From Apoderus coryli (Eukaryota > Arthropoda > Insecta > Coleoptera > Attelabidae), in the NCBI GenBank assembly GCA_911728435.2, contig OU452211.1:8104428-8168427 (forward strand): a stretch of 64,000 nucleotides of DNA, read 5' to 3'. The position numbers were made by a program, and so were the translations under genes. The notes under the pieces are model-generated. The model searched no databases. It saw only the letters and a program-made list of their open reading frames with translations, and had not been told where the DNA came from. Shown in pieces: positions 1 to 64,000 of this stretch. Numbering within the stretch: the first letter of the stretch is position 1; every line of letters begins with the position of its first letter.

Positions 1-505
1 ATATAACTAGTATATATGTACGGGTGAAAATACTCTCAAGGGAATTTTAAACCAAAAACAGGTAATTAACAAGTTTGATGGTTTTACTTCTGTGTATGAA
101 TTGTGTGCACGATTTTACTGATATTTTGTAGGTAGATAATGTTAAATTTAAATTGAAATTTCGTTAACTGCTGCTAAAAATGAATAGACAGTAAAGTTTA
201 AATTCTCAAACATTCACTAAGGGGTTTCAGAATTCAAATCTATTTTATGGTCATGATGTTTAAACGCCTTGGAAGTACCTACCTAATCATAGTTACTTAG
301 GGTCTTGAATTCAACCATAGCCAATCCAAAGACGCGATGATTGGATAAACAATTTGTAAATATTAGTTCCTAATATTCATAAGTCCTGTGCCGAATATGC
401 TTGGTTTTCTATAGCTACATGAACATTATCAAACAGCAAAAGCAAGTTGTTCATAAAGCCAGTTAAGGTCGTCCAAGGAGAATGAGTAAGTCAAGGACGC
501 AAATT
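1..505. other. AT-rich spacer, no gene seen
   Basis: No reading frame with recognisable protein similarity, RNA gene or clear repeat boundary was found. A poorly matched relative of the tandem unit that follows may begin near the right end. Confidence 0.5.
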
Positions 506-1470
506 TTCCTAAAATCCTACTGAACTTTTTACCGAATTCATAGCTAACATTGGACAAAAACTAGCTAATACTTCAATTTTAAGCTATAACTCATGCAATA
601 TAAGGTTAATGTAAAAAGGGCGCCTATCAAAGGCACCAAAAGGTTGCTAAAACTTTACCTAAATATACAGCCTACATTAAGCTAAATTCACAGCTAATTC
701 TTTACGGAAAATTGTGCTTTTTTGGCTAATCTCGACTAATACTTTGCCGGACGAAACACTTGGCAAATTCGTAACAAATGTTCCTAAAATCCTACGGAAA
801 TTCTTACCAAATTCATAGTTAACATTGGACAAAAAACTAGCTAATGCTTGTTCAATTTCATAGCTAAAACTCAGGCAATATAAGGTTAAAAGATTGCTAA
901 AATTTTACGTAAATATACAGCCTACATTAGGCCAAATTCGTAGCTAATTCTTTACGGAAAATTGTGTTTATTTGGCTAATTTCGACTAATACTTTACCGG
1001 ACGAAACACTTGGCAAATTCGTAACAAATGTTCCTAAAATCCTACTGAACTTTTTACCAAATTCATAGCTAACATTGGACAAAAAACTAGCTAATATTTC
1101 ATATTTCATAGCTAAAACTCAGGCAATATAAGGTCAAAAGATTGCTAAAATTTTACGCAAATATACAGCCTACATTAGGCCAAATTCATAGCTAATTCTT
1201 TCCGGCAAATTGTGCCTATTTGGCTAATTTCGACTAATACTTTGCCGGACGAAACACTTGGCAAATTCGTAACAAATGTTCCTAAAATCCTACTGAACTT
1301 TTTACCAAATTCATAGCTAACATTGGATAAAAAACTAGCTAATACTTGTTCAATTTCATAGCTAAAACTCAGGCAATATTAGGTCAAAAGATTGCTAAAA
1401 TTTTACGTAAATATACAGCCTACACTAGGCCAAATTCACAGCTAATTATTTAAGGAAAATTTTGCTCGAA
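506..1470. repeat. Tandem array of about 250-bp units, four copies
   Basis: The phrase TTCCTAAAATCCTAC recurs at 506, 781, 1031 and 1279, giving periods of 275, 250 and 248 bp. The rest of each unit follows in the same order: a block starting AACATTGGACAAAAA, an AGGCAATATAAGG block, an ATATACAGCCTACA block and a GACGAAACACTTGGC block. The first unit is longer and most diverged, and the last two are closest, as expected for stepwise tandem growth. Short open frames here, for example a 60-codon minus-strand frame at 927-1109, come from the repeat and I do not regard them as genes. Confidence 0.9.
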
Positions 1471-1739
1471 TCAATTTTTTCCAATTTTGCAAACTAATTA
1501 GAGCAGAAACTCTAAAAAGTTTATATTTAATTTTTTTTTCTATCATCCATAAGAACGGCTCTAGCTGGGTGTCAAAATATAATGAATGACCCTGTATATT
1601 GATTCGATTTCGCAGGATTATGGAAAATAATAAAATCTGGTTCGTTGGCAGTGTGAAATAATAATAATAATTTGATTCATATTTGGTGCGGCATAGAGCA
1701 GCATTAAAATGAAATCTTTCTGAATTATGGCATATCCAA

Positions 1740-1960
1740 ACGCATACACTCATATTATAGAGTCCCAGCATAGAGCAGCGGCAGCGGTAAGCGATAGGGA
1801 ATGGCATCGATAATTTCGAAATCCCGACAATAAAATGGGAGGGCAGTAGCGGGCAGGTGATGTATGTAAATGGCATATTTTTAGGTGCACGGCAGGTGGA
1901 TGACATAGTCTGGGGAAAATTACATTTAGCGCGCAGACACGATAACATTTCATAATAATT
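1740..1960. other. Less AT-rich non-coding island
   Basis: This stretch has more GC than its surroundings and contains GCAGCGGCAGCGGTAAGCG, a GGGAGGGCAGTAGCGGGCAGG tract (split here by its purine blocks) and GTGCACGGCAGGTGG. Overlapping minus-strand frames exist but their translations match no family I recognise. It could be conserved regulatory DNA or old repeat sequence; only cross-species alignment would tell. Confidence 0.3.
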
Positions 1961-2224
1961 TGGGTCTTTTCCGGGTTTTTTGGTTAGGGTAGTACATTAG
2001 AGCTCTTGTTTATTGTTTCAAAAATGATATTGTTGCCAGGGCCGAGCCTAGGGCATCTGCCGCTCGGGTGCAAGAACTAAATTTGCCACCCCATCAACGT
2101 AGCCAGAATTTGGCTTGGGAAATTTTATCAGACCTTGTAATGTGTACGAATTGACGATAATAATAAACGTGCATTAAAAAAAAATAAAAAATATTGAAAC
2201 TGCCATTGGAGTGTCCATTTTTCT

Positions 2225-2307
2225 TCACAATATCAGTAATTCCAGAATCGGCAACACAAAATCAACTGGTTTCTGGGGATATACAAGTTTTGACCAATCA
2301 CGTCTAT
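2225..2307 (-). pseudogene. piggyBac-like transposase fragment, downstream half of a split ORF
   Basis: Read on the minus strand, this segment continues in frame the acidic ORF at 7303-7546 once the inserted LTR element and one copy of the CTAT duplication are discounted. It encodes a tryptophan-serine-lysine start and a PVDF stretch. A one-base frame change then gives an SGITDIV motif, which resembles the W...P..F...SGI segment that follows the acidic N-terminus in piggyBac transposases. The catalytic DDBD domain is absent, so this was a truncated relic before or after the LTR insertion. Family assignment rests on short motifs. Confidence 0.45.
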
Positions 2308-2581
2308 TGTAATATGGTACGTACACCCTGTAGAGTAAGTATTTGTTTAAATTTTATATGTTTATAAATATTTAAATAATTGTTATTAGTTGTAAGCAAA
2401 ATATGTTTTGGACAAAAATTAGGACAAGGGACGATGACCGAAGACAGAACAGAACGACAGACGATACGAACTACACGTAATTAATTAATAAAGAAAATAT
2501 AAATGATGTAGTCTGTCTTTAATTTACAAAGTAACGTTATGGGACATTACAAGTTCCCAAATCAAATCTAAATTTATTACA
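2308..2581 (+). repeat. 5' LTR, 274 bp
   Basis: It starts TGTAATATGG and ends TTTATTACA. Comparison by eye with 7025-7298 shows no difference. It contains the sequence ACACCCTGTAGAG near its start and an AATAAAG signal at about 2486. The CTAT target duplication precedes it at 2304-2307. Confidence 0.95.
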
Positions 2582-2599
2582 TGGCGATCCTGCCAGCCC
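2582..2599 (+). promoter_or_regulatory. tRNA primer-binding site of the LTR element
   Basis: TGGCGATCCTGCCAGCCC begins directly after the LTR. The leading TGG pairs with the CCA tail of a tRNA, and TGGCGA would match tRNAs ending ...TCGCCA. I did not assign the tRNA: the tRNA-Arg(UCG) in this window shares only the first six positions with this site. Confidence 0.7.
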
Positions 2600-2643
2600 T
2601 TTTTCATTATTTTAGTTAAAAATATAATATCAGATATGGCATA

Positions 2644-2898
2644 ATGGGCACTAAGCAATCAAAAGACCAAGTTGTGATAGCGCAAACTGCAAGTGGAGAT
2701 GCAGCAGCAAATTTAAATCATGGATTGACATTGGCAGAATGGTTGTTAATAATTTTAGTAGTAATGGTATTGTTGGGTTTGGTATATGTATTGATGCAAA
2801 GGTATAAAAAGGGTATGAAACGAACAATAAGACGAGAAATTAATAAGCACGAATTAAGAAAATCCCTAAATATATTAAATCAAGAAGATCAGGTATGA
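2644..2898 (+). CDS. Small myristoylation-signal, single-pass membrane protein in the LTR element
   Basis: An 84-residue ORF lies between the primer-binding site and gag. It begins MGTKQSK, matching the N-myristoylation pattern (Gly2, Ser6). A polar stretch of about 30 residues is followed by one hydrophobic segment at residues 33-51, then a strongly basic segment at 53-69 with repeated Lys/Arg, and a short charged tail. No signal peptide or cysteines are visible. Its role is unknown to me: it is not gag, protease or a normal envelope protein. The layout (acylated short head, one membrane span, juxtamembrane polybasic patch) is shared with several small membrane-active viral proteins, but that is architecture only and not homology. 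The ORF is intact, in an element with identical LTRs. Confidence 0.75.
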   Translation: MGTKQSKDQVVIAQTASGDAAANLNHGLTLAEWLLIILVVMVLLGLVYVLMQRYKKGMKRTIRREINKHELRKSLNILNQEDQV

Positions 2899-3139
2899 AA
2901 ATTCAAATCACTGTATATACAATAAAGTTGATGACCTATGGAATGTGCAACGTGTGCATCGACCCAGTGTTTTAATTTATGTGGACTATTATAGGTATAC
3001 GTGTAATTTGTTTATGTAATCATATTTTATTAAATTTAGTAACAATTTTAAATATTTAAGTAGATATTTTAAATTTAATTTTTGGTATATAAATATAATA
3101 CATTTTTTTTAACATATTAAATAAGCTTCAATACCTTGG
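2899..3139 (+). other. Spacer between the small ORF and gag
   Basis: AT-rich, with no ORF. It lies within the LTR element and separates the stop of the small ORF from the gag start. It could hold a splice acceptor or internal leader, but I see no compelling motif. Confidence 0.4.
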
Positions 3140-4312
3140 ATGGCTATTAATAAAATTTCGGAAATTTACCAATCTTTATTACAGATTAGATCAAAAGTAA
3201 GTAAATATAATATAGATAGGAGACCGAAAAAAGTTGACGAAGCAAGAGCTATATATTCTAATTTATCTAAAGAAATACAAATTATTAATAAACAAGCTGA
3301 AAAATCTGAAATAGGAAGTTCTGAAATAACTGAAATAAAAGACTTAATTTCAAAAATTAAATCCCTTTATAACGAAATTTTACAATTTGATAGAAACAAG
3401 GAAGTTAACATTTCTGAACCGAAAATGACTTCTTTTGATATAAAAACTGCTGTTAGTCTTTTACCTACCATGGACGATTATGAAGAAACCACGAAAAAAT
3501 TAATTGATGCTGTAGAGTTGTATGATTCTATGTTAGATCCGGAAGGTAAGCAATTGTTAATCAATTTTATTTTAAAAACACGCTTATCCAGTGGTGCAAA
3601 ATTAAGACTAAATCAGAATTACACTACTATCGCGGCTTTAATTAACGACATGAAATCATATCTTCTTACACGTCAATCAGATACAGCACTTCAAGCAAAA
3701 TTATATCGCGCAAAACAAGGCGAAAAATCTATTGAGGAATTTGGAAAGGAATTGGAAGACCTGTTTGTAAATTTAACAATATCCCAAGCAAATGGTAACG
3801 CCGACTCTTATTCTGTTTTAAAACCCATAAATGAAAAGGTAGCTATTAAAAGGTTTGCTGATGGTTTGAGAAATCAGAGGCTAAGTACAATAGTGGCATC
3901 TAGAAATTTTCTGTTCCTGAAGGATGCAATCAGATCTGCAGTAGATGAGGAAACAACCACAATACGAAGTTCACCGCAAATGTTTAGAGTTTCCGCAAGA
4001 GGTAGGCAACATGTTCCGCGTGGAAATTTTCGCCCTAGAACCGGTGGCCGTAATATTTCACAAAACAATATCCAAAATCGACATTTCTATAATCAAAATA
4101 ACACCCGTACAACAAATCATAATAATCAGCATTATAATAATAATAATAGAAATTTTAGACAAGTTTATAGAGGTAATAAGAGAGGTTCAAGGTCAGCGTC
4201 ACATAATGTACGACTTGCACAACAAAATAACATTACCCTAGATCAAGATTCCTTATTTCAGGAAACAACAGAAGTAGTTCCAAGTACTTCTAGTGATTTT
4301 TTTCGTGCCTAA
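3140..4312 (+). CDS. gag: Gag polyprotein of the Ty3/gypsy element
   Basis: 390 residues. The N-terminal third is helical and lysine-rich. The middle (about residues 95-285) has the helical, charged composition of a gypsy-type capsid. The C-terminus (about 285-370) is rich in Arg, Gly and Asn, with RG-type stretches and long Asn runs, and takes the place of a CCHC nucleocapsid knuckle, which is absent. Such knuckle-less Arg-rich Gag tails occur in some insect Ty3/gypsy lineages. Gag would form the particle that packages the RNA. The frame ends in TAA at 4310-4312, inside the overlap with the protease frame. It is intact, with no stops. Confidence 0.88.
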   Translation: MAINKISEIYQSLLQIRSKVSKYNIDRRPKKVDEARAIYSNLSKEIQIINKQAEKSEIGSSEITEIKDLISKIKSLYNEILQFDRNKEVNISEPKMTSFDIKTAVSLLPTMDDYEETTKKLIDAVELYDSMLDPEGKQLLINFILKTRLSSGAKLRLNQNYTTIAALINDMKSYLLTRQSDTALQAKLYRAKQGEKSIEEFGKELEDLFVNLTISQANGNADSYSVLKPINEKVAIKRFADGLRNQRLSTIVASRNFLFLKDAIRSAVDEETTTIRSSPQMFRVSARGRQHVPRGNFRPRTGGRNISQNNIQNRHFYNQNNTRTTNHNNQHYNNNNRNFRQVYRGNKRGSRSASHNVRLAQQNNITLDQDSLFQETTEVVPSTSSDFFRA

Positions 4313-4655
4313 AGGCAAGAATTTAAATCATGTTTTTACATATTCCAATAACAATTCCATTTCTGTTACATTTTCAGTAGAGCATGCTAATTTTCAATTT
4401 TTAATAGATACAGGTGCAACTTTATGTGCAATCAAAGCTGAACAATTAAAATCTAAATTTACTTTACATAAAGAAGAAATAGAAATCAAAGGTATAGGTG
4501 GAACTTTACGTGCAGAAGGATTTACATTTTTAAAATTAAAGATAGGAAACACTAGTTTTAACCAAAAATTTTATATTTTTAAGTCATTACCCTGTGCAAC
4601 AGAAGGCATTATTGGAGATAATTTTATTAGAAAATTTAACGGAGTTATAAATTAA
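4278..4655 (+). CDS. pro: Aspartic protease of the LTR element, in the +1 frame to gag
   Basis: This frame is open from 4278 and overlaps the end of gag by 35 bases. There is no ATG at the overlap, so it is probably expressed by frameshifting. Its catalytic motif is FLIDTGATLC; the Asp lies at about residue 39 counted from a GTG at 4293. A C-terminal GIIGDNFI segment matches the ILG.D flap-end region of retroviral-type proteases. The frame stops at 4653-4655, exactly where the reverse-transcriptase domain should begin, and the next open stretch in the same frame already encodes the end of RT. The protease domain itself appears complete. Confidence 0.85.
   Translation, partial: FQVLLVIFFVPKGKNLNHVFTYSNNNSISVTFSVEHANFQFLIDTGATLCAIKAEQLKSKFTLHKEEIEIKGIGGTLRAEGFTFLKLKIGNTSFNQKFYIFKSLPCATEGIIGDNFIRKFNGVIN
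4297..4303 (+). promoter_or_regulatory. Candidate gag-pol frameshift site
   Basis: A run of seven T sits at the end of gag (GATTTTTTTCGTGCC), where the gag frame must move to the protease frame. The two frames differ by +1 (or -2). Slippage on the T-run just before the gag stop would join them. No downstream pseudoknot was assessed. Confidence 0.5.
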
Positions 4656-4664
4656 ACAATATGA

Positions 4665-6770
4665 CCTAAAAATGCAGAGGAAGTGAAAAGATTTGTGGCA
4701 TTTTCGAATTACTATAGGAAATTTATTCCAAATTTTTCTGAAAAAACGGTTGTCCTTAATAAGTTGTGTAGAAAGTATGCTAGATTTGAATGGACGGATG
4801 AATGTGAAATATCTTTTAATTTTCTGAAAAATTCTCTTTCAAAACCTCCAATATTAGATTATCCAGATTTTTCTAAGGAAAATGAATTTATAGTACAAAC
4901 TGATGCTTCAAATATTGCAATAGGTGCAGTTTTACTAAATAAAAATAGAAAACCCGTAGCTTATACAAGTAGACCTTTAAACAAGGCGGAAGTTAATTAT
5001 CCGACCATCGAAAAAGAACTTTTAGCTATATACTGGAGCGTGAGATATTTCCGACCATACTTATTTGGTCGCCACTTTAAAATTTTAACAGACCATAAAC
5101 CATTGTTATATTTATTTAATTTAAAGGATCCATCAAGCAGGTTAATTAAATTTCGACTAGGATTAGAAGAGTACGATTTTCATGTAGAGTATGTAAAAGG
5201 TAAGGAAAATGTCATAGCGGACGCATTATCTAGAATAGTTATAACATCTGATGAATTAAAAGGTATGAGCCAGAATGTAATGAATGTTATGACAAGGGCA
5301 CAGAGTAAAGTATCGAATGACGAAGAGTGTGAGTTGGATGAAAGAACTACTACAAATGTTAGGCCTGATCAACCCAATGTTGTGGAAATTCTTAAAACTC
5401 CAAAAAACATCACTGAACTTAGACTTTTGTCAACTAAAGAACTCTCCAAATTTAGTGAAAAAATAACTGAAAAATCGGGTAACTTTTATTATGTACCACT
5501 ACATTCTATGATTTATTTTGCACAATTAAATTTTCGATCAGCGTTGGCGCGAGACGAAATGTTGAGAAACTTAATTGATTTATGCAAAAAGATTAATATT
5601 CGCGAATTAGTTATTTTAAAGAATGAAAATAATGTACATTTTATTAAATGGCTAGCTGAAGGTATAAAAAGTAACTCTAATTGGACCGGTCCCCGAATTT
5701 GTATAGTACAAGGAGTTAAAAAAGTAGTGGATCCCGAACAAAAGAGAGTAATTATAAACGATTTCCATCTGCTTCCTACAAGTGGTCACGCAGGTTTCAA
5801 TCGAATGTTCAACACTATCAAAAAATACTATTTTTGGTCAGGTATGCAACAAGACATTAAGAATTTTGTAAGTAAGTGTACTACATGTCAAAAGCAAAAA
5901 CATTCTAATAAATATACCAAGGAACCAATGGTTATAACATCTACAGCGCATACCTCATTCCAAAAAATATTTTTAGATATAGTTGGACCTCTACCAATAG
6001 ATGATAATGAATTTTCTTATATACTGACTCTTCAATGTGAATTAACGAAGTTTGTCGAAGCTTATCCTTTAAAATCCAAAGACGCAAAAACTGTATCAAA
6101 AAGTTTCGTAGAAAATTTTATTCTAAGATACGGAATTCCTTTAGAAATAGCAACAGATAGGGGCGCTGAATTTATTTCCGCAACTATGGATGAAATTTGT
6201 AAATTACTTAAAATTAAAAATATTCAGTCAACCGCTTACCACCATGAAAGTATAGGAGCTTTGGAAAATTCTCATAAAGTTTTAGGTGCATATTTGAGAA
6301 CTCAAAGTGTGGAATATGATGCAGCTTGGAGTACTTGGGTGCCGTATTGGTGTTTTACATATAATACCACAGTACATACGGAAACCAAATACACACCATT
6401 TGAGTTAGTTTTCGGAAAGAAATGTTATCTTCCAAGTAACTTAAAAAATACGTTAGATCCAGTCTACAACTTTGACAGCTATCCTATTGAACTTAAATAT
6501 AGGATGCAACATGCTCAAAATGATGCTCGAAAAAATCTAATACAATCTAAATTAAAAAGGAAAGAAAATTACGACAAAAATCAAAACCCTGCAATCTATC
6601 AAAAAGGAGATTTCATTCTATTAAAAAATGAAACTGCTAATAAATTTTCAGACCCCTGTTTTTTAGGGCCATATAGGGTTATTGAAGACTTATCTCCAAA
6701 CGTTAAAATCTCTAAAGATAAAAAAGAAATAATTGTACATAAAAATAGAACTAAATTCTTTAAAGAATGA
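4665..6770 (+). CDS. pol: RT C-terminal end, RNase H and integrase; RT core deleted
   Basis: The frame opens at 4665 with no ATG, after TAA at 4653 and TGA at 4662 in the same frame as protease. It begins at the RT thumb/connection signature (VAFSNYYRKFIPNFS), so the RT fingers and palm, including the YxDD box, are missing. RNase H follows, with Asp74, Glu112, Asp137 and Asp180 counted from GTG 4683. Integrase has the zinc-binding H362, H369, C399, C402 set and a DD35E core at D432, D492 and E528. The C-terminus ends with a GPYRV-type segment, without a chromodomain. Apart from the deletion of very roughly 700 bp the frame is undamaged. The enzyme would cleave and insert cDNA if expressed. 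Confidence 0.92.
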   Translation, partial: PKNAEEVKRFVAFSNYYRKFIPNFSEKTVVLNKLCRKYARFEWTDECEISFNFLKNSLSKPPILDYPDFSKENEFIVQTDASNIAIGAVLLNKNRKPVAYTSRPLNKAEVNYPTIEKELLAIYWSVRYFRPYLFGRHFKILTDHKPLLYLFNLKDPSSRLIKFRLGLEEYDFHVEYVKGKENVIADALSRIVITSDELKGMSQNVMNVMTRAQSKVSNDEECELDERTTTNVRPDQPNVVEILKTPKNITELRLLSTKELSKFSEKITEKSGNFYYVPLHSMIYFAQLNFRSALARDEMLRNLIDLCKKINIRELVILKNENNVHFIKWLAEGIKSNSNWTGPRICIVQGVKKVVDPEQKRVIINDFHLLPTSGHAGFNRMFNTIKKYYFWSGMQQDIKNFVSKCTTCQKQKHSNKYTKEPMVITSTAHTSFQKIFLDIVGPLPIDDNEFSYILTLQCELTKFVEAYPLKSKDAKTVSKSFVENFILRYGIPLEIATDRGAEFISATMDEICKLLKIKNIQSTAYHHESIGALENSHKVLGAYLRTQSVEYDAAWSTWVPYWCFTYNTTVHTETKYTPFELVFGKKCYLPSNLKNTLDPVYNFDSYPIELKYRMQHAQNDARKNLIQSKLKRKENYDKNQNPAIYQKGDFILLKNETANKFSDPCFLGPYRVIEDLSPNVKISKDKKEIIVHKNRTKFFKE

Positions 6771-7009
6771 TCGTAACTTATATTTAATTTCTAATATTAT
6801 GTATCTAGTTAGTTAAAATTAAATTATTAATAGAATTATACTTTATATAATATAAATGGGTTATAAAATGTAAGTAATATAGGTATTATCTAAAACTAGT
6901 TTTTGGTAAATTTTGGTGAATATTTTAGCATTTAGGTAGGTACTTATGCATATTGCAATTCCTGAATAAAAATAATTTACTATTTTTTCGGAAACAGTAA
7001 ATTCTTTTA

Positions 7010-7024
7010 AAAATTCCGGGGAGG
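7010..7024 (+). promoter_or_regulatory. Polypurine tract
   Basis: AAATTCCGGGGAGG lies directly before the 3' LTR. The purine core GGGGAGG is the expected primer for plus-strand DNA synthesis. Confidence 0.7.
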
Positions 7025-7298
7025 TGTAATATGGTACGTACACCCTGTAGAGTAAGTATTTGTTTAAATTTTATATGTTTATAAATATTTAAATAATTGT
7101 TATTAGTTGTAAGCAAAATATGTTTTGGACAAAAATTAGGACAAGGGACGATGACCGAAGACAGAACAGAACGACAGACGATACGAACTACACGTAATTA
7201 ATTAATAAAGAAAATATAAATGATGTAGTCTGTCTTTAATTTACAAAGTAACGTTATGGGACATTACAAGTTCCCAAATCAAATCTAAATTTATTACA
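7025..7298 (+). repeat. 3' LTR, 274 bp, with CTAT duplication after it
   Basis: Same length as, and no difference seen from, the 5' LTR. It is followed at 7299-7302 by CTAT, the copy of the 4-bp target site. Confidence 0.95.
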
Positions 7299-7546
7299 CT
7301 ATCGGTTGACTGAGACGAGGTTTGTAATTGGGTCTGCAAAACTGAAAGAGGCAGATCATCTTTTGAGTCGACATCAGTGTCGGGTTCCATAAGATTCATG
7401 TCTTGTGGGATATCGGTTTCGTCAATCTCTTCCTGGCATTCTTCCTCCGAGTGGTCAACGACTGATTCTAGATCAGATGGCATACCTTGAATGTCCTCCA
7501 TGAGTTCGTCATATGTCATTCCGAGTAATTTAAATGGTAAATCCAT
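7299..7546 (-). pseudogene. piggyBac-like transposase N-terminus, interrupted by the LTR element
   Basis: Read on the minus strand from ATG at 7546, the frame begins MDLPFKLLGMTYDELMED and continues as a long acidic region rich in Asp, Glu and Ser (for example DHSEEECQEEIDETDIP). An acidic, disordered N-terminus is usual in piggyBac-family transposases. At 7299-7302 it meets the LTR target duplication, and the frame resumes on the far side of the element at 2305. The insertion therefore split a formerly continuous ORF. With no catalytic domain present, the identification depends on the acidic head plus the short downstream motifs. A host gene exon is the alternative. Confidence 0.5.
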
Positions 7547-7567
7547 TTTAACTAAAAAATGAATCAA

Positions 7568-8329
7568 ATGATGTTATTAGAAACAAATTTAAACAAATAA
7601 TCAAGTTGAATCATAAGACAATGTCTAATTTGGGCCACCTCTTAGGTACATAATGCAAATATTGCTCTAATGACAAATGTTTCTAGTGTAAACAATCGCA
7701 ACAAAAAGTGTGGCCAAGGCTCAAAAACCAGATACATGTCCTCGTATTCGACTATATAGGGAAGACACGTAATAGGTTTAAATTAATATAACGCAAATAG
7801 TTTTTTCTTGCCATATTGAAGGATACAATCAACATTATATGAACCTAAATAAAAGGTTATCTGGAGTTTAAAAACAGGGCCGGATTCGCTGCATCGATAT
7901 TGTACAAGAGTATATAGAAATAATGACAAAATTACAATAAACTTTTACGTTTCTTTGAGCTAATAATATTTTGGATATTTCTAAATTGGTAAAGTAAATT
8001 TTAACTCGAGTGTCAAAAAGGCTTGTACATTCCACGCCAGTTCACACCAGGGAAGATATGATTGTGTCGCGGAGACACTGTATATTTTGTTTGAAACTTA
8101 TTTTAATTCTTTATTCCACCAACAATGAAAATATTTGGTTTCTACATAATGCAGTTATTATTGTGAATTATTATTTTACTGTCGATACGGTCCTGAATAA
8201 GTTATCAATTAAATGTCATATGTATTTATTTTTGCTAAAAGTATTATTCTACTTTCAAAAATATTTTATTATTAGTATAATATATTTTGTAAGATTAAAT
8301 CCAAGAAGGATAAACTTTGTACCATCGAA
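7568..8329. other. AT-rich sequence upstream of the secreted-peptide gene
   Basis: No protein family is recognised. A 107-codon plus-strand frame at 8010-8333 has a hydrophobic, low-complexity translation and I read it as chance. The promoter and any 5' untranslated exon of the next gene should lie here, but I cannot place a TATA box with confidence. Confidence 0.4.
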
Positions 8330-9173
8330 ATGAAATATCGTTTAACATTAACAACCTCATTAGTAACAATTATATTTATTCTTTGCATTGCTTTTGCATC
8401 CGTTGATGCAGTAAAATTCAAAGAACGCAAACCAGTCCAAAAACCGACAGAAAATCCCGATGAAGTTCAACGAGTAACGATTTCTCTGGAAGAAAAAGAT
8501 AGTTCATTATTTCGTGCTGGTCAGAATTGTCCTCCAGGTCAACGATTTATTACAGGACGTTGTAGAAATCTTCAAGTAAGTAACTGGTGAGTCCGGATTT
8601 ACGTACTTGTGACTAGTTTTTACTATGGCACACAATTTTTGCTCGCAATTGTTTGCGCCTGGTTGGAACAGTACTGACTATCTCGATTAATTTAGCAAAA
8701 GAAAATCGTTCATGGCTTTGATTCAACTCACTTGCTTACCACAAAATTGCAATAAGCAATATTGAGGAAGGGAAGTAGATACTTTGAAGTCGCTGACATA
8801 CCTCATCCAGGCTCAGACATAGACGGTGGACCTGACGAACATTGTACCCCCTTTCGATTTTAATTCAAGGTACCGTTGTTGGTTCTGTGTTAAATCAGGT
8901 TTCAGAAAAGGGACACCGGAGTTGTTTATTTACTATTAGGCAGTCCTTTTATTCAAGCGTTTTCAATATGGCTTTTTCACAATTCGGTTGCTTTATTGTC
9001 ACTGAGTTGGTCACTTAGTTTCATTTTCAAAAAAATTTTATTGACCTATTTGAGAACCAACCAATAATTGGAGAGATGCATTTTTCGACTGCTTTTGAAT
9101 TTTAAAATATTCTGCTAAGTTTAAACTGTTCATATAACAAATACTTTGATTGTTTCAGAGAATAAATGGTTGA
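8330..9173 (+). CDS. Secreted short peptide precursor, secapin-like, two exons
   Basis: Exon 1 (8330-8575) encodes 82 residues. There is a hydrophobic signal peptide at about residues 8-27 (LTTSLVTIIFILCIAFASV), a Lys/Pro-rich propeptide, then a C-terminal loop NCPPGQRFITGRCRN with two cysteines. The donor at 8576 is GTAAGT in phase 0. The best acceptor I see is at 9157-9158 (TTGATTGTTTCAG); exon 2 would add four residues (RING) and stop at 9171-9173, giving 86 residues. The CPPGx2F...CR cysteine loop at the extreme C-terminus is the mark of insect secapin-like peptides, a family first known from venom but also expressed in other insect tissues. No toxic role is implied here. The start has GAAATG context. 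The exon 2 choice is inference. Confidence 0.7.
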
Positions 9174-10327
9174 TTGCTAGGTCAATGGAACTCATCTGCA
9201 AATTAGAGAATTATAATGATATAAATATAATTTTATTACCTCTAAGTTTTAGGTGTAAATATAGTAATTAATAAATTATTTATACTATATAATGAACGGC
9301 ATTCATTTTTAAAACAACCTCAACATCAATTCGTTCCAAACTAATTCATTATTTATTCAGCTTTATGCTAAATTATGATGTTTTCTATTTAGAGGCTCTG
9401 ATTAGGAAGAGCACCTTCTCCCACCTGATGTGATTCTTAACCTAAAATGTTTCATAGGATTTTCCTTGTTTTTTATTTAGGCTTTTAATTTTTTTATTAA
9501 AAACAAAATATAGAGCTGCGATAATTTTTTTTTCCTGCTAAAACCACTCAAATCTCACATCAACGCTGTGCTTAGCGACAAAATAGTATTCAAATTCAAC
9601 CTGAATTAAATTATTACCATTCCGTTTATGTATAATAGCAAGACACTATTTTATCCCGCAGATTATAGCAGAGACACCAGAAGTTTTCAAGAAACGGTGT
9701 TTAACATGGGATCAACATATAAAATTTATATACATTTGGGTAGGTATACAGTTAATTTCTTGGATATGAAATTCACTCCGCTAAGATGATATTGTACTTT
9801 AAATTCAAAAGGTAAACGCAGGTGGGGATCATTTTGAGGATTTACGAACTTGATGTCTGTAAATTGCTTGGGTTTATTTGAACGTAGTAGTAATAAATTT
9901 TAATAAATCATATTAACTGATGACAGCCAGTCTTGATATATACGAAAACATAAAAGCTTATACATGCCCAGTTGCAATATTTTTTATTAATAATTAAAAT
10001 ATGTTTTAAAAAAGATATGCAAAATACAGGATAAAAACAAAAGAAACTGGTGATATTTATGGATTGGGAATAGATTTTTTGTCTGTTGTTATTCGAAGAA
10101 GATAGTCTAACAAAGGTCAAACGAGCTAAAGGAGCGAAATGAATTTTTGTAAAAAAAAAGTCTGCATGGCTATTTCTTTGAAATTTTCTGTTGCTTTTTT
10201 ATTATAAATCAGATGGTTTTTAAGTTAATTTCGTCTAATAGGTGAAGATTACTAATTACTATTTCTAATGCTTCATTCTTGAACTTTTTAGTCCTCAATT
10301 TTTTTTATATATCTGAAGTCTCTGGGA
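9174..10327. other. AT-rich spacer, no gene seen
   Basis: The 3' UTR of the preceding gene should end in the first few hundred bases; AATTAATAAATTA near 9268 is a possible poly(A) signal region. A 70-codon minus-strand frame at 9908-10120 has no family resemblance. Confidence 0.4.
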
Positions 10328-10700
10328 TGGCTCAGACATCAGTTGCCATATTAACTAATGAAGCTGAAATTGTGGCCGCTAGCGAAGCTGCTAAGGAAAT
10401 ATAATATGGATAAAACGCTTGTTTGATGAAATCCTAAATTTAGAGACAGTTGCAGCGCTGAAAGTTGACAACGAAGCTGCTATCAAATTGACCCAGAATC
10501 CCGAGTTCCACCGACGAACAAAGCACATCCACATTAGACACTTCTTAGTCCGTGAACTGGCATTAGATGGTCTAATTAAGGTTGAAAAAGTTTCATCGGA
10601 AAATTAACTTGCGGATATGGTGACAAAACCGTTTTTCAAGCCAAGATTAGAGTTTTTAAGAAGTTCAATGGGGTTAACCAAAATATACCAATGAGGGAGG
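10328..10700 (+). pseudogene. Ty1/copia pol, C-terminal RNase H fragment
   Basis: The translation shows the copia RNase H end: a segment like TNEAEIVAASEAAKE (matching the family STEAEYVAASEA block), then KVDNEAAIKLTQNPEFHRRT and KHIHIRHFLVRELALDG, then LADMVTKP (matching ADxLTKP). These are the standard ordered motifs of Ty1/copia RNase H. Stops interrupt it at about 10402 and 10605 and a frame change is needed near 10410. Only the last 120 or so codons survive; the upstream part of the element is absent. It is followed directly by a purine tract and an LTR. Confidence 0.88.
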
Positions 10701-10701
10701 A

Positions 10702-10873
10702 TGTTGAAACTAGAAGACGTCGTTATATTTTGGACACCTTATATACTATTGATATATTGATTCTATGTTTATACTTTTTGATATATGTCAGTCTAATTAA
10801 AAATATTCGTCAATCTACGTGTCAGACTTTTCATTTAATAAAAGTTCTTAAGGTCTAATTAAAAACCTCAACA
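10702..10873 (+). repeat. 3' LTR of the copia fragment, about 172 bp
   Basis: It follows a purine tract (GAGGGAGGA) and starts TGTTGAAAC, ending CCTCAACA, so its ends form the inverted pair TGTTGA/TCAACA. An AATAAAAG signal lies at about 10838. No second LTR is present in the window. Confidence 0.75.
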
Positions 10874-11639
10874 GGAAGACCTTCTCTTAATTCCCCCACA
10901 TTAAAATCATATAAACATGTAGGAGAATGCATAATAATAATTATGATTGTTTCAAATATTCATAAGAGACACAAAACTATTTATAGCCTTTTAATAATAA
11001 GGAAAGGACTATTTATGCTGTTGACATTAAAGTCGTCGGTCGTGTCCACGTCTGTTTGTTGGCATACTGACCAACAACATCGCACTTAAAGCAATCCATT
11101 TCCATATAGAATTCATAGAGTGACAAGTGGTGTTCTTGTCAGGAATTGTTATTTCAAACGTGGAATATAATTAATTAAATAATTATTTGTGTATGGACCA
11201 CTGGAGGACGACGACAAGACATCATCTGAAATATGATTCGGTGTGTATTTAGTACATTTAGGCAAGACAATGGACGTATTACACTTTGGATAATGGAAAT
11301 GGTGATTTGTCTTATTTGGTGTCCCATTTTCTAAATACGACAGATATACGTACAAAATAGGCAGTAGCTAATCTCTCTGAATTATTTTCAGTAAACAAAT
11401 AAAAGAACTATAAAACTATTAACCATTTATTTATTTAATTTACTTTCCCGCACAGGGAAAGTAAATGAGTTTGGGGCAGTCCTAGGATGAACCCGTTAGA
11501 TTTTGCTTTAAATCGCTTAAGCACTCTGATAGGGGTGGACACAACCACTAGATTTTCATATATCAGTAGGAGTAGACTGATACCATCATTTTAGAGCTTT
11601 ACAGCGATAGGTCACTTTTGATATTGATAACAATATGAT
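10874..11639. other. AT-rich spacer, no gene seen
   Basis: No coding or RNA signal recognised. A 68-codon minus frame at 11149-11355 lacks family resemblance. Confidence 0.4.
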
Positions 11640-11905
11640 ATTGTAGATATAACGTAACTATCTGGTTAGGGTTACAATATTATATTGTAGAGATAATGTA
11701 ACCATCTGGTTAGGGTTACAATATTATATTGTAGAGATAACCTAACTATCTGGTTAGGGTTACAATATTATATTGTAGAGATAACGTAACTATCTGGTAA
11801 GGATAACAATAATATATTGTAGAGATAAAGTAATTATCTGGTTAGGATAACAATATTAAAATGTTATGTTAACTAAGACAATCTGGTTAGGGTGACAATG
11901 TGGTC
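11640..11905. repeat. 44-bp tandem repeat, about six copies
   Basis: ATCTGGTTAGGGTTAC or a variant starts at 11660, 11704, 11748, 11792, 11836 and 11881, giving exact 44-bp spacing except the last (45). Each unit holds a palindromic core TACAATATTATATTGTA. The central units match almost exactly and both ends decay, the usual pattern of array growth from the centre. Degenerate traces (ATCTGGTT) reach about 11980. Confidence 0.92.
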
Positions 11906-13902
11906 ATTGTAACAATACAGAAATAGCTATCAACACAATTTTGCATAACAATATACAAAGAGGTCATAATGACAAAACATCTGGTTGTGTCTATACTAAC
12001 TTGAATTCTGGTTAAAATTCTTGTTACCAGAACAATAATTTCTTTCCGTGTAGGTTCCAACGAAGGTTCCTGTCGTTAAGTTCGGTGGTTTAAATATTAT
12101 GACTTTATTTTTAAATTCAGTCTCCACAATAATGTTAGAAGGTATTAATGCAGCAGTAGTTATGACCATCCGCAAACTAACCCATCCATAACACATGGAA
12201 ATCTCTTTTATTATGCTGCCTTAAGCCCCCCGTTCCAATAATAAATAAAGGAATTGTCTAAATATATATCTGGGTGCTATATTGCGCGTCTCGAAAAACG
12301 TATAATATAATTAATTAAGGAGCCCATTTCAGGCAATAAAACTGGACATTAAATCCCGTTAGCCCCATACCTATTTATATAATAAAGAGTTGGAAATTAA
12401 ATCTGAAATATTCAAGGCAGAACGGGCGGGCATATTAGCAAAAGGGCGGCAGTAAAAGTGATTTGTGATTGTAGGAAGCGAGCGCAGCATTGCAAATCCT
12501 TATTCGGCTGCTCCTCTCTATAATAATAATAACACTAAACGTTTATATATTTCCGCGTCCAAAATAGGACGTATAGGTGTGCCTCTTAGTGGTCCAGCCA
12601 CGGATTACTGAAAAACATTACCTACAGACGACATACTGTTATATGTATGGGGAGACAGTGAGACTAACCCTGATTATTAATGTACTTTAATTTCCAATGT
12701 GGGTTCGTTTTGTGAAAAGGTAATAATGCTTTCAAATTTTATATTTCATGCTAATCCCACTTCTGAAACAGCGACGTCTTATGGAAATACGACCTGACTT
12801 ATAACAATTGGACCGAAGCTGTATCAGCTATATGGATTGGGATCTTAGGTAGGTAGAAGATTGTAGAATTTCGGCGAGGGGTTGCTACGATTTTAATTTC
12901 CCAGAATAGTGGAGTAAGTAGTAAAGTCATCGGTTTCGGTGGTCTATAATTCTCATCTCATTTAGGTCCCAGCCCGTCTTGGACATTCTGAGGATGTACG
13001 CTTCGAGACCTTAATGGGAAACTTGAAAGAAACGTCCCTGACACCTCCTGAAAAGAATCAATTTTACATTTTTGGTACGCACATTTTTTCTCAATATTAT
13101 GCAATATTTATATTATATAAATTAGTTATCCATCAAATTTTAAAATTTGCTGTAGAATTTCTAAATAACAAGGTTTGGTTAGTTATTGTATAAATCTATC
13201 TACTTCATATTTCAGGTTTTTTGAATGTCCAAAATTCTACCAAATTATCGGAATAATTATTATAAATTCTGAAGTTTATTTTTTTAATTTTCAGAAGCTG
13301 TGTAGTAGTTGGTTAGAAATTCAATAAAATTCGAAATGAAATATACAATGATATTTAACCCCTTTTCCACGCCTCTCAATTTGTTATAGCAAATTTTAAA
13401 CATTTCATATGAAATCAAGTGTAATTTTTGTAATAATCTCATTTTGCACGCCGCTGGTGTTAGCCATTTTCTTTACACATTCTTTATTGATGAAGTTTAG
13501 AAGTTATTTAAAACAAGCTCAATAATTCTGAAGGCTAAACAAAATTTCATAGAATGTTTCCCCCTGTTCTTTTCAAATATTAAGCTTATTGAGTCTCTTT
13601 GTATCATAGCAATTCTACGATTAATTTAAAATTGTACCAAAAAATCTCCATCGACAGAGGGAACGTTATAATTGGACACACTGTATCTAATTCTAACATT
13701 TTTATATCAAATAGGTTTGATATTGATTGATATTCTAGTAAGAGTAAATCGTCACACCCTGTATATATTTTAAACTTTCAGGAGTTTTATAACACTGAAA
13801 ATAAAAAAAGAAAAATTGGGACTCACATTGAACAATATCTGACCTAATTGTATAAAGGATAACTAACAAACGGTATCAGAAAACAAACAAGGATAATCAC
13901 AG
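11906..13902. other. Intergenic, includes a less AT-rich island at 12400-12560
   Basis: No gene recognised. Between 12400 and 12560 the base composition changes (GGGCGGGCATATTAGC, AAGCGAGCGCAGCATTGC) with no open frame, like the island at 1740-1960. The part from 13000 to 13800 is AT-rich and contains ACACCCTGTATAT at about 13754, a motif that marks many mobile-element ends in this window. Confidence 0.35.
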
Positions 13903-13975
13903 GACCGTGTGGCCTAATGGATAAGGCGTCGGACTTCGGATCCGAAGATTGCAGGTTCAAGTCCTGTCACGGTCG
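13903..13975 (+). tRNA. tRNA-Arg-TCG: tRNA-Arg (anticodon UCG)
   Basis: 73 bases with no intron. The acceptor stem GACCGTG pairs with CACGGTC, with discriminator G. The D-arm is GCCT...AGGC. The anticodon stem TCGGA/TCCGA holds loop CTTCGGA, giving anticodon TCG. The T-arm contains GGTTCAAGTCC, a good B box; TGGCCTAATGG serves as the A box. It decodes CGA-family arginine codons. A T-run follows within four bases. All stems pair, so it is probably functional. Confidence 0.97.
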
Positions 13976-13978
13976 TTA

Positions 13979-13985
13979 TTTTTTT
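13979..13985 (+). terminator. RNA polymerase III terminator
   Basis: Seven consecutive T begin three bases after the tRNA discriminator base, the normal Pol III stop. Confidence 0.85.
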
Positions 13986-14290
13986 GTATTTTATATACAT
14001 AAGTTGTATAATTTTATTTTTTTTATATTACCTCATAATAACCATTTTGTTTTTTGGTATTTTTATTTATTAATTAATTTATTATCGTGTGTTGGGTATT
14101 CGCGACTCAATTTTTTTCTCCTGAAAATATTGGCTATTTCGTCACTTGAATAGAAAGATCCTTAAAATTTTGATGGTATCTATATCTTAGAACAATCAAT
14201 TAGCGAAACAGATTGAGCAGCAATATGGCATATCATTTGATCTATCGTTAAGTTGTTCATGATTTTGATAACCCTTATAGGTCAAACCAA

Positions 14291-14593
14291 ATGATGGGGT
14301 TTCTTTCTCAGTCTAGAGATCCCATTTTAAAGAAAATGCATGTACCTGCTGACGTTTATGAAACTTTTAACAGAATTCCTGTATACACAATATTTCCAAA
14401 AGCAGCTAAAAGGACATCATGTCACATCAGGCAGAAGGCAAATCTAATCAGCAAAACTTTACGTGGCCCAGATCTACCACTTCTAATTACATCTCCGGTA
14501 ACATCGTTTGTCCCTAAAATCATACCAATATACGTTGGTCCAGACATTCTGAAATTTAATAATAACATTTCCAGACAATTTAATAATAATTGA
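14291..14593 (+). CDS. Unidentified ORF, 100 codons
   Basis: An uninterrupted frame from ATG with a mixed, protein-like composition (for example KKMHVPADVYETFNRIPVY and GPDLPLLITSPVTSFV), unlike the Lys/Asn/Phe-rich chance frames around it. I do not recognise a family. It lies just upstream of the Crypton-like element that starts near 14739, outside the segment shared with the second copy, so it is probably not part of that element. It ends in an Asn run. It may be an exon or a piece of another mobile element; no clear splice sites were found. Confidence 0.3.
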   Translation: MMGFLSQSRDPILKKMHVPADVYETFNRIPVYTIFPKAAKRTSCHIRQKANLISKTLRGPDLPLLITSPVTSFVPKIIPIYVGPDILKFNNNISRQFNNN

Positions 14594-14946
14594 GGTTGAC
14601 GATGACCCGTGTACATTATAACGGAAAAGATGTCAAATGAAAAGGGATGTCTTGCTTAGACGGCAATGTTTGTCTAAATTCGTTTACATATCGAGTGTCA
14701 TGCGTTGATTGATTTTCAGTTGTTGTGTCGAAAATTTATTACTAAATATAGTAACCAATCAAATTTATTCACAATAAGCCCATGAGGCTGCAGTGAAACC
14801 GGGGACTTAGGTCGAACAAAAAAAAAACCAATCAAATTACTTAATTTTAAGTCATGTGTCAAATTTCATCCAATCACCTCTGGATTACAGCGGTAATACC
14901 CTTTATTAAAAATTAATTAAACGTCAAACTTACCACTGGTTTAAAA

Positions 14947-16107
14947 ATGTCGCGAAGATTTGGTATGGTACGATGCGATTAATCATATTATATCTAATCA
15001 TATACCAAAAAATACAATCAAATCAAAAAAATATGTATGGAAAATATTTCTCGAGTTTTGTGCGACCAGAGAATACGAACTGAGTGCTGAAACGAATTTG
15101 CATAATTCGGCTAATATATTGAAAGATTATGCGGTAAATATGAGAAAAGCTGACGGAACTGAATATAAAGAAGCAACTGTAAAAACAATTTGGAATACTA
15201 CGAGTAGGCTACTCCAGGAAAAATACTTCAATGACTTCAAAATTGTATTCGACCCGTTTTCCAGTGTGATATTCAAAAATGCGCGAGATGCAAGAAATGC
15301 AAAACGTCAAAGATTACAGCAGGATCCAAACAAACGAAAATGCAGTTTATCAAATTTGAGTTCAAGTGATTTGGCTAGAATCATTGGATTATGGGATGAA
15401 TGTACACCAGAAGGTTTACAATTTTTTTTTACGATATTGTAGCTGTTGAGTTAGCTTGGCGAGGTGGTAAACCAGCTGATTGCCTTATAGATTATTTCAC
15501 GATTGAGAAAAATAATGATAGAACGCCAACCAACAGAATTGAATACAATCCAATATTCAGTAAAACATGTCAAGGAGGATCGAAAAGTTGTACAAATAGT
15601 AAGTGGCTTGTTCCAAATATTGAAAACGAAAGTGCATGCCCTGTTCGGTTATTCCATTAATTATTGTCCAAAAGGGGGAAAAATATTACTTCCAGTCGCC
15701 TATTCTTGAGACCAAATCGTTTCTGGAAATCCGAAAGTGACACATTGTTTGACAATATACCGGTAGGCAAGAACACAATTAATATGTGAACCAAATCATC
15801 CGCGCAAGCTATTGGTTTGGACACTAGGTGTAAAAAGATATCCAATCATTCGAACAGATCAACTGCAGTTAGCCATTTGGCAAATAAAGGAATTCCTGAA
15901 CAGCAATTAATAAAAATAACAGGACATAGCAGCTCTAATTCAATTAAACCGTACTTGAATATTAACCAAGAACGCCATGGTGAAATAATCAACACCATGC
16001 GAGGAATTTCTTCAACAGTGGAAATTAACAATCCGTCAACTTCAGGAAATTCTTCTTTCAATTTAACATTTACCAATTGTACTTTTCACAACTGTAGTTT
16101 TAAATAA
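14947..16107 (+). pseudogene. Crypton-like tyrosine recombinase, broken
   Basis: The start MSRRFG at 14947 is inferred from copy 2; here a frameshift within 40 bases moves the reading to the frame at 14960-15442. An N-terminal SAM-like DNA-binding domain (KYVWKIFLEFCATREYEL) is followed by the catalytic part: AWRGGKPAD (first Arg) in a second frame at 15430-15657, and HSNRST, TGHSSSNSI and PYLNI (HxxR, H and probable Tyr) in a third frame at 15817-16107. It ends in a Cys/Asn-rich tail, NLTFTNCTFHNCSFK, typical of this recombinase group. At least three frame breaks mean no active enzyme. This copy keeps the catalytic segment that copy 2 has lost. Confidence 0.82.
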
Positions 16108-16231
16108 AAATTAATAATATTTGTTTGATTAAAACTAATACATTTTGCATTGAAAATTATTAAACGTCAGATTGACAATCAAATTTTCGATATCTACAAA
16201 GTAAAAAATTATCTTATCGAATACTCCTCGG

Positions 16232-16382
16232 GCTTTGATAAATACTCAAAATTTTGTCATAGAGAATCCTTCAAGCGAGTTGCTCAAGGATAATAGCCCT
16301 CGGCCTGCGGCCTTGGGCTATTTCAAGCAACACGCTTTCGGCATTCTCTATGACAAAATTATCCCAGTATTATCAAGACCCT
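16232..16382. repeat. Terminal imperfect hairpin of Crypton-like copy 1
   Basis: A palindromic region of about 150 bp. The outer arms are TTTGATAAATACTC and GTATTATCAAGA, the middle arms ATTTTGTCATAGAGAAT and ATTCTCTATGACAAAAT, and the inner arms AGCCCTCGGCCTG and CGGCCTTGGGCT. The same structure ends copy 2 (51729-51890). It is part of the element, not of the flanks. Confidence 0.85.
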
Positions 16383-16559
16383 GAAAATGTCAGGCACTGA
16401 AATAATTATTGCCAAATTTACTTATAACAAAACAAAACCTGCGGTTCTGGTAAATCAACGATTCACAAAGGTAAATCTACTGTTGTCGATGTAATTGCTA
16501 GTACCCGCGGTTCTTGCGAGTCTAAACTCACCATGACCATTAAAACTGTTTGTAAGTGA

Positions 16560-16945
16560 AGTCCATCCTCCTATATTTCTGAACGGGAATCCACAAGTAT
16601 TTTTTCAATAGATAGCATTGCTAACGAAAAATGTTCTTGCAATTAATGTCATTGATACACATTCTTGAAGATATTGTGACCAATGGCATGAGTATGAGTT
16701 GACATATCAACAAGATGGAGCACCTCCTCACTATACCCTTGAGTATTTAAATGAAACCGTCTCTGGATCGGTCGAAGAGGATCAGTAAATTGGTATGCAA
16801 TGTCACCGATTGCAATCCGTTAGATCTTTTGTGGGTTCACTTAAAATCTAAAAATTACACAACTCAATCAGCATTGACTTAAATTTATGTCAATGCTCCT
16901 GATTGCATTATCAGTAATAATATGAGAAATGAATAAAGAAAAGGA
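16560..16945 (+). pseudogene. IS630/mariner-like transposase relic
   Basis: Frames in order give a second catalytic Asp motif TYQQDGAPPHY with LNETVSGS after it, then, in another frame, DCNPLDLLWVHLKSKNYTT, which matches the PDLNPLDFFLWGHLKSK block containing the third acidic residue. A C-terminal helix NAPDCIISNNMRNE follows. Stops and shifts interrupt it and the N-terminal half is not recognisable. One of several relics of a transposase group that is abundant in insects. Confidence 0.75.
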
Positions 16946-18509
16946 AGACCTAGCTAATTCATAAGACTCTACTGAAGCTTGAGGACGTACCTACTACTAA
17001 TTTTTGTCTAGTCTAAAACAAAGTAAATCCATCCCAGAAGCATACTTGTAGTCTTGTGTGTTCTAGCAAGTCATCTTTCACACCGGCATCGGCAGCATAA
17101 TTCCATTCTGCTGAAAGTTTATTAATCGGAGTTAAATTAATGTGATAGCACTCATTCAATATGTAATTAGTGAAGCACGATGAGTCCAAACGTTGAACAG
17201 GCAAATGTCGAAAATTTGAATTGACATACCCATATCACTTTCACGTTTACTTTTGCTTGATCTCTTATCAAGCCGGGGACTTTTAATTAACATTCCACCC
17301 ACCTAGAAATAAGGACGTTGTGTTGAAATTTCAGTAGCGGCCGATAAATATTACGCCATGTAGGCGGAGAAAAAAGTTTTATTTTGGATTTTAAATTTCC
17401 ATATACATAATTATATTATTACATAATGATATGTGACCAGTGGTGTAAAAATGGGGAGATAAAAGTTGCCACTAACTCCGATAGCGCGTATCTGATTATT
17501 ACTGTTTTAAGAATCCTTTAGCTTTAGAGGAAGTCACATACTGTACATCCTCATCTTTACCCGTCTGTCGGGTTTAAAGTTGATATTTCACCGAAAGGCT
17601 ACAAAAATCACCGTGTATTGGGTGTCCTGTTACCCATTTTTGTGCCAATTTTCAAGTTTTAAACAAATAGTACCAGCAAACAGACAGGCGCAATGATTTC
17701 AACCATAAAAGCATCATACGAAACTCTACTTTCCAACTGGCTATGCTTGGAATTCTAAACGGCACGCCACCGCTGATTTTGCCACCAATAATTCTGCGAA
17801 AATAATTGACGGTGTGAGGCAATATCTGCCAACAACGAAAAGAGCAGCAGCAGATAGCATAGCAAAGCACAAAATGTAACCGACCGGCTTTTTGTTTGCT
17901 AATTGTCGAATTAATTCGGCATCTTTTCGTCAGGATCAATAGTAGAGGGTGTAATTATACTACGAGTGGGTATAATATACCTGCACACACCCCTACATTA
18001 TTATGAGGGAGAAAAACTCATAACATGACTTTGGGGTGCAAATATAAGGTAAGAATATTAGGTGGAAATGGCGTATTTACTTGTTTTTGAACGAGACATA
18101 AGGAAATTGAAAGATTTCGAATAGAAGAGTTCCATAGGAATCTGTTTTGGAGTATTTTCTCTTAAGAATTTCTTATAGGTACCTATCTTCAACAGTTTTT
18201 GATTAAATAATTTATTTTGACCTAAAATAGGTCTCTGGAAAATATTCATTATTTGGTGACCTGAATAGTTAGACTCTGGACATTTTGACGGAACTACTGT
18301 ATTGTAAATTATAAAATATTTTGAAAAATATTCAAATTGCCTGCCATCTTCCTATTTCTAAATGGAAAAGATTCCAAAATAGAAGCAAGTTCATTTTCTA
18401 TGCAAGCATAATTAACCATCAAACAATTTTTTTAAAGAAAACTGTTAGAGGGAACTAAATTGGTAAAGAAATAACAATTGCTCAACCACCGCCTCTTCCA
18501 CACAAAAAT
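16946..18509. other. Intergenic; less AT-rich island at 17650-17935
   Basis: No gene recognised. The 17650-17935 island contains AACCATAAAAGC, ATAATTGACGG and GCTAATTGTCGAATTAATTC, motifs of the homeodomain TAAT/TTAT type, and has higher GC than its surroundings. A 95-codon minus frame across it has no family resemblance. The segment 17441-17530 resembles 34905-34995 (both contain ATGGGGA..ATAAAAGTTGCC), an unclassified dispersed repeat. Confidence 0.35.
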
Positions 18510-18860
18510 TCAAACAAATTTCAAAAGCCTGCCTTGTATAATTGAGGAGATTCTGGAGGTGTAGCATAAACTTTGTATTTTAAATAGCCTCATAAAAAAA
18601 TCGAGGGGCGTTAAATCGGGTGACCTAGCCGACCACTCGATGGGACCTCTCAAGCCTATCCACTCTCTGGAATCACCAGTTAAAGTTTCTTCGCGGTTAC
18701 CCAGAACGCCAGCCCAAACGCTCCATTTTTGAGGCCTTTTGATGTGACTTTCAGTCAAAATATGGCGTTTGGTATCACTTCAATAACGACAACTGTGCCT
18801 GATGACTTCCCCGTTCAATATAAAGGTACTTTCAGTGGAGAAGCAAGTGCAACTCGTTGC
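18510..18860 (-). pseudogene. IS630/mariner-like transposase relic
   Basis: On the minus strand the order is: a segment resembling ESTFILNGEVIRHSCRYWSD, the catalytic-domain segment PQKWSVWAGVLGN, then directly GPIEWSARSPDLTPLDFF, which carries the third acidic position. The part between, which should hold the second Asp (QQDGAPxH), is deleted. The end is frayed. There is no start region, so it is inactive. Same broad group as the relics at 16560, 23058, 31258 and 51355, but too diverged to be one recent family. Confidence 0.78.
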
Positions 18861-18869
18861 GGATAGGAC

Positions 18870-19804
18870 GCTCACGGTTATGTTTTTTGTAGATAAGAAC
18901 TTTATTGCAGTTTTTGAGTCTGTCAAAAAACTTGTTTACAATGTCAACGAATGATCCGAATTGACAATGACAAAAATTTCAATGATATGTCAGTCGACCC
19001 CTTTTGCCATTTAAAATTTTTGAAGGCGTAGTTCTGTATTAAAATATAACAGTACAAAATTGTTAGGAAATAATATACACGTGAGCGACGAATCGCAACG
19101 TTTAAACACCTCGACAAAATCCCCAAAGCGCAGACCGTACGTTAAGGAGTAGATGACGAATAAGGGCCGCCTCCTGACCGTGTCTATGCGTTCTGACCAC
19201 TTTAAGTACGGAAAAAGCTTCAAAGCTATTGACAACAACAAAATAATGATCATGGTATCTACTAGTTAAAAGTACGTATTGTTCATTTCAAAAAGTTAAA
19301 TCTGGTATTTAACATAATGGCACTCGGAACGGTTTGCATACGTAAACGACGGAGGCGTCGCACACAGAAAGAGCGAAGAGAATGTGTCCTTATTTATTGT
19401 AATACATGCATGTGTATCCATACAATTCGGGTTGAAGCACAAGTACGAGTCAGATAAAGTGTACTTTATGTTAACGATTATTATTGTCATGATTATGCTT
19501 GCGCTTTTAAATTGGTTCATCCACACAAGTGGAAAACTTTGACGATTGACGAGAAAACAGTGTTGGTCTTAATACAGAGATTTTGCGACACATCTGATAA
19601 AAGAACATTTTTTCCTATGAGGAAACCTTCACAACATGCTGGTACGATAGATACTGTTTGTATTTTGAGCCTAATAATCAAAGACAGTAAATTTTCTTTG
19701 CAACTTGCTTCAGTGTTTTCCAGAATATTCGCCTATAATATGATTAATTTTTATTTCTTGGGATGAGCTTGGATGTATTATATTTATAATATATGAACCT
19801 TTCC
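18870..19804. other. Intergenic, no confident gene
   Basis: A plus frame at 19512-19766 begins with a segment (KTLTIDEKTVLVLIQRF) faintly like the N-terminal helix-turn-helix of pogo/CENP-B proteins; it is too short to call. The remainder shows nothing. Confidence 0.3.
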
Positions 19805-20250
19805 TCTTTTTTTTTTGGTTTTTATTTTTGATTTTTTGGGATGAGGTTCAATATAATGTCCGCGTTATACGTTTATGTGGTTGTCATTTTTTTCCTCTAA
19901 GTAGATCTTTTTCTACATTACTTCAGATATTTATGAATAAAGATGCATCTAGTGTATTTATACCACTTTTAATTTAATAATATATTGAACAAACAAAACA
20001 AAACGATGTTGTAGGTGGTAATAAATACATTAGATGCATCTTTATTAATAAAAATATGTGAAGTAATGTAGAAAAAGATCTAGACTGACATGAAGAAGAC
20101 AGCAAACTGTTTTCGAAACGTCGTAAAACTTCGAGGAAAATAAATGACAACCAAATATGTGTATTAATTTCAGAAAAATAATGTGGAATTTATATTGAAC
20201 CTCATCCCAAGAAATCAAAAACAAAAATTGAAAAAGAAAAAATGAAAAAA
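19805..20250. repeat. Foldback element with long imperfect inverted arms
   Basis: The left arm, about 19810-19968, contains TTTGGGATGAGGTTCAATAT and AGATCTTTTTCTACATTACT. The right arm, about 20012-20245, contains their reverse complements. The loop is about 45 bp. The right arm has extra internal sequence (around TTTTCGAAACGTCGTAAAAC) absent from the left. No coding capacity; probably a non-autonomous DNA element. Confidence 0.85.
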
Positions 20251-20828
20251 TCAGACAAAGCATTATAATTAGATGTTCAAAATTTGACAGTTTTTAATAA
20301 AAAATCTCAAAAAGTGCCCTTATTTATTAAAATTTATTTGAATAAATTGTTTGCTTGTGCATTTTCTATCGAGGTTCAAAATTTAGATAATCTAACATAA
20401 TTGTTTTGCTTTTTAGTCAAGTTTTCAAAAATTGTGACTATACCCTGTATATTAGTTTGTACATATCGAAACAGCATTATTTGATTTTACATAATCTGAC
20501 ATAATGATGTCTATTTTCGCATATATTTTTACTACAACTGTTTATTTTGGCTCCAAAACGTGTTAATCGTAGTCGAAAGTACCCATCCTTTGATGCAAAG
20601 TTTATTTATTTTTAGGGGTTTTACCAAAAAAGACCTGTTTGCTTAAGCAACTATGGATTTGTTTAAAATATTTTCAGATTTAAATCTTAGACCTATCGCG
20701 AACAGGTTGCTCACCTTGTACGTGTTAAAGTTGTATTTCATTTTCGAATTCAAAATGCCTCTCGTGATAGAGATGAAAATAAGACGATTTAGCCAATAAA
20801 TGTGTAGGTTACGCTAGTCATTAAAAAT

Positions 20829-21046
20829 ATACACGGTGTAAATAAATAAAATTTCGAAAAATAGTTTAATTGAAACAATACATTTTTTGAGGATGAACAT
20901 TAACTATTCAAGTAAATTCGACAATCAAGCCCATAAGCCCCCTGTAGTACCCACATCTTTGATAATTAATTGAACATTGAGAATGACATTGTAACACAAC
21001 AAAGACACACGGGCAATAGAATTTACTTTTGTCCTACCCTGTATAT
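20829..21046. mobile_element. Candidate MITE with CCCTGTATA-type ends
   Basis: The left end TATACACGGTGTAAATA and right end TTTGTCCTACCCTGTATATA are imperfect inverted ends flanked by TA-rich sequence. It is about 218 bp with no ORF. The left end resembles that of the mariner-like element at 30974. Confidence 0.45.
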
Positions 21047-23057
21047 ATATTTGGGTAATTTTGGATAGTTTTTCTTATTTTAATAGTTTTATACCTAACA
21101 TGTCTAGAAGTCTAATCTTAATGTCGCTGATTCGGGAGATTGAGAAGTCATTATAAAATCGTATTGTTTCTTGCTTTACAAATGGAAAGGCGATAGGTTT
21201 TTCAAGTTAGATTCGTTTTAGCCTTGGTTGAGTCTAGATGTGATTTCTAATTATATAAAGTTAAATTAAATACTTTAATTTGTTTTTGGACTGAGTAGAT
21301 TTTTCAGTTAAGAATTATTTTATAGTTTTTGTTTTGAAGTACACCAGTATAAAGACTAAGTCCATTTATTTTTCATTCTGAAATAGTGAATTTTTCTAAA
21401 GTTCAAGTTCAGTAAGTTCATTGTTAATTCTTTTTGTTTCCAATCAGTTTTTATAAAGATTAAGTTCTTTCTTTTAGTAATTGAAATAAATTCAGTTTTC
21501 AATTGTGATTAAAGTTTCGTATAGGAATTAATATAATTATTCGTTATTATATTAATTTTCCTATTTTTAAGTTGTACATTAATGACTAAGATTTTCTTCT
21601 AAATTTTCATTATCGTTTAATTGTTTTATTCTTTTTTTTTTAATTTATACATATTTATTTCTTTGTTTTTATTCATTTTCTTTATTAGTTTTAATTATTA
21701 AATTAGTTGTTTTGAGCCCAAAAACCTTTGCGTTTAATTTCTAATAAAGTTTAGTTATGTTATTGACAAAAGGGTCATTTTATAAAATATTTTCTTTTAA
21801 ATAAAATGGTGCGTGATCGGCAGTGAACTTTACATTACTTTAATAAAGTTGATATTCGCTCGTGAAACTTGATTCGAATTGTTCTGTTTACCATTCTTCT
21901 TTCTGTTAGGGTACTAACTTGTTGTATTCCTATTTCACGAATTCCACCAAAATCAAAAGCCTATAAATTATATACACCACCTAATATCATTATCATTCTT
22001 TGCTAAAGTTCACCGTCACCCTCCTTTTAAAAATTAGAAAAAAGAAATACGATAAAACCCACCCCCAAAATGCCCTTTCTCACAAAACTAACACATACTA
22101 AAGACGAATGGGCAACTTTAATAGTAGGCCATGCATCACCACCTACCGCCAAACAGATGAATGTTGTTCCTGCAGGATCAGCAGGTTTGAGGAAGGTGAA
22201 AAGGCGGTAGCGGCGGAAGGAGTCTGCTGTCTATCCATTGCGGAACAGAGAGTGAAATACGAGGCGACCGCGCCTACCGATAACATGCTTTAATTAAAAT
22301 GCTGTCTTCGCAGGATTGATGTCCCACTGTGTCTATAAAGGTTGGTGCTTTAGTTAAGGAGAGCATGCAGAATTGTAAATCAAACTGTCCCGGCTCATTG
22401 CAAACATAAAAACTTTAATAATAATATTACCAGTGTATCGGAAAAGTACCGGATTAGCGGGAATGTACAGACCTCGGGCCAGCCCTTGACACCTTAAAGC
22501 AAAACTTGTAGTGAAAAAATAATGGAGCCTTCGACACAGTTACGCAAATCAGGTGATTTTTCGGCAAATAAATGCGGCCTCAAGAACAGTAAACATATAG
22601 AGTTAAGTTCAGCAATATCGCAAATTAGGCCCTGGTAATTCTCATACTTTTAGGTCCCTCTCCAAGTTTTAATCAAACAAAAATTATTGACCAATTAATT
22701 AAATTTATTTTCCTCCAAAACTTTTAGCTTTTGACAATATGTTTGTTTCAACAACATTTTAACGAACTACAAATTTCCTGCTTTCTGATTTTGAAGAGCT
22801 TTTTTTGCAATAAGCAATTATGGATTTGTGAAAAACGATTGGTAAACTTTTTGAAAAACTGGATATAATAGGAGCGTTTTATGAAAGCAGGTTTACTACC
22901 ATCCACAAGCTGCAGGAGGCTAAGGTCCCCGAAAATTCGATTAGAAAAGTGTGTAAAATTAGTGACACAAAAATGGCCACTGATAATACCGTCATCATCA
23001 TCAGCATTCAATCGCTAATGAGACATGAGCCTTAACCTAGCGCCACAAAAAATAATC
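21047..23057. other. Intergenic; less AT-rich island at 22100-22560
   Basis: 21050-22000 is T-rich with no features. 22100-22560 is GC-richer, with short chance frames (for example 22108-22293) but no recognised protein. From 22560 to 23057 the DNA is spacer up to the mariner-like relic. Confidence 0.35.
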
Positions 23058-23570
23058 TTACGGCGTTAAATCCCACGATCTAGGCGGACAATTAATCGGC
23101 CCCAAACGTGAAATAAACTGTTTACCGAACTCGCTTCTCAATTGGGCTATTGTTTCGCGTGCTGTGTGGCATTTGGCCCTGTCTTGCTGAAACCACATGT
23201 CAGCTAAGTCCAGCTGCAAAATTGCAATCATCGCACGGTAGCGCTTGCCATTCACAGAAACGTTCCTGCCTTCGTCATCTTTAAAAAAGTACGGTCCAAT
23301 CATGCCACCGGCTCATTATCCACATCACACAGTGTATTTTTCCGGATACATTGGCATGGTTCTTGCAATGCTTCTGGCAGGTTGGTGGTTGAATGTTCAA
23401 TAATGTAAATTTGGTGGAAAATCTAGTCACAAGATTGCTAATAGCCCCCTTAGAAGGACCATCAAATGGAAGAACTGCACAATGCACTTTCCTAACCATG
23501 CATTTTATAATAAAATTCAATAATCTGCAAGCGTTGTTCGTTTGTAAGTCGATTCATTGTTAAGTTATAG
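23058..23570 (-). pseudogene. IS630/mariner-like transposase relic
   Basis: On the minus strand it opens with NRLTNEQRLQIIEFYYKMHG near 23555, the first helix of the DNA-binding domain. GAISNLVTRFSTKFTLL (second HTH part) follows in another frame. After a deletion come FFKDDEGRNVSVNGKRYRAM, then the second catalytic Asp motif MWFQQDRAKCHTAR, in which the usual Gly-Ala after Asp is altered, and a frayed PRSWDLTP. The first catalytic region is missing. It is inactive. Confidence 0.8.
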
Positions 23571-23601
23571 ACCAAACTGAACATGTTTAACAGCAAGAAA
23601 G

Positions 23602-23880
23602 TTGCTAGAAAATCAGCCGTTAGAACGACTTCGAGAATTTAATGAGGAGCGACATTGGGCTATTATTCCCGATCAATACTATAGCCGTTTCCTAACATCT
23701 AGAGAATTAACCAGTCAACAAGAGAAGTTGATAGTTGTGGAGCAACGGGTACGAGAACAGAACAACGCAGGCTTTAATAACGAAGCTGATCCTTGCAGTA
23801 ACATGATACCGTCCTTGTCTCCAATTTTGGAAACACTCACTTTAAAACCATGCAAAAAAGGTATCAACATCATCCAATGA
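23602..23880 (+). CDS. Unidentified ORF, 92 codons
   Basis: An open frame with protein-like composition: charged helices (PLERLREFNEERHWAIIPDQ, SQQEKLIVVEQRVREQ) followed by a Pro/Ser/Thr-rich tail. The region just upstream (TTTAACAG) could be a splice acceptor, and AAG|GTATCA near 23859 a donor, so it might be an internal exon. It also sits right beside a mariner-like relic, so it may belong to an unrecognised mobile element. I do not recognise the family. Confidence 0.3.
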   Translation: MLENQPLERLREFNEERHWAIIPDQYYSRFLTSRELTSQQEKLIVVEQRVREQNNAGFNNEADPCSNMIPSLSPILETLTLKPCKKGINIIQ

Positions 23881-24609
23881 ATTCCATTAATGACAGTATA
23901 AACCGTTTTCCATATTTAGCTGTAGGAGCAACATATCAGTTTCACATTATATAGCTTAAATCCAGGATTATTGATGGTCGTAAATACTTGTTTCTCCTTA
24001 AAAATCTATATTTTAATAATTTTTTAAAATCCAACTAATTTTTATTAACAATAGATAATTACAGTTTAATTTGCCGTATTTCGATAGTTTCGAAAAACCC
24101 CGTATAGCCATAATATAAAAATGCTCCCTCCTGCAAAATCGATACTGCTGCAGCTGTCCGCATTGAAGTCGCACTCGTCATACTTGCTGTGTGCTGTCAA
24201 TACACCTCGCATATTGACAAAAACAACAATGCAGGACACCAAATGAGACAGACAGAGAATCTAATAGAGTATGGTGTGATGGCCAGTGTCACATGTCAAT
24301 CCTGCGGCTCGTCAAACGCGGAAATAACGGCCTGCAAGTAGCAGGAGAACAGAAACATTTAAGAGGTGTTACATGATTTTAGGGGTTGCTTTTTAAGGGA
24401 TATGCAGCGAAAGTGGAAAATTGGATCGGGAGAACAGAATGTTACAGAGAAATAGTAGTATCTACCTTAGTTGTTGGGAATATACATATAATTTAGTTTA
24501 CTCAGGCAATGTTTAATATTTCTAAAATGATTTTAATTCTGGTAGCGACATTGTTGAAAAGTAGATTGTCAAAGGCTGTCTAAATTCTTCCTTAACTTTG
24601 TAGTAAGCC
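23881..24609. other. Intergenic; GC-richer island at 24120-24380
   Basis: No gene recognised. The island holds CTCCTGCAAAATCGATACTG and AATAACGGCCTGCAAG-type sequence with no open frame. Confidence 0.3.
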
Positions 24610-24864
24610 AATTTTTGAAAAAATGTTAAATGGCAAAGTTGTAGGTAATAAAAAGATCTACAACTTTTGTATCGACACTTTTTTCACATAACCTCAAAAT
24701 TTATGTGAAAAATTCGAATATCCGTGTTTTTGGTTTTTTATTTTTATATTTTGCAAAAAAAATTATTTTTCCTTTCATTTTTGTTATATTTTCTACCTTT
24801 TCCAATGGATATCATCCTACTATCATTTTTTCACTTTTTACCATTTTTAAAATTATCGTCCCTG
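24610..24864 (+). repeat. Dispersed repeat, copy A (interrupted)
   Basis: It matches 35935-36268 in the same orientation over AAAGATCTACAACTTTTGTA, CACATAACCTCAAAATTTAT and TCTACCTTTTCCAATGG, ending AAAATTATCGTCCCTG. It is cut by the Harbinger-like element; its continuation (CTGATCTA) resumes at 26576. Copy B gives the uninterrupted site. Confidence 0.85.
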
Positions 24865-26575
24865 GGGGGCTTTATTTGAATCGATCGCAAATATTTACGT
24901 GCATGCAAAGTTGCGTTAATTTGTTCGTATGCGCAACTTGTTTTGGGCGAATAGCTTTATTTGAAATTGCGATTAAACGTGTGCATCCCTACTTGCGTGC
25001 ACGCAAAGGATGCACTCACTCGCTACGTTGCCAGTTATCTTTGTAGAGATCAACCAATCAAGTGGTTGGATTTTATGAAATTTCGACATAGAATAAGAAA
25101 ACTACGTAGCTTTCTTATTCTATGTTTTCGATGACATATATTTGTTATTGGTTTGATGTTTTAAGGTTAGAATTTTTTAAATTAATATTAGTTTTTCGGG
25201 ATTGTTTTTATTAGTAATTTATTTAATACTCCCTAATCTGTGAATTTATTGTAAAGCATTGATTTATTATTTTTGTTTGTTGTTTGGCGCTATACCAATA
25301 TACTAAACAATTTTGCAAATTTGTACACGATTTTCATCATAATCATATTATTGTTTGTTTTGCTTAAAAGAGCAGTTTTCATTGCTAATATTCGAACTGT
25401 GTCGAGTTTGTTCTAAACAGAAATATCATTGTTGTATAGATATACAGACATTTGTTATTTAATATTTTGTGTTTAATTTTAGCAAAGTCTATATTTATAT
25501 ATTGGATAAACTTTGGTTCCAGCGTTGGTTATGGCAAAGATTAATGTACATTAATCTTTGGTTATGGTTATAGCAAAGATTACAATCTGTTTTACATTTT
25601 AGAACTTTTGAAGATTTTACAGCTTGGAGAACACAGGAAAACAGATAAGTGGACTATGCTTCCTGTAGTAAGAATAAATGTCATAATGGAGAAGAAACTG
25701 CAACAGAAGTTACTCTAGAGGTTGGGCATTTATTTATTGATTTACTTAAAAATACGGGTGTTTGTGGAAATCTTGCTTTTAGGTTTTGTAAGTACAAATA
25801 CAAAACGCACATGCAGACTGGAGGTAGGTACTTATTCATATTCATGGTACATGTACCATGATTCGTAGTAGTGGAATGTGCCCCTCACGAATTTCAGGCA
25901 ACGTGTAATTATGTACATATTTATTATTATCATTGTGTAAATTTAATATACATATATATAGCTAAAAATAAACTGTTGAGAATGTGACTTTTTTTACTTC
26001 CTGACTTCCTAGCATTAGATTATCTTCAAATTATATACACAATAAATTTAAGTAACATTTTCTCGACATACGAAATGAAAGTTTTTCAGTTGTATCAAGA
26101 AATCCTACTACAAAGGAAACTTCAACAGACTCTCTTATCGAATACCTTATACAGATTAATATTTTCATTATTTTACTGAAAAACTCATTACAATTAACAT
26201 CCCGCCACTTCAAGACCTGGCAATACATTATTATCAATTAAATTTTTAAAATTCATATTTAAAACATAAACCACCTGAAATAACTCAAAAAAGAACTTTT
26301 AAACTAACAAAATTATTAAAAGATCCACCACGCGATAATCAAAATTAAAATTTATTTGATGTGAAATGTCAAAAATAAAATAAACTGACGTCTTGGCATA
26401 CTTTGCGTGTGCGAAAGTTGACTTGCGATCGGTATACCCCCATGCGCAAAAGTTGCGAGTGGTACAAATTCATATCGCTCGCAGTGCATTTCAAATAAGC
26501 CGTGCACCATTTTGTAATCGCAAATGACGTCATTTGCGTACATGCAAAGTTGCACCGATTTCAAATAAAGCCCCC
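24865..26575. mobile_element. Harbinger-like element with 16-bp TIRs and CTG duplication
   Basis: The ends are GGGGGCTTTATTTGAA and its exact reverse complement. CTG flanks both sides (24862-24864, 26576-26578), and the paralogous site at 36263-36265 has a single CTG followed by similar sequence, so a 3-bp target duplication is directly supported. Three-base duplications with G-rich TIRs point to PIF/Harbinger. The subterminal regions repeat GCTTTATTTGAAATTGCGAT and CATGCAAAGTTGC in inverted form. The 1.7-kb interior has only short frames (a 70-codon one at 25649-25861) with no recognised transposase, so it is probably non-autonomous. Confidence 0.75.
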
Positions 26576-26578
26576 CTG

Positions 26579-28689
26579 ATCTAACCGTTGTGCGTGTACT
26601 TTCTGTCTGTGGTCACCGTTTTGTCTAACGGAATACTGCTTTCTTTCTGATTTCATCTGCTTAATAATTGGCACCTTTGACGCTTGGGATTCGGTCAGAC
26701 CAAAAACCTTTCGAACCTTTTTCCTCCTCACGCCCTAAGGCCAGTGGGTTTCAGATTCCTTCTGACCTCTCTGTGCATGACACAAACCCTAGTGTTGTCC
26801 GGATGGTCACACGCCGGAGAATTTGAAATTGGGAATGAAAAAAATCATATCATCGGCATTTATAAAAATAATTTAAAAAATATTTCACATTATTGCATTT
26901 AGTTTTATTTAATAAAAATAAAAGTAAAAAAAATGGAAACTTCCTTATATAATTGCATCTGCAGACTTGAAATAGGACGTATACAAACCTAAACTGACAT
27001 ATCCCCTTGTTTTAACACAGTAAACAATAGCCGACACCACATCAAATATTCATCATCAGTCATTTGTCACTAGTGGCTTGTAGTGTAAGCGAAACGGTAG
27101 GTAAAGCATTCCACAAAATAATCAGCCCTTTTGTCAAATTAATGCCTGGATAATATTTCTCTTCTGCCTATTCTGACGTTAATAGTGATGATCTTTTCAC
27201 CGTACTACTTAGTATTATTTTGTCATCAAATCATTTGTCAACGGTATAATCATTCAACACTGGGGAGAAAATACGGTATTGTTTTTGTTTTTACAATTAA
27301 ATAATTGCTATGTAGTAAAGTAAATCGTTATTGAGGGAAAGGGTTGAGAATTGTGTAGTATTACTGTGTTTAATTATAGTTACTCTTTCTTAACATATCA
27401 TTTTAAATGCCTCCGATAAGTGGTCCAAGACTCACAGCTATACGTAAGGGTAGGAACTACAATAGTATCCACTTTTGTCGCTTTGTTGCATTTGTTTATT
27501 TATTTAAAATTAGTCTGGAAACCCCTAGGACTAACTATCAATTCAGAACACCAATTTCGATGAGGTGCAAAATTGCTGTGACATTTTTTATGATAGTTTA
27601 AAACAATTTAGGAAATCAATAATTATCTCTCAATTAATTTCAAGATAATTAGACTATTAAAGTGTATTTTTTTTTTCTTGTTTTCGTTTAGTTTTTTCAA
27701 TATATATGTGTAATCTTAAGTTTTGTTCTTTGTTTTTTCTTGTTGGTAATAATGTATGTTGTTGTTATATTATATTTTATAACTGGTTTATTTATTATTT
27801 ATTATATCACCTGTATAAGTTGTTGCAAATAAATAAAATAAAATTATTAATATAGAATTGAACCTGATTCATTATAAAAAAGTCACAGGAAATTTCAAAG
27901 AAACCAATTAACGTGCATTCCCGTAGAAGACGAGAGCCATCCCTGGTTTGCAGTGCAGATTGTAAATGGTCTTAGTGGCATGAAAGAAGACCCTGGTGTT
28001 ATTGCTGTCCACCACTGATTCTTCAGATATCGCGTTCGTCGTTGTACTTCAGACTTCGTCATTTAAAACAGTTATTTATGTAATAAATGTGCGAAGGAAA
28101 TACGGAGACTTTTTCAAATTTTTAAAACAGTAGTGACCAAGCAATTGTCAAACCTGAATTTTCTAATAGCCATGGATATATCAGAATTCGGTGGATATCT
28201 CCTAATTTTCCATTTTATAATTCTAAAACCATTTTAATGGACCACATTGTATAATATGTAAGCCTAAGGCTGCTAAATCGTTGCACAAAAACGGCTAAAG
28301 CCCATAGTCTCAGATTAATTTCAATATTATGAATAAATATAAGGCAATGGAATATCTCTTATTCTCCTTCTATATTGCCTTTGGCTCAGTCTCCAACTCT
28401 AATGAGCGCCAGTTAATGTCGGCCTCCGGAGTGAGTCACGATTGCCGGCTGCAATTTAAGCAAATTTGTGGAAGTGGAAATAACATTAAAATCTGTGTCG
28501 CAAAATGGAGAAAATTGTAAATCAGGATTTGCGTTCCGCTCCGACCTGACTGTTATTATTATGATTTCACGTAAACCTAGTCAAAGGTGTATACGGGGGC
28601 ATGTTTTCTTGTAGTAAAAACGGAGAAATTAAGTTTTAATAAATTATTAACTTTTGCCCACGAATCAAATCGTCATGATGAGCTATACA
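26579..28689. other. Intergenic; GC-richer island at 28360-28570
   Basis: No protein family recognised among the short frames. The 28360-28570 island (CTAATGAGCGCCAGTTAATG, GCCGGCTGCAATTTAAGC) is another candidate conserved block. 27660-27840 is T/A-rich low-complexity sequence. Confidence 0.35.
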
Positions 28690-28860
28690 CTGTGTCCAAG
28701 ATAAGAATGGGATTGCGTTGGAATCTTGGAAACGGTAGGAGTTTAAATTTCGGTTAAATTAGAGCAAGGTTGTACAACTTAAACACCTTTTAAATGGTGT
28801 TTTCAAAAGTAAAGTAACTTTAGCCTTTTTTGAGAATTTTCCAAAAAACCGATTCTCCAT
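28690..28860. repeat. Dispersed repeat with CACCTTTTAAATGGTG core
   Basis: It shares TTAAACACCTTTTAAATGGT and TGTTTTCAAAAGTAAA with 32345-32420 (same orientation) and 37500-37665 (opposite). The core CACCTTTTAAATGGTG is a near-palindrome. Three copies in one window suggest a MITE family or satellite-like fragment. Confidence 0.7.
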
Positions 28861-29517
28861 AGTTTAATACTTAACCGAACGAATGCAAAGTACTAGGTTT
28901 TGCAAAACATTCTTTTCTCCTTACTCACAATTATTTATTATTATTTGACAATTTTATTATGTACGCAGTTTTTTAAATTGAGTTGACATTGTTGTGCTTT
29001 TTGAACTTTACGACTGTTGTAATTTGGGAATTAAAGCTTACTACCTCGATATTAATAATAAACCACGAAAATTGAAATAAACACGATTTATTAATAAAGA
29101 AAAATAACAAACTAAATACAAAATTGAAACGATTTTACCTGAACAATATAATATAGAAATTGAACACTAATAAAAAATATGGCAATTACAATCATTTTTC
29201 TGACAATAACACAACTGTTTGCCAATAGTTACTTTGAGCACAGCATAATAAGTACAGCGAGTCCACGTTGGAACTTTGAACTAAATAATTTCAAACTGTG
29301 ACGTATGACGCCGCCATTTTGGGTTAAAATTCAGGTCCTGACTAAAAATAATTATAATTCGTTTTCTAACCACAGTACTGTATTTTTATATTTGTAAAAA
29401 TATTTAAGTACATTATAATATCGCTGTCAATATCAGAAATATTTGTGGTGTGTCATAGTGATTGAAAACAGCCTTGAGTGGTGTTATCAGGTAAATGTTG
29501 ACATGATTGTGTGATTT
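28861..29517. other. AT-rich spacer, no gene seen
   Basis: No features recognised apart from AT-rich runs. Confidence 0.4.
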
Positions 29518-29960
29518 TTAATAATAATAATAATAAACACAATAATAATAAAGGCTTTATTAGTAAAAAAAGACATTTTTACAAAACTTGAAGCAGTGCT
29601 TCCTAACTTAACCTAAGTTTAACCAATATTTTAGCTTAAACCTATCTAAAAATTGTTTTACATCGCTGGCCAAATTAAGTCGGTAGCTTATGTTTACAAA
29701 TTAATTTGTTCTGTAACGTGTCAGACAAAGCTCTTAAACGAAAACCCCTGTAAACTTTTTATATTCTCCGGTAGAGCGTTGTAATATTTTGAAACCGTAT
29801 AGGAAAATCACCGCTCAAAGATTGATGTTGAGTGTAGCGGTGGCGTAATGACAGTTTTATGAGAAATATTCACATCATACACAGATCCCCGGTACTTCAA
29901 TCTTTCTTATAAGTATTCCGCCTTTATCCATCTGATGAATTTATTAATCAAAATTAGTGA
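29518..29960 (-). pseudogene. LINE 3' end (C-terminal RT-protein tail and simple-repeat tail)
   Basis: The minus-strand translation gives SYTVSKYYNALPENIKSLQGFSF after HKTVITPPLHSTSIFER, the typical end of Jockey/CR1-like LINE ORF2 proteins (R...IPR-x-T...F...FNxLPxxIR...FK). Stops interrupt it. The plus strand starts with a TAA-repeat (29518-29535), which would be the 3' simple-repeat tail of a minus-strand LINE. It is 5'-truncated: no RT core. Confidence 0.65.
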
Positions 29961-30973
29961 ATGAAAATCGGACGTCGTTTCTTTCTTAACCAGCCGATTT
30001 CCTTAATCTTAGCGCTAGCCTCTTTCACCCCTACGAATTCGACATACAAGCCGTGTTGTTATAAACCTAAAATTATCTAAAAAATGCTTAGAGCAAGTGT
30101 ACCGCTTATTGGGACAAAATTTTGCAGCACACACATGTCCTCCCTGATTGTTCATTGTATTAATCACAAGGCACGTTAATAAAAATAAAATCCTTTTCAA
30201 TCTAACGAACACTATATACCAAAAACACAAAACACAGAATTAGATTACAAACACAATATTTATTTATCTCGTACACGCCGACAATGAACTATATATTGAA
30301 CACAGGAGTAAACGGTATCTATCTACGTCTATGCGATTATTGTGACGTTTTAACCCATAATGACGGCATGCGCGACGAGATGCGTTGGACGCCTCGCAGC
30401 GGAGAGTCAGAATACTGTATTATTTATTATACTGTGGCTAAAGTTAGTTTATTCTTGAAAGCATCGTTTAAAAGGTGTGTAAAACTAAAGTTCAAATTTG
30501 TTCCCCAGTTAATTAATTAATTAGAGAAGTTAATAAAAATTAGTGTATTATAAAAACGGTGTATTTTTCTAATGTATCCCTCCTGTAAGTTCAAGTCCGT
30601 CCTCTCTTTATCTTAAAATGGAGGCGGGTAGTTGCAATGAATTTTGTCTTGCCTTCAAGCCAAAAGCGGACAACTACTAGTTCTTCTTGCAATTTTATGG
30701 TTGAGGATTTACTTAAGAAGAGATGGCCGCGCGCTCCGCTGTGCAAATTTAGTTGAATGGTTTTATTTATCTAATTCCACAGCAGAGATAATAATTTTCC
30801 TTTGCAGTTTTTAGCATTTCCGTTGGGATAAAGAAATTTTACGATGCAAATGCAAAAGTTATAAGTATTTAAGAAAAGGAAAACAGAATAGCTGACAATA
30901 TTATTATAACTTGGAATTTTGAGAAACAGTTTTGTAATTTATCTGTCCTGCTAAATTATGTGACCGATTTTAA
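29961..30973. other. Intergenic, no gene seen
   Basis: Short frames only (for example 30284-30520), none with family resemblance. Confidence 0.4.
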
Positions 30974-31257
30974 TATACACGGTGTGAAAATCACTTATGT
31001 CAAAATTTCGAAAAATGTCTCCTTATGAAATTATGACCATTTTGATTATTGAAATTAGACAAATTTTTCACTTGGAATTATTAATTTAAATCTGGTCATC
31101 CTTGATAAAAACATATTCATGCAAAGAGAAAATCTGCATCCTTATCATATAAAGCCGATTCAAGAATTGCATCCTGGGGATACGGAGTTGCGCTTATGAT
31201 TTTGTAGATTTTTTTTAAATTGCCTGGACGCAAATGAAGACATTTTTAAACAAGTAC

Positions 31258-31831
31258 TGTAGAGTGATGAAGCCCATTTTAATCAGCAAGGAGTGTTCAA
31301 TCAGCACAACTTGCATTGTTGGAATTACGAAAATCAGCACCAAATTAGAGAATCACATAAGCAAGCACGCTGGAGCTTACCTGTGTGGCTTTGTCTGTTG
31401 GGAAATAGGATAATAGAACCACAGTTTCTTACTAGGATACCAAACGCCGAAACCTATGCCAATTTTTGCGATAACAGATTACCAACTCTTCTGGAAGAAA
31501 TTCCTTTAGTACAGCGGCCAAATATTGTATTTCAACATGATGGCGCACCTGCCCGTTATTCTCGAAATGTTTGAGAGATATTAAATCGACGTTTTCTCAA
31601 CCAATGGATCGTGGAGGACCTATTTCTTGGCCTCCTAGGTCCCCGGATCTCAACCCAATAGACTTTTGGCTTTGCAAAGCAAGTCTTTTTCAGATAACCC
31701 CATGGGGTTATCTGAAAAAGACGGTTTACCATGTCCTACCCTACAGTGAAGATGATGTTATTGTTCGCATTTATGGAGCTTTAGCACAAATTACAAACGA
31801 AGCAATAGGCCGTGTAGAAAACAATTATTGA
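31258..31831 (+). pseudogene. Mariner-like transposase, N-terminally truncated
   Basis: The first catalytic region SDEAHFNQQG is in one frame near 31262; the frame at 31293-31574 then reads HNLHCWNYENQH, IEPQFL and NIVFQHDGAPARY (second catalytic Asp). After a stop at 31571 the next frame gives GGPISWPPRSPDLNPIDFWL, with the third acidic site. The expected WGYLKKTVY segment follows, but it is preceded by an inserted inverted copy of itself (40-bp palindrome at 31683-31722) that adds about ten aberrant codons. The C-terminus ends at 31831. There is no N-terminal DNA-binding domain. Confidence 0.85.
31683..31722. repeat. Perfect 40-bp palindrome inside the transposase
   Basis: The 20-base arm GTCTTTTTCAGATAACCCCA is followed at once by its reverse complement with no spacer. 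The right arm is the original coding sequence (WGYLKK); the left arm is an extra inverted copy. Confidence 0.95.
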
Positions 31832-32088
31832 ACAAAATGCTGAGGATGTCGAACACTTGCCTTTGTAAATTGAAATGTTTTTGTTTTATTATGTGTTTAG
31901 TTAATAAATAATTTGAATTTGAACATTTGATTTTATTTTCGAAAATTACTTCATTTTAATATTCAAAATGGGCACAATTTCATAAAGAGATATTTTTCGA
32001 AATTTTGACATAAATGATTTTTGTCTTATTTTTTGTCATAGATTCTACCCTAAAAAGGTGGGGAATGTTTTTTGGGACACCCTGTATA

Positions 32089-34599
32089 CAGAGTTCAAAA
32101 ATAAAAATTAGTGGGGGACACGAAAATTTATCAGCACTGCTTGGTATAGGTACACTTGCAATAATTCTAGCGATTTCCTAAAATAAAATTGACCTAATCC
32201 TTTGAAATGATTTCACAAAAGTTCAAATTTCGATTTAGATTTATCCCAAAAGAATCAGACTGCTGTCATATCCAATAAAATCTATAGTATTTTGATAGAA
32301 ATATCATGCAAATATTATTAAATAGCACATGTTTCGAGCTAAAAATTTAAACACCTTTTAAATGGTGTTTTCAAAAGTAAACTATAGCCGTTTTGAGAAT
32401 TTTTGAAAAAACATTTTTGCAATTTTAGTTTTTATTTAATTCTACAGATTTAAAAAAATTGACTTTTTGAGGAGAAAAAGATAGCGTTTACCAATTTTCA
32501 CTACAACGTTTCGTTTTAGAAAAACCATCTTCAACTTCGTTTTTTAAATACGGCTCTAGATTTTTTATTTATTAAAATTAAAGCCATTTTCAATTCAAAT
32601 ATTGGTGATATATCACACTTAATGGTTTCAGTGTTTTTAGCTGTTATTTAAACATACTCAAGAAAAATTAAAGTGTATATAATAATTATTTCGATCAATA
32701 TACAAAAGATTGCTTTGACCATGTGCTTGGTTAGTTTATTGGAAACAAAAAATATCTAAGTACATTTCTGTACAATTTCCATCTTTTCCAAAACACTGAA
32801 TTTACTACATCCCTCATAAACCACGCAGTCTAATAACTTCAACCGACTAATCCGACCAAAGTTATTTGTGTGTGTATGTGTGTAATGTTGGGAAACTTAA
32901 CTGGAAACTAAAACTTTCAATTTATGTATTATTTGTTTTATCAAAAGAAAAACGAACGGACTTTATTGTATCTTGGGAAAACAGCTAAAAACATACGAAC
33001 CTTAACGATGGTATATGATATTATGGTTTGTGATATGTCGCAGTTTCTTATTGTTTAGTCGATAACAACAATAATTATTGGATTGCATTTAAGGGAGAGG
33101 TACTTTATGATTATTATTATTTTTTTGCTTCAGGAGTTGTCGGGCTTAAGATAAGGCGTTGAATTATTATAGTTTCTTTGGATTTTATATTTATACGACG
33201 AAAGTTTTAGGTTTTTTTTTAACAAAACGTTTTTATACAGCACAGATCCATTCACAAGCTTCTGGTAATAGAATTGAAGGTAGAAATTGTGCCAACTCCT
33301 TTCTTTTATTTTGGGTATTTTGCCATTATAAAAATTAATCAATCAAAATAATCCTTTCGAATTAATAATAAAACACCAAACCAACGAGCGTTAATCAGTT
33401 CGCGCCACAATAAACATATACAGGGTATTTCTATATTCGATTAAAATAAACACTATGATAAAAATCGCAAAAAATAAATGCCTTTAGTCTCGCGCAACAA
33501 TAATATTTTTAAAAATAAATACCTTCAGAAGTAATTCATCTGAAATATCATTTTAATTTATAAAATTCATCGACGGTACCACATTTTCTATTGGAATGTA
33601 AAGGTAGTGCAGCCATTTCAGACTTATTGTACAATTCATCATCATTCAATCAAAAAATCCCCCGGAGGCTAGCCCCATTCACATTTTACCCGTGATCAAA
33701 CTTAGGTGGACTTCAGCGGTTGTCATTGAATGCGTGATGCCATCCGTCCCAGCAGTTGTGTTCATAAATTTTATTATTTTGTAGAAATATAATTTAATTT
33801 TTGCATCCCAAAATTAATGACATATGTATGGCAAACTTAATATTTCCTATGATAAAGTTAGCCTCTAGTTATATGTGACATAAGAAATATTTACATTGCA
33901 CCCTGTACACCTTTTTAGTGTCTCACATTTGAACATCAATATCTCTATAAATTTTCACGAAAATAGCAAACTTGGAACACACGAAATTCTTATTTACTGA
34001 TCATTGTGGACAGTAGACTTGGTCATCTTATTTGCTGCCCAGTTCTTTTGTTACTGTCCTCTATGAATGTACCTTATGAGTCCACAAGGAATACAAGTAT
34101 GGATATCATTATTAGAACAGGAGGTGTACCTACATAGAGTAACATATGTTATTGGTGTGTTTAGCGGTTTTGTCCAAGAAAAATATAAAACCCGGAGGGT
34201 TTATGTGGATTTCTCTAGAGTTTTACTTGATATTTGGTGTTTTTGTTGAAATAAAAATATATTATAGAATTTGAACAATGAATTACAGACAATTTCATGC
34301 GATAAAGTCGAAATTTTTATTTATTTTCATTATTCTAATACGATAAGACTGGGTGTTTTAATATGCGACGGACAATGCTCTACCAAAAAAGCTCCTGATA
34401 ATTGGTGAATTTCGATAGAGGGACATGAATGCTATAGTTGCGTAGATAATTTGCTTCACATCACATTTGGGATGAAGAGAATTCTCACACTATTCGCGAA
34501 CGGGGATTTTAAGAGAGTTATTGTTGATGATTGTTTAATTGGACCTTACATTTTACCAAATGATTTAAGTGAGGATATTGTTTATATGTACACAATTTT
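32089..34599. other. Intergenic; dispersed repeat at 32345-32420
   Basis: 32345-32420 is a second copy of the CACCTTTTAAATGGTG repeat. 32490-32540 contains a CAACGTTTCGTTTTAGAAAA stretch often seen in insect repeats. 33418-33430 and 33900-33915 carry CCCTGTA-type ends. No gene recognised. Confidence 0.4.
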
Positions 34600-34800
34600 T
34601 AGAAGCAATTGTTTGAAAATGTACCCCTAGATTGTAGGCAACAAATGTCAGCTGAGCACGATAGGGCATCTGTGCTGCGGGGGCTTGAAATTTGTTAAAC
34701 AGACGTTTTAGGGAAAAGTGGTTTGGTGGAGATGAACCCCAAAGTTGGCCTCCAAGATCACGAAACCGTAATTGAAACTGAACAAGATATGATAGCGATA
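34600..34800 (+). pseudogene. Possible heavily degraded mariner-like relic
   Basis: Plus-strand translation in mixed frames gives EHDRASVLRG, then TFxGK and a K-x-x-SKIT-like stretch, faintly following the QHDGAPxHxxxxV...FPGKW...PPRSPD order. Similarity is weak and several shifts are needed. A minus-strand 94-codon frame over the same bases has no family resemblance. Confidence 0.2.
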
Positions 34801-34989
34801 TGAAGACTTTTGTTTGAAAGCACTGCAAAACTGTTGACTTTAGCATCATAAATTGGCACTGCCTCTTTACCTGAAAATGAACAGAAAATTTACAGAAAGT
34901 AAAAAAAAATTTGCGGTGAAAAATGGGGAAATAAAAGTTGCCCGATAGCGTCTCACTGGGTATTTTAAAAAACTACTAGAATTTTTTAA

Positions 34990-35934
34990 GGGCATATTAT
35001 CCACTAAATTTCAAAAAAATAATTAAATGCATTTTTGAATTATGGCAAATTTTCAATTTAAAGATTAAGAACTTTATCAAAATTCATGGATTATAGAAAG
35101 ATTTTGTTCTGTTGTGACAGAAAATTGACGGTCGAATATTGAAATACCCTGTATAACGATAGAAAGGTTTAAATTAGCGATGCCTCTGAAGACGGGTGCA
35201 GAATGGTTTTCAAAACATTAGGATTTCTTCAAAATTTAAGTTTTTTATTTATATTTTTATTTAAATTCATTTTTATCCAACTTTCGGTACAACAAGTGTG
35301 TATATCCTGTTTGATCCTTGGAGGCATACCTACTATTAATTCTAGATGATAAACAGATGCATATAATATGTGGTCATAATTTACCAACAACAAACTTCCG
35401 AAGGATTATTAGTATAAATAACATATTATATTAGGAAGAAAGACCACCACTATAATAAAATATTATGTCCCTCCCTCTATGGCCCGATATATTACAATAT
35501 AAGTTGAAGTTGCTGGAGTTGCTGAAACTTTTAATACATTCTCACTCTAACTTTATGGGTTAGTAGTAACTTATAATAAATTGCTGCTGTTGGTCATTAT
35601 GTTTTCGATCCTATAATAACGCAAGGCTCCACAGGTATATTTGGTGACCAAGATCCAATTATCTAGGGCCTCAAGTATAAATCTTGAAATATGGTGTTTT
35701 TCGAAAACTTTCATATTCACGTTTCAAAAATGCCTGCAGCTTTAAATATTTTCTTATATCCACGATATTTTTCACATTCCCCATTGGAAAAGGTATTACC
35801 CATTGGAAAAGGTAGAGAATATAACCAAAATTAAAGGAAAAATAAATTACGGGCGCTCTGAGGTCGGGAAGGGGGAGGCGGTGAGTTTTTAAGGGTAAAA
35901 AACGGTTCATATCGATTTCCGGTAAAACTGCAAG
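34990..35934. other. Intergenic, no gene seen
   Basis: CCCTGTATAA at about 35150. 35790-35870 is an inverted partial match to 36160-36240 (CCATTGGAAAAGGTAGAGAA against TTCTCTACCTTTTCCAATGG), so the dispersed repeat that follows has a foldback form here. Confidence 0.45.
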
Positions 35935-36268
35935 TCCTATGAAAAAAAGTTAAATCGAAAAGTTGTAGGTAATAAAAAGATCTACAACTTTTGTATTGAT
36001 ATTTTTTTCACATAACCTCAAAATTTATGTGAAAAATTCGAATAACCGAGTTTTTGGTTTTTTATTTTTATCTTTTACAAAAAACAATATTTTTTCACGA
36101 AATTTGGTGAAAACTTACCTTTGTATGTCCCAAGCATACAGTAATTTTTTTGATTCAGATCGCCCGTAATTTATTTTTTCTTTCATTCTTGTTAGATTCT
36201 CTACCTTTTCCAATGGGTTTCATCCTATTATAATTTTTTTTGGTCTCAAAAATTATCGACCCTGGTCT
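35935..36268 (+). repeat. Dispersed repeat, copy B (uninterrupted)
   Basis: Parallel to copy A at 24610-24864. It contains AAAGATCTACAACTTTTGTA and CACATAACCTCAAAATTTAT and ends AATTATCGACCCTGGTCTAT, the empty-site counterpart of the Harbinger-like insertion. It has about 100 extra bases in the middle relative to copy A. Confidence 0.85.
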
Positions 36269-36854
36269 ATATTGTCAACAGGACTTTGACATTTACAACT
36301 ATTCAAATTGCAAGATACGTTGCAAAATTTACGATATCAACGCCATCAGTTTAATGTGTGTCCAAAGCATTAGTTAGTTTAATAAATATTAATATTAACG
36401 ACATTAAGTTCTTCGAAATTTGGAAAGCAATTCAATTCCAAACAGCAAATGGCATTTATGTTTTGTGAAAGAGCGACCGTTTTTCGTTTATATATGGAGC
36501 CGACAAGCCATATAAAACAATATAATGGGCAAGAAAAGCGCCCGCCAAATTAAACAATTAAATGTAGTTTTGAAGTAGTCATGAGGAAATTAAGTTTATC
36601 CATAAATTTTGATTTTCGCCCAGTAGTCGTGTGTAGTGAAATAGAGAAGACATTTTCAGAAGAAGAAATGCTATCGCATTATACCACACACGGTTCATTT
36701 CCAGAATTAGTTTGGATTCAATGTAGAGAGAGAGAGAGTTACTTATCAAAAAAAATAGATGAAATGTCAATCAGTAAATTGAAATGTTCCGTAGATTCTA
36801 CAGGGAGCGTTTTGAACACAACGAAATAGTGGATAATATTTTTATTTTTTAATA
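36269..36854. other. Intergenic, no gene seen
   Basis: An 82-codon plus frame (36581-36829) and the opposite-strand frame over it have no family resemblance. Confidence 0.4.
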
Positions 36855-37475
36855 TACACTCACCGGCAAAAAAAAAACGGCCACTAAAAACTGGCCACAA
36901 TTTCAAAGTTGGCTTCTTCGCGAACCGCTCATTTGATTTTGATGATTTTTTTTTAAATATTAGATTGATTATTCAGTAACGATGTCATGAATTTTTATTC
37001 AGATTTGAATTTGAACATCCACGGGGTGCAACAATGAGACGAAGTTTCTTTCCCGAAATTTGGAACACCCTGTGGAGCGCAACAGCTATAGCAACTATTG
37101 TCAACTGGAATCACTTTGAACCATGATCCTTTCTGAACATTTGGTTTTTTTAATCATGAAATTATCTCTGTTTTTATTGGAGATACACTGTTTCAAACCG
37201 AACGCCTCGGAAAAAGTGCAGCAGTGAGAGCACATTCCGACGAAGACTTAAAGAAAACGACCTGTCTTCAAGAAGGCCTACCACAAGACCCCAGCTTCTT
37301 CCAATACATCGTCGAGCATGTCTTCAATTTGCGCGCTTACATAAATATGATTGAGCAATGGAATAATATACGGATGACTCGCGGTTTTGCCCGCGATTGC
37401 CTGATGGTCGGGAGCGAGTTTGGAGACGTTGAAACGAAAGATTTGTGGACTGTACAATTTCAGAACACGTAAGCT
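36855..37475 (+). pseudogene. Tc1-like transposon relic with transposase fragment
   Basis: The left end ACACTCACCGGCAAAAA is a Tc1-type terminal sequence. At 37228-37470 one plus frame reads TFRRRLKENDLSSRRPTTRP, then HRRACLQFARLH, and after a short break DDSRFCPRLPDGRERVWRR. This is the Tc1 order: second HTH, linker, and first catalytic Asp motif (normally TDESRF). Internal stops and a shift break it and the rest of the catalytic domain is gone. An 82-codon frame in another register over the same bases is not the gene. Confidence 0.8.
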
Positions 37476-37479
37476 TCAA

Positions 37480-37665
37480 TGTGTCAGAAATAAATTCAAA
37501 AAAATCGCAAAAAATCGTTTTTCCAAAAATTGTCGAAAACGGCTAAAGTTACTTTACTTTTGAAAACACCATTTAAAAGGTGTTTAAGTAGTAACTTTTC
37601 TCTAATTTAACCGTCATTGTAATGTTTACCCTATCCCATTATTATTTTGGTCAGAGTGTATAATG
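37480..37665 (-). repeat. Dispersed repeat, inverted copy
   Basis: The reverse complement of the repeat at 28690-28860, including AACACCTTTTAAATGGTGTT and the flanking TTAGAG and CAAAATAATAATGGGATAG-like segments. It directly follows the Tc1 relic. Confidence 0.75.
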
Positions 37666-39214
37666 ATGTATCTGAACTGATGATGACTCTTGCTAGGGCC
37701 GAAACATGATTAGATTGATTAGAATATAACTCATTAAAATAACTTAGTGGATGGGACAGCGTTTCATTTCCCAATTCTTCGTTTTAAGTTCCTTTTTATA
37801 AATAAGGGAGATTTTCGAGAGCATTAATAATCTTCTATAAATCTTTTCCATCTTTGTGACGTATGGATTGGGTATTTTCTAATAATCAAAAAGTCCTATC
37901 TTCCTGAATAACACGCGATATAAATTTAAAATGTTGACAAAGATAACTCAAATTTTTGGGTACGCCTCTGATCAAACAACATTAGACTATACGAATAGCC
38001 ACAACAATTGGGCCTTTTCTCTACTCCAAAACGAAATCTTACGCCGAATTTCCCTTGATGTAAATAAAAGTTGTCTTTTTCCTGTTTATTACGCAAAACA
38101 CACAAATTATAGCCATTTTTTCTGTTCGCTCGCTTGCCTTAATATTCTTCCCTGTTTCATTTTCGGCTTTAGTTTAATACGGTTTTTCTAAATACAGTTT
38201 AGGAGGAATTGAAGTGGTTTATTTCTATTTTTTTAACTATTTAATTTGTTTTTTTATCGTTTTATGAATGTATGTATCCTGATTGATCTGTTTCTATTAC
38301 AGACAATTGTTTTTCAGATCATAACGTAAAACATTAACCATAAAACAACTAGATCACATTGGGGTACGAAAAGAGTGTAAAAAGGGGTTAAAAATGAAAA
38401 AAAGAAACCTATATACCAGCTTTGCGATTAAACGATCTGGCTCGGCTATGAATTATTTAGTTTGCCTTCACTTAGTGAAACACACATTAATTAAAAAGTC
38501 TAGGAACAGTTCAGACAATATAATTAAATTGTAACCTAAGAGCTTCGTAAGCAGTCTTCTATCTGGAGACTCCAACTCCGACAGCCTGTTGCTATGCTTT
38601 TCGACCAGGCAGTGGTGACCCAGTCACTGATTCATCAGACCTGCATACGTAAATCTTACACTGGTCTCCCAAATTTGCTTCCTGACTCCATATAAAATCC
38701 CGTTTCAGAAGCCTTACTATACGTGAACTGTCATTATAACAAACCTGCAAGCGATCCTGCTTGCTATGCAAACACTTTTCAAGCAAAATCGTAATGTAAC
38801 ATACTGTAAATTTATAGCAATAATGTAATTCTGTTCCAAATTATTAATGCACATCCATTAGCCATTCACAAAATGTAGAAAAGGGTAAATTCATATCTAC
38901 AATATCAAAATAGTGGTTGTCCACGTTTCAAAGTACACCATGGTCTATGCCACATCAAAAGCTGGAAAGTTGATATGTTATGTAGAGAAACATACATACA
39001 AACCCTAATACCCAACACAACAGCCAATCTAAAATGCAGACCCCAAAAACAACTTTTGACGACATAAGCTGTTGTTCGCTTTCTCTGTGAATGTTTGTGT
39101 TACCTTAGCAATTCCATTATTACCTACAAAGTGTTTGCTGTGGAACAAGATGTATCTATTTATAATGGATGCTTCCTTTTAGAGAATATATCAAAATGGT
39201 CAGGTATTAGATAG
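37666..39214. other. Intergenic, no gene seen
   Basis: Short frames (37931-38191 plus; 38592-38786 minus) show no family resemblance. 38560-38800 is less AT-rich and could be further LINE sequence, but I could not translate a convincing domain. Confidence 0.35.
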
Positions 39215-39565
39215 CTGTCTTGTTTTCCAGACAGAGAGCGAACTGGTCTTAAATTGGAATGCACTTCTTCATGTTGGTCTTAAGAATATCTTAGTACCTC
39301 TTTTGTTGTTCTCCCTGATTTCGGTAGCCGACCTTAAGCTATGAATAAAGGATTCTCTTTGGAAGGCGTTCCGTTGGCATGCGGATTACGTGGCCAGTCA
39401 ATCATCCCCTCAATGCTAGTTGATTCAGCTTCCTCCAGAACGCTGATGTTTGTTCGTTGGTTCTGCCATTTGATTCCAAGAAGTCTTCTCAACCACATCG
39501 TTGATCGTACTTCTCTAGGGTTTTTAAATGCCTCCGAACTGTTATGATTATCGAAGACTCTCGTC
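39215..39565 (-). pseudogene. LINE ORF2 C-terminal fragment
   Basis: Minus-strand frames give LRRLLGIKWQNQRTNISVLEE, then a region like ESTSIEGMI, then (shifted) GHVIRMPTERLPKRILYS and QQKRYxDILKTNMKKC. This order (ILGIKWQD...T..VL..A...SIE..I...QLRWAGHVVRMP...LPKxLxYGEL...G.QKKRYKD.LK) is the conserved C-terminal tail of many animal LINE ORF2 proteins. Several frame breaks. The RT domain is not present. Confidence 0.8.
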
Positions 39566-41199
39566 CTCAGTCGGCCAAAAGATGCTGAATTTCATCACCT
39601 CAAGCGAGTTGCCACGATTCATGATGGAGATGATTGTGTTAGCCTCGTTAGTTGCTAGCAGATTCTGAAAAAAGCAATTTAACGAAAATTACGCATTGGC
39701 TAAGACAGAATCAACTTTGCACATCTCCCTGGTATAAAATTTCTCTCCCTCGGAGCAAGTAGAATTCTGATAGCACTGTCCACAAGTTACGATGTTTACC
39801 TCGGGGATCAACTGGGCAAGCATAGACTCGTCGCGTTGGTGGATATAGGAGGGCGGGGAACGCTGATGTTCAGATAGTGGCCAGGCAGCCAGCAGTAGTG
39901 CGAGAGAGCTCTTGTTTATGAGACGGCTTAAACTATGTCCAGCCAGTTCTAAACGGACCTCATATAATACAACAATGCTATCTAATGCGGATCCCTCAGG
40001 AGAGAATGAAAAAGATAGGGGAATATGCCTTTTGGGGACAGCTCGCTCAAAAAATATTCACGATGTGGGTGTATGTTATTATCATTTTTTTATTTTTTTA
40101 GTTGAAGGGTTTATATACCGGGATTTTTAAGGCGTATTATATATTACTGAAGAATTATCAAATATGGATAAAACTGATGAAATGACATGACATGTGGGAA
40201 ATAGTCCCTTTGATTGATGATTTGATTTGGATATAAAATTAAAACAATCTTATATATTCACAAAATAAGATTACATTTTTATCTAATACCAAATATTAGA
40301 TTAGATGTGGCTAAAGCGTCTCTCGTTACCATACTTTATTTTTAGCTTTCTACAAACATTTGTTGGATCTTCTCGATTCTCTATCACTGTATAGTGTTCG
40401 TGTTTGGTCGAGTCCTAGACGATAATTAATTGTCAGATATAGCATCTTGATCCCTTCGACTGTCTTGTTTATTCTGATGGGTAGGAATGTATCACTGCCT
40501 ATTGAGTTATCTCAATCTTAGAGAGGCCAATGCAGCTCGTTCTTTCAGATTTTGTGTCATATATTGGAGCACCAAATTCCTTAAGTTCGCTTCCAGTTTC
40601 CTGGATAGTTATCGCCATGCTACTCGCCCAATAACATTTTGATAAAAAGTATTTTACTGTTCAGCAGAGGTTTAGTTTTTATGACACTGCTCTGTCGAAG
40701 TTTTTATTGAAAGTCAGAGCTTTCTTACGTCAAAATAATTTGCTCAATCCTGCCACTGAACCTTTGCAGATATGCACATGCTTTTTCAAATAGCAGTAGA
40801 GATCTTCAGCAAACAAAATCTTTTGACATATAGATAATCATTCAGATCGTCTATAAAAATTAATGTTTTCTCCATCTTATATTGTAAACAAATTATATTT
40901 AAGAAAAATATATTCAGCCGGAAGTTTTAATTATAAAACTTCATCAAACAAATCCAATATCCGATTAATGAAACAGTTGATATTAATTAGAAAATGTTCA
41001 CCAGAATTTTTCTGTTGATTTTTAATAAGAAAAGTGTCAAGAACTTTTTTAATTGTATATTACTTATTACCTATAAATATGCAAATCATTGGCAATTAAA
41101 AGTTTTATCTTGCGTAGCAGTTGATGAAATTTATAAATTTTAAAGGGATAGTATACAGGATACGAGAGGAATTATCTGCAATGTCTATGTCAAGGAGAT
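39566..41199. other. Intergenic, possible antisense LINE debris
   Basis: 39600-40000 is less AT-rich and repeat-like but gives no clear domain in any frame. 40140-41100 is AT-rich spacer. Confidence 0.3.
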
Positions 41200-41384
41200 C
41201 AAACTTGGGATTTATTATATGGCCTCCCTACTTTCTCGAAGATACTAGAAAGAGTTATACAGAAACAAATTTTGAGCTGGATACAAATAAAATAATCCCT
41301 ATTAATCAACCTGGCTTTAAGAAGAACCACAGTTGTTGTACTGCCCTTCTATCAAATACCGATGATATATTTAAAGCTTTAGAG
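41200..41384 (+). pseudogene. LINE reverse-transcriptase fragment, left of the hAT insertion
   Basis: The plus frame reads PYFLEDTRKSYTE, then QPGFKKNHSCCTALL with DDIFKALE, the RT fingers region (normally QSGFRxxHSCxTAL). It stops at the hAT target duplication CTTTAGAG and resumes at 44107, so hAT split this relic. Confidence 0.8.
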
Positions 41385-41642
41385 CACTCTTGCCCAACCT
41401 TTTCAACAGTCGGGCGAATTGGATGATTCAAAAATCCCAGGCGGGCCACTGATCACTGACAGTTCGTTTTTTCGTTATTTCTTAATTAAAACATCGAGCT
41501 TAACTTAAATTAAGGTACGGTGGAATAAAACAACATTCTCAAATAGTTGTTTAGTTTTATAAGCTTCATTAAAATCACAACATAAATAGCATCTTATGCC
41601 AAATACAAAAAAAAAATGGGACAATAATTGTCATTTTTTCCC

Positions 41643-41697
41643 AGAAACAATTTCAGAAATCACATTAATAATTAATGTGATTTCTGAAATTGTTTCT
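41643..41697. repeat. 55-bp hairpin at the transposase stop codon
   Basis: Arms of 27 bp (AGAAACAATTTCAGAAATCA continuing CATTAAT, and its reverse complement) around a single-base spacer. The transposase stop TAA lies inside the right arm. Confidence 0.95.
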
Positions 41698-43534
41698 GTT
41701 TTAATAACTTTCCTATATTAGGCGTCACATCAGATGTTGACAGTAACAACAAATCAGAAATATGTTGCTCAGTTAGGGATGTGCGGTATTTATTTTTTAT
41801 ATAATTAAGATTTGAAAAAATCTTTTCACAAACATATGTTGAACCGAAACTACTTAAAAATTGAAAGGCCAGGTCAGTTATTGTAGGAAAATCTTCTTTT
41901 GGTACCAATTTCCAGAAATCTACAAACTCTTGTGAAGTAGTTTCTGACTTTGAAGATATTTTTTCTGAAAATATGGTTTTTAGTGCAGAATGATTTTGCA
42001 AGTCAGTGAGTTCCATTTGAATATTAGCAGGATAACTCATTATTTCTGTCAAACTGATTGTAAAAGGATTCACAAAAATTTGTAAATTTGTTTTTATACT
42101 TTCGAAGTCCTGGAATCTGCTCTCAAACGACTGTAATAAACATCTAATTTTAGATTCGTATTTAGTACAATGGATAGTGGTGATATTGAGCTTCTCTTTT
42201 AAATCTTTGAGTGTAGGAAAATGGTCAATACTTTCATTAGCTAAATTCATTAAAAACAGATTTAATTTAGCTTTGAATCCGTTTATCAAAGTAAACATAG
42301 TCGGAAGTGAACAATTTTTGCCTTGTAATATGAGATTTAAAATATTGAGGTAACTAGTAATGTCCACAAGAAATGCAAGATCACTCAACCAGGATTCTTT
42401 TTTCAGTAAATCAGTTTCTACAGGTAACGCTCCCTTTTCCTCTAAAAATTCCGATACCTGCTCTCTCAAGTTGAAAAAATGTTTTAACATGTTTCCCCTT
42501 GAAAGCCATCGCACAGCGCAGTACAGTTGTAACTCTCCATATTCGCTGATATCCTCTTCAAATAAAACTCTGAATTGACGTCTGTGAAGAGCTTTTGCAC
42601 GAATGTAATTTATGCAACGTACTACCGGGTCCATAATATCATCCAACTTCATGTCCTTTGCACACAACGCTTCCTGGTGGATGATGCAATGATACGAAAA
42701 TATTTTTCGACCCACGTAATTTTGTAACAAAGCAACACAACCATTGTTTTTTCCGGTCATTGCAGGTGCCCCATCAGTGCAAATAGACTTGATTTTGTCC
42801 CATGGTAAAGCCTTTTTTTCAACGCATTCCTTAATTTTCGCAAAAATGTCTTTCCCTTGGGTTGTAGTTTCTAGCTGACACAATTCTAGTAAATCTTGAA
42901 ATACATTCCAATTTTCATCAATGCAACGAACAAAAACAGCCAACTGAGCTCTATTCGTTAAATCGCAAGTTTCGTCCAACGCCAATGAAAAGTATTTGCA
43001 CTTTGTTACGATCTCTTGAATCTGATTGCTAATGTCAACTGACATCTCCTCCACCCGTCTTGTCACAGTATTTCGTGAGAGTGAAAGACTGTTGGCTTTA
43101 GCTATGACGTTTTGATCATTACAATTTTGTGCAAAGATTGTCAAAGCCTCTTTAACGATTTCTCCATCAGAATAAGGCTTCTTCTTTTTCGCTAAAAGCA
43201 AAGAAATCTCGTAAGACGTTTTAATCATAGATTCAAGCTCGTCATGCCTTTTTGCAAAAATATTCTGTTGGTTGAATAGTTCTCGTTTCTTTTTCTTTAA
43301 AAATTCTTCTCGGATGACACTAACAACAGGATACTCTCTTTCGAAATTGCTATGATTTTGCTTATAATGCCTTTCTAAATTATATTTTTTTGCAACCGCT
43401 ACTGTAGTCAAGCAAATTAAACATATGGGTTTCTGGGCCTTGCTTTCTGTAAAACAATATTTCTTTTCCCATTCATCATGAAAAACACGGTAAGAGTCAG
43501 TCGATTTCGACGTGCTTGGTTTGCTGTGAGCCAT
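41672..43534 (-). CDS. hAT transposase, BED zinc finger, intact
   Basis: I prefer the ATG at 43534 (MAHSKPSTSKS, about 620 residues) over an upstream in-frame ATG at 43615, whose extra residues are low-complexity. It has a BED-type zinc finger (CLICLTTVAVAKKYNLERHYKQNH pattern: Cys-x2-Cys...His-x4-His), then a helical linker. The catalytic core has LALDETCDLT (first acidic), CTDGAPAMTG (second acidic) and CAVRWLSRG. The C-terminal hAT dimerisation block is FLSSFGSTYVCEKIFSNLNY...LLLLS. It resembles the GTF2IRD2/ZBED/FAM200-type hAT group. The enzyme would cut and paste the element, binding its ends in the nucleus. No stops or shifts; ends and target duplication are also intact, so it may be active. 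Confidence 0.93.
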   Translation of the reverse strand: MAHSKPSTSKSTDSYRVFHDEWEKKYCFTESKAQKPICLICLTTVAVAKKYNLERHYKQNHSNFEREYPVVSVIREEFLKKKKRELFNQQNIFAKRHDELESMIKTSYEISLLLAKKKKPYSDGEIVKEALTIFAQNCNDQNVIAKANSLSLSRNTVTRRVEEMSVDISNQIQEIVTKCKYFSLALDETCDLTNRAQLAVFVRCIDENWNVFQDLLELCQLETTTQGKDIFAKIKECVEKKALPWDKIKSICTDGAPAMTGKNNGCVALLQNYVGRKIFSYHCIIHQEALCAKDMKLDDIMDPVVRCINYIRAKALHRRQFRVLFEEDISEYGELQLYCAVRWLSRGNMLKHFFNLREQVSEFLEEKGALPVETDLLKKESWLSDLAFLVDITSYLNILNLILQGKNCSLPTMFTLINGFKAKLNLFLMNLANESIDHFPTLKDLKEKLNITTIHCTKYESKIRCLLQSFESRFQDFESIKTNLQIFVNPFTISLTEIMSYPANIQMELTDLQNHSALKTIFSEKISSKSETTSQEFVDFWKLVPKEDFPTITDLAFQFLSSFGSTYVCEKIFSNLNYIKNKYRTSLTEQHISDLLLLSTSDVTPNIGKLLKQKQFQKSH

Positions 43535-44098
43535 ACTGAAATAAACAGCAATTTTTAATTTACTTCCACAAAAATGAATACTAGGTAGGTGTTGATTGCG
43601 ATTGTAAAAAAACATGCGTGAAAAAAATATTGTGGGTAATTTTAACAGTTAAAATGTAATCAAGTTGTATGAATACGATACCTTTCAACTCCAAAGTAAA
43701 CACTCCAAAAAGAAATCAATGTTTTATGCCGTACGAACTTTAAAATCTCAAATTAAAACACTTAAAAGAAAGATAATATAACCTACAAGTGTAAATAAAT
43801 AGCGCGCGAACGAGAACTCGCTTAGAGATTGCATCCAGTACTGATTCTCAAACGAAACAAAAGAAGAACATTGTCTTCTTTTGTTTCGTTTGAGAATCAA
43901 TCTAGCCGAGCGGGACAGCCAATCGCGTGATGTGTGGCGTGACTCACACATACGCACATTTTACTCGTTGTTTCTACGGTGATTGCGCTCAACACTTTAG
44001 GCAGGCAATTTTAAAACTTACTCACGCGGGCGGCGGGCCATTCAAAATTCCTTCGCGGGCCACGTTGTGGCCCGCGGGCCTAGGGTTGGGCAGCCTTG
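43535..44098 (-). other. hAT 5' non-coding region with 56-bp hairpin
   Basis: Promoter side of the transposase. A hairpin at 43843-43898 has 25-bp perfect arms (GATTCTCAAACGAAACAAAA continuing GAAGA) with a 6-base loop ACATTG. The terminal 60 bp is GC-rich with a small palindrome (GGGCCACGTTGTGGCCC), which may bind transposase. Confidence 0.8.
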
Positions 44099-44106
44099 CT
44101 TTAGAG

Positions 44107-44370
44107 CAAAGTAAAATAACTATTCTTTTTCTGTTGGATTACTTAGCAATTCTGCTTTATCTTGGACTAAACCTTTATTCTGCTGAACTTCTGCTAAGTT
44201 ATTTGCATGATCGGAAACAGTCCGTCAGTTACAACAACGTATCTTCAACTTTTGTACCAATTCAAAAAGGAATCCCTCTGGTAAATTTATTTGTGTTTAA
44301 GATAATATTTTGCACACTATGTGAGAGGTTCCTAGAATTGTTGTTTTTTGAAGTGCTAAAATTATTATAA
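44107..44370 (+). pseudogene. LINE reverse-transcriptase fragment, right of the hAT insertion
   Basis: It continues the fragment at 41200-41384: ALEQSKITILFLLDY (RT palm start, normally VxLDFSKAFD), YLGLNLYSAELLLSYLHDRKQ, then VPIQKGIP, where the family has the GVPQGSILGP block. A deletion removes the SKAFD part and the end decays. The element was dead before or after hAT arrived. Confidence 0.8.
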
Positions 44371-44875
44371 TTATTATATTTCTACCTCTAACGTCGGCGA
44401 AATTAAAAACGCTCCCCCGTACTAATAATGCTCATCTTACCGTGCAACACACCGAAAAGCTACAAATTTTCATTTGACTCAATATAAAGTCCTCCTGACA
44501 ATATGTAGCAGGTCACGTCACTCGCATAACCTAACAGAGTTTATGTCTGTCATTTGCTGTCTAATAATCCAAATGTGTTAATAACATTTTGTCGTATAGA
44601 AGCACTGGAGTTGTAATAAACACAAGACATAGAAACCATAATACAGACAGGATGCCTCGATGCCTGTCCAGTTGCTGTGACCAGTCGTTATTGTACGATT
44701 GCTTTAAAAACGACTTGCCCTATTTCCTTCTCCCGCTATATATGTAAGTATGTGAAAGCGACGACGACGGACGGCATATTATCCTTTAACGGTTGTGTTT
44801 CGTTTATTAGATATCCTGCAAATGAAAATCTTTAATATAAATTGGGCAACATCTGTAGAAGAAGTTGACAATATG
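44371..44875. other. Intergenic, no gene seen
   Basis: No protein or RNA feature recognised; 44690-44790 is less AT-rich (GAAAGCGACGACGACGG). Confidence 0.35.
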
Positions 44876-45795
44876 TACAGGGTGAGCAAAACTCGATGTC
44901 CCAGCTCTGTTAGAGGTTCTTAAATAGGATTAAGTAAGCTCCATTTTAACCCATATTTCATTTTCTTTCCAAGTTTGGAAACTGAAGTAAATGACGTCAT
45001 CAACTTTTTTTTTTCCAGAAACATACCTATATTTTTGCACAGTTCAAAAAAAACTAATTTTCTAAACAACTTTTGTAACGGAAAAAATGTGCTATCCTCA
45101 TTCGTTAAAAAATTATAAGCAAATTTGTAGAAAAAACTAATATGAAAAATTCGCAACCGTCACAACTTCTACACAAGTTGACTTTGGAAACAACCTGCAA
45201 TTATTATATCTGTCAATACTTAAACTAATGGCCTGAGGCCTTCCATAACATTTGTCTTGAGAGTTCATTGCATGCATTTCTAATTTTTTCCTTTAAATGT
45301 TCTAAGTTATGTGTTAGCAATTCTTGCTTGGACCGCCGCTCCCGTCATGCTGGAAAAACATATTTGATCGTAACTGCCATGGCACATTTTCGAGAAGCAC
45401 AGAAAGTTGCTCTTGAAGAAATTGCAAATATTCTTCACTGCATAAAACACCTTCGTAAAAGTATGAAGCAATTAAATGCCCGTTAATAATACCACACCAA
45501 AGTTAATGCCAAAATTTCCTTCGTTTTCAATCGGATTGACAAATATCATGTCAACTTTTTCGTTATGCGTAAACATTTAACATAAAATGCACACAACTAT
45601 ATAAAAATATAGGCATGTTTCTGGAAAAAAAGTTGTTGACGTCTTTTACTTTAGTTTCCAAATTTGGAAACAAACTCAAATGTGCGTTAAAATGGAGCTT
45701 ACTTAATCCCATTTAAGAATCTCTTTTCAGAATTTTTCTATCGTTTTTCATTTAGAAATAACAGAGCTGGGACAGCGAGTTTTGCTCACCCTGTA
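44876..45795. mobile_element. Mariner-like element with about 200-bp TIRs
   Basis: Left: TACAGGGTGAGCAAAACTCG, then a block with GCTCTGTTA, TTAAGTAAGCTCCATTTTAA and TTTCCAAGTTTGGAAAC, to about 45080. Right: the reverse complement of this order from 45590 to 45795, ending CTCACCCTGTA. The interior holds a broken transposase on the minus strand. Confidence 0.9.
45235..45520 (-). pseudogene. IS630-type transposase fragment
   Basis: The minus-strand translation reads WCGIINGHLIASYFYEGVL, then EEYLQFLQEQLSVLLENVPW, then NMFFQHDGSGGPSKNC and a stop. QHDG is the second catalytic Asp motif of the group (normally FQHDGAPAH). The plus-strand 72-codon frame over the same bases is a shadow. The first and third catalytic regions are missing, so it is inactive. 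It sits inside the long-TIR element. Confidence 0.82.
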
Positions 45796-47477
45796 CTTCT
45801 GCATTTAAATTTTCTTCAACCGATCCTGGAGCGAAAATCCAATATTATTATTTGCAACATATCAACGCTTTTATTGTATGTGATTTCTCCTCTGTCTTCC
45901 ATCGCTACTGTCACTGTAGAACGATAAATATTGAGTGATCTGTCACAAGAAATGCGCAATTTACTTTAGACGAATTGTTCCATATACCACGTCTTGTGTG
46001 GTTGTGTGTCAGATCCATGTGAGAAATTGACTTGAACTGATGGCAAAATGTATCAAGATGTTGTTAACAGATCAACTTTGCATGTTCGCGTGTCGACGCG
46101 TGACAATTTATTATTATGAAATGATACGAAAATTTAAATCTGTCAGTTTTATTGCTTTAATTTTGAAAATCTTTCGTCAACAACCCTTGTGTAGCTAACA
46201 TATCCTTGTCAAATGCTACCTTGCTTGTCCGGAGAGTCTATGACAAGGATGAAATGATACGTAATACCAGCCTTGACTGAAGCATTATTGCACCACGCTT
46301 AGAACAGTAGCTGGGATAGGAACGCGGTAAAAAAGCCGTGTCTGATGAGTCTAACCCATGACGAAGCTAGCCTGAAAGGTGAGCTCGGCTCAATGCATCC
46401 ACAACTCAGTGTGAGCCGCAGGAAGTAACCATGAATCAACGTTGGGAAGCCTTTAAGGCAAGAGCCAATACGTTTTAGACTGATGATCCAATATCTCAAT
46501 GAGGACATTTTTTTGAAGAAAGTTAGAAATATCGTGAAATAAGCAGAATTACATTGCTGGTTATATCATGTAATTTTAAAGCCTCTACAAATAATGAAGT
46601 ACTTTTTCTAAATGTTCAAGTCAGCGCCAAAAATGGGCCTCATGCTATATACGAGTAAAATTTGTTGCTCTTGACTAGCATTTTTGTCATATGATCAACG
46701 TGGAGCCTAGGCCTAGTCAAATATTAAAACGATACTCGCTGTAAATTAATGTTTTAATTGCCTACTCATATAGCATCTGCTTGAATCTAGACTCGGCATA
46801 TGTCAAATGACGGTTGGAGCTATAGGCAAATGGTAAAGCCGGAGGCAAATATTAAATGCCTAGGCAAATGCCTATATGCCTAAAACGCCTACGACATAAT
46901 ATAATGCTCATTATTTTATTTTTTATAATGGCAACATTTTATTGAGTCGAATCAAAATCAGCCCTAATCGACAAACAGAGCTTTCTTCTGTGCCATTGGG
47001 TCGGAGACTACCGAAGTTGATACAAGCGTATTTCAATCTTAATAAATAAAGTCAACAAAATATAATCCTGAATTTATATTTGTACGTATCGAAATAAATA
47101 TGTAAGAGTTATGAGAAGACATGTTGTAGTATATGAAAATATGATAGGATACTTTATGGGGATCATGGAAAGAAGTCAAGCGGTCGTCCCAATTTTATTA
47201 AAAAACATAAATCTCGACAGCACACAAAAGAAGTGCGATGGCAGTCAGCTCTGCTGCCATCCATAAGTCACTGGCAGAAACGACGGCGACGCCTAGGATG
47301 CAACGGCGACACAAGACGTCAGTGTCGCTTCTCGTTAAACTGTAAACTACTTATTTTTACATTCGATTAAGGCTTTTACAAATTTTTGCACAGAACCAAT
47401 TTAATTATTTGTCTAATTAAATTAATTACAATTAATTTTGTAAAAACCTTGTATTTAATTTGATGGCTTCGCTATAC
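45796..47477. other. Intergenic; short GCCTA-rich patch and GC-richer island
   Basis: 46800-46895 has several copies of TAGGCAAATGCCTA-like words. 47230-47340 is less AT-rich (GACGGCGACGCCTAGG) without an ORF. 46290-46500 contains a hammerhead-like word that I rejected. No genes. Confidence 0.35.
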
Positions 47478-48412
47478 AATGTGTCCAAGGATAGAGTTTG
47501 GAAGAGGAAAAACTTTTTTATTTGTCGATTTAGAAGAAAAAGTCATTCTTCATAAAAACGTCTGCTTGTGTCGAAACTACAGTTTCAAATGCCAAATTTA
47601 CGATTACTATACAGGGTATATCAAAAATAACATTTTTAATGATTTTTCAAAACCGTGATTGATTACACCAATTGTGCAAAAAACACTAATAAACTTTTTT
47701 CTCGAAGTGGTTAATTTCATAGCTAGTATTAAAATAATAAAATTAAAAAGGAAATGAAAATCATTAAAAATGTTATTTTTGATATACCCTGTATAGTAAT
47801 TGTAAATTTCGTACTCGAAATTGTAGTTTTGACACAAGTAGACGTTTTTATAAAGAATGACTTTTTCTTCTAAATCTACAAATAACAAAATTTTTCTTCT
47901 TCCAAACTCTATCCGTGGGCACATTGGATATAGTTTGGAAGAAGAAAAACTTTTTTATTTGTAGATTTAGAAGAAAAAGTCATTCTTTATAAAAACGTCT
48001 GCTTGTGTCAAAACTACAAATTCAAATACCAAATTTACGATTACTATACAGGGTATATCAAAAATAATATTTTTAATGATTTTATTTTCTTGTTTTTTTA
48101 ATTTTATTATTTTAATAGTAGCTATGAAATAAACCAATTTGAGAAAAAAGTTTATTGGTGTTTTTTGCACATTTGATGTAAGAAATCACTGTTTTGAAAA
48201 TATTTTCATAAAATTAAAAAAAAAAACAAAAAAAATTAAAATCATTAAAAATGTTATTTTTGATATACCCTGTATAGTAATCGTAAATTTGGTATTTGAA
48301 ATTGTAGTTTCGACACAAGCAGAAGTTTTTATAAAGAATGACTTTTTCTTCTAAATCGACAAATAAAAAAGTTTTTCCTCTTCCAAACTCTATCCATGGA
48401 CACATTGTATAT
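47478..48412. repeat. Two adjacent foldback elements (four arms of about 170 bp)
   Basis: Arms at about 47478-47650 (plus), 47755-47928 (inverted), 47930-48085 (plus) and 48235-48410 (inverted). Each plus arm runs from ATAGAGTTTGGAAGA through AAGTCATTCTT and TATACAGGGTATATCAAAAA to CATTTTTAATGATTTT (TATTTTTAATGATTTT in the second). The loops are about 100 and 150 bp and share an AAACTTTTTTCTC/GAGAAAAAAGTTTATT segment in opposite orientation. The junction is a single CACATTGGATATAG, so the two units share or abut an end. No coding capacity. Confidence 0.88.
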
Positions 48413-49402
48413 GCAGGAACAATATGGTTATATTAGGCCGCTTCTATTTGTTGAAACACTTTTTCTTTAGCCTATATTTAGCCCCTTTCCGATAATTTTG
48501 AAGGTACCGTAACTTTTAGGAAATTATTCTTCAAGAAAAATAATTTATTTGGTTTGTACAAGCCATTATTTCGTTTGTAAATCCCTTGATGCTCCACCAC
48601 TGTGTTTAAAAGTTTGGAGCCATTCCGGGTGGTAGTATAGTGGTGGTGGTGGTATGGTTGGCAATGAAGCCCGTCATCCAGGATGATGGACGTCCGCACA
48701 TAAAACTGACGAGTGAGTCATGGGCGCCTTCACAAAATGGCTCTGCGGAGTCCCGTATATCACTTTTATTACGGCCATCTTCATTTTCATATTTCATATT
48801 TGCATTTTCTCTTGCCGTTATAAATCAGCCGGTTTATGGCTAATTAGGCCTTTGTGTGCCCGCGTATATACATTAAACTACGTTAGATACGTTCGTTGTT
48901 TGGTTGAGAAGGATATAGGCAGGCATGTGGGGTGAGAGGGTGATAGCTTTGGAGTGTGGGTGCTAAAAAGAGGGTGGGATGTGGAATATTGAGAGATGGA
49001 ATTTAATCGAGGATTATTGGGAAAAGTTAGGGCTTTTGGTTTGACAAACGTACTTAATATAAGAAAGAGAAATAATGTTCTTCTTCATACTCTATCGATC
49101 GCAGCATATCTTCTTTTAGTCTGCATGTTCAGCAGAATTGATTTTATATTAGTCTATTTTATCTTCCATTGATATTTCTAATTTGAATTTCCTTAACTCG
49201 TCGGGTCGGTCGCAGTGTCAGGGTTTGTCACACTGCATTTTCGTTAAGGAATCGGTCTTCAAACCATTATAATACTATCATCTTCGATGATCAATTCGGA
49301 TTTGGTGAGTACTACGATATCTTCTTGGGTAATTCTTTGTTGTGCTTCTCCTACAAATTTGGAGTTCAAGCGCACTAGTGAAAATCATTTTAAAAATATA
49401 TG
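48413..49402. other. Intergenic; candidate regulatory island at 48600-48880
   Basis: The island contains a GGTGGTGGTGG run, CACTTTTATTACGGCC, CCGGTTTATGGCTAATTAGG and GAGTGAGTCATGGGCGCC: a TTTATTACG/TTTATGG (Caudal/Abd-B-like) and TAATTA (homeodomain) cluster plus a TGAGTCA (AP-1-like) site. Overlapping short frames on both strands have no family resemblance. The function is inference. Confidence 0.4.
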
Positions 49403-50063
49403 GGAGTCATGCGTGTCATGCGTATCTTGCGTGGGATGCGTGGCAGGCGTGCTATGTGTGGCAGGGCTATCATTATCAATCTAAACCAAAACTTCAACCT
49501 CAACCTCAACTTCACCTTCAACTTGTCTTGCGTGTCTTGCCTGTCATGCGTGTCTTGCGTGTCATGCGTGGCATGCTTGTCTTGCGTGCCATGCGTGTGT
49601 TGTGTGGGATGTCGGCCATGCGTAGCATGCGTGGCAGGCGTGTTATGCGTTGAATATATGGCATGAGTGCATGCGTGGAAAGCTTGTCATGTGTGTCATG
49701 CAGCTGTGGCATGCGTGTCTGGCATATCCTGCGTGTCATGCATATGTCATGCATATTTCGGATGCGTGTCATCCGTGGCATGCATGTCTTGCGTGGCATG
49801 TGTATAATGCTTGTCATGACTAGCATGCTAGGCAAGGATGAAATGGCATGACTGGCATGCGCGGAATGCTTGTCATGTGTGTCATGCGTGGCAGATGTGT
49901 CAGGCGTGTCTTGGGTGTCTAAAGTTTTTCATGCGTGTCATGCGTGGCTTATGTGAAATGTGTGTCTTGCGTGTAATGCCAGGCATGCGTGTCATGTGTG
50001 TCATGCGTGGCATATGTGGAATGCGTGTCATGCTAGGCATGCGTGTCATGCGTGTCATGCGAC
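49403..50063. repeat. Minisatellite with 9-bp unit TGTCATGCG
   Basis: Variants of TGTCATGCG (TATCTTGCG, TGGGATGCG, TGGCAGGCG, TGGCATGCG) follow one another for about 660 bp. A short AACTTC/AACCTC tract interrupts at 49490-49525. Because 9 is divisible by 3, several frames on both strands stay open (for example 49342-49653, 49400-49666, 49838-50116, 49518-49835 minus), reading as Met-Arg-Val or Ser-Cys-Val repeats. They are products of the repeat and not genes. Confidence 0.93.
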
Positions 50064-50135
50064 ATGACACTTATAACTTGACATTTGACACTTGCAACTT
50101 GGCACTTAACACTTAACGATTTACACTTGCCAACT
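50064..50135. repeat. Short repeat of ACTTGACAC-like units
   Basis: A second simple repeat (CACTTATAACTTGACATTTG..., words AACTTG and ACACTTA) abuts the minisatellite directly. Confidence 0.75.
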
Positions 50136-51354
50136 TAACACATTTTATAACCTTTTGAATACAAGAAAATATAAAAACTTACAGAGTGTTTGATAAGAAA
50201 AAATATATGTTTGTAGCAAATTTATGAATCACGTTGTATAAATAATAAACTACACAAGATTATTAAGCATTAAAAACCGCCATAAAAAGTTTTTTTAAAA
50301 AATCAATTATCTTTATTAAAAATGAAATTACAAACGTTTCAAGATATCTACATTCTTCACCAGTAAATTTACACAAAATTTGAGTCCCGTGGACGGAGGT
50401 TAATTTTTCTCTAACTCCACAAATAAACGGTGTTTTTATAAGGATGCACCTCGTTTGCCCCGTCCTGTACATATAGGGGTATCTAACCTCTACGTAAGCC
50501 AACAGGACCTTTGCTTTAAAATCATTCACATTATAATATGTAGTACGTTATATACCTACGTTTAATAGGAATGAAATTTGCGGTAATATTTGCCGTTGTC
50601 ATCACATTATACAATCCTGATGGATTTTCTAAATGCACCAAAACATTATTATATGTTATTTGTATTGTGGAACATTCCACATGGACCGCAGAGGAGACTG
50701 ATACGGTTTCCTGTTTTGACAACTTTAGAAACAAGTGAAATGATTGTGATTGTATATTATTGTGTTTTGTGATATTAATTATTATTAGCCCAATTGTATT
50801 ATTTGAGTTGTTGGTAATATCGAAGTAATATGCAACAAGTTTTTGATAGTCGTCAATTATTGATTTGCAGAATATTCAATTTAGATTAACGTTACTTAAC
50901 AAGTTTTATAGGCGGAATGATTGGGCTGGCAAAAAAACCTTATGGACCTAAATTGAAGGTAATTTAGTTTAGTTCATTTTTGTATACTGAAACTTTTTTC
51001 AAAACATATATTTTTCGAGCTATAAGCAGAAAGATGCGAAATATCTACGCTTTTTTCGCGATTTTGTCCAGATTTTCCAACACACATCACTCTTTCGAGA
51101 TAGCAAAGTTAAAAATCTAATTCAGCTTCCCAAAAACATAGAAAACCAAATAATAAAAACTTGTATATTTTTTCTATCGATTTACCTCTTTGTACACCCA
51201 AGTTACTGTGCTATGAAAGCACTAAATCTTTTGATTAATTATGGTAGGTATATCATTTTGTTCCAATGACCGCTTTGGGTAACTTGGCATTACATCGTCC
51301 TTTCAACTCATTTTTAATACATTTTTTATAGTTTCAGCTTTTGTTAATTATAAA
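50136..51354. other. AT-rich spacer, no gene seen
   Basis: Only short chance frames on both strands. Confidence 0.4.
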
Positions 51355-51665
51355 CTTTGCCAAGATTGGTCTCTGGATTGTTCGCATAAGATCGATCTTG
51401 CAAAGCACCCCACAACAAATCCAACAACGTCAAATCGCGGTTATTGACCTTAGTGTAGTAGCGCAAGTTTAAATTCTGAATTTCTGGTCCTCGAAAACGG
51501 TTATCATGTCTATTGACACTGTACGGTTGCTTTCATCGTTATCCTGGGAGACAAATGATCTATAAAACCTACACCAAACAGTCATACGTTTAAAATTCGT
51601 TGGGGGTTCACTGACGTATAGTTGTTCGGATCCTTAATACAACAATTTTGCTTGTTTACGTAATC
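51355..51665 (-). pseudogene. IS630/mariner-like transposase relic
   Basis: The minus strand reads FKRMTVWCRFYRSFVSQDND, then ESNRTVSIDMITVFEDQKF (a variant of the ExxGxxxTVNGxRYxxMI block). After a deletion and shift come LTLLDLLWGALQDRSYANNP, the region after the third acidic residue. The second Asp motif is lost. It is inactive. Confidence 0.65.
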
Positions 51666-51728
51666 CAAAACATTACCGCCGCCTAGACGTTTTTTTTTGG
51701 CGTTTAAACTCTCAGTAGTAATAACCCT

Positions 51729-52979
51729 AGGGTCTTAATAATACCGAGATAATTTTGTCATAGAGAATTCCGAAAGCGTGTTGCTTGATAATAGCCCAAT
51801 GCCGCAGGCCGAGGGCTATTATCCTTGAGCAACTCGCTTGAAGGATTCTCTATGACTAAATTTTGAGTATTTATCAAGGCCCGAGGAGTATTCGATAAGA
51901 TAGTTTTTTGCTTTGTAGATATCAAAAATCTGACGATTAATAATGTTCAATACAAAAAGTATTAGTTTTAATCAAACAAATATTATTCATTTTTATTTAA
52001 AACTACAGTTGTGAAAAGTACAATTGGTAAATGTTAAATTGGAAGAAGAGTTTGCTGAAGTTGACGGATTGTTAATTTCCACTGTTGAAGAAATTCCTCG
52101 CATGGTGTTGATTATTTCACCATTGCGTTCTTGGTTAATATTCAAGTACGGTTTAATTGAATTAGAGCTGCTTCGTCCTGTTATTTTTATTAATTGCTGT
52201 TCAGGAATTCCTTTATTTGGATTGTACTCAATTCTGTCGGCTGGCGTTCCATCATTATTTTTCTCAATCGTGAAATAATCTATAAGGCAATCAGCTGGTT
52301 CACCACCTCGCCAAGCTAACTCAACGGCTACAATATGGTAAATTTTTTTTTGTAAATCTTATGGTGTACATTCATCCCATAATCCAATGATTCTAACCAA
52401 ATCACTTGAAATCAAATTTGATGAACTGCATTTTCGTTTGTTTCGATCGTCCTCTAATCTTTTACGTTTTGCATTTCTTGCATCTCGCTCATTTTTGAAT
52501 ATCACACTGGTAAACGGGTCGAATACAATTTTGAAGTCATTGAAGTATTTTTCCTGGAGTAGCCTACTCGTAGTATTCCAAATTGTTTTTACAGTTGCTT
52601 CTTTATATTCAGTTCCGTCAGCTTTTCTCATATTTACCGCATAATCTTTCAATATATTAGTCAAATTATGCAAACTCGTTTCAGCATTCAGTTCGTATTC
52701 TCTGGTCGCACAAAACTCGAGAAATATTTTCCATACATATTTTTTTGATTTGATTGTATTTTTTGGTATATTATTAGATATATCATTAATTGCATCGTTA
52801 GATGCAATACCAAATCTTCGCGACATTGTCAGTTTGACGTTTAATTAATTTTTAATAAAAAAAACACCAGACTTCAAACACCACATGTAGGATATTATCG
52901 CTGTAATCCAGAGGTGATTCGATGAAATTTGACACATGACTTAAAATTAAGTAATTTGATTGGTTACTATATTTAGTAA
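51729..52979 (-). mobile_element. Crypton-like tyrosine-recombinase element, copy 2 (inverted)
   Basis: The reverse complement of copy 1 (14739-16382), with the same TTACTAAATATAGTAA start (52964-52979) and the same large end hairpin (51729-51890). It is shorter because the middle of the recombinase is deleted. It has about 35 bases in the leader (around 52860-52890) that copy 1 lacks. Confidence 0.82.
51990..52826 (-). pseudogene. Crypton-like tyrosine recombinase, deleted copy
   Basis: It starts MSRRFGIASNDAINDISNN at 52826 and stays open for 155 codons, giving a better N-terminus than copy 1. A stop near 52359 and a shift are followed by VAVELAWRGGEPADCLIDYF (first catalytic Arg). The reading then jumps from RIEYNP directly to KGIPEQQLIKITGRSS: the segment with the HxxR motif (HSNRS in copy 1) is gone and the following TGH is mutated to TGR. 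The C-terminal Asn/Cys tail is kept. The two copies are damaged at different places. Confidence 0.85.
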
Positions 52980-53539
52980 AAAATTATCAGTAAATATCTA
53001 TAGGTACAATATCACATCAGTGTACCTGCCTATAATCTGAATCCATCCTGTAAAAATAATGAAACAAATATTCAACTAAAACAAACTAAACCAAAAGGCC
53101 GTGTCAATGAAATGACGGCGGAATATAAAACACAAGTTAAAACGACCAGCGATTGGCATAAAATCGCACACACCAACACAATATAGATATACAACTACTG
53201 CAGAAGAAGCATCAGCGAAATAACAGCATCAAACGATATCTCTTTAAGTTTCTGATACGTTCAAAGCTATAAAACTAAATTTATAATTATTGTTTAAAAG
53301 TGACGGCGATATAAACTGTGTAATTTATGAATAATTTGTTTTTGGCGATGCGTCATATACAAAATGCTGGTTTAGAATTACAGGAAAATATAAAAAGGTG
53401 GATTTTGTTGTAAAGAAGAAGAAGACATTCTAACATATCTTCTCCGTGCCATTAGAACACTGCAGAATCGTTAATTCTGGATGGTTTTTTTATTTTATTA
53501 TTTAAATGTCACTCCCTGTTTTGTGACTTATCATTTTAA
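52980..53539. other. Intergenic, no gene seen
   Basis: No feature recognised. Confidence 0.4.
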
Positions 53540-54324
53540 ATAGTTTAGCGTGAAATCTGGAGAAGATCGACCCCACTCTTGGGCATTTCTCCATTTAATC
53601 CAATTCCGAAGAAAAGTTTCATCCAATCATTGCCTAACACAAATGGGGAATACCTCCATCTTGTTGGAAATTCAAATTGTCTTCTTTCAGCAAAGGGTTC
53701 CCATCTTCATCGGTCTGGGGATTATTTCATTTTCCAAAGAAAATAGGCGCGATTATCTCGTCCCTCAGAATTCCTGAACACATATTGATCTTCTTGGAAT
53801 ACTGCGTATGGTCCTCGCAAAACACATGTGGATTTTCATTATCTCACTATCTACTACTGTGTTTTTTGACGAATCTATTCATTAAGGGTCGTTCTACGGT
53901 GATCAGTCTAACCACTTTTCTGCAGGATGTAATTCCGGCTGTCGGTCGACGTTTGCAAGTCGACGCAATCTATACTGACTTATCCAAGGCGTTCGATAGG
54001 ATTGATCATTCCCTGATTCAACAGAAGATGTGCGACAGCAGGAATCTGATATCTTTTTTTCAGTCCTATCTGGGACCAAGGCAACAATTTGTTGAATACA
54101 ATGCATTCATTCACAGCCTCAAGTGGAACTTTGCAGGGCAGTACGTTGGCTTCTCTTCTCTTTGCAATATTCGTAAACGATATTGGCTCTGGTTTCAATA
54201 GCAATTATTTGTTGTTTGCGGATGATTTAAAATTGTGTCGCACTGTTGTTTGTGAGAACGATTGCGCACAGCTTCAAACAGATCTGTGTCGGCTCTTACA
54301 ATGGTGTGATCTAAATAAATAATA
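53540..54324 (+). pseudogene. Host LINE: reverse transcriptase, left part
   Basis: It begins with degraded sequence (FHFPKKIGAIISSLRIP, in the place of the IPKKG..YRPI block). Then LQVDAIYTDLSKAFDRIDHS (palm, first catalytic Asp) follows, then after a frameshift SGTLQGSTLASLLFAIFVNDI and LLFADDLKL (FADD, catalytic Asp pair), ending at LLQWCDLNK. Another LINE is inserted at this point; reading resumes at about 56136. Three frames are involved, so it is inactive. Confidence 0.88.
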
Positions 54325-56135
54325 AATAATAAATAAATAATTCTTTATTTAGTATAAAAAATACTATTACATGACACTACATGAAAATCCCATTAATAAG
54401 ATGTAAGGTGTATTTTTAATTTATTTTTAAACTCATTAAAACTAGCAATGCTTCGAATATTCAAAGGCAGTGAGTTGAAAAGTCTAAGACCCTCATTAAA
54501 AACCGAATGGCACAAAAAATCTTTATCAGTAAATGAAATATTAAATGCATCATTCGATCTAAGGTATCGTTGATGAAGTTCACCTCGTTTCTTCAAAAAC
54601 TCTTTCAAATATTTTGGAGTATTCATCCTAATTATTTTATATATAAAAACTAAAGTTGCCTTTTCAACACACTGCCGAACAGGCAACCAACCCAAAGCAC
54701 TTAACATATATTGAATTGGAGTATAAATGTTACAATTTAATATTATTCTCATACATTTATTTTGCAGAATTTGCAACCTATTAATATCTTCTTTGGTACA
54801 TGAAAGAAGGAGCGTTGAACAAAATTCGAAATGTGGCAATATTATTGTATTATAAATCAAAATTTTGGAAGAATATGACAATGCACTTGAAATACGACGT
54901 AGAAACCCTATTTTTTTCCCTATTTTACGGCATATAAAGTCAATATGGTTATGAAACCGCAACTGAGAGTCAAGATACACACCCAGATATCTCATATCAG
55001 AATGCACTTGTCTATAATGATATTATGATTTTCATTGGAAAATTTAACACATTGTAATTTAGAACCAAAAACCATATACTTGGTCTTATCCTTATTCAAT
55101 TTCAGTTTATTGTAACATAACCATTTATAAAAAATGCTTAATTCGTCATTTAAAACATTCACTACTTCAGAATGATTTGTACCAGAGACCGAAATCAGCG
55201 TATCATCAGCATACAAATTTACAAAAGACTTCTTCAAGAACAAATGTACATCGTTAACATATATCAAAAATAGGAGAGGGCCCAGAACACTCCCCTGAGG
55301 CACACCATGATCGCTATTTACCGAATTTGATATATTGTGATTCACTTTTGTTTTATGAAAACGACCACTTAAAAAATGACTTAACAATTTCAATGCGTTC
55401 TGTTTATAGTTTCGAATGCTCTTCTTAAATCTACAAATACACTTAGAACTATGCGTCCCTTAGCAATGTCACCCCTCCAGCTCCCACAAACATACTGTAA
55501 CGCTGTCTCACATGAGTGATTGCTTCTAAAACCGGATTGACCTATGAATAACAAATCATTTTTCTCAAAATATGCTTGAAGTTTATCACGTATTATAACT
55601 TCCAGAATTTTATCTACAACAGGCAATAAGTTAATTGGTCGGCATTGTTCTGGGAGACTTGGTGAGGGGACCTTAGCCACAGGAACGATCAAACTAGTCT
55701 TTAAAGCAACAGGTACAATACATTTACAAAGAATAACATTCAAAACATTTAACAATGGATAACCGACTACACAAAAAATTTCTTTTAGTAATTTAACATT
55801 TAGGCACTGATCACCAGACGATTTAGGTTTTAATTTATATATCACACTTCGAAGTTGATTTAGGGATAATTTTGGAAATTCATTGAATGTACAGGACACG
55901 ATAACACCCTCCATGGCACCTTCCAAGTCCACGCAATCAGGTATACTTGTAGCAATATCTTCTATACTTGTTTTGTAAAATAAATTAAAATTTTCCTCAG
56001 GTTGCAAGGATGGATTCTGGAATTTTATATTCTCTACCTGAAGCTGTGTATTATTTTTTTGTCCAATCAATTGTTTTATTGTTTGCCACATACGTTTTGA
56101 GTCACCTCTACACTCATCAATAGACTTCCTCGAAA
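54325..56135 (-). mobile_element. 5'-truncated LINE inserted in the opposite orientation
   Basis: Minus-strand RT in three consecutive frames: SKRMWQTIKQLIGQ at the upstream edge; CRPINLLPVVDKILE, QSGFRSNHSCETALQYV and VLSVFVDLRRAFETINR; GVPQGSVLGPLLFLIYVNDV and LYADDTLI (YADD); then DMRYLGVYLDSQLRFHNHI and the C-terminal SLPLNIRSIASFNEFK. The 3' end at 54325-54345 is an AAT-repeat tail, as in Jockey-like LINEs. TCTAAATAAA/TCTAAACAAA on the two sides gives a probable target duplication. Two small shifts disrupt it (near 55390 and 55000) but the domains are well kept, so it is fairly young. There is no endonuclease: it is 5' truncated. Confidence 0.92.
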
Positions 56136-57117
56136 TCTAAACAAATGTAAGTCGGTGACATTTACAAGACGTCAGATCCGTTTTTGCGAAACTACACCAT
56201 CGATAATTCAAATTTGGAACGCTGCGCTTTAATCAAAGATCTTGGTGTATACTTGGATGGTGATTTATCTTTCAACTACCACGTTGAGCAAGTTTCTGCT
56301 AATGCTTTGCGAATGTTAGGATTTATTTTTAGACAGACCAGAGAATTCAACAACATGGACTGCCTGAAAAGTCTCTATATCGCCTTTGTTGTGTCTATTT
56401 TGGTATTCGCTACAATTATTTTGTCGCCCATCTACCGTGTTCATATACAGAGATTGGAGAGTATCCAACGTAAGTTTTTAAAATATTTGTCATTTAAAAT
56501 TGATGGATATTTTCCTCCTCGTGGGTGTGATCACGACCTGTTACTGACAAGGTTCGGATTTCGGCCGTTAGCCGAGAGACGCATCTTCGCGTCTCAGATC
56601 TTTCTTTTTAAGTTGATCAACAATATGTTGGATTGTCCTCGGTTGCTTCAGCAGCTATGGTTTCGTGTCCCTAGGGTTCACTCTAGAAGCGCTAGTTTAT
56701 TTTCGGTGCCACAGATTCGTTCTAATTATGAATCTGAAGCACCGTTATTTCGGACTTGGAAATACAGCAACCGATTAGTCATTAATGAAAACGTTGATTT
56801 TTTTAATTTATCGCTTGATTTTTTACGAAAAGTTTAGAGACATGTTTGCGGGCTACTGATTTGGATTTGTTTTGATGAATTATGTTCATGTGTTAATTAT
56901 TTATTGTTATTATTAATTGTTCTTGTAATCCTCCCACTTTTCTTTCGTTTTGATGCGTGTATTTCCTTTTTTGTATTTTTCTATTTTTCAGTTAGTTTTA
57001 AGTTAGTTCTAAGTTGAGTATTTTTGTATGCTAATGCTAGGCAATTGTTTTTGTTTATGTAAGATTTTGTCTTGTTATTATTATTAGAATAAATGTAGCT
57101 TGATCGCTAAAGCCTTT
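56136..57117 (+). pseudogene. Host LINE: right part and 3' UTR
   Basis: It continues the host LINE: LNKCKSVTFTR, then (frame at 56184-56837) ALIKDLGVYLDGDLSFNYHV, LKSLYIAFVVSILVFATII, IQRKFLKYLSFKIDGYFPPR, FGFRPLAERR and a normal C-terminus at 56837. The sequence to about 57117 is a T-rich 3' UTR ending in TTATTATTATTAGAATAAA. Confidence 0.85.
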
Positions 57118-57259
57118 ATCTCAGAACCTCTCTCGCATATCTTTAATTTAATCTTAAAAATAGCCATGTATCCTAGTTCGTCCAGTGTCTATTTTGTGTA
57201 ATTTTTCAAACGCCTTTGAAATAAGTATTCTTTACAATATTCTGAGCAGCACGACTTCA

Positions 57260-57600
57260 TGAATTTAATTTGGCGGCTCTTTCTGAGCACCTTTGCTCTG
57301 CATTATCTTGTCTACTGCAAGTCGATGATCTTTACAACGACTTTAAAAAGGCATTCGATCCAATTGATGATTATCTGTTGTTGACGATGTTGGAGGGTTT
57401 TTTTTTTCTGTCGAATAATTTCTGTCTTATCTGTTGGTCAGAACGCAGTTCGTGGAATATGATGGTTTTAGGTCAGTGGCCTCAAGGGTCAAATTGGGTT
57501 ATGCTGATGACCTTAAGATCTTTCAAGAGGTAAATTCTAGGGCCGAATGTAGGATGCTTCTTGGTGTGTTTATAATAGACTTTCTCTAATTGTATCGAAG
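57260..57600 (+). pseudogene. Second, more degraded LINE RT fragment related to the host LINE
   Basis: LQVDDLYNDFKKAFDPIDDY matches the same position as LQVDAIYTDLSKAFDRIDHS in the host LINE. GYADDLKIFQEVNSRAECRM appears in a shifted frame after an internal deletion. Only the palm core remains. Confidence 0.75.
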
Positions 57601-57858
57601 TGTAATGTAATGCTAAAATCTAGTACTTTTTTCCCTTGTATAATAAATAACTATTACCTTGCGAAACCCGTATTTTAACGTGTTCATTTTTACCTTCATA
57701 ATTTTCTACTTTTCATCTAAGGCGCTTGACCTTAACAATCTAAAAAAAAATCACCTGGCGGCGCCTTTTTCTTCACATCCATTTTTTACTTAGTGCCTAC
57801 CTAATAAAATTACCCACGAGCCGCCACTGGATCCCGTATGATATTTTCAGATTTATTA

Positions 57859-58042
57859 ATACAGGGTGGTCAAAAAAGTATAATGAAAACGATGTTAGGA
57901 ATACAGTTGAGAGTCATTTTTTTCAAATGGAACAGATATATTTTTATAATTGTATCTTACTCATCATTAAAAATGAGGGCAATTTTGTAATAGGTTGTCT
58001 ATTTCAAAAATGCATAGTTTTCGAAACACAGGCCACCCTGTA
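57859..58042. mobile_element. MITE with TACAGGGTGG ends
   Basis: TACAGGGTGG at 57860 and CCACCCTGTA ending at 58042, with no ORF and a length of about 183 bp. Confidence 0.65.
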
Positions 58043-59131
58043 GAGTAGACAACATTTGTCCTGCGAGAGGCACAATTGAAAACGACCTTGTACTCGTATT
58101 TTGTCAACAGTTCAAGATATCTATGCATAGTTTTTGCATGCCTGAATTTCACAAATTTTACCATGGATCGAAAACTATGACGATTGGCTCACCCTATAGA
58201 TTGACGTGACATATTGGCCCATACGTCAACTTGAATGATGTATAGCCAGGGCATTTGTATGTCGCAGCGAGTTCGAGAACCGTACAGCATAAGAGAGATT
58301 ACAGAAATAAACTGCGTTTCCACTTTTGAAAAAATGCTGTACGCGACGTGTAGAAGAGGTAGAGTATCGAAAGATACGAGTATATAAAAGAGAATGAGTG
58401 AGAAAGCACTAGTGACAGAGCATAAATCAGTCTCGAATACTTTTTGTTAATCTGCGATCCGTTGACGGATTTATTGGCCACATCATGTTGGCCATTTATT
58501 TTTAAAAAGATTGAAAACGAGTGATGCTGCTCAAGTGGGAGATTGTGTGGTAAAATTAGGTGCAGCCATATTGTATTCCAATTGACCTATACACGATCGT
58601 AATTATAAACGCTTCCTCGCAATTGTTTATTAACTAATTTTAAGCAAACAACCCTGTAAACTAATCGCAGTAGCAGATTTATCTGAATTATGGTGGCATA
58701 TCGTCTTTTCTCGGTAATTTGGTAAAAACAAGTAGCAACAAAGTGAAACGATATCACAGTAAATAACGCCATGCCGCTGGTAGAAAACTGCTGCTTCTGC
58801 TTGCCTGTCGTTTCGCATTGGTTGCAACCTGCAAGATTTAATCTAAACGACTGACTTGACTACCAAACCAAACACAACCAAGTCGTAGACGACCCATTCG
58901 TATATGTACGGGAAACTGTGAGTTATGCGTATCTGCACTTTTACCAGATCATCGGGCATTTATGCACTTTACTATCATCTTATGTTGAACAAATTTAGTT
59001 TTGATACCGGGTTTGTTTAAAAAGTCATTTGATATTACAATCTTCAATTTGAAGTTTTGCCAAGCATTAACAACGGTATTGATGGACCCCCCACCCTTAA
59101 ATATTACTGCGTCTTCTTTTAACACCCTGTA
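58043..59131. other. Intergenic, no gene seen
   Basis: Short frames only; another CTCACCCTATAG motif at about 58190. Confidence 0.4.
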
Positions 59132-60219
59132 CACGAGGGTTGCCTTTTATATTTCGGGATTTGGCAACCCTGGTGATGCAATCTAGCAACTGACAACTCT
59201 ATCGTAAAGTTGGACATTTTTGAAGTTATACGTACTCAAAACGTACGAGCGCTATTTGTGTTGTTTACAGTAAGTTAAAAGATTCATCTCGGCCCAAAAA
59301 TGGAATTAAATCGTGAACATTTTCGTGCGATTATTTTTTACAACTTTCCACGTGAATTAACTCAACAACAGTGCATGGATGAACTTAATTCAATTTTTGG
59401 CGATGAAGCTCCATCAAGGACCAGTATTTATCGATGGTATGGTGAATTCAATCGTGGTCGTAGTTCACTCCAAGACGAATTTCTTGAAGGTCGTCCAAAA
59501 TCACTTGTTGTTCCGAAAACCATTGATGCTGTGCACGAACTGATATTGCAAGATCGTCATGTGACCAATCAAGACATTGAGACAACCTTAGGCATTAGAG
59601 GGACCAGCATACATTCAAAATAGCATAAACATTTGACTGTCAAAATTTGTTCGCGTTGGATCCCACACAATTTGTCAATCGCTCAAAAAAAGGCTCGAGT
59701 CGATTGGTAGAAAAATACGATCGCGGTGCATCGAAAAACGTCTATGACATCGTGACAGGTGATGAATGGTGGATTTACGCGCATGAGCCCGAAAATAAAC
59801 AGCAGTCGACTGTATGAATGTTTCAAGATGAGCCAAATCCAACAAAAGTTGTTCGCGCACGAAGCACTTCCAATCAAATGGTCGCCTGTTTTTTCGGAAA
59901 AACTGGACATGTCGCAACCGTACCACTAGAACAACGTAGAACAATTCTGAGTGGTACAAAACCATTTGTTTGCCAGTTGTCTTCCAAGAAATCAGGAAAA
60001 CCAACCGCCGAAGACGGAGCACTCTTCGCCACGACAATGCCAGCTCTCACACATCGGCTCAAACAACTGCATTTTTGAGCACCCAAAACATCGATTTAAT
60101 GAGTCATCCGCCGTATAGTCCTGACTTGGCACCGAATGCCTTCTTTCCCATTCCCATTTCCCAAACGTAAACAACAAACTGAGAGGTCAACGTTCTCTAA
60201 TCCCGAAATATAAAAGGCG
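59132..60219 (+). mobile_element. Mariner element, inactive, 3' end truncated
   Basis: The left TIR contains TTGCCTTTTATATTTCGGGA (59139-59160). The right TIR is its reverse complement, ending TAAAAGGCG, and lacks the outermost nine or so bases. TA dinucleotides lie just outside both ends. Part of the transposase C-terminus is deleted up to the right TIR. Confidence 0.88.
59300..60195 (+). pseudogene. Mariner transposase with lost third catalytic Asp
   Basis: The N-terminus is good: FRAIIFYNFPRELTQQQCMD (HTH), SRTSIYRWYGEFNRGR and ETTLGIRGTSIH, ending in a stop at 59621. Later pieces in other frames are RWIPHNLSIAQKKARVDW, IVTGDE (first Asp), VWMFQDEPNPTKV-type and KMVACFFGKTGHVATVPL. Then come LRHDNASSHTSAQTTAFLST (second Asp) and HPPYSPDLAPNAFF, where the third Asp of the D,D34D triad is Ala (34 residues after the second Asp). 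About the last 90 residues are missing. Multiple stops: dead. Confidence 0.92.
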
Positions 60220-61643
60220 TATACTGCACTTCTAAGCCATGATATAAGAAGGAAGGTAACAATGCGAAGCCAGAGGCACAAAAGACTAACGCAAAACTGC
60301 ACAGAATTTTGTAATCAGGTGTTCGAAAGATCCTGGCTAATTTTGTCATGTGTGTGGCGACAATGCTCCGTCAAAAATTCTCGCTATTATTGGGATCCAA
60401 ATGCACAGGAATATCTTGCTTTAAACCAGAGAGGATTGTCAAGGGTACTGTCCTGTTAATTTCCTCCTTTATTTCAAACATCTCTTTGTAAATGCTCTTA
60501 TCTACGCCAGAAAATGGTTCAGGGCATAAAAAGGATTGTCCTCTCAATGTCTCAAAGAAATATCGTGGAGTCCCTCAAACTAGACAAAGTTTTAGATATG
60601 TTTTAGATCAAATAGCTCTCTCCTCAAATTCTGCAAGGGTCCATTATGTTTCGCAAATTTAGTCAAATTCATTTTTGGCCTTATAGGATTAATTATTTTG
60701 CAGTTTTTAATAGAATTGATCCTGATGGGACAATAAGGAAAGAAATAATAGCATTACTTAGGCAGTACAATAAAAGCAGTTAGGAATAATAGTGAGGATT
60801 GCAGATGGGATAGTCTACTGTCTGACAGATCAGTAATATTTGCAATCTACCCTCTTGACGAAGTCCTTTCTACTTATTCACCAAATTTTTCCAAATTCGA
60901 AAATAAAATCCTTTAGATTTCGTTCACTAAAAATTAATATGGCAATAAGCGTCTTTAACATTGGAAGTTCAAAGAGAATAAATAAATATTCATATTTAAT
61001 CTACAACAAACTGTCAAAATAATAATGACTTAAACTTATATGAAAACTTCAAAAGGACGAAATAAGGAATTAAGGAGGCAGTCATTTTTCCACGCTTGCT
61101 TACTACTACTTTAGAAATCGAACGAACGGAGATTAGAAGTTGAGATCTCATTAACGAAATGACAGATGAAAATCATCTACACAATGAGCGGTCTATGAAC
61201 AATGTGCACCAGAGGCGTAGTTAAGCTTTTTCCACTAAATGATAAGAACTGTGATCAAAGGAGTCGAATTACGGCTTGGTGTATGTCAAGAAGTAACAGG
61301 AGTACACTTAATAAATAGATCAAAATCTAATAGCGTTTTCTGCTATATTATATACAAGGGGATCCATATAAAACATATGCAATTACGTTTATCTACTACA
61401 CGATCGATCCTGTATATTCTTCTGTTACGTCAAAAACTATAGAGAATTGATTAGGCTTTGTCTCGAAATAATATTTTTCGAGACGAGACGATACGAGACT
61501 AACGTTTGTCTCGTTATGTGTCGTTTGCCTAGGAAGTTAATTAGACTTTTTCGCAGTAGCCTCTAGTAGATACTTTGAAATAACAAACTTCAAGACAAGA
61601 GTAAGGAAAGAGTATTTTATTTTTCTCTTAAATACTGTAAATA
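60220..61643. other. Intergenic, no gene seen
   Basis: Several 60-67-codon frames without family resemblance. 61450-61520 repeats CGAGAC words. Confidence 0.4.
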
Positions 61644-61674
61644 TGTTTTTCGCCTGCCTGCACTTAAACAGAGT

Positions 61675-61702
61675 TTTACCGCCCGCATATGCGGGCGGTA
61701 AA
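61675..61702. repeat. Perfect 28-bp GC-rich palindrome
   Basis: The half-site TTTACCGCCCGCAT is followed directly by its reverse complement. The word TTTACCGCCC recurs at the far hairpin (63101-63110). Confidence 0.95.
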
Positions 61703-62136
61703 TGACCCGTTAGCGCCCGCTCTTTTTATTTTTTTTTCATAGATGGCGTTAATGTTAGATTTCCAATAATAACGTTAACATCAGTAGTTTTCACTCACTT
61801 AACTTAATGTGCATTCCATCTAGAGGATAAGTTGACAATTAATTGAGAAAGTTTAAACTCATTTAATTATTTAAAATTGTCCATTATTAATTAGTAATCA
61901 CTTTTTAATTATTATTGTAGTACCGAAATATACCTAAGATTCTAAAATCAAATTTCTATAGCGTACACGCTCAGATAATAATTTGACAGTTTCTTTCTAC
62001 ATTTAAAATACTCAACATTGACATGTGAGCCTGTCACATAAGTTTATCTGATCTGAGTTTATCAAAGGATAACGCCTATTATCATGTACGTCAAAAAATA
62101 CTCCCATTAATTACTGTCAAAAACTGTCAGTTCATA

Positions 62137-62148
62137 ACAGTAATAATT
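62137..62148 (+). repeat. Target-site duplication, left copy
   Basis: ACAGTAATAATT, identical to 62920-62931; it bounds the retrozyme-like insertion. Confidence 0.85.
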
Positions 62149-62242
62149 TGGAATGGGCTTGTTTAACAAAACAAGACTTAAAATGCGAGAGTTTGTCTGT
62201 CAACCACTATACTTTCACCAGACGGCCGTTTCGTCGATCCAC
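62146..62242 (-). repeat. Inverted partial copy of the ribozyme unit, 97 bp
   Basis: The exact reverse complement of 62335-62431. The copy begins in the loop-side half of ribozyme stem II (GTGGATCGACGAAAC on the minus strand) and runs downstream, so it lacks CTGATGA and cannot cleave. Its outer three bases overlap the target duplication by chance. Confidence 0.92.
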
Positions 62243-62572
62243 ATCCTTTTACATCTCTGTACCGTTTGTGGTATATACCACATTATTTACGAGAGTTTAG
62301 CTGTCAACTACTGACCGATCACCACTGATGAGTCGTGGATCGACGAAACGGCCGTCTGGTGAAAGTATAGTGGTTGACAGACAAACTCTCGCATTTTAAG
62401 TCTTGTTTTGTTAAACAAGCCCATTCCAAATATATGCGATCCCGCTTAAGGGAGTATCGGCGCGTCTATGTGTTGGTAGTTGCTTTATGGGGTCAGAGAC
62501 CTCCCAGGCAGTCGATATAGGAACTGTGTTCACTCGGCGTACTACCAACAATAAAACTAGATGTCGCCAAAC
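62241..62572 (+). repeat. Retrozyme unit 1, 332 bp
   Basis: It begins ACATCCTTTTACATCTCTGT. It contains the ribozyme in its first half and a second region with GTGTTGGTAGTTGC...GCGTACTACCAACA (an inverted GTTGGTAGT/ACTACCAAC pair). Period exactly 332 relative to unit 2. Confidence 0.95.
62290..62391 (+). ncRNA. Hammerhead ribozyme 1, type I
   Basis: Core: CTGATGA at 62325-62331; stem II GTCG/CGAC (62332-62335, 62341-62344) with loop TGGAT; GAAA at 62345-62348; a minimal two-pair stem III (A-C...G-T, loop GGCC); then C at 62356, so the cleavage triplet is GTC and the cut falls between 62356 and 62357. Stem I: TCACCA with TGGTGA (6 bp), a 6x6 internal loop (GACCGA/AAGTAT), then CTGTCAACTACT with AGTGGTTGACAG (12 bp including one G-U), then CGAGAGTTT with AAACTCTCG (9 bp). 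Every invariant core base is present. The short stem III with a long, looped stem I is the form known from retrozymes and Penelope-like elements. Such minimal stem III ribozymes often work as dimers. Confidence 0.93.
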
Positions 62573-62904
62573 ACATCCTTTTACATCTCTGTACCGTTTG
62601 TGGTATATACCACATTATTTACGAGAGTTTAGCTGTCAACTACTGACCGATCACCACTGATGAGTCGTGGATCGACGAAACGGCCGTCTGGTGAAAGTAT
62701 AGTGGTTGACAGACAAACTCTCGCATTTTAAGTCTTGTTTTGTTAAACAAGCCCATTCCAAATATATGCGATCCCGCTTAAGGGAGTATCGGCGCGTCTA
62801 TGTGTTGGTAGTTGCTTTATGGGGTCAGAGACCTCCCAGGCAGTCGATATAGGAACTGTGTTCACTCGGCGTACTACCAACAATAAAACTAGATGTCGCC
62901 AAAC
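62573..62904 (+). repeat. Retrozyme unit 2, 332 bp
   Basis: Base-for-base match to unit 1 as read by eye, followed by 15 bases of a third unit before the right target duplication. A minus-strand 87-codon frame here (62743-63006) is chance. Confidence 0.95.
62622..62723 (+). ncRNA. Hammerhead ribozyme 2, type I
   Basis: Identical to ribozyme 1 with a 332-base offset: CTGATGA at 62657-62663, GAAA at 62677-62680, predicted cut between 62688 and 62689. Cleavage by both would release the 332-nt RNA 62357-62688. Confidence 0.93.
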
Positions 62905-62919
62905 ACATCCTTTTACATC

Positions 62920-62931
62920 ACAGTAATAATT
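62920..62931 (+). repeat. Target-site duplication, right copy
   Basis: ACAGTAATAATT; it matches the left copy exactly. Confidence 0.85.
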
Positions 62932-63007
62932 AATTATTAAAATAAAGTTCTTTTGGTTTAATATTGTAGTATGAAGAGGCAGGCGAAAAACAGTTGTAAG
63001 CACCACT

Positions 63008-63109
63008 GGCGGTAAAGCCGCTGCAGCCCTTCGCTGTATAGCTGCCCTCGCTCGCTTCGCTCACTCGTGCGTCTATACCGCGGCGGGCTGCAACGAATGC
63101 TTTACCGCC
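63008..63109. repeat. Long GC-rich imperfect hairpin
   Basis: Outer arms GGCGGTAAAGC/GCTTTACCGCC, inner GCAGCCC/GGGCTGC and TATAG/CTATA, with a centre of GCTCGCTTCGCTCACTCG. It shares the TTTACCGCCC word with the palindrome at 61675, so both may be ends of one element. Confidence 0.85.
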
Positions 63110-63110
63110 C

Positions 63111-63780
63111 TTTATACTTAATATACTATAATAACTTTATTAAATTGCGATACTTTAAGTATCCTACCCAACATTACCACTGGGTCATAATCGGCTTCAA
63201 CATCTTTTTGCGGTAGTTACGTGCCGCTACTGACGTCAGCATCCAAAACAAAATTAGCGTCCTGTCAAAGCAGCCAATATGCATCGCTTATTTCCTCTCT
63301 TGTGATAGCCTGGGCGCGTATTGTCTCTATCGTTTAATAATAATAAGTAAAGCGACAACGGCAAGAGAAGAAAATGAGATGAATGAATGAATATAATCAT
63401 AATATAAGAATAAGGAAAATCTAAGGCAAATCATAATAAAAGGGCTGTCAATTGTGCGAAAAGAGATTTTTCATCAACCATTTCATATTATAATGATATC
63501 GACTTTATCTGACGGAGTTAATGAACAAAAACTTCGGCTTTGGAATTAAGTGTCAGCTTTGATGGTGAAACAGTAAAAAAAAAAAAAAAATAGGGAAAGA
63601 ATTTACAGGTTCACTGTAAAGTTTGATGATCCTGTCTGTTGTGACATATTTCCTAATACAGTCAGAATCGAAAGTCATGCATATATGCAATAAAATTTTA
63701 ATTTAATTAATATTTACAGCAGGATGGACCCTCAAAGGTAATCCAAACCAGTAATTTGTCCTAAAGTTTCACTTTCAAAA
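63111..63780. other. Intergenic; candidate regulatory island at 63200-63480
   Basis: The island contains CTGACGTCAG (CRE-like), ATATGCAT (octamer-like) and GGGCTGTCAATTGTGCG. There is no ORF. A 16-A run lies near 63575. Confidence 0.35.
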
Positions 63781-63787
63781 TCATAAA

Positions 63788-64000
63788 AAAAATAGCCAGT
63801 CCTGCTGCGCACGTGAGTTTTGGGTATGTCAATCCGATATCTATTCTGAATCTATCAGGGTGTATACGAGATTGTAGTAACCTCAGTGTAGGTCATCAAG
63901 TAAAAGTCTACACTCCACCAAATATAGACCAAATTTGAAAAAACATAAAAAAATAACCAGTCCTGCTGCGAGCTGAAGGTTTTGATATGTCCATCGGACA
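63788..64000. repeat. Direct repeat running into the window edge
   Basis: CCAGTCCTGCTGCG with flanking AAAAAATAG/AAAAAATAA and TTTTG.TATGTC occurs at about 63798 and 63958, a spacing near 160 bp. The array probably continues past the window. Confidence 0.7.

Follow-up and report, generated by a model that had tools for sequence, protein, structure and literature searches.

A candidate retrozyme dimer bounded by a target-site duplication and joined head-to-head to an inverted partial unit

Layout of the insertion

We analysed a window of 64 kb, by which we mean the whole stretch of 64,000 nucleotides. Repeat searches and scripts delimited within it an insertion of 795 bp (62137-62931) flanked by a 12-bp target-site duplication (TSD), whose left copy (ACAGTAATAATT) lies at 62137-62148 and whose right copy lies at 62920-62931, leaving 771 bp of insert between them. 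The bulk of the insert is an array of 2.05 forward units of 332 bp, that is, two units and 16 nt, which stands head-to-head with an inverted piece. As found by repeat search and blastn, unit 1 occupies 62240-62571 and unit 2 occupies 62572-62903, both on the forward strand, and tandem-repeat and repeat searches with a direct check showed that they are 100% identical at an offset of exactly 332 bases. A third-unit fragment of 16 nt (62904-62919, forward strand) forms the 3' end of the insert and would mark the point at which reverse transcription began. At the other end, a 97-nt partial unit on the reverse strand (62146-62242) is the 100% identical reverse complement of 62335-62431. Each inner joint has an overlap of 3 nt: the last three bases of the left TSD copy, ATT (62146-62148), are common to the inverted piece, and the first three bases of unit 1, CAC (62240-62242), are likewise common to the inverted piece.

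Joining the two flanks without the insert restored a clean empty site. Matches of at least 10 nt resembling a TSD arose at 33 of 200,000 random junction pairs, as against the 12 nt observed here. The original prediction had placed the element at 62290-62723, a span that proved to be the middle of the insertion; its true extent is 62137-62931, and the inverted piece and the TSD had been omitted. Reading the sequence directly, we found neither a poly(A) nor a simple tail at the 3' end of the insert. Local blastn found no further copy of the insertion in the 64-kb window, where the hits outside it reached 32 nt at most (E of 1.5 or above). The complete identity of the copies fits a recent, young insertion.

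A possible older fold-back element extends over 61595-63120, marked by an inverted pair of 16 nt without mismatch (TGTTTTTCGCCTGCCT; 61644-61659 and 62977-62992) and by G+C-rich inverted repeats at 61675-61702 and 63019-63095, these being among the 25 of 29 pairs listed. The retrozyme may sit inside this older element.

The hammerhead ribozyme and its palindromic stem III

Each unit carries a type I hammerhead core on the forward strand, at 62319-62362 in unit 1 and at 62651-62694 in unit 2, with putative cleavage between 62356 and 62357 and between 62688 and 62689, respectively. Direct reading and a script placed CTGATGA at 62325-62331, GAAA at 62345-62348 and GTC at 62354-62356 of unit 1, and stem II at 62332-62335/62341-62344, where GTCG and CGAC form four pairs around the loop TGGAT; every core base is preserved in unit 1 and unit 2 alike. 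The original prediction of two tandem consensus type I hammerheads at an exact 332-base offset, with these same core elements, was thus borne out by direct reading, script, repeat searches, Rfam alignment and pattern search. With the long stem I included, the full hammerheads span 62290-62391 (inverted-repeat search and script) and 62622-62723 (inverted-repeat search), both on the forward strand. Stem I comprises 25 pairs in three runs (6, 10 and 9), which are separated by an internal loop (8x8) and a mismatch (2x2), and the best fold adds four pairs within the internal loop to reach 29; the three parts described earlier therefore stand, while the count of 27 bp given for them is only close.

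The Rfam model Hammerhead_1 (RF00163) aligned end to end (model positions 1-45 of 45) with both units at 33.8 bits and E = 2.3e-6, the latter for 1201 bases searched with 4227 families. Since this score is 0.2 bits below the gathering score of 34 bits, a default Rfam scan of the window reports a tRNA alone. The covariance-model check that had been proposed for the prediction was accordingly a near miss, which is outweighed by a test with a strict core pattern, defined as the core plus four stem II pairs, the stem III closing pair and four stem I pairs. This pattern matched the window at 62325 and 62657 of the forward strand alone, with no match on the reverse strand, and gave 0 matches on both strands of 200 dinucleotide-shuffled windows.

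Stem III is formed by an 8-nt palindrome, ACGGCCGT, at 62348-62355 and again at 62680-62687 of the forward strand. Within one molecule it can close GGCC with a single C-G pair in addition to the A-U pair of the core, which is the two-pair stem III of the original prediction, but it is better viewed as a palindrome, since between two ribozymes eight continuous base pairs become possible. Constrained folding, in which energies ignore loop-loop contacts and core stacking, placed the monomer hammerhead 7.9 kcal/mol above the best fold, whether the 44-nt core, the 102-nt ribozyme or the unit, linear or circular, was folded, whereas in a linear unit cut at the cleavage site forcing the hammerhead needs 3.9 kcal/mol. 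A forced dimeric hammerhead came to -102.7 kcal/mol, compared with -101.2 for two free monomers and -108.7 for the best dimer, a gap of 6.0. The preferred folds predicted for monomer and dimer both hide the catalytic core.

The palindromic nature of stem III (ACGGCCGT) makes it probable that the ribozyme acts as a dimer, by analogy with those of the axolotl. The axolotl Amex1 ribozyme, as described in PMC7229834, has a one-pair stem III and a palindromic tetraloop, cleaves at 6% per hour alone and performs far better as a dimer. For a putative repeat-type hammerhead of Aedes aegypti, which showed no cleavage in the assay reported, a palindromic loop III has likewise been proposed to mediate pairing between two ribozymes (PMC3088659); we compared it by description.

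Retrozyme identity and relatives

We are highly confident that the insertion is a non-LTR retrozyme, a small non-coding retroelement of a kind already published. Published units measure about 170-400 bp, with G+C under 50% and a TSD of more than 4 bp (PMC7229834). The unit here has 44.6% G+C and is non-coding, the longest open frame on an endless unit being 81 codons from stop to stop, which agrees with the earlier statement that the unit lacks an ORF; we found no coding frame in the element. The monomer RNA is strongly self-paired in prediction (-113.9 kcal/mol; z -6.4 against 100 shuffles), and 65.7% of unit bases are paired in the predicted fold, slightly lower than the "above 70%" quoted for metazoan units (PMC4918200). 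A search of the unit gave no B-box match and a single, unsupported A-box-like match. Unit length, tandem dimer in register, type I core, G+C, TSD length and self-pairing all agree with the published description of metazoan non-LTR retrozymes, and the retrozyme reading that the original prediction had offered is supported.

The closest kin by description, rather than by sequence comparison, are the metazoan non-LTR retrozymes of Cervera and de la Pena 2020 (PMC7229834), with which the insertion shares the type I hammerhead, the tandem non-coding unit of ~170-400 nt, a TSD longer than 4 bp and a strongly self-paired RNA; the paper also lists insects as hosts of retrozyme-like repeats. It differs in two respects. 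The insertion has a 5' inverted piece, while the main text of that paper does not contain the word "inverted", and the fold that hides the core is reported there for plant and some mussel retrozymes, not for most animal ones. With Penelope-like elements (PLEs), the insertion shares direct repeats with an adjacent 5' inverted partial repeat and a short TSD (PMC3846280), as well as a tandem template, a putative internal copying start, one ATT cut and a hammerhead with a minimal stem III (PMC3846280, PMC11167929). Unlike them, it has no ORF, reverse transcriptase or GIY-YIG endonuclease; it also has a long stem I and two different copying starts, and its second cut is not at ATT. The Dolichopoda repeat pDo500 (PMC2837043) is likewise an insect repeat-borne hammerhead, but is described as a satellite family and not as an isolated insertion flanked by a TSD; this likeness is one of description.

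Two other assignments were rejected. A plant LTR retrozyme, with a type III hammerhead in its LTRs and a 4-bp TSD, is ruled out by the type I hammerhead and the 12-bp TSD. The insertion is also not a Penelope-like element itself, since it has no coding frame and so lacks the reverse transcriptase and GIY-YIG ORF; at most, a PLE mobilised it.

The sequence family may be new, in that it has no match in viral, bacterial and archaeal contig collections. A hammerhead pattern that kept the stem II edges of this element occurred in 67 viral contigs. A script run over all 67 loci found a palindromic loop III (ACGTACGT) in one of them, and none has unit-like repeats within 700 nt; repeated 20-mers occur only at L014 (spacing 12), L023 (24) and L047 (189, about 21 nt long). 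These loci appear to be unannotated phage-type hammerheads and serve as a contrast set only. Patterns specific to the family gave 0 matches in viral contigs and 0 in bacterial and archaeal genome contigs, zeros which say little because these collections are not insect ones.

To the original prediction the analysis adds the 12-bp TSD, the head-to-head inverted 5' piece, a 3' end off the cleavage site and a palindromic, dimer-type stem III. Passages on inversion in the main texts of five retrozyme and Penelope papers yielded no description of an inverted retrozyme insertion, a result that is not proof of absence. The novelty is that of a sequence family and of an insertion whose scars record a mechanism, the kind itself being already known. 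With it comes a further element, probably from an insect, whose ribozyme is of the dimer type and which may be a source of abundant small circular RNA.

Mode of insertion and surrounding elements

The forward units and the inverted piece all cross the cleavage junction, and the insert stops 101 nt before a cleavage bond. Since neither the array nor the inverted piece is interrupted at that bond, the template should have been circular or uncut; counting from the unit phases, a linear template would have to be at least 917 nt long. The last copied base, equivalent to 62587 of the unit, falls within UCUC, the loop of a predicted UACA-UCUC-UGUA hairpin (unpaired probability 0.996). Just 3' of this putative copying start lies a perfect 16-bp palindrome, TGTGGTATATACCACA (62267-62282, also 62599-62614, forward strand), itself a predicted hairpin. 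The second priming site, 62429-62431, is also predicted to be unpaired (0.92). The two copying starts differ, at 62587 and at about 62428 in unit coordinates. Predicted hairpin loops take up 33 of the 332 nt and 12.7% of junctions fall between two unpaired bases; loops and unpaired junctions being that common, the start in a hairpin loop is weak, suggestive evidence. In the target, the top strand was cut after ATT and the bottom strand after CTGT.

We consider it likely that these features stem from target-primed copying from both cut strands, with a circular or uncut multimeric RNA as template. Read-through transcripts would be cut at each GTC by hammerheads paired through the palindromic stem III and acting as dimers, and a host RNA ligase would close the 332-nt monomers into circles. 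A borrowed reverse transcriptase, Penelope-like or LINE, would then cut the two target strands 12 bp apart. Copying would begin inside the RNA near the hairpin loop and cross the cleavage junction, the template being either a circle passed about twice or a multimer that had stayed uncut. Through its ATT end, which could base-pair with AAU of the transcript, the second target strand would prime another cDNA elsewhere on that RNA, giving rise to the inverted 5' piece. The TSD, the ATT end and the CAC overlap are the leftovers expected if each cut strand had primed a cDNA on the same RNA. For the locus as a whole, with this one insertion as the sample, a retrozyme dimer inserted by a borrowed reverse transcriptase is the best explanation and, in our judgement, probably the right one.

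Three alternatives would do away with part or all of this account. The repeat could be a short satellite or tandem duplication with a chance hammerhead, made dimeric by unequal exchange in the DNA and involving no retrotransposition; hammerhead satellites are indeed known in crickets, newts and schistosomes (PMC2837043, PMC4918200), but an exact 12-bp TSD around 2.05 units and an inverted piece at a single site, together with the lack of a second copy within the 64-kb window, makes this origin very improbable. We give hardly any credence to an assembly or amplification chimera as the source of the inverted piece or of the second unit. The 100% identity among all copies is what chimeras show, yet it also fits a young insertion, and the 12 bp of flanking DNA directly duplicated on the two outer sides would be surprising in a chimera. 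A different doubt concerns the ribozyme, which could have kept its sequence while lacking function: the best monomer fold hides the core by 7.9 kcal/mol, stem III is minimal and the Rfam score is slightly under the cut-off. Such inactivity is unlikely, however, given that both units have all core bases intact, that the dimer fold becomes competitive through the stem III palindrome, and that good cleavage in dimeric form is known from an axolotl ribozyme whose stem III is described as comparable (PMC7229834).

The borrowed enzyme itself could be of either type. A LINE-type reverse transcriptase inserting the retrozyme by twin priming, without a PLE, is a possibility that we regard as rather doubtful. 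In L1 twin priming, a 5' inversion arises together with a TSD and the second strand primes at a different site on the RNA, as here. The 12-bp TSD and the 5' inversion with its 3-nt joint overlaps match this process, and fragments of a reverse transcriptase are close by, with RVT_1 in the frames 54992-55459 and 55390-56136; Nematostella repeats with 15-bp TSDs have also been likened to LINE ones (PMC4918200). Against a LINE, the 3' end of the insert carries no poly(A) or simple tail, copying began inside the unit, although a broken or differently cut linear RNA could end there too, and an inverted piece adjoining direct repeats is the typical Penelope layout (PMC3846280).

PLEs have been proposed as the helpers of animal retrozymes, being named there as a strong candidate only (PMC7229834). 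The inverted 5' piece, the TSD, the 3-nt overlaps, the end off the cleavage site and the one ATT-side cut resemble PLE insertions. Purified Penelope protein is reported to cut 5'-ATT-3', to extend both strands and to start internally in an AC-rich stem loop, with both strands starting at one RNA site and ATT the favoured cut on each; the authors call internal initiation at a non-homologous site unique to PLEs, and disabling the hammerhead left insertion in vitro unaffected (PMC11167929). In one Penelope example of PMC3846280, the inverted and direct copies share an overlap of 15 bp and the insertion has a 9-bp TSD; the head-to-head arrangement is called the most frequent. The authors of that paper favour self-priming on an antisense template at palindromic joints, whereas the inner joint here has CAC alone.

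Because the two copying starts differ and one cut is not at ATT, a Penelope enzyme is less favoured than it would otherwise be, and the suggestion that it in particular did the mobilising falls a little short of probable. The fuller version, in which a PLE cut both strands of an AT-rich site and primed both cDNAs on one circular or uncut multimeric hammerhead RNA from inside a stem loop, leaving a retrozyme dimer laid out like a Penelope insertion, we put forward tentatively; if true, the locus would preserve the traces of an animal retrozyme's movement. A Pfam scan of 20 of the 26 ORFs listed for the window detected no GIY-YIG domain. If true, the Penelope reading would turn the published guess of PLE-mobilised retrozymes into structural evidence, and since the two outer ends, the two inner joints and the site where copying began can all still be read in the insertion, that guess becomes testable by tallying joints across copies.

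The window contains several other mobile elements, and its Gypsy, hAT and mariner-type transposon genes are those of an animal-like genome. The reverse transcriptase pieces at 54992-56136 lie in two overlapping reverse-strand frames, with RVT_1 at 58.6 bits in 54995-55459 and at 26.4 bits, below the family cut-off of 29.6, in 55393-56136; they are a possible but broken helper type. A Gypsy-type LTR element (2308-7298) is bounded by 274-bp direct repeats, 100% identical, at 2308-2581 and 7025-7298, and in its 701-aa frame Pfam found RNase H and integrase but no reverse transcriptase domain. Relatives of this protein, among the 120 listed, reach 1,227 aa and all but 3 carry PF00078; the four with an organism name come from Plutella xylostella (3) and Colias eurytheme (1), both Lepidoptera, which makes an insect host likely, perhaps a moth or butterfly. 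The Gypsy-type element may be a recently moved copy without a reverse transcriptase domain. A hAT-type transposase-like frame (41672-43648) is unbroken at 658 aa and has a Spin-doc zinc finger and a hAT dimerisation region.

Two copies of a repeated family, 14826-16382 and 51729-52965, lie in opposite orientation and are 88-93% identical, and both contain a frame of some 160 aa (KVWKIFLEFCATREYEL...) for which Pfam gave no match. Tandem repeats comprise 3.3 copies of a 250-bp unit at 637-1466 and, at 49529-50061, about 58 degenerate copies of a 9-bp unit (TGCGTGGCA) with 62% matches. The tRNA in the window is a tRNA-Arg with anticodon TCG at 13903-13975 (71.5 bits).
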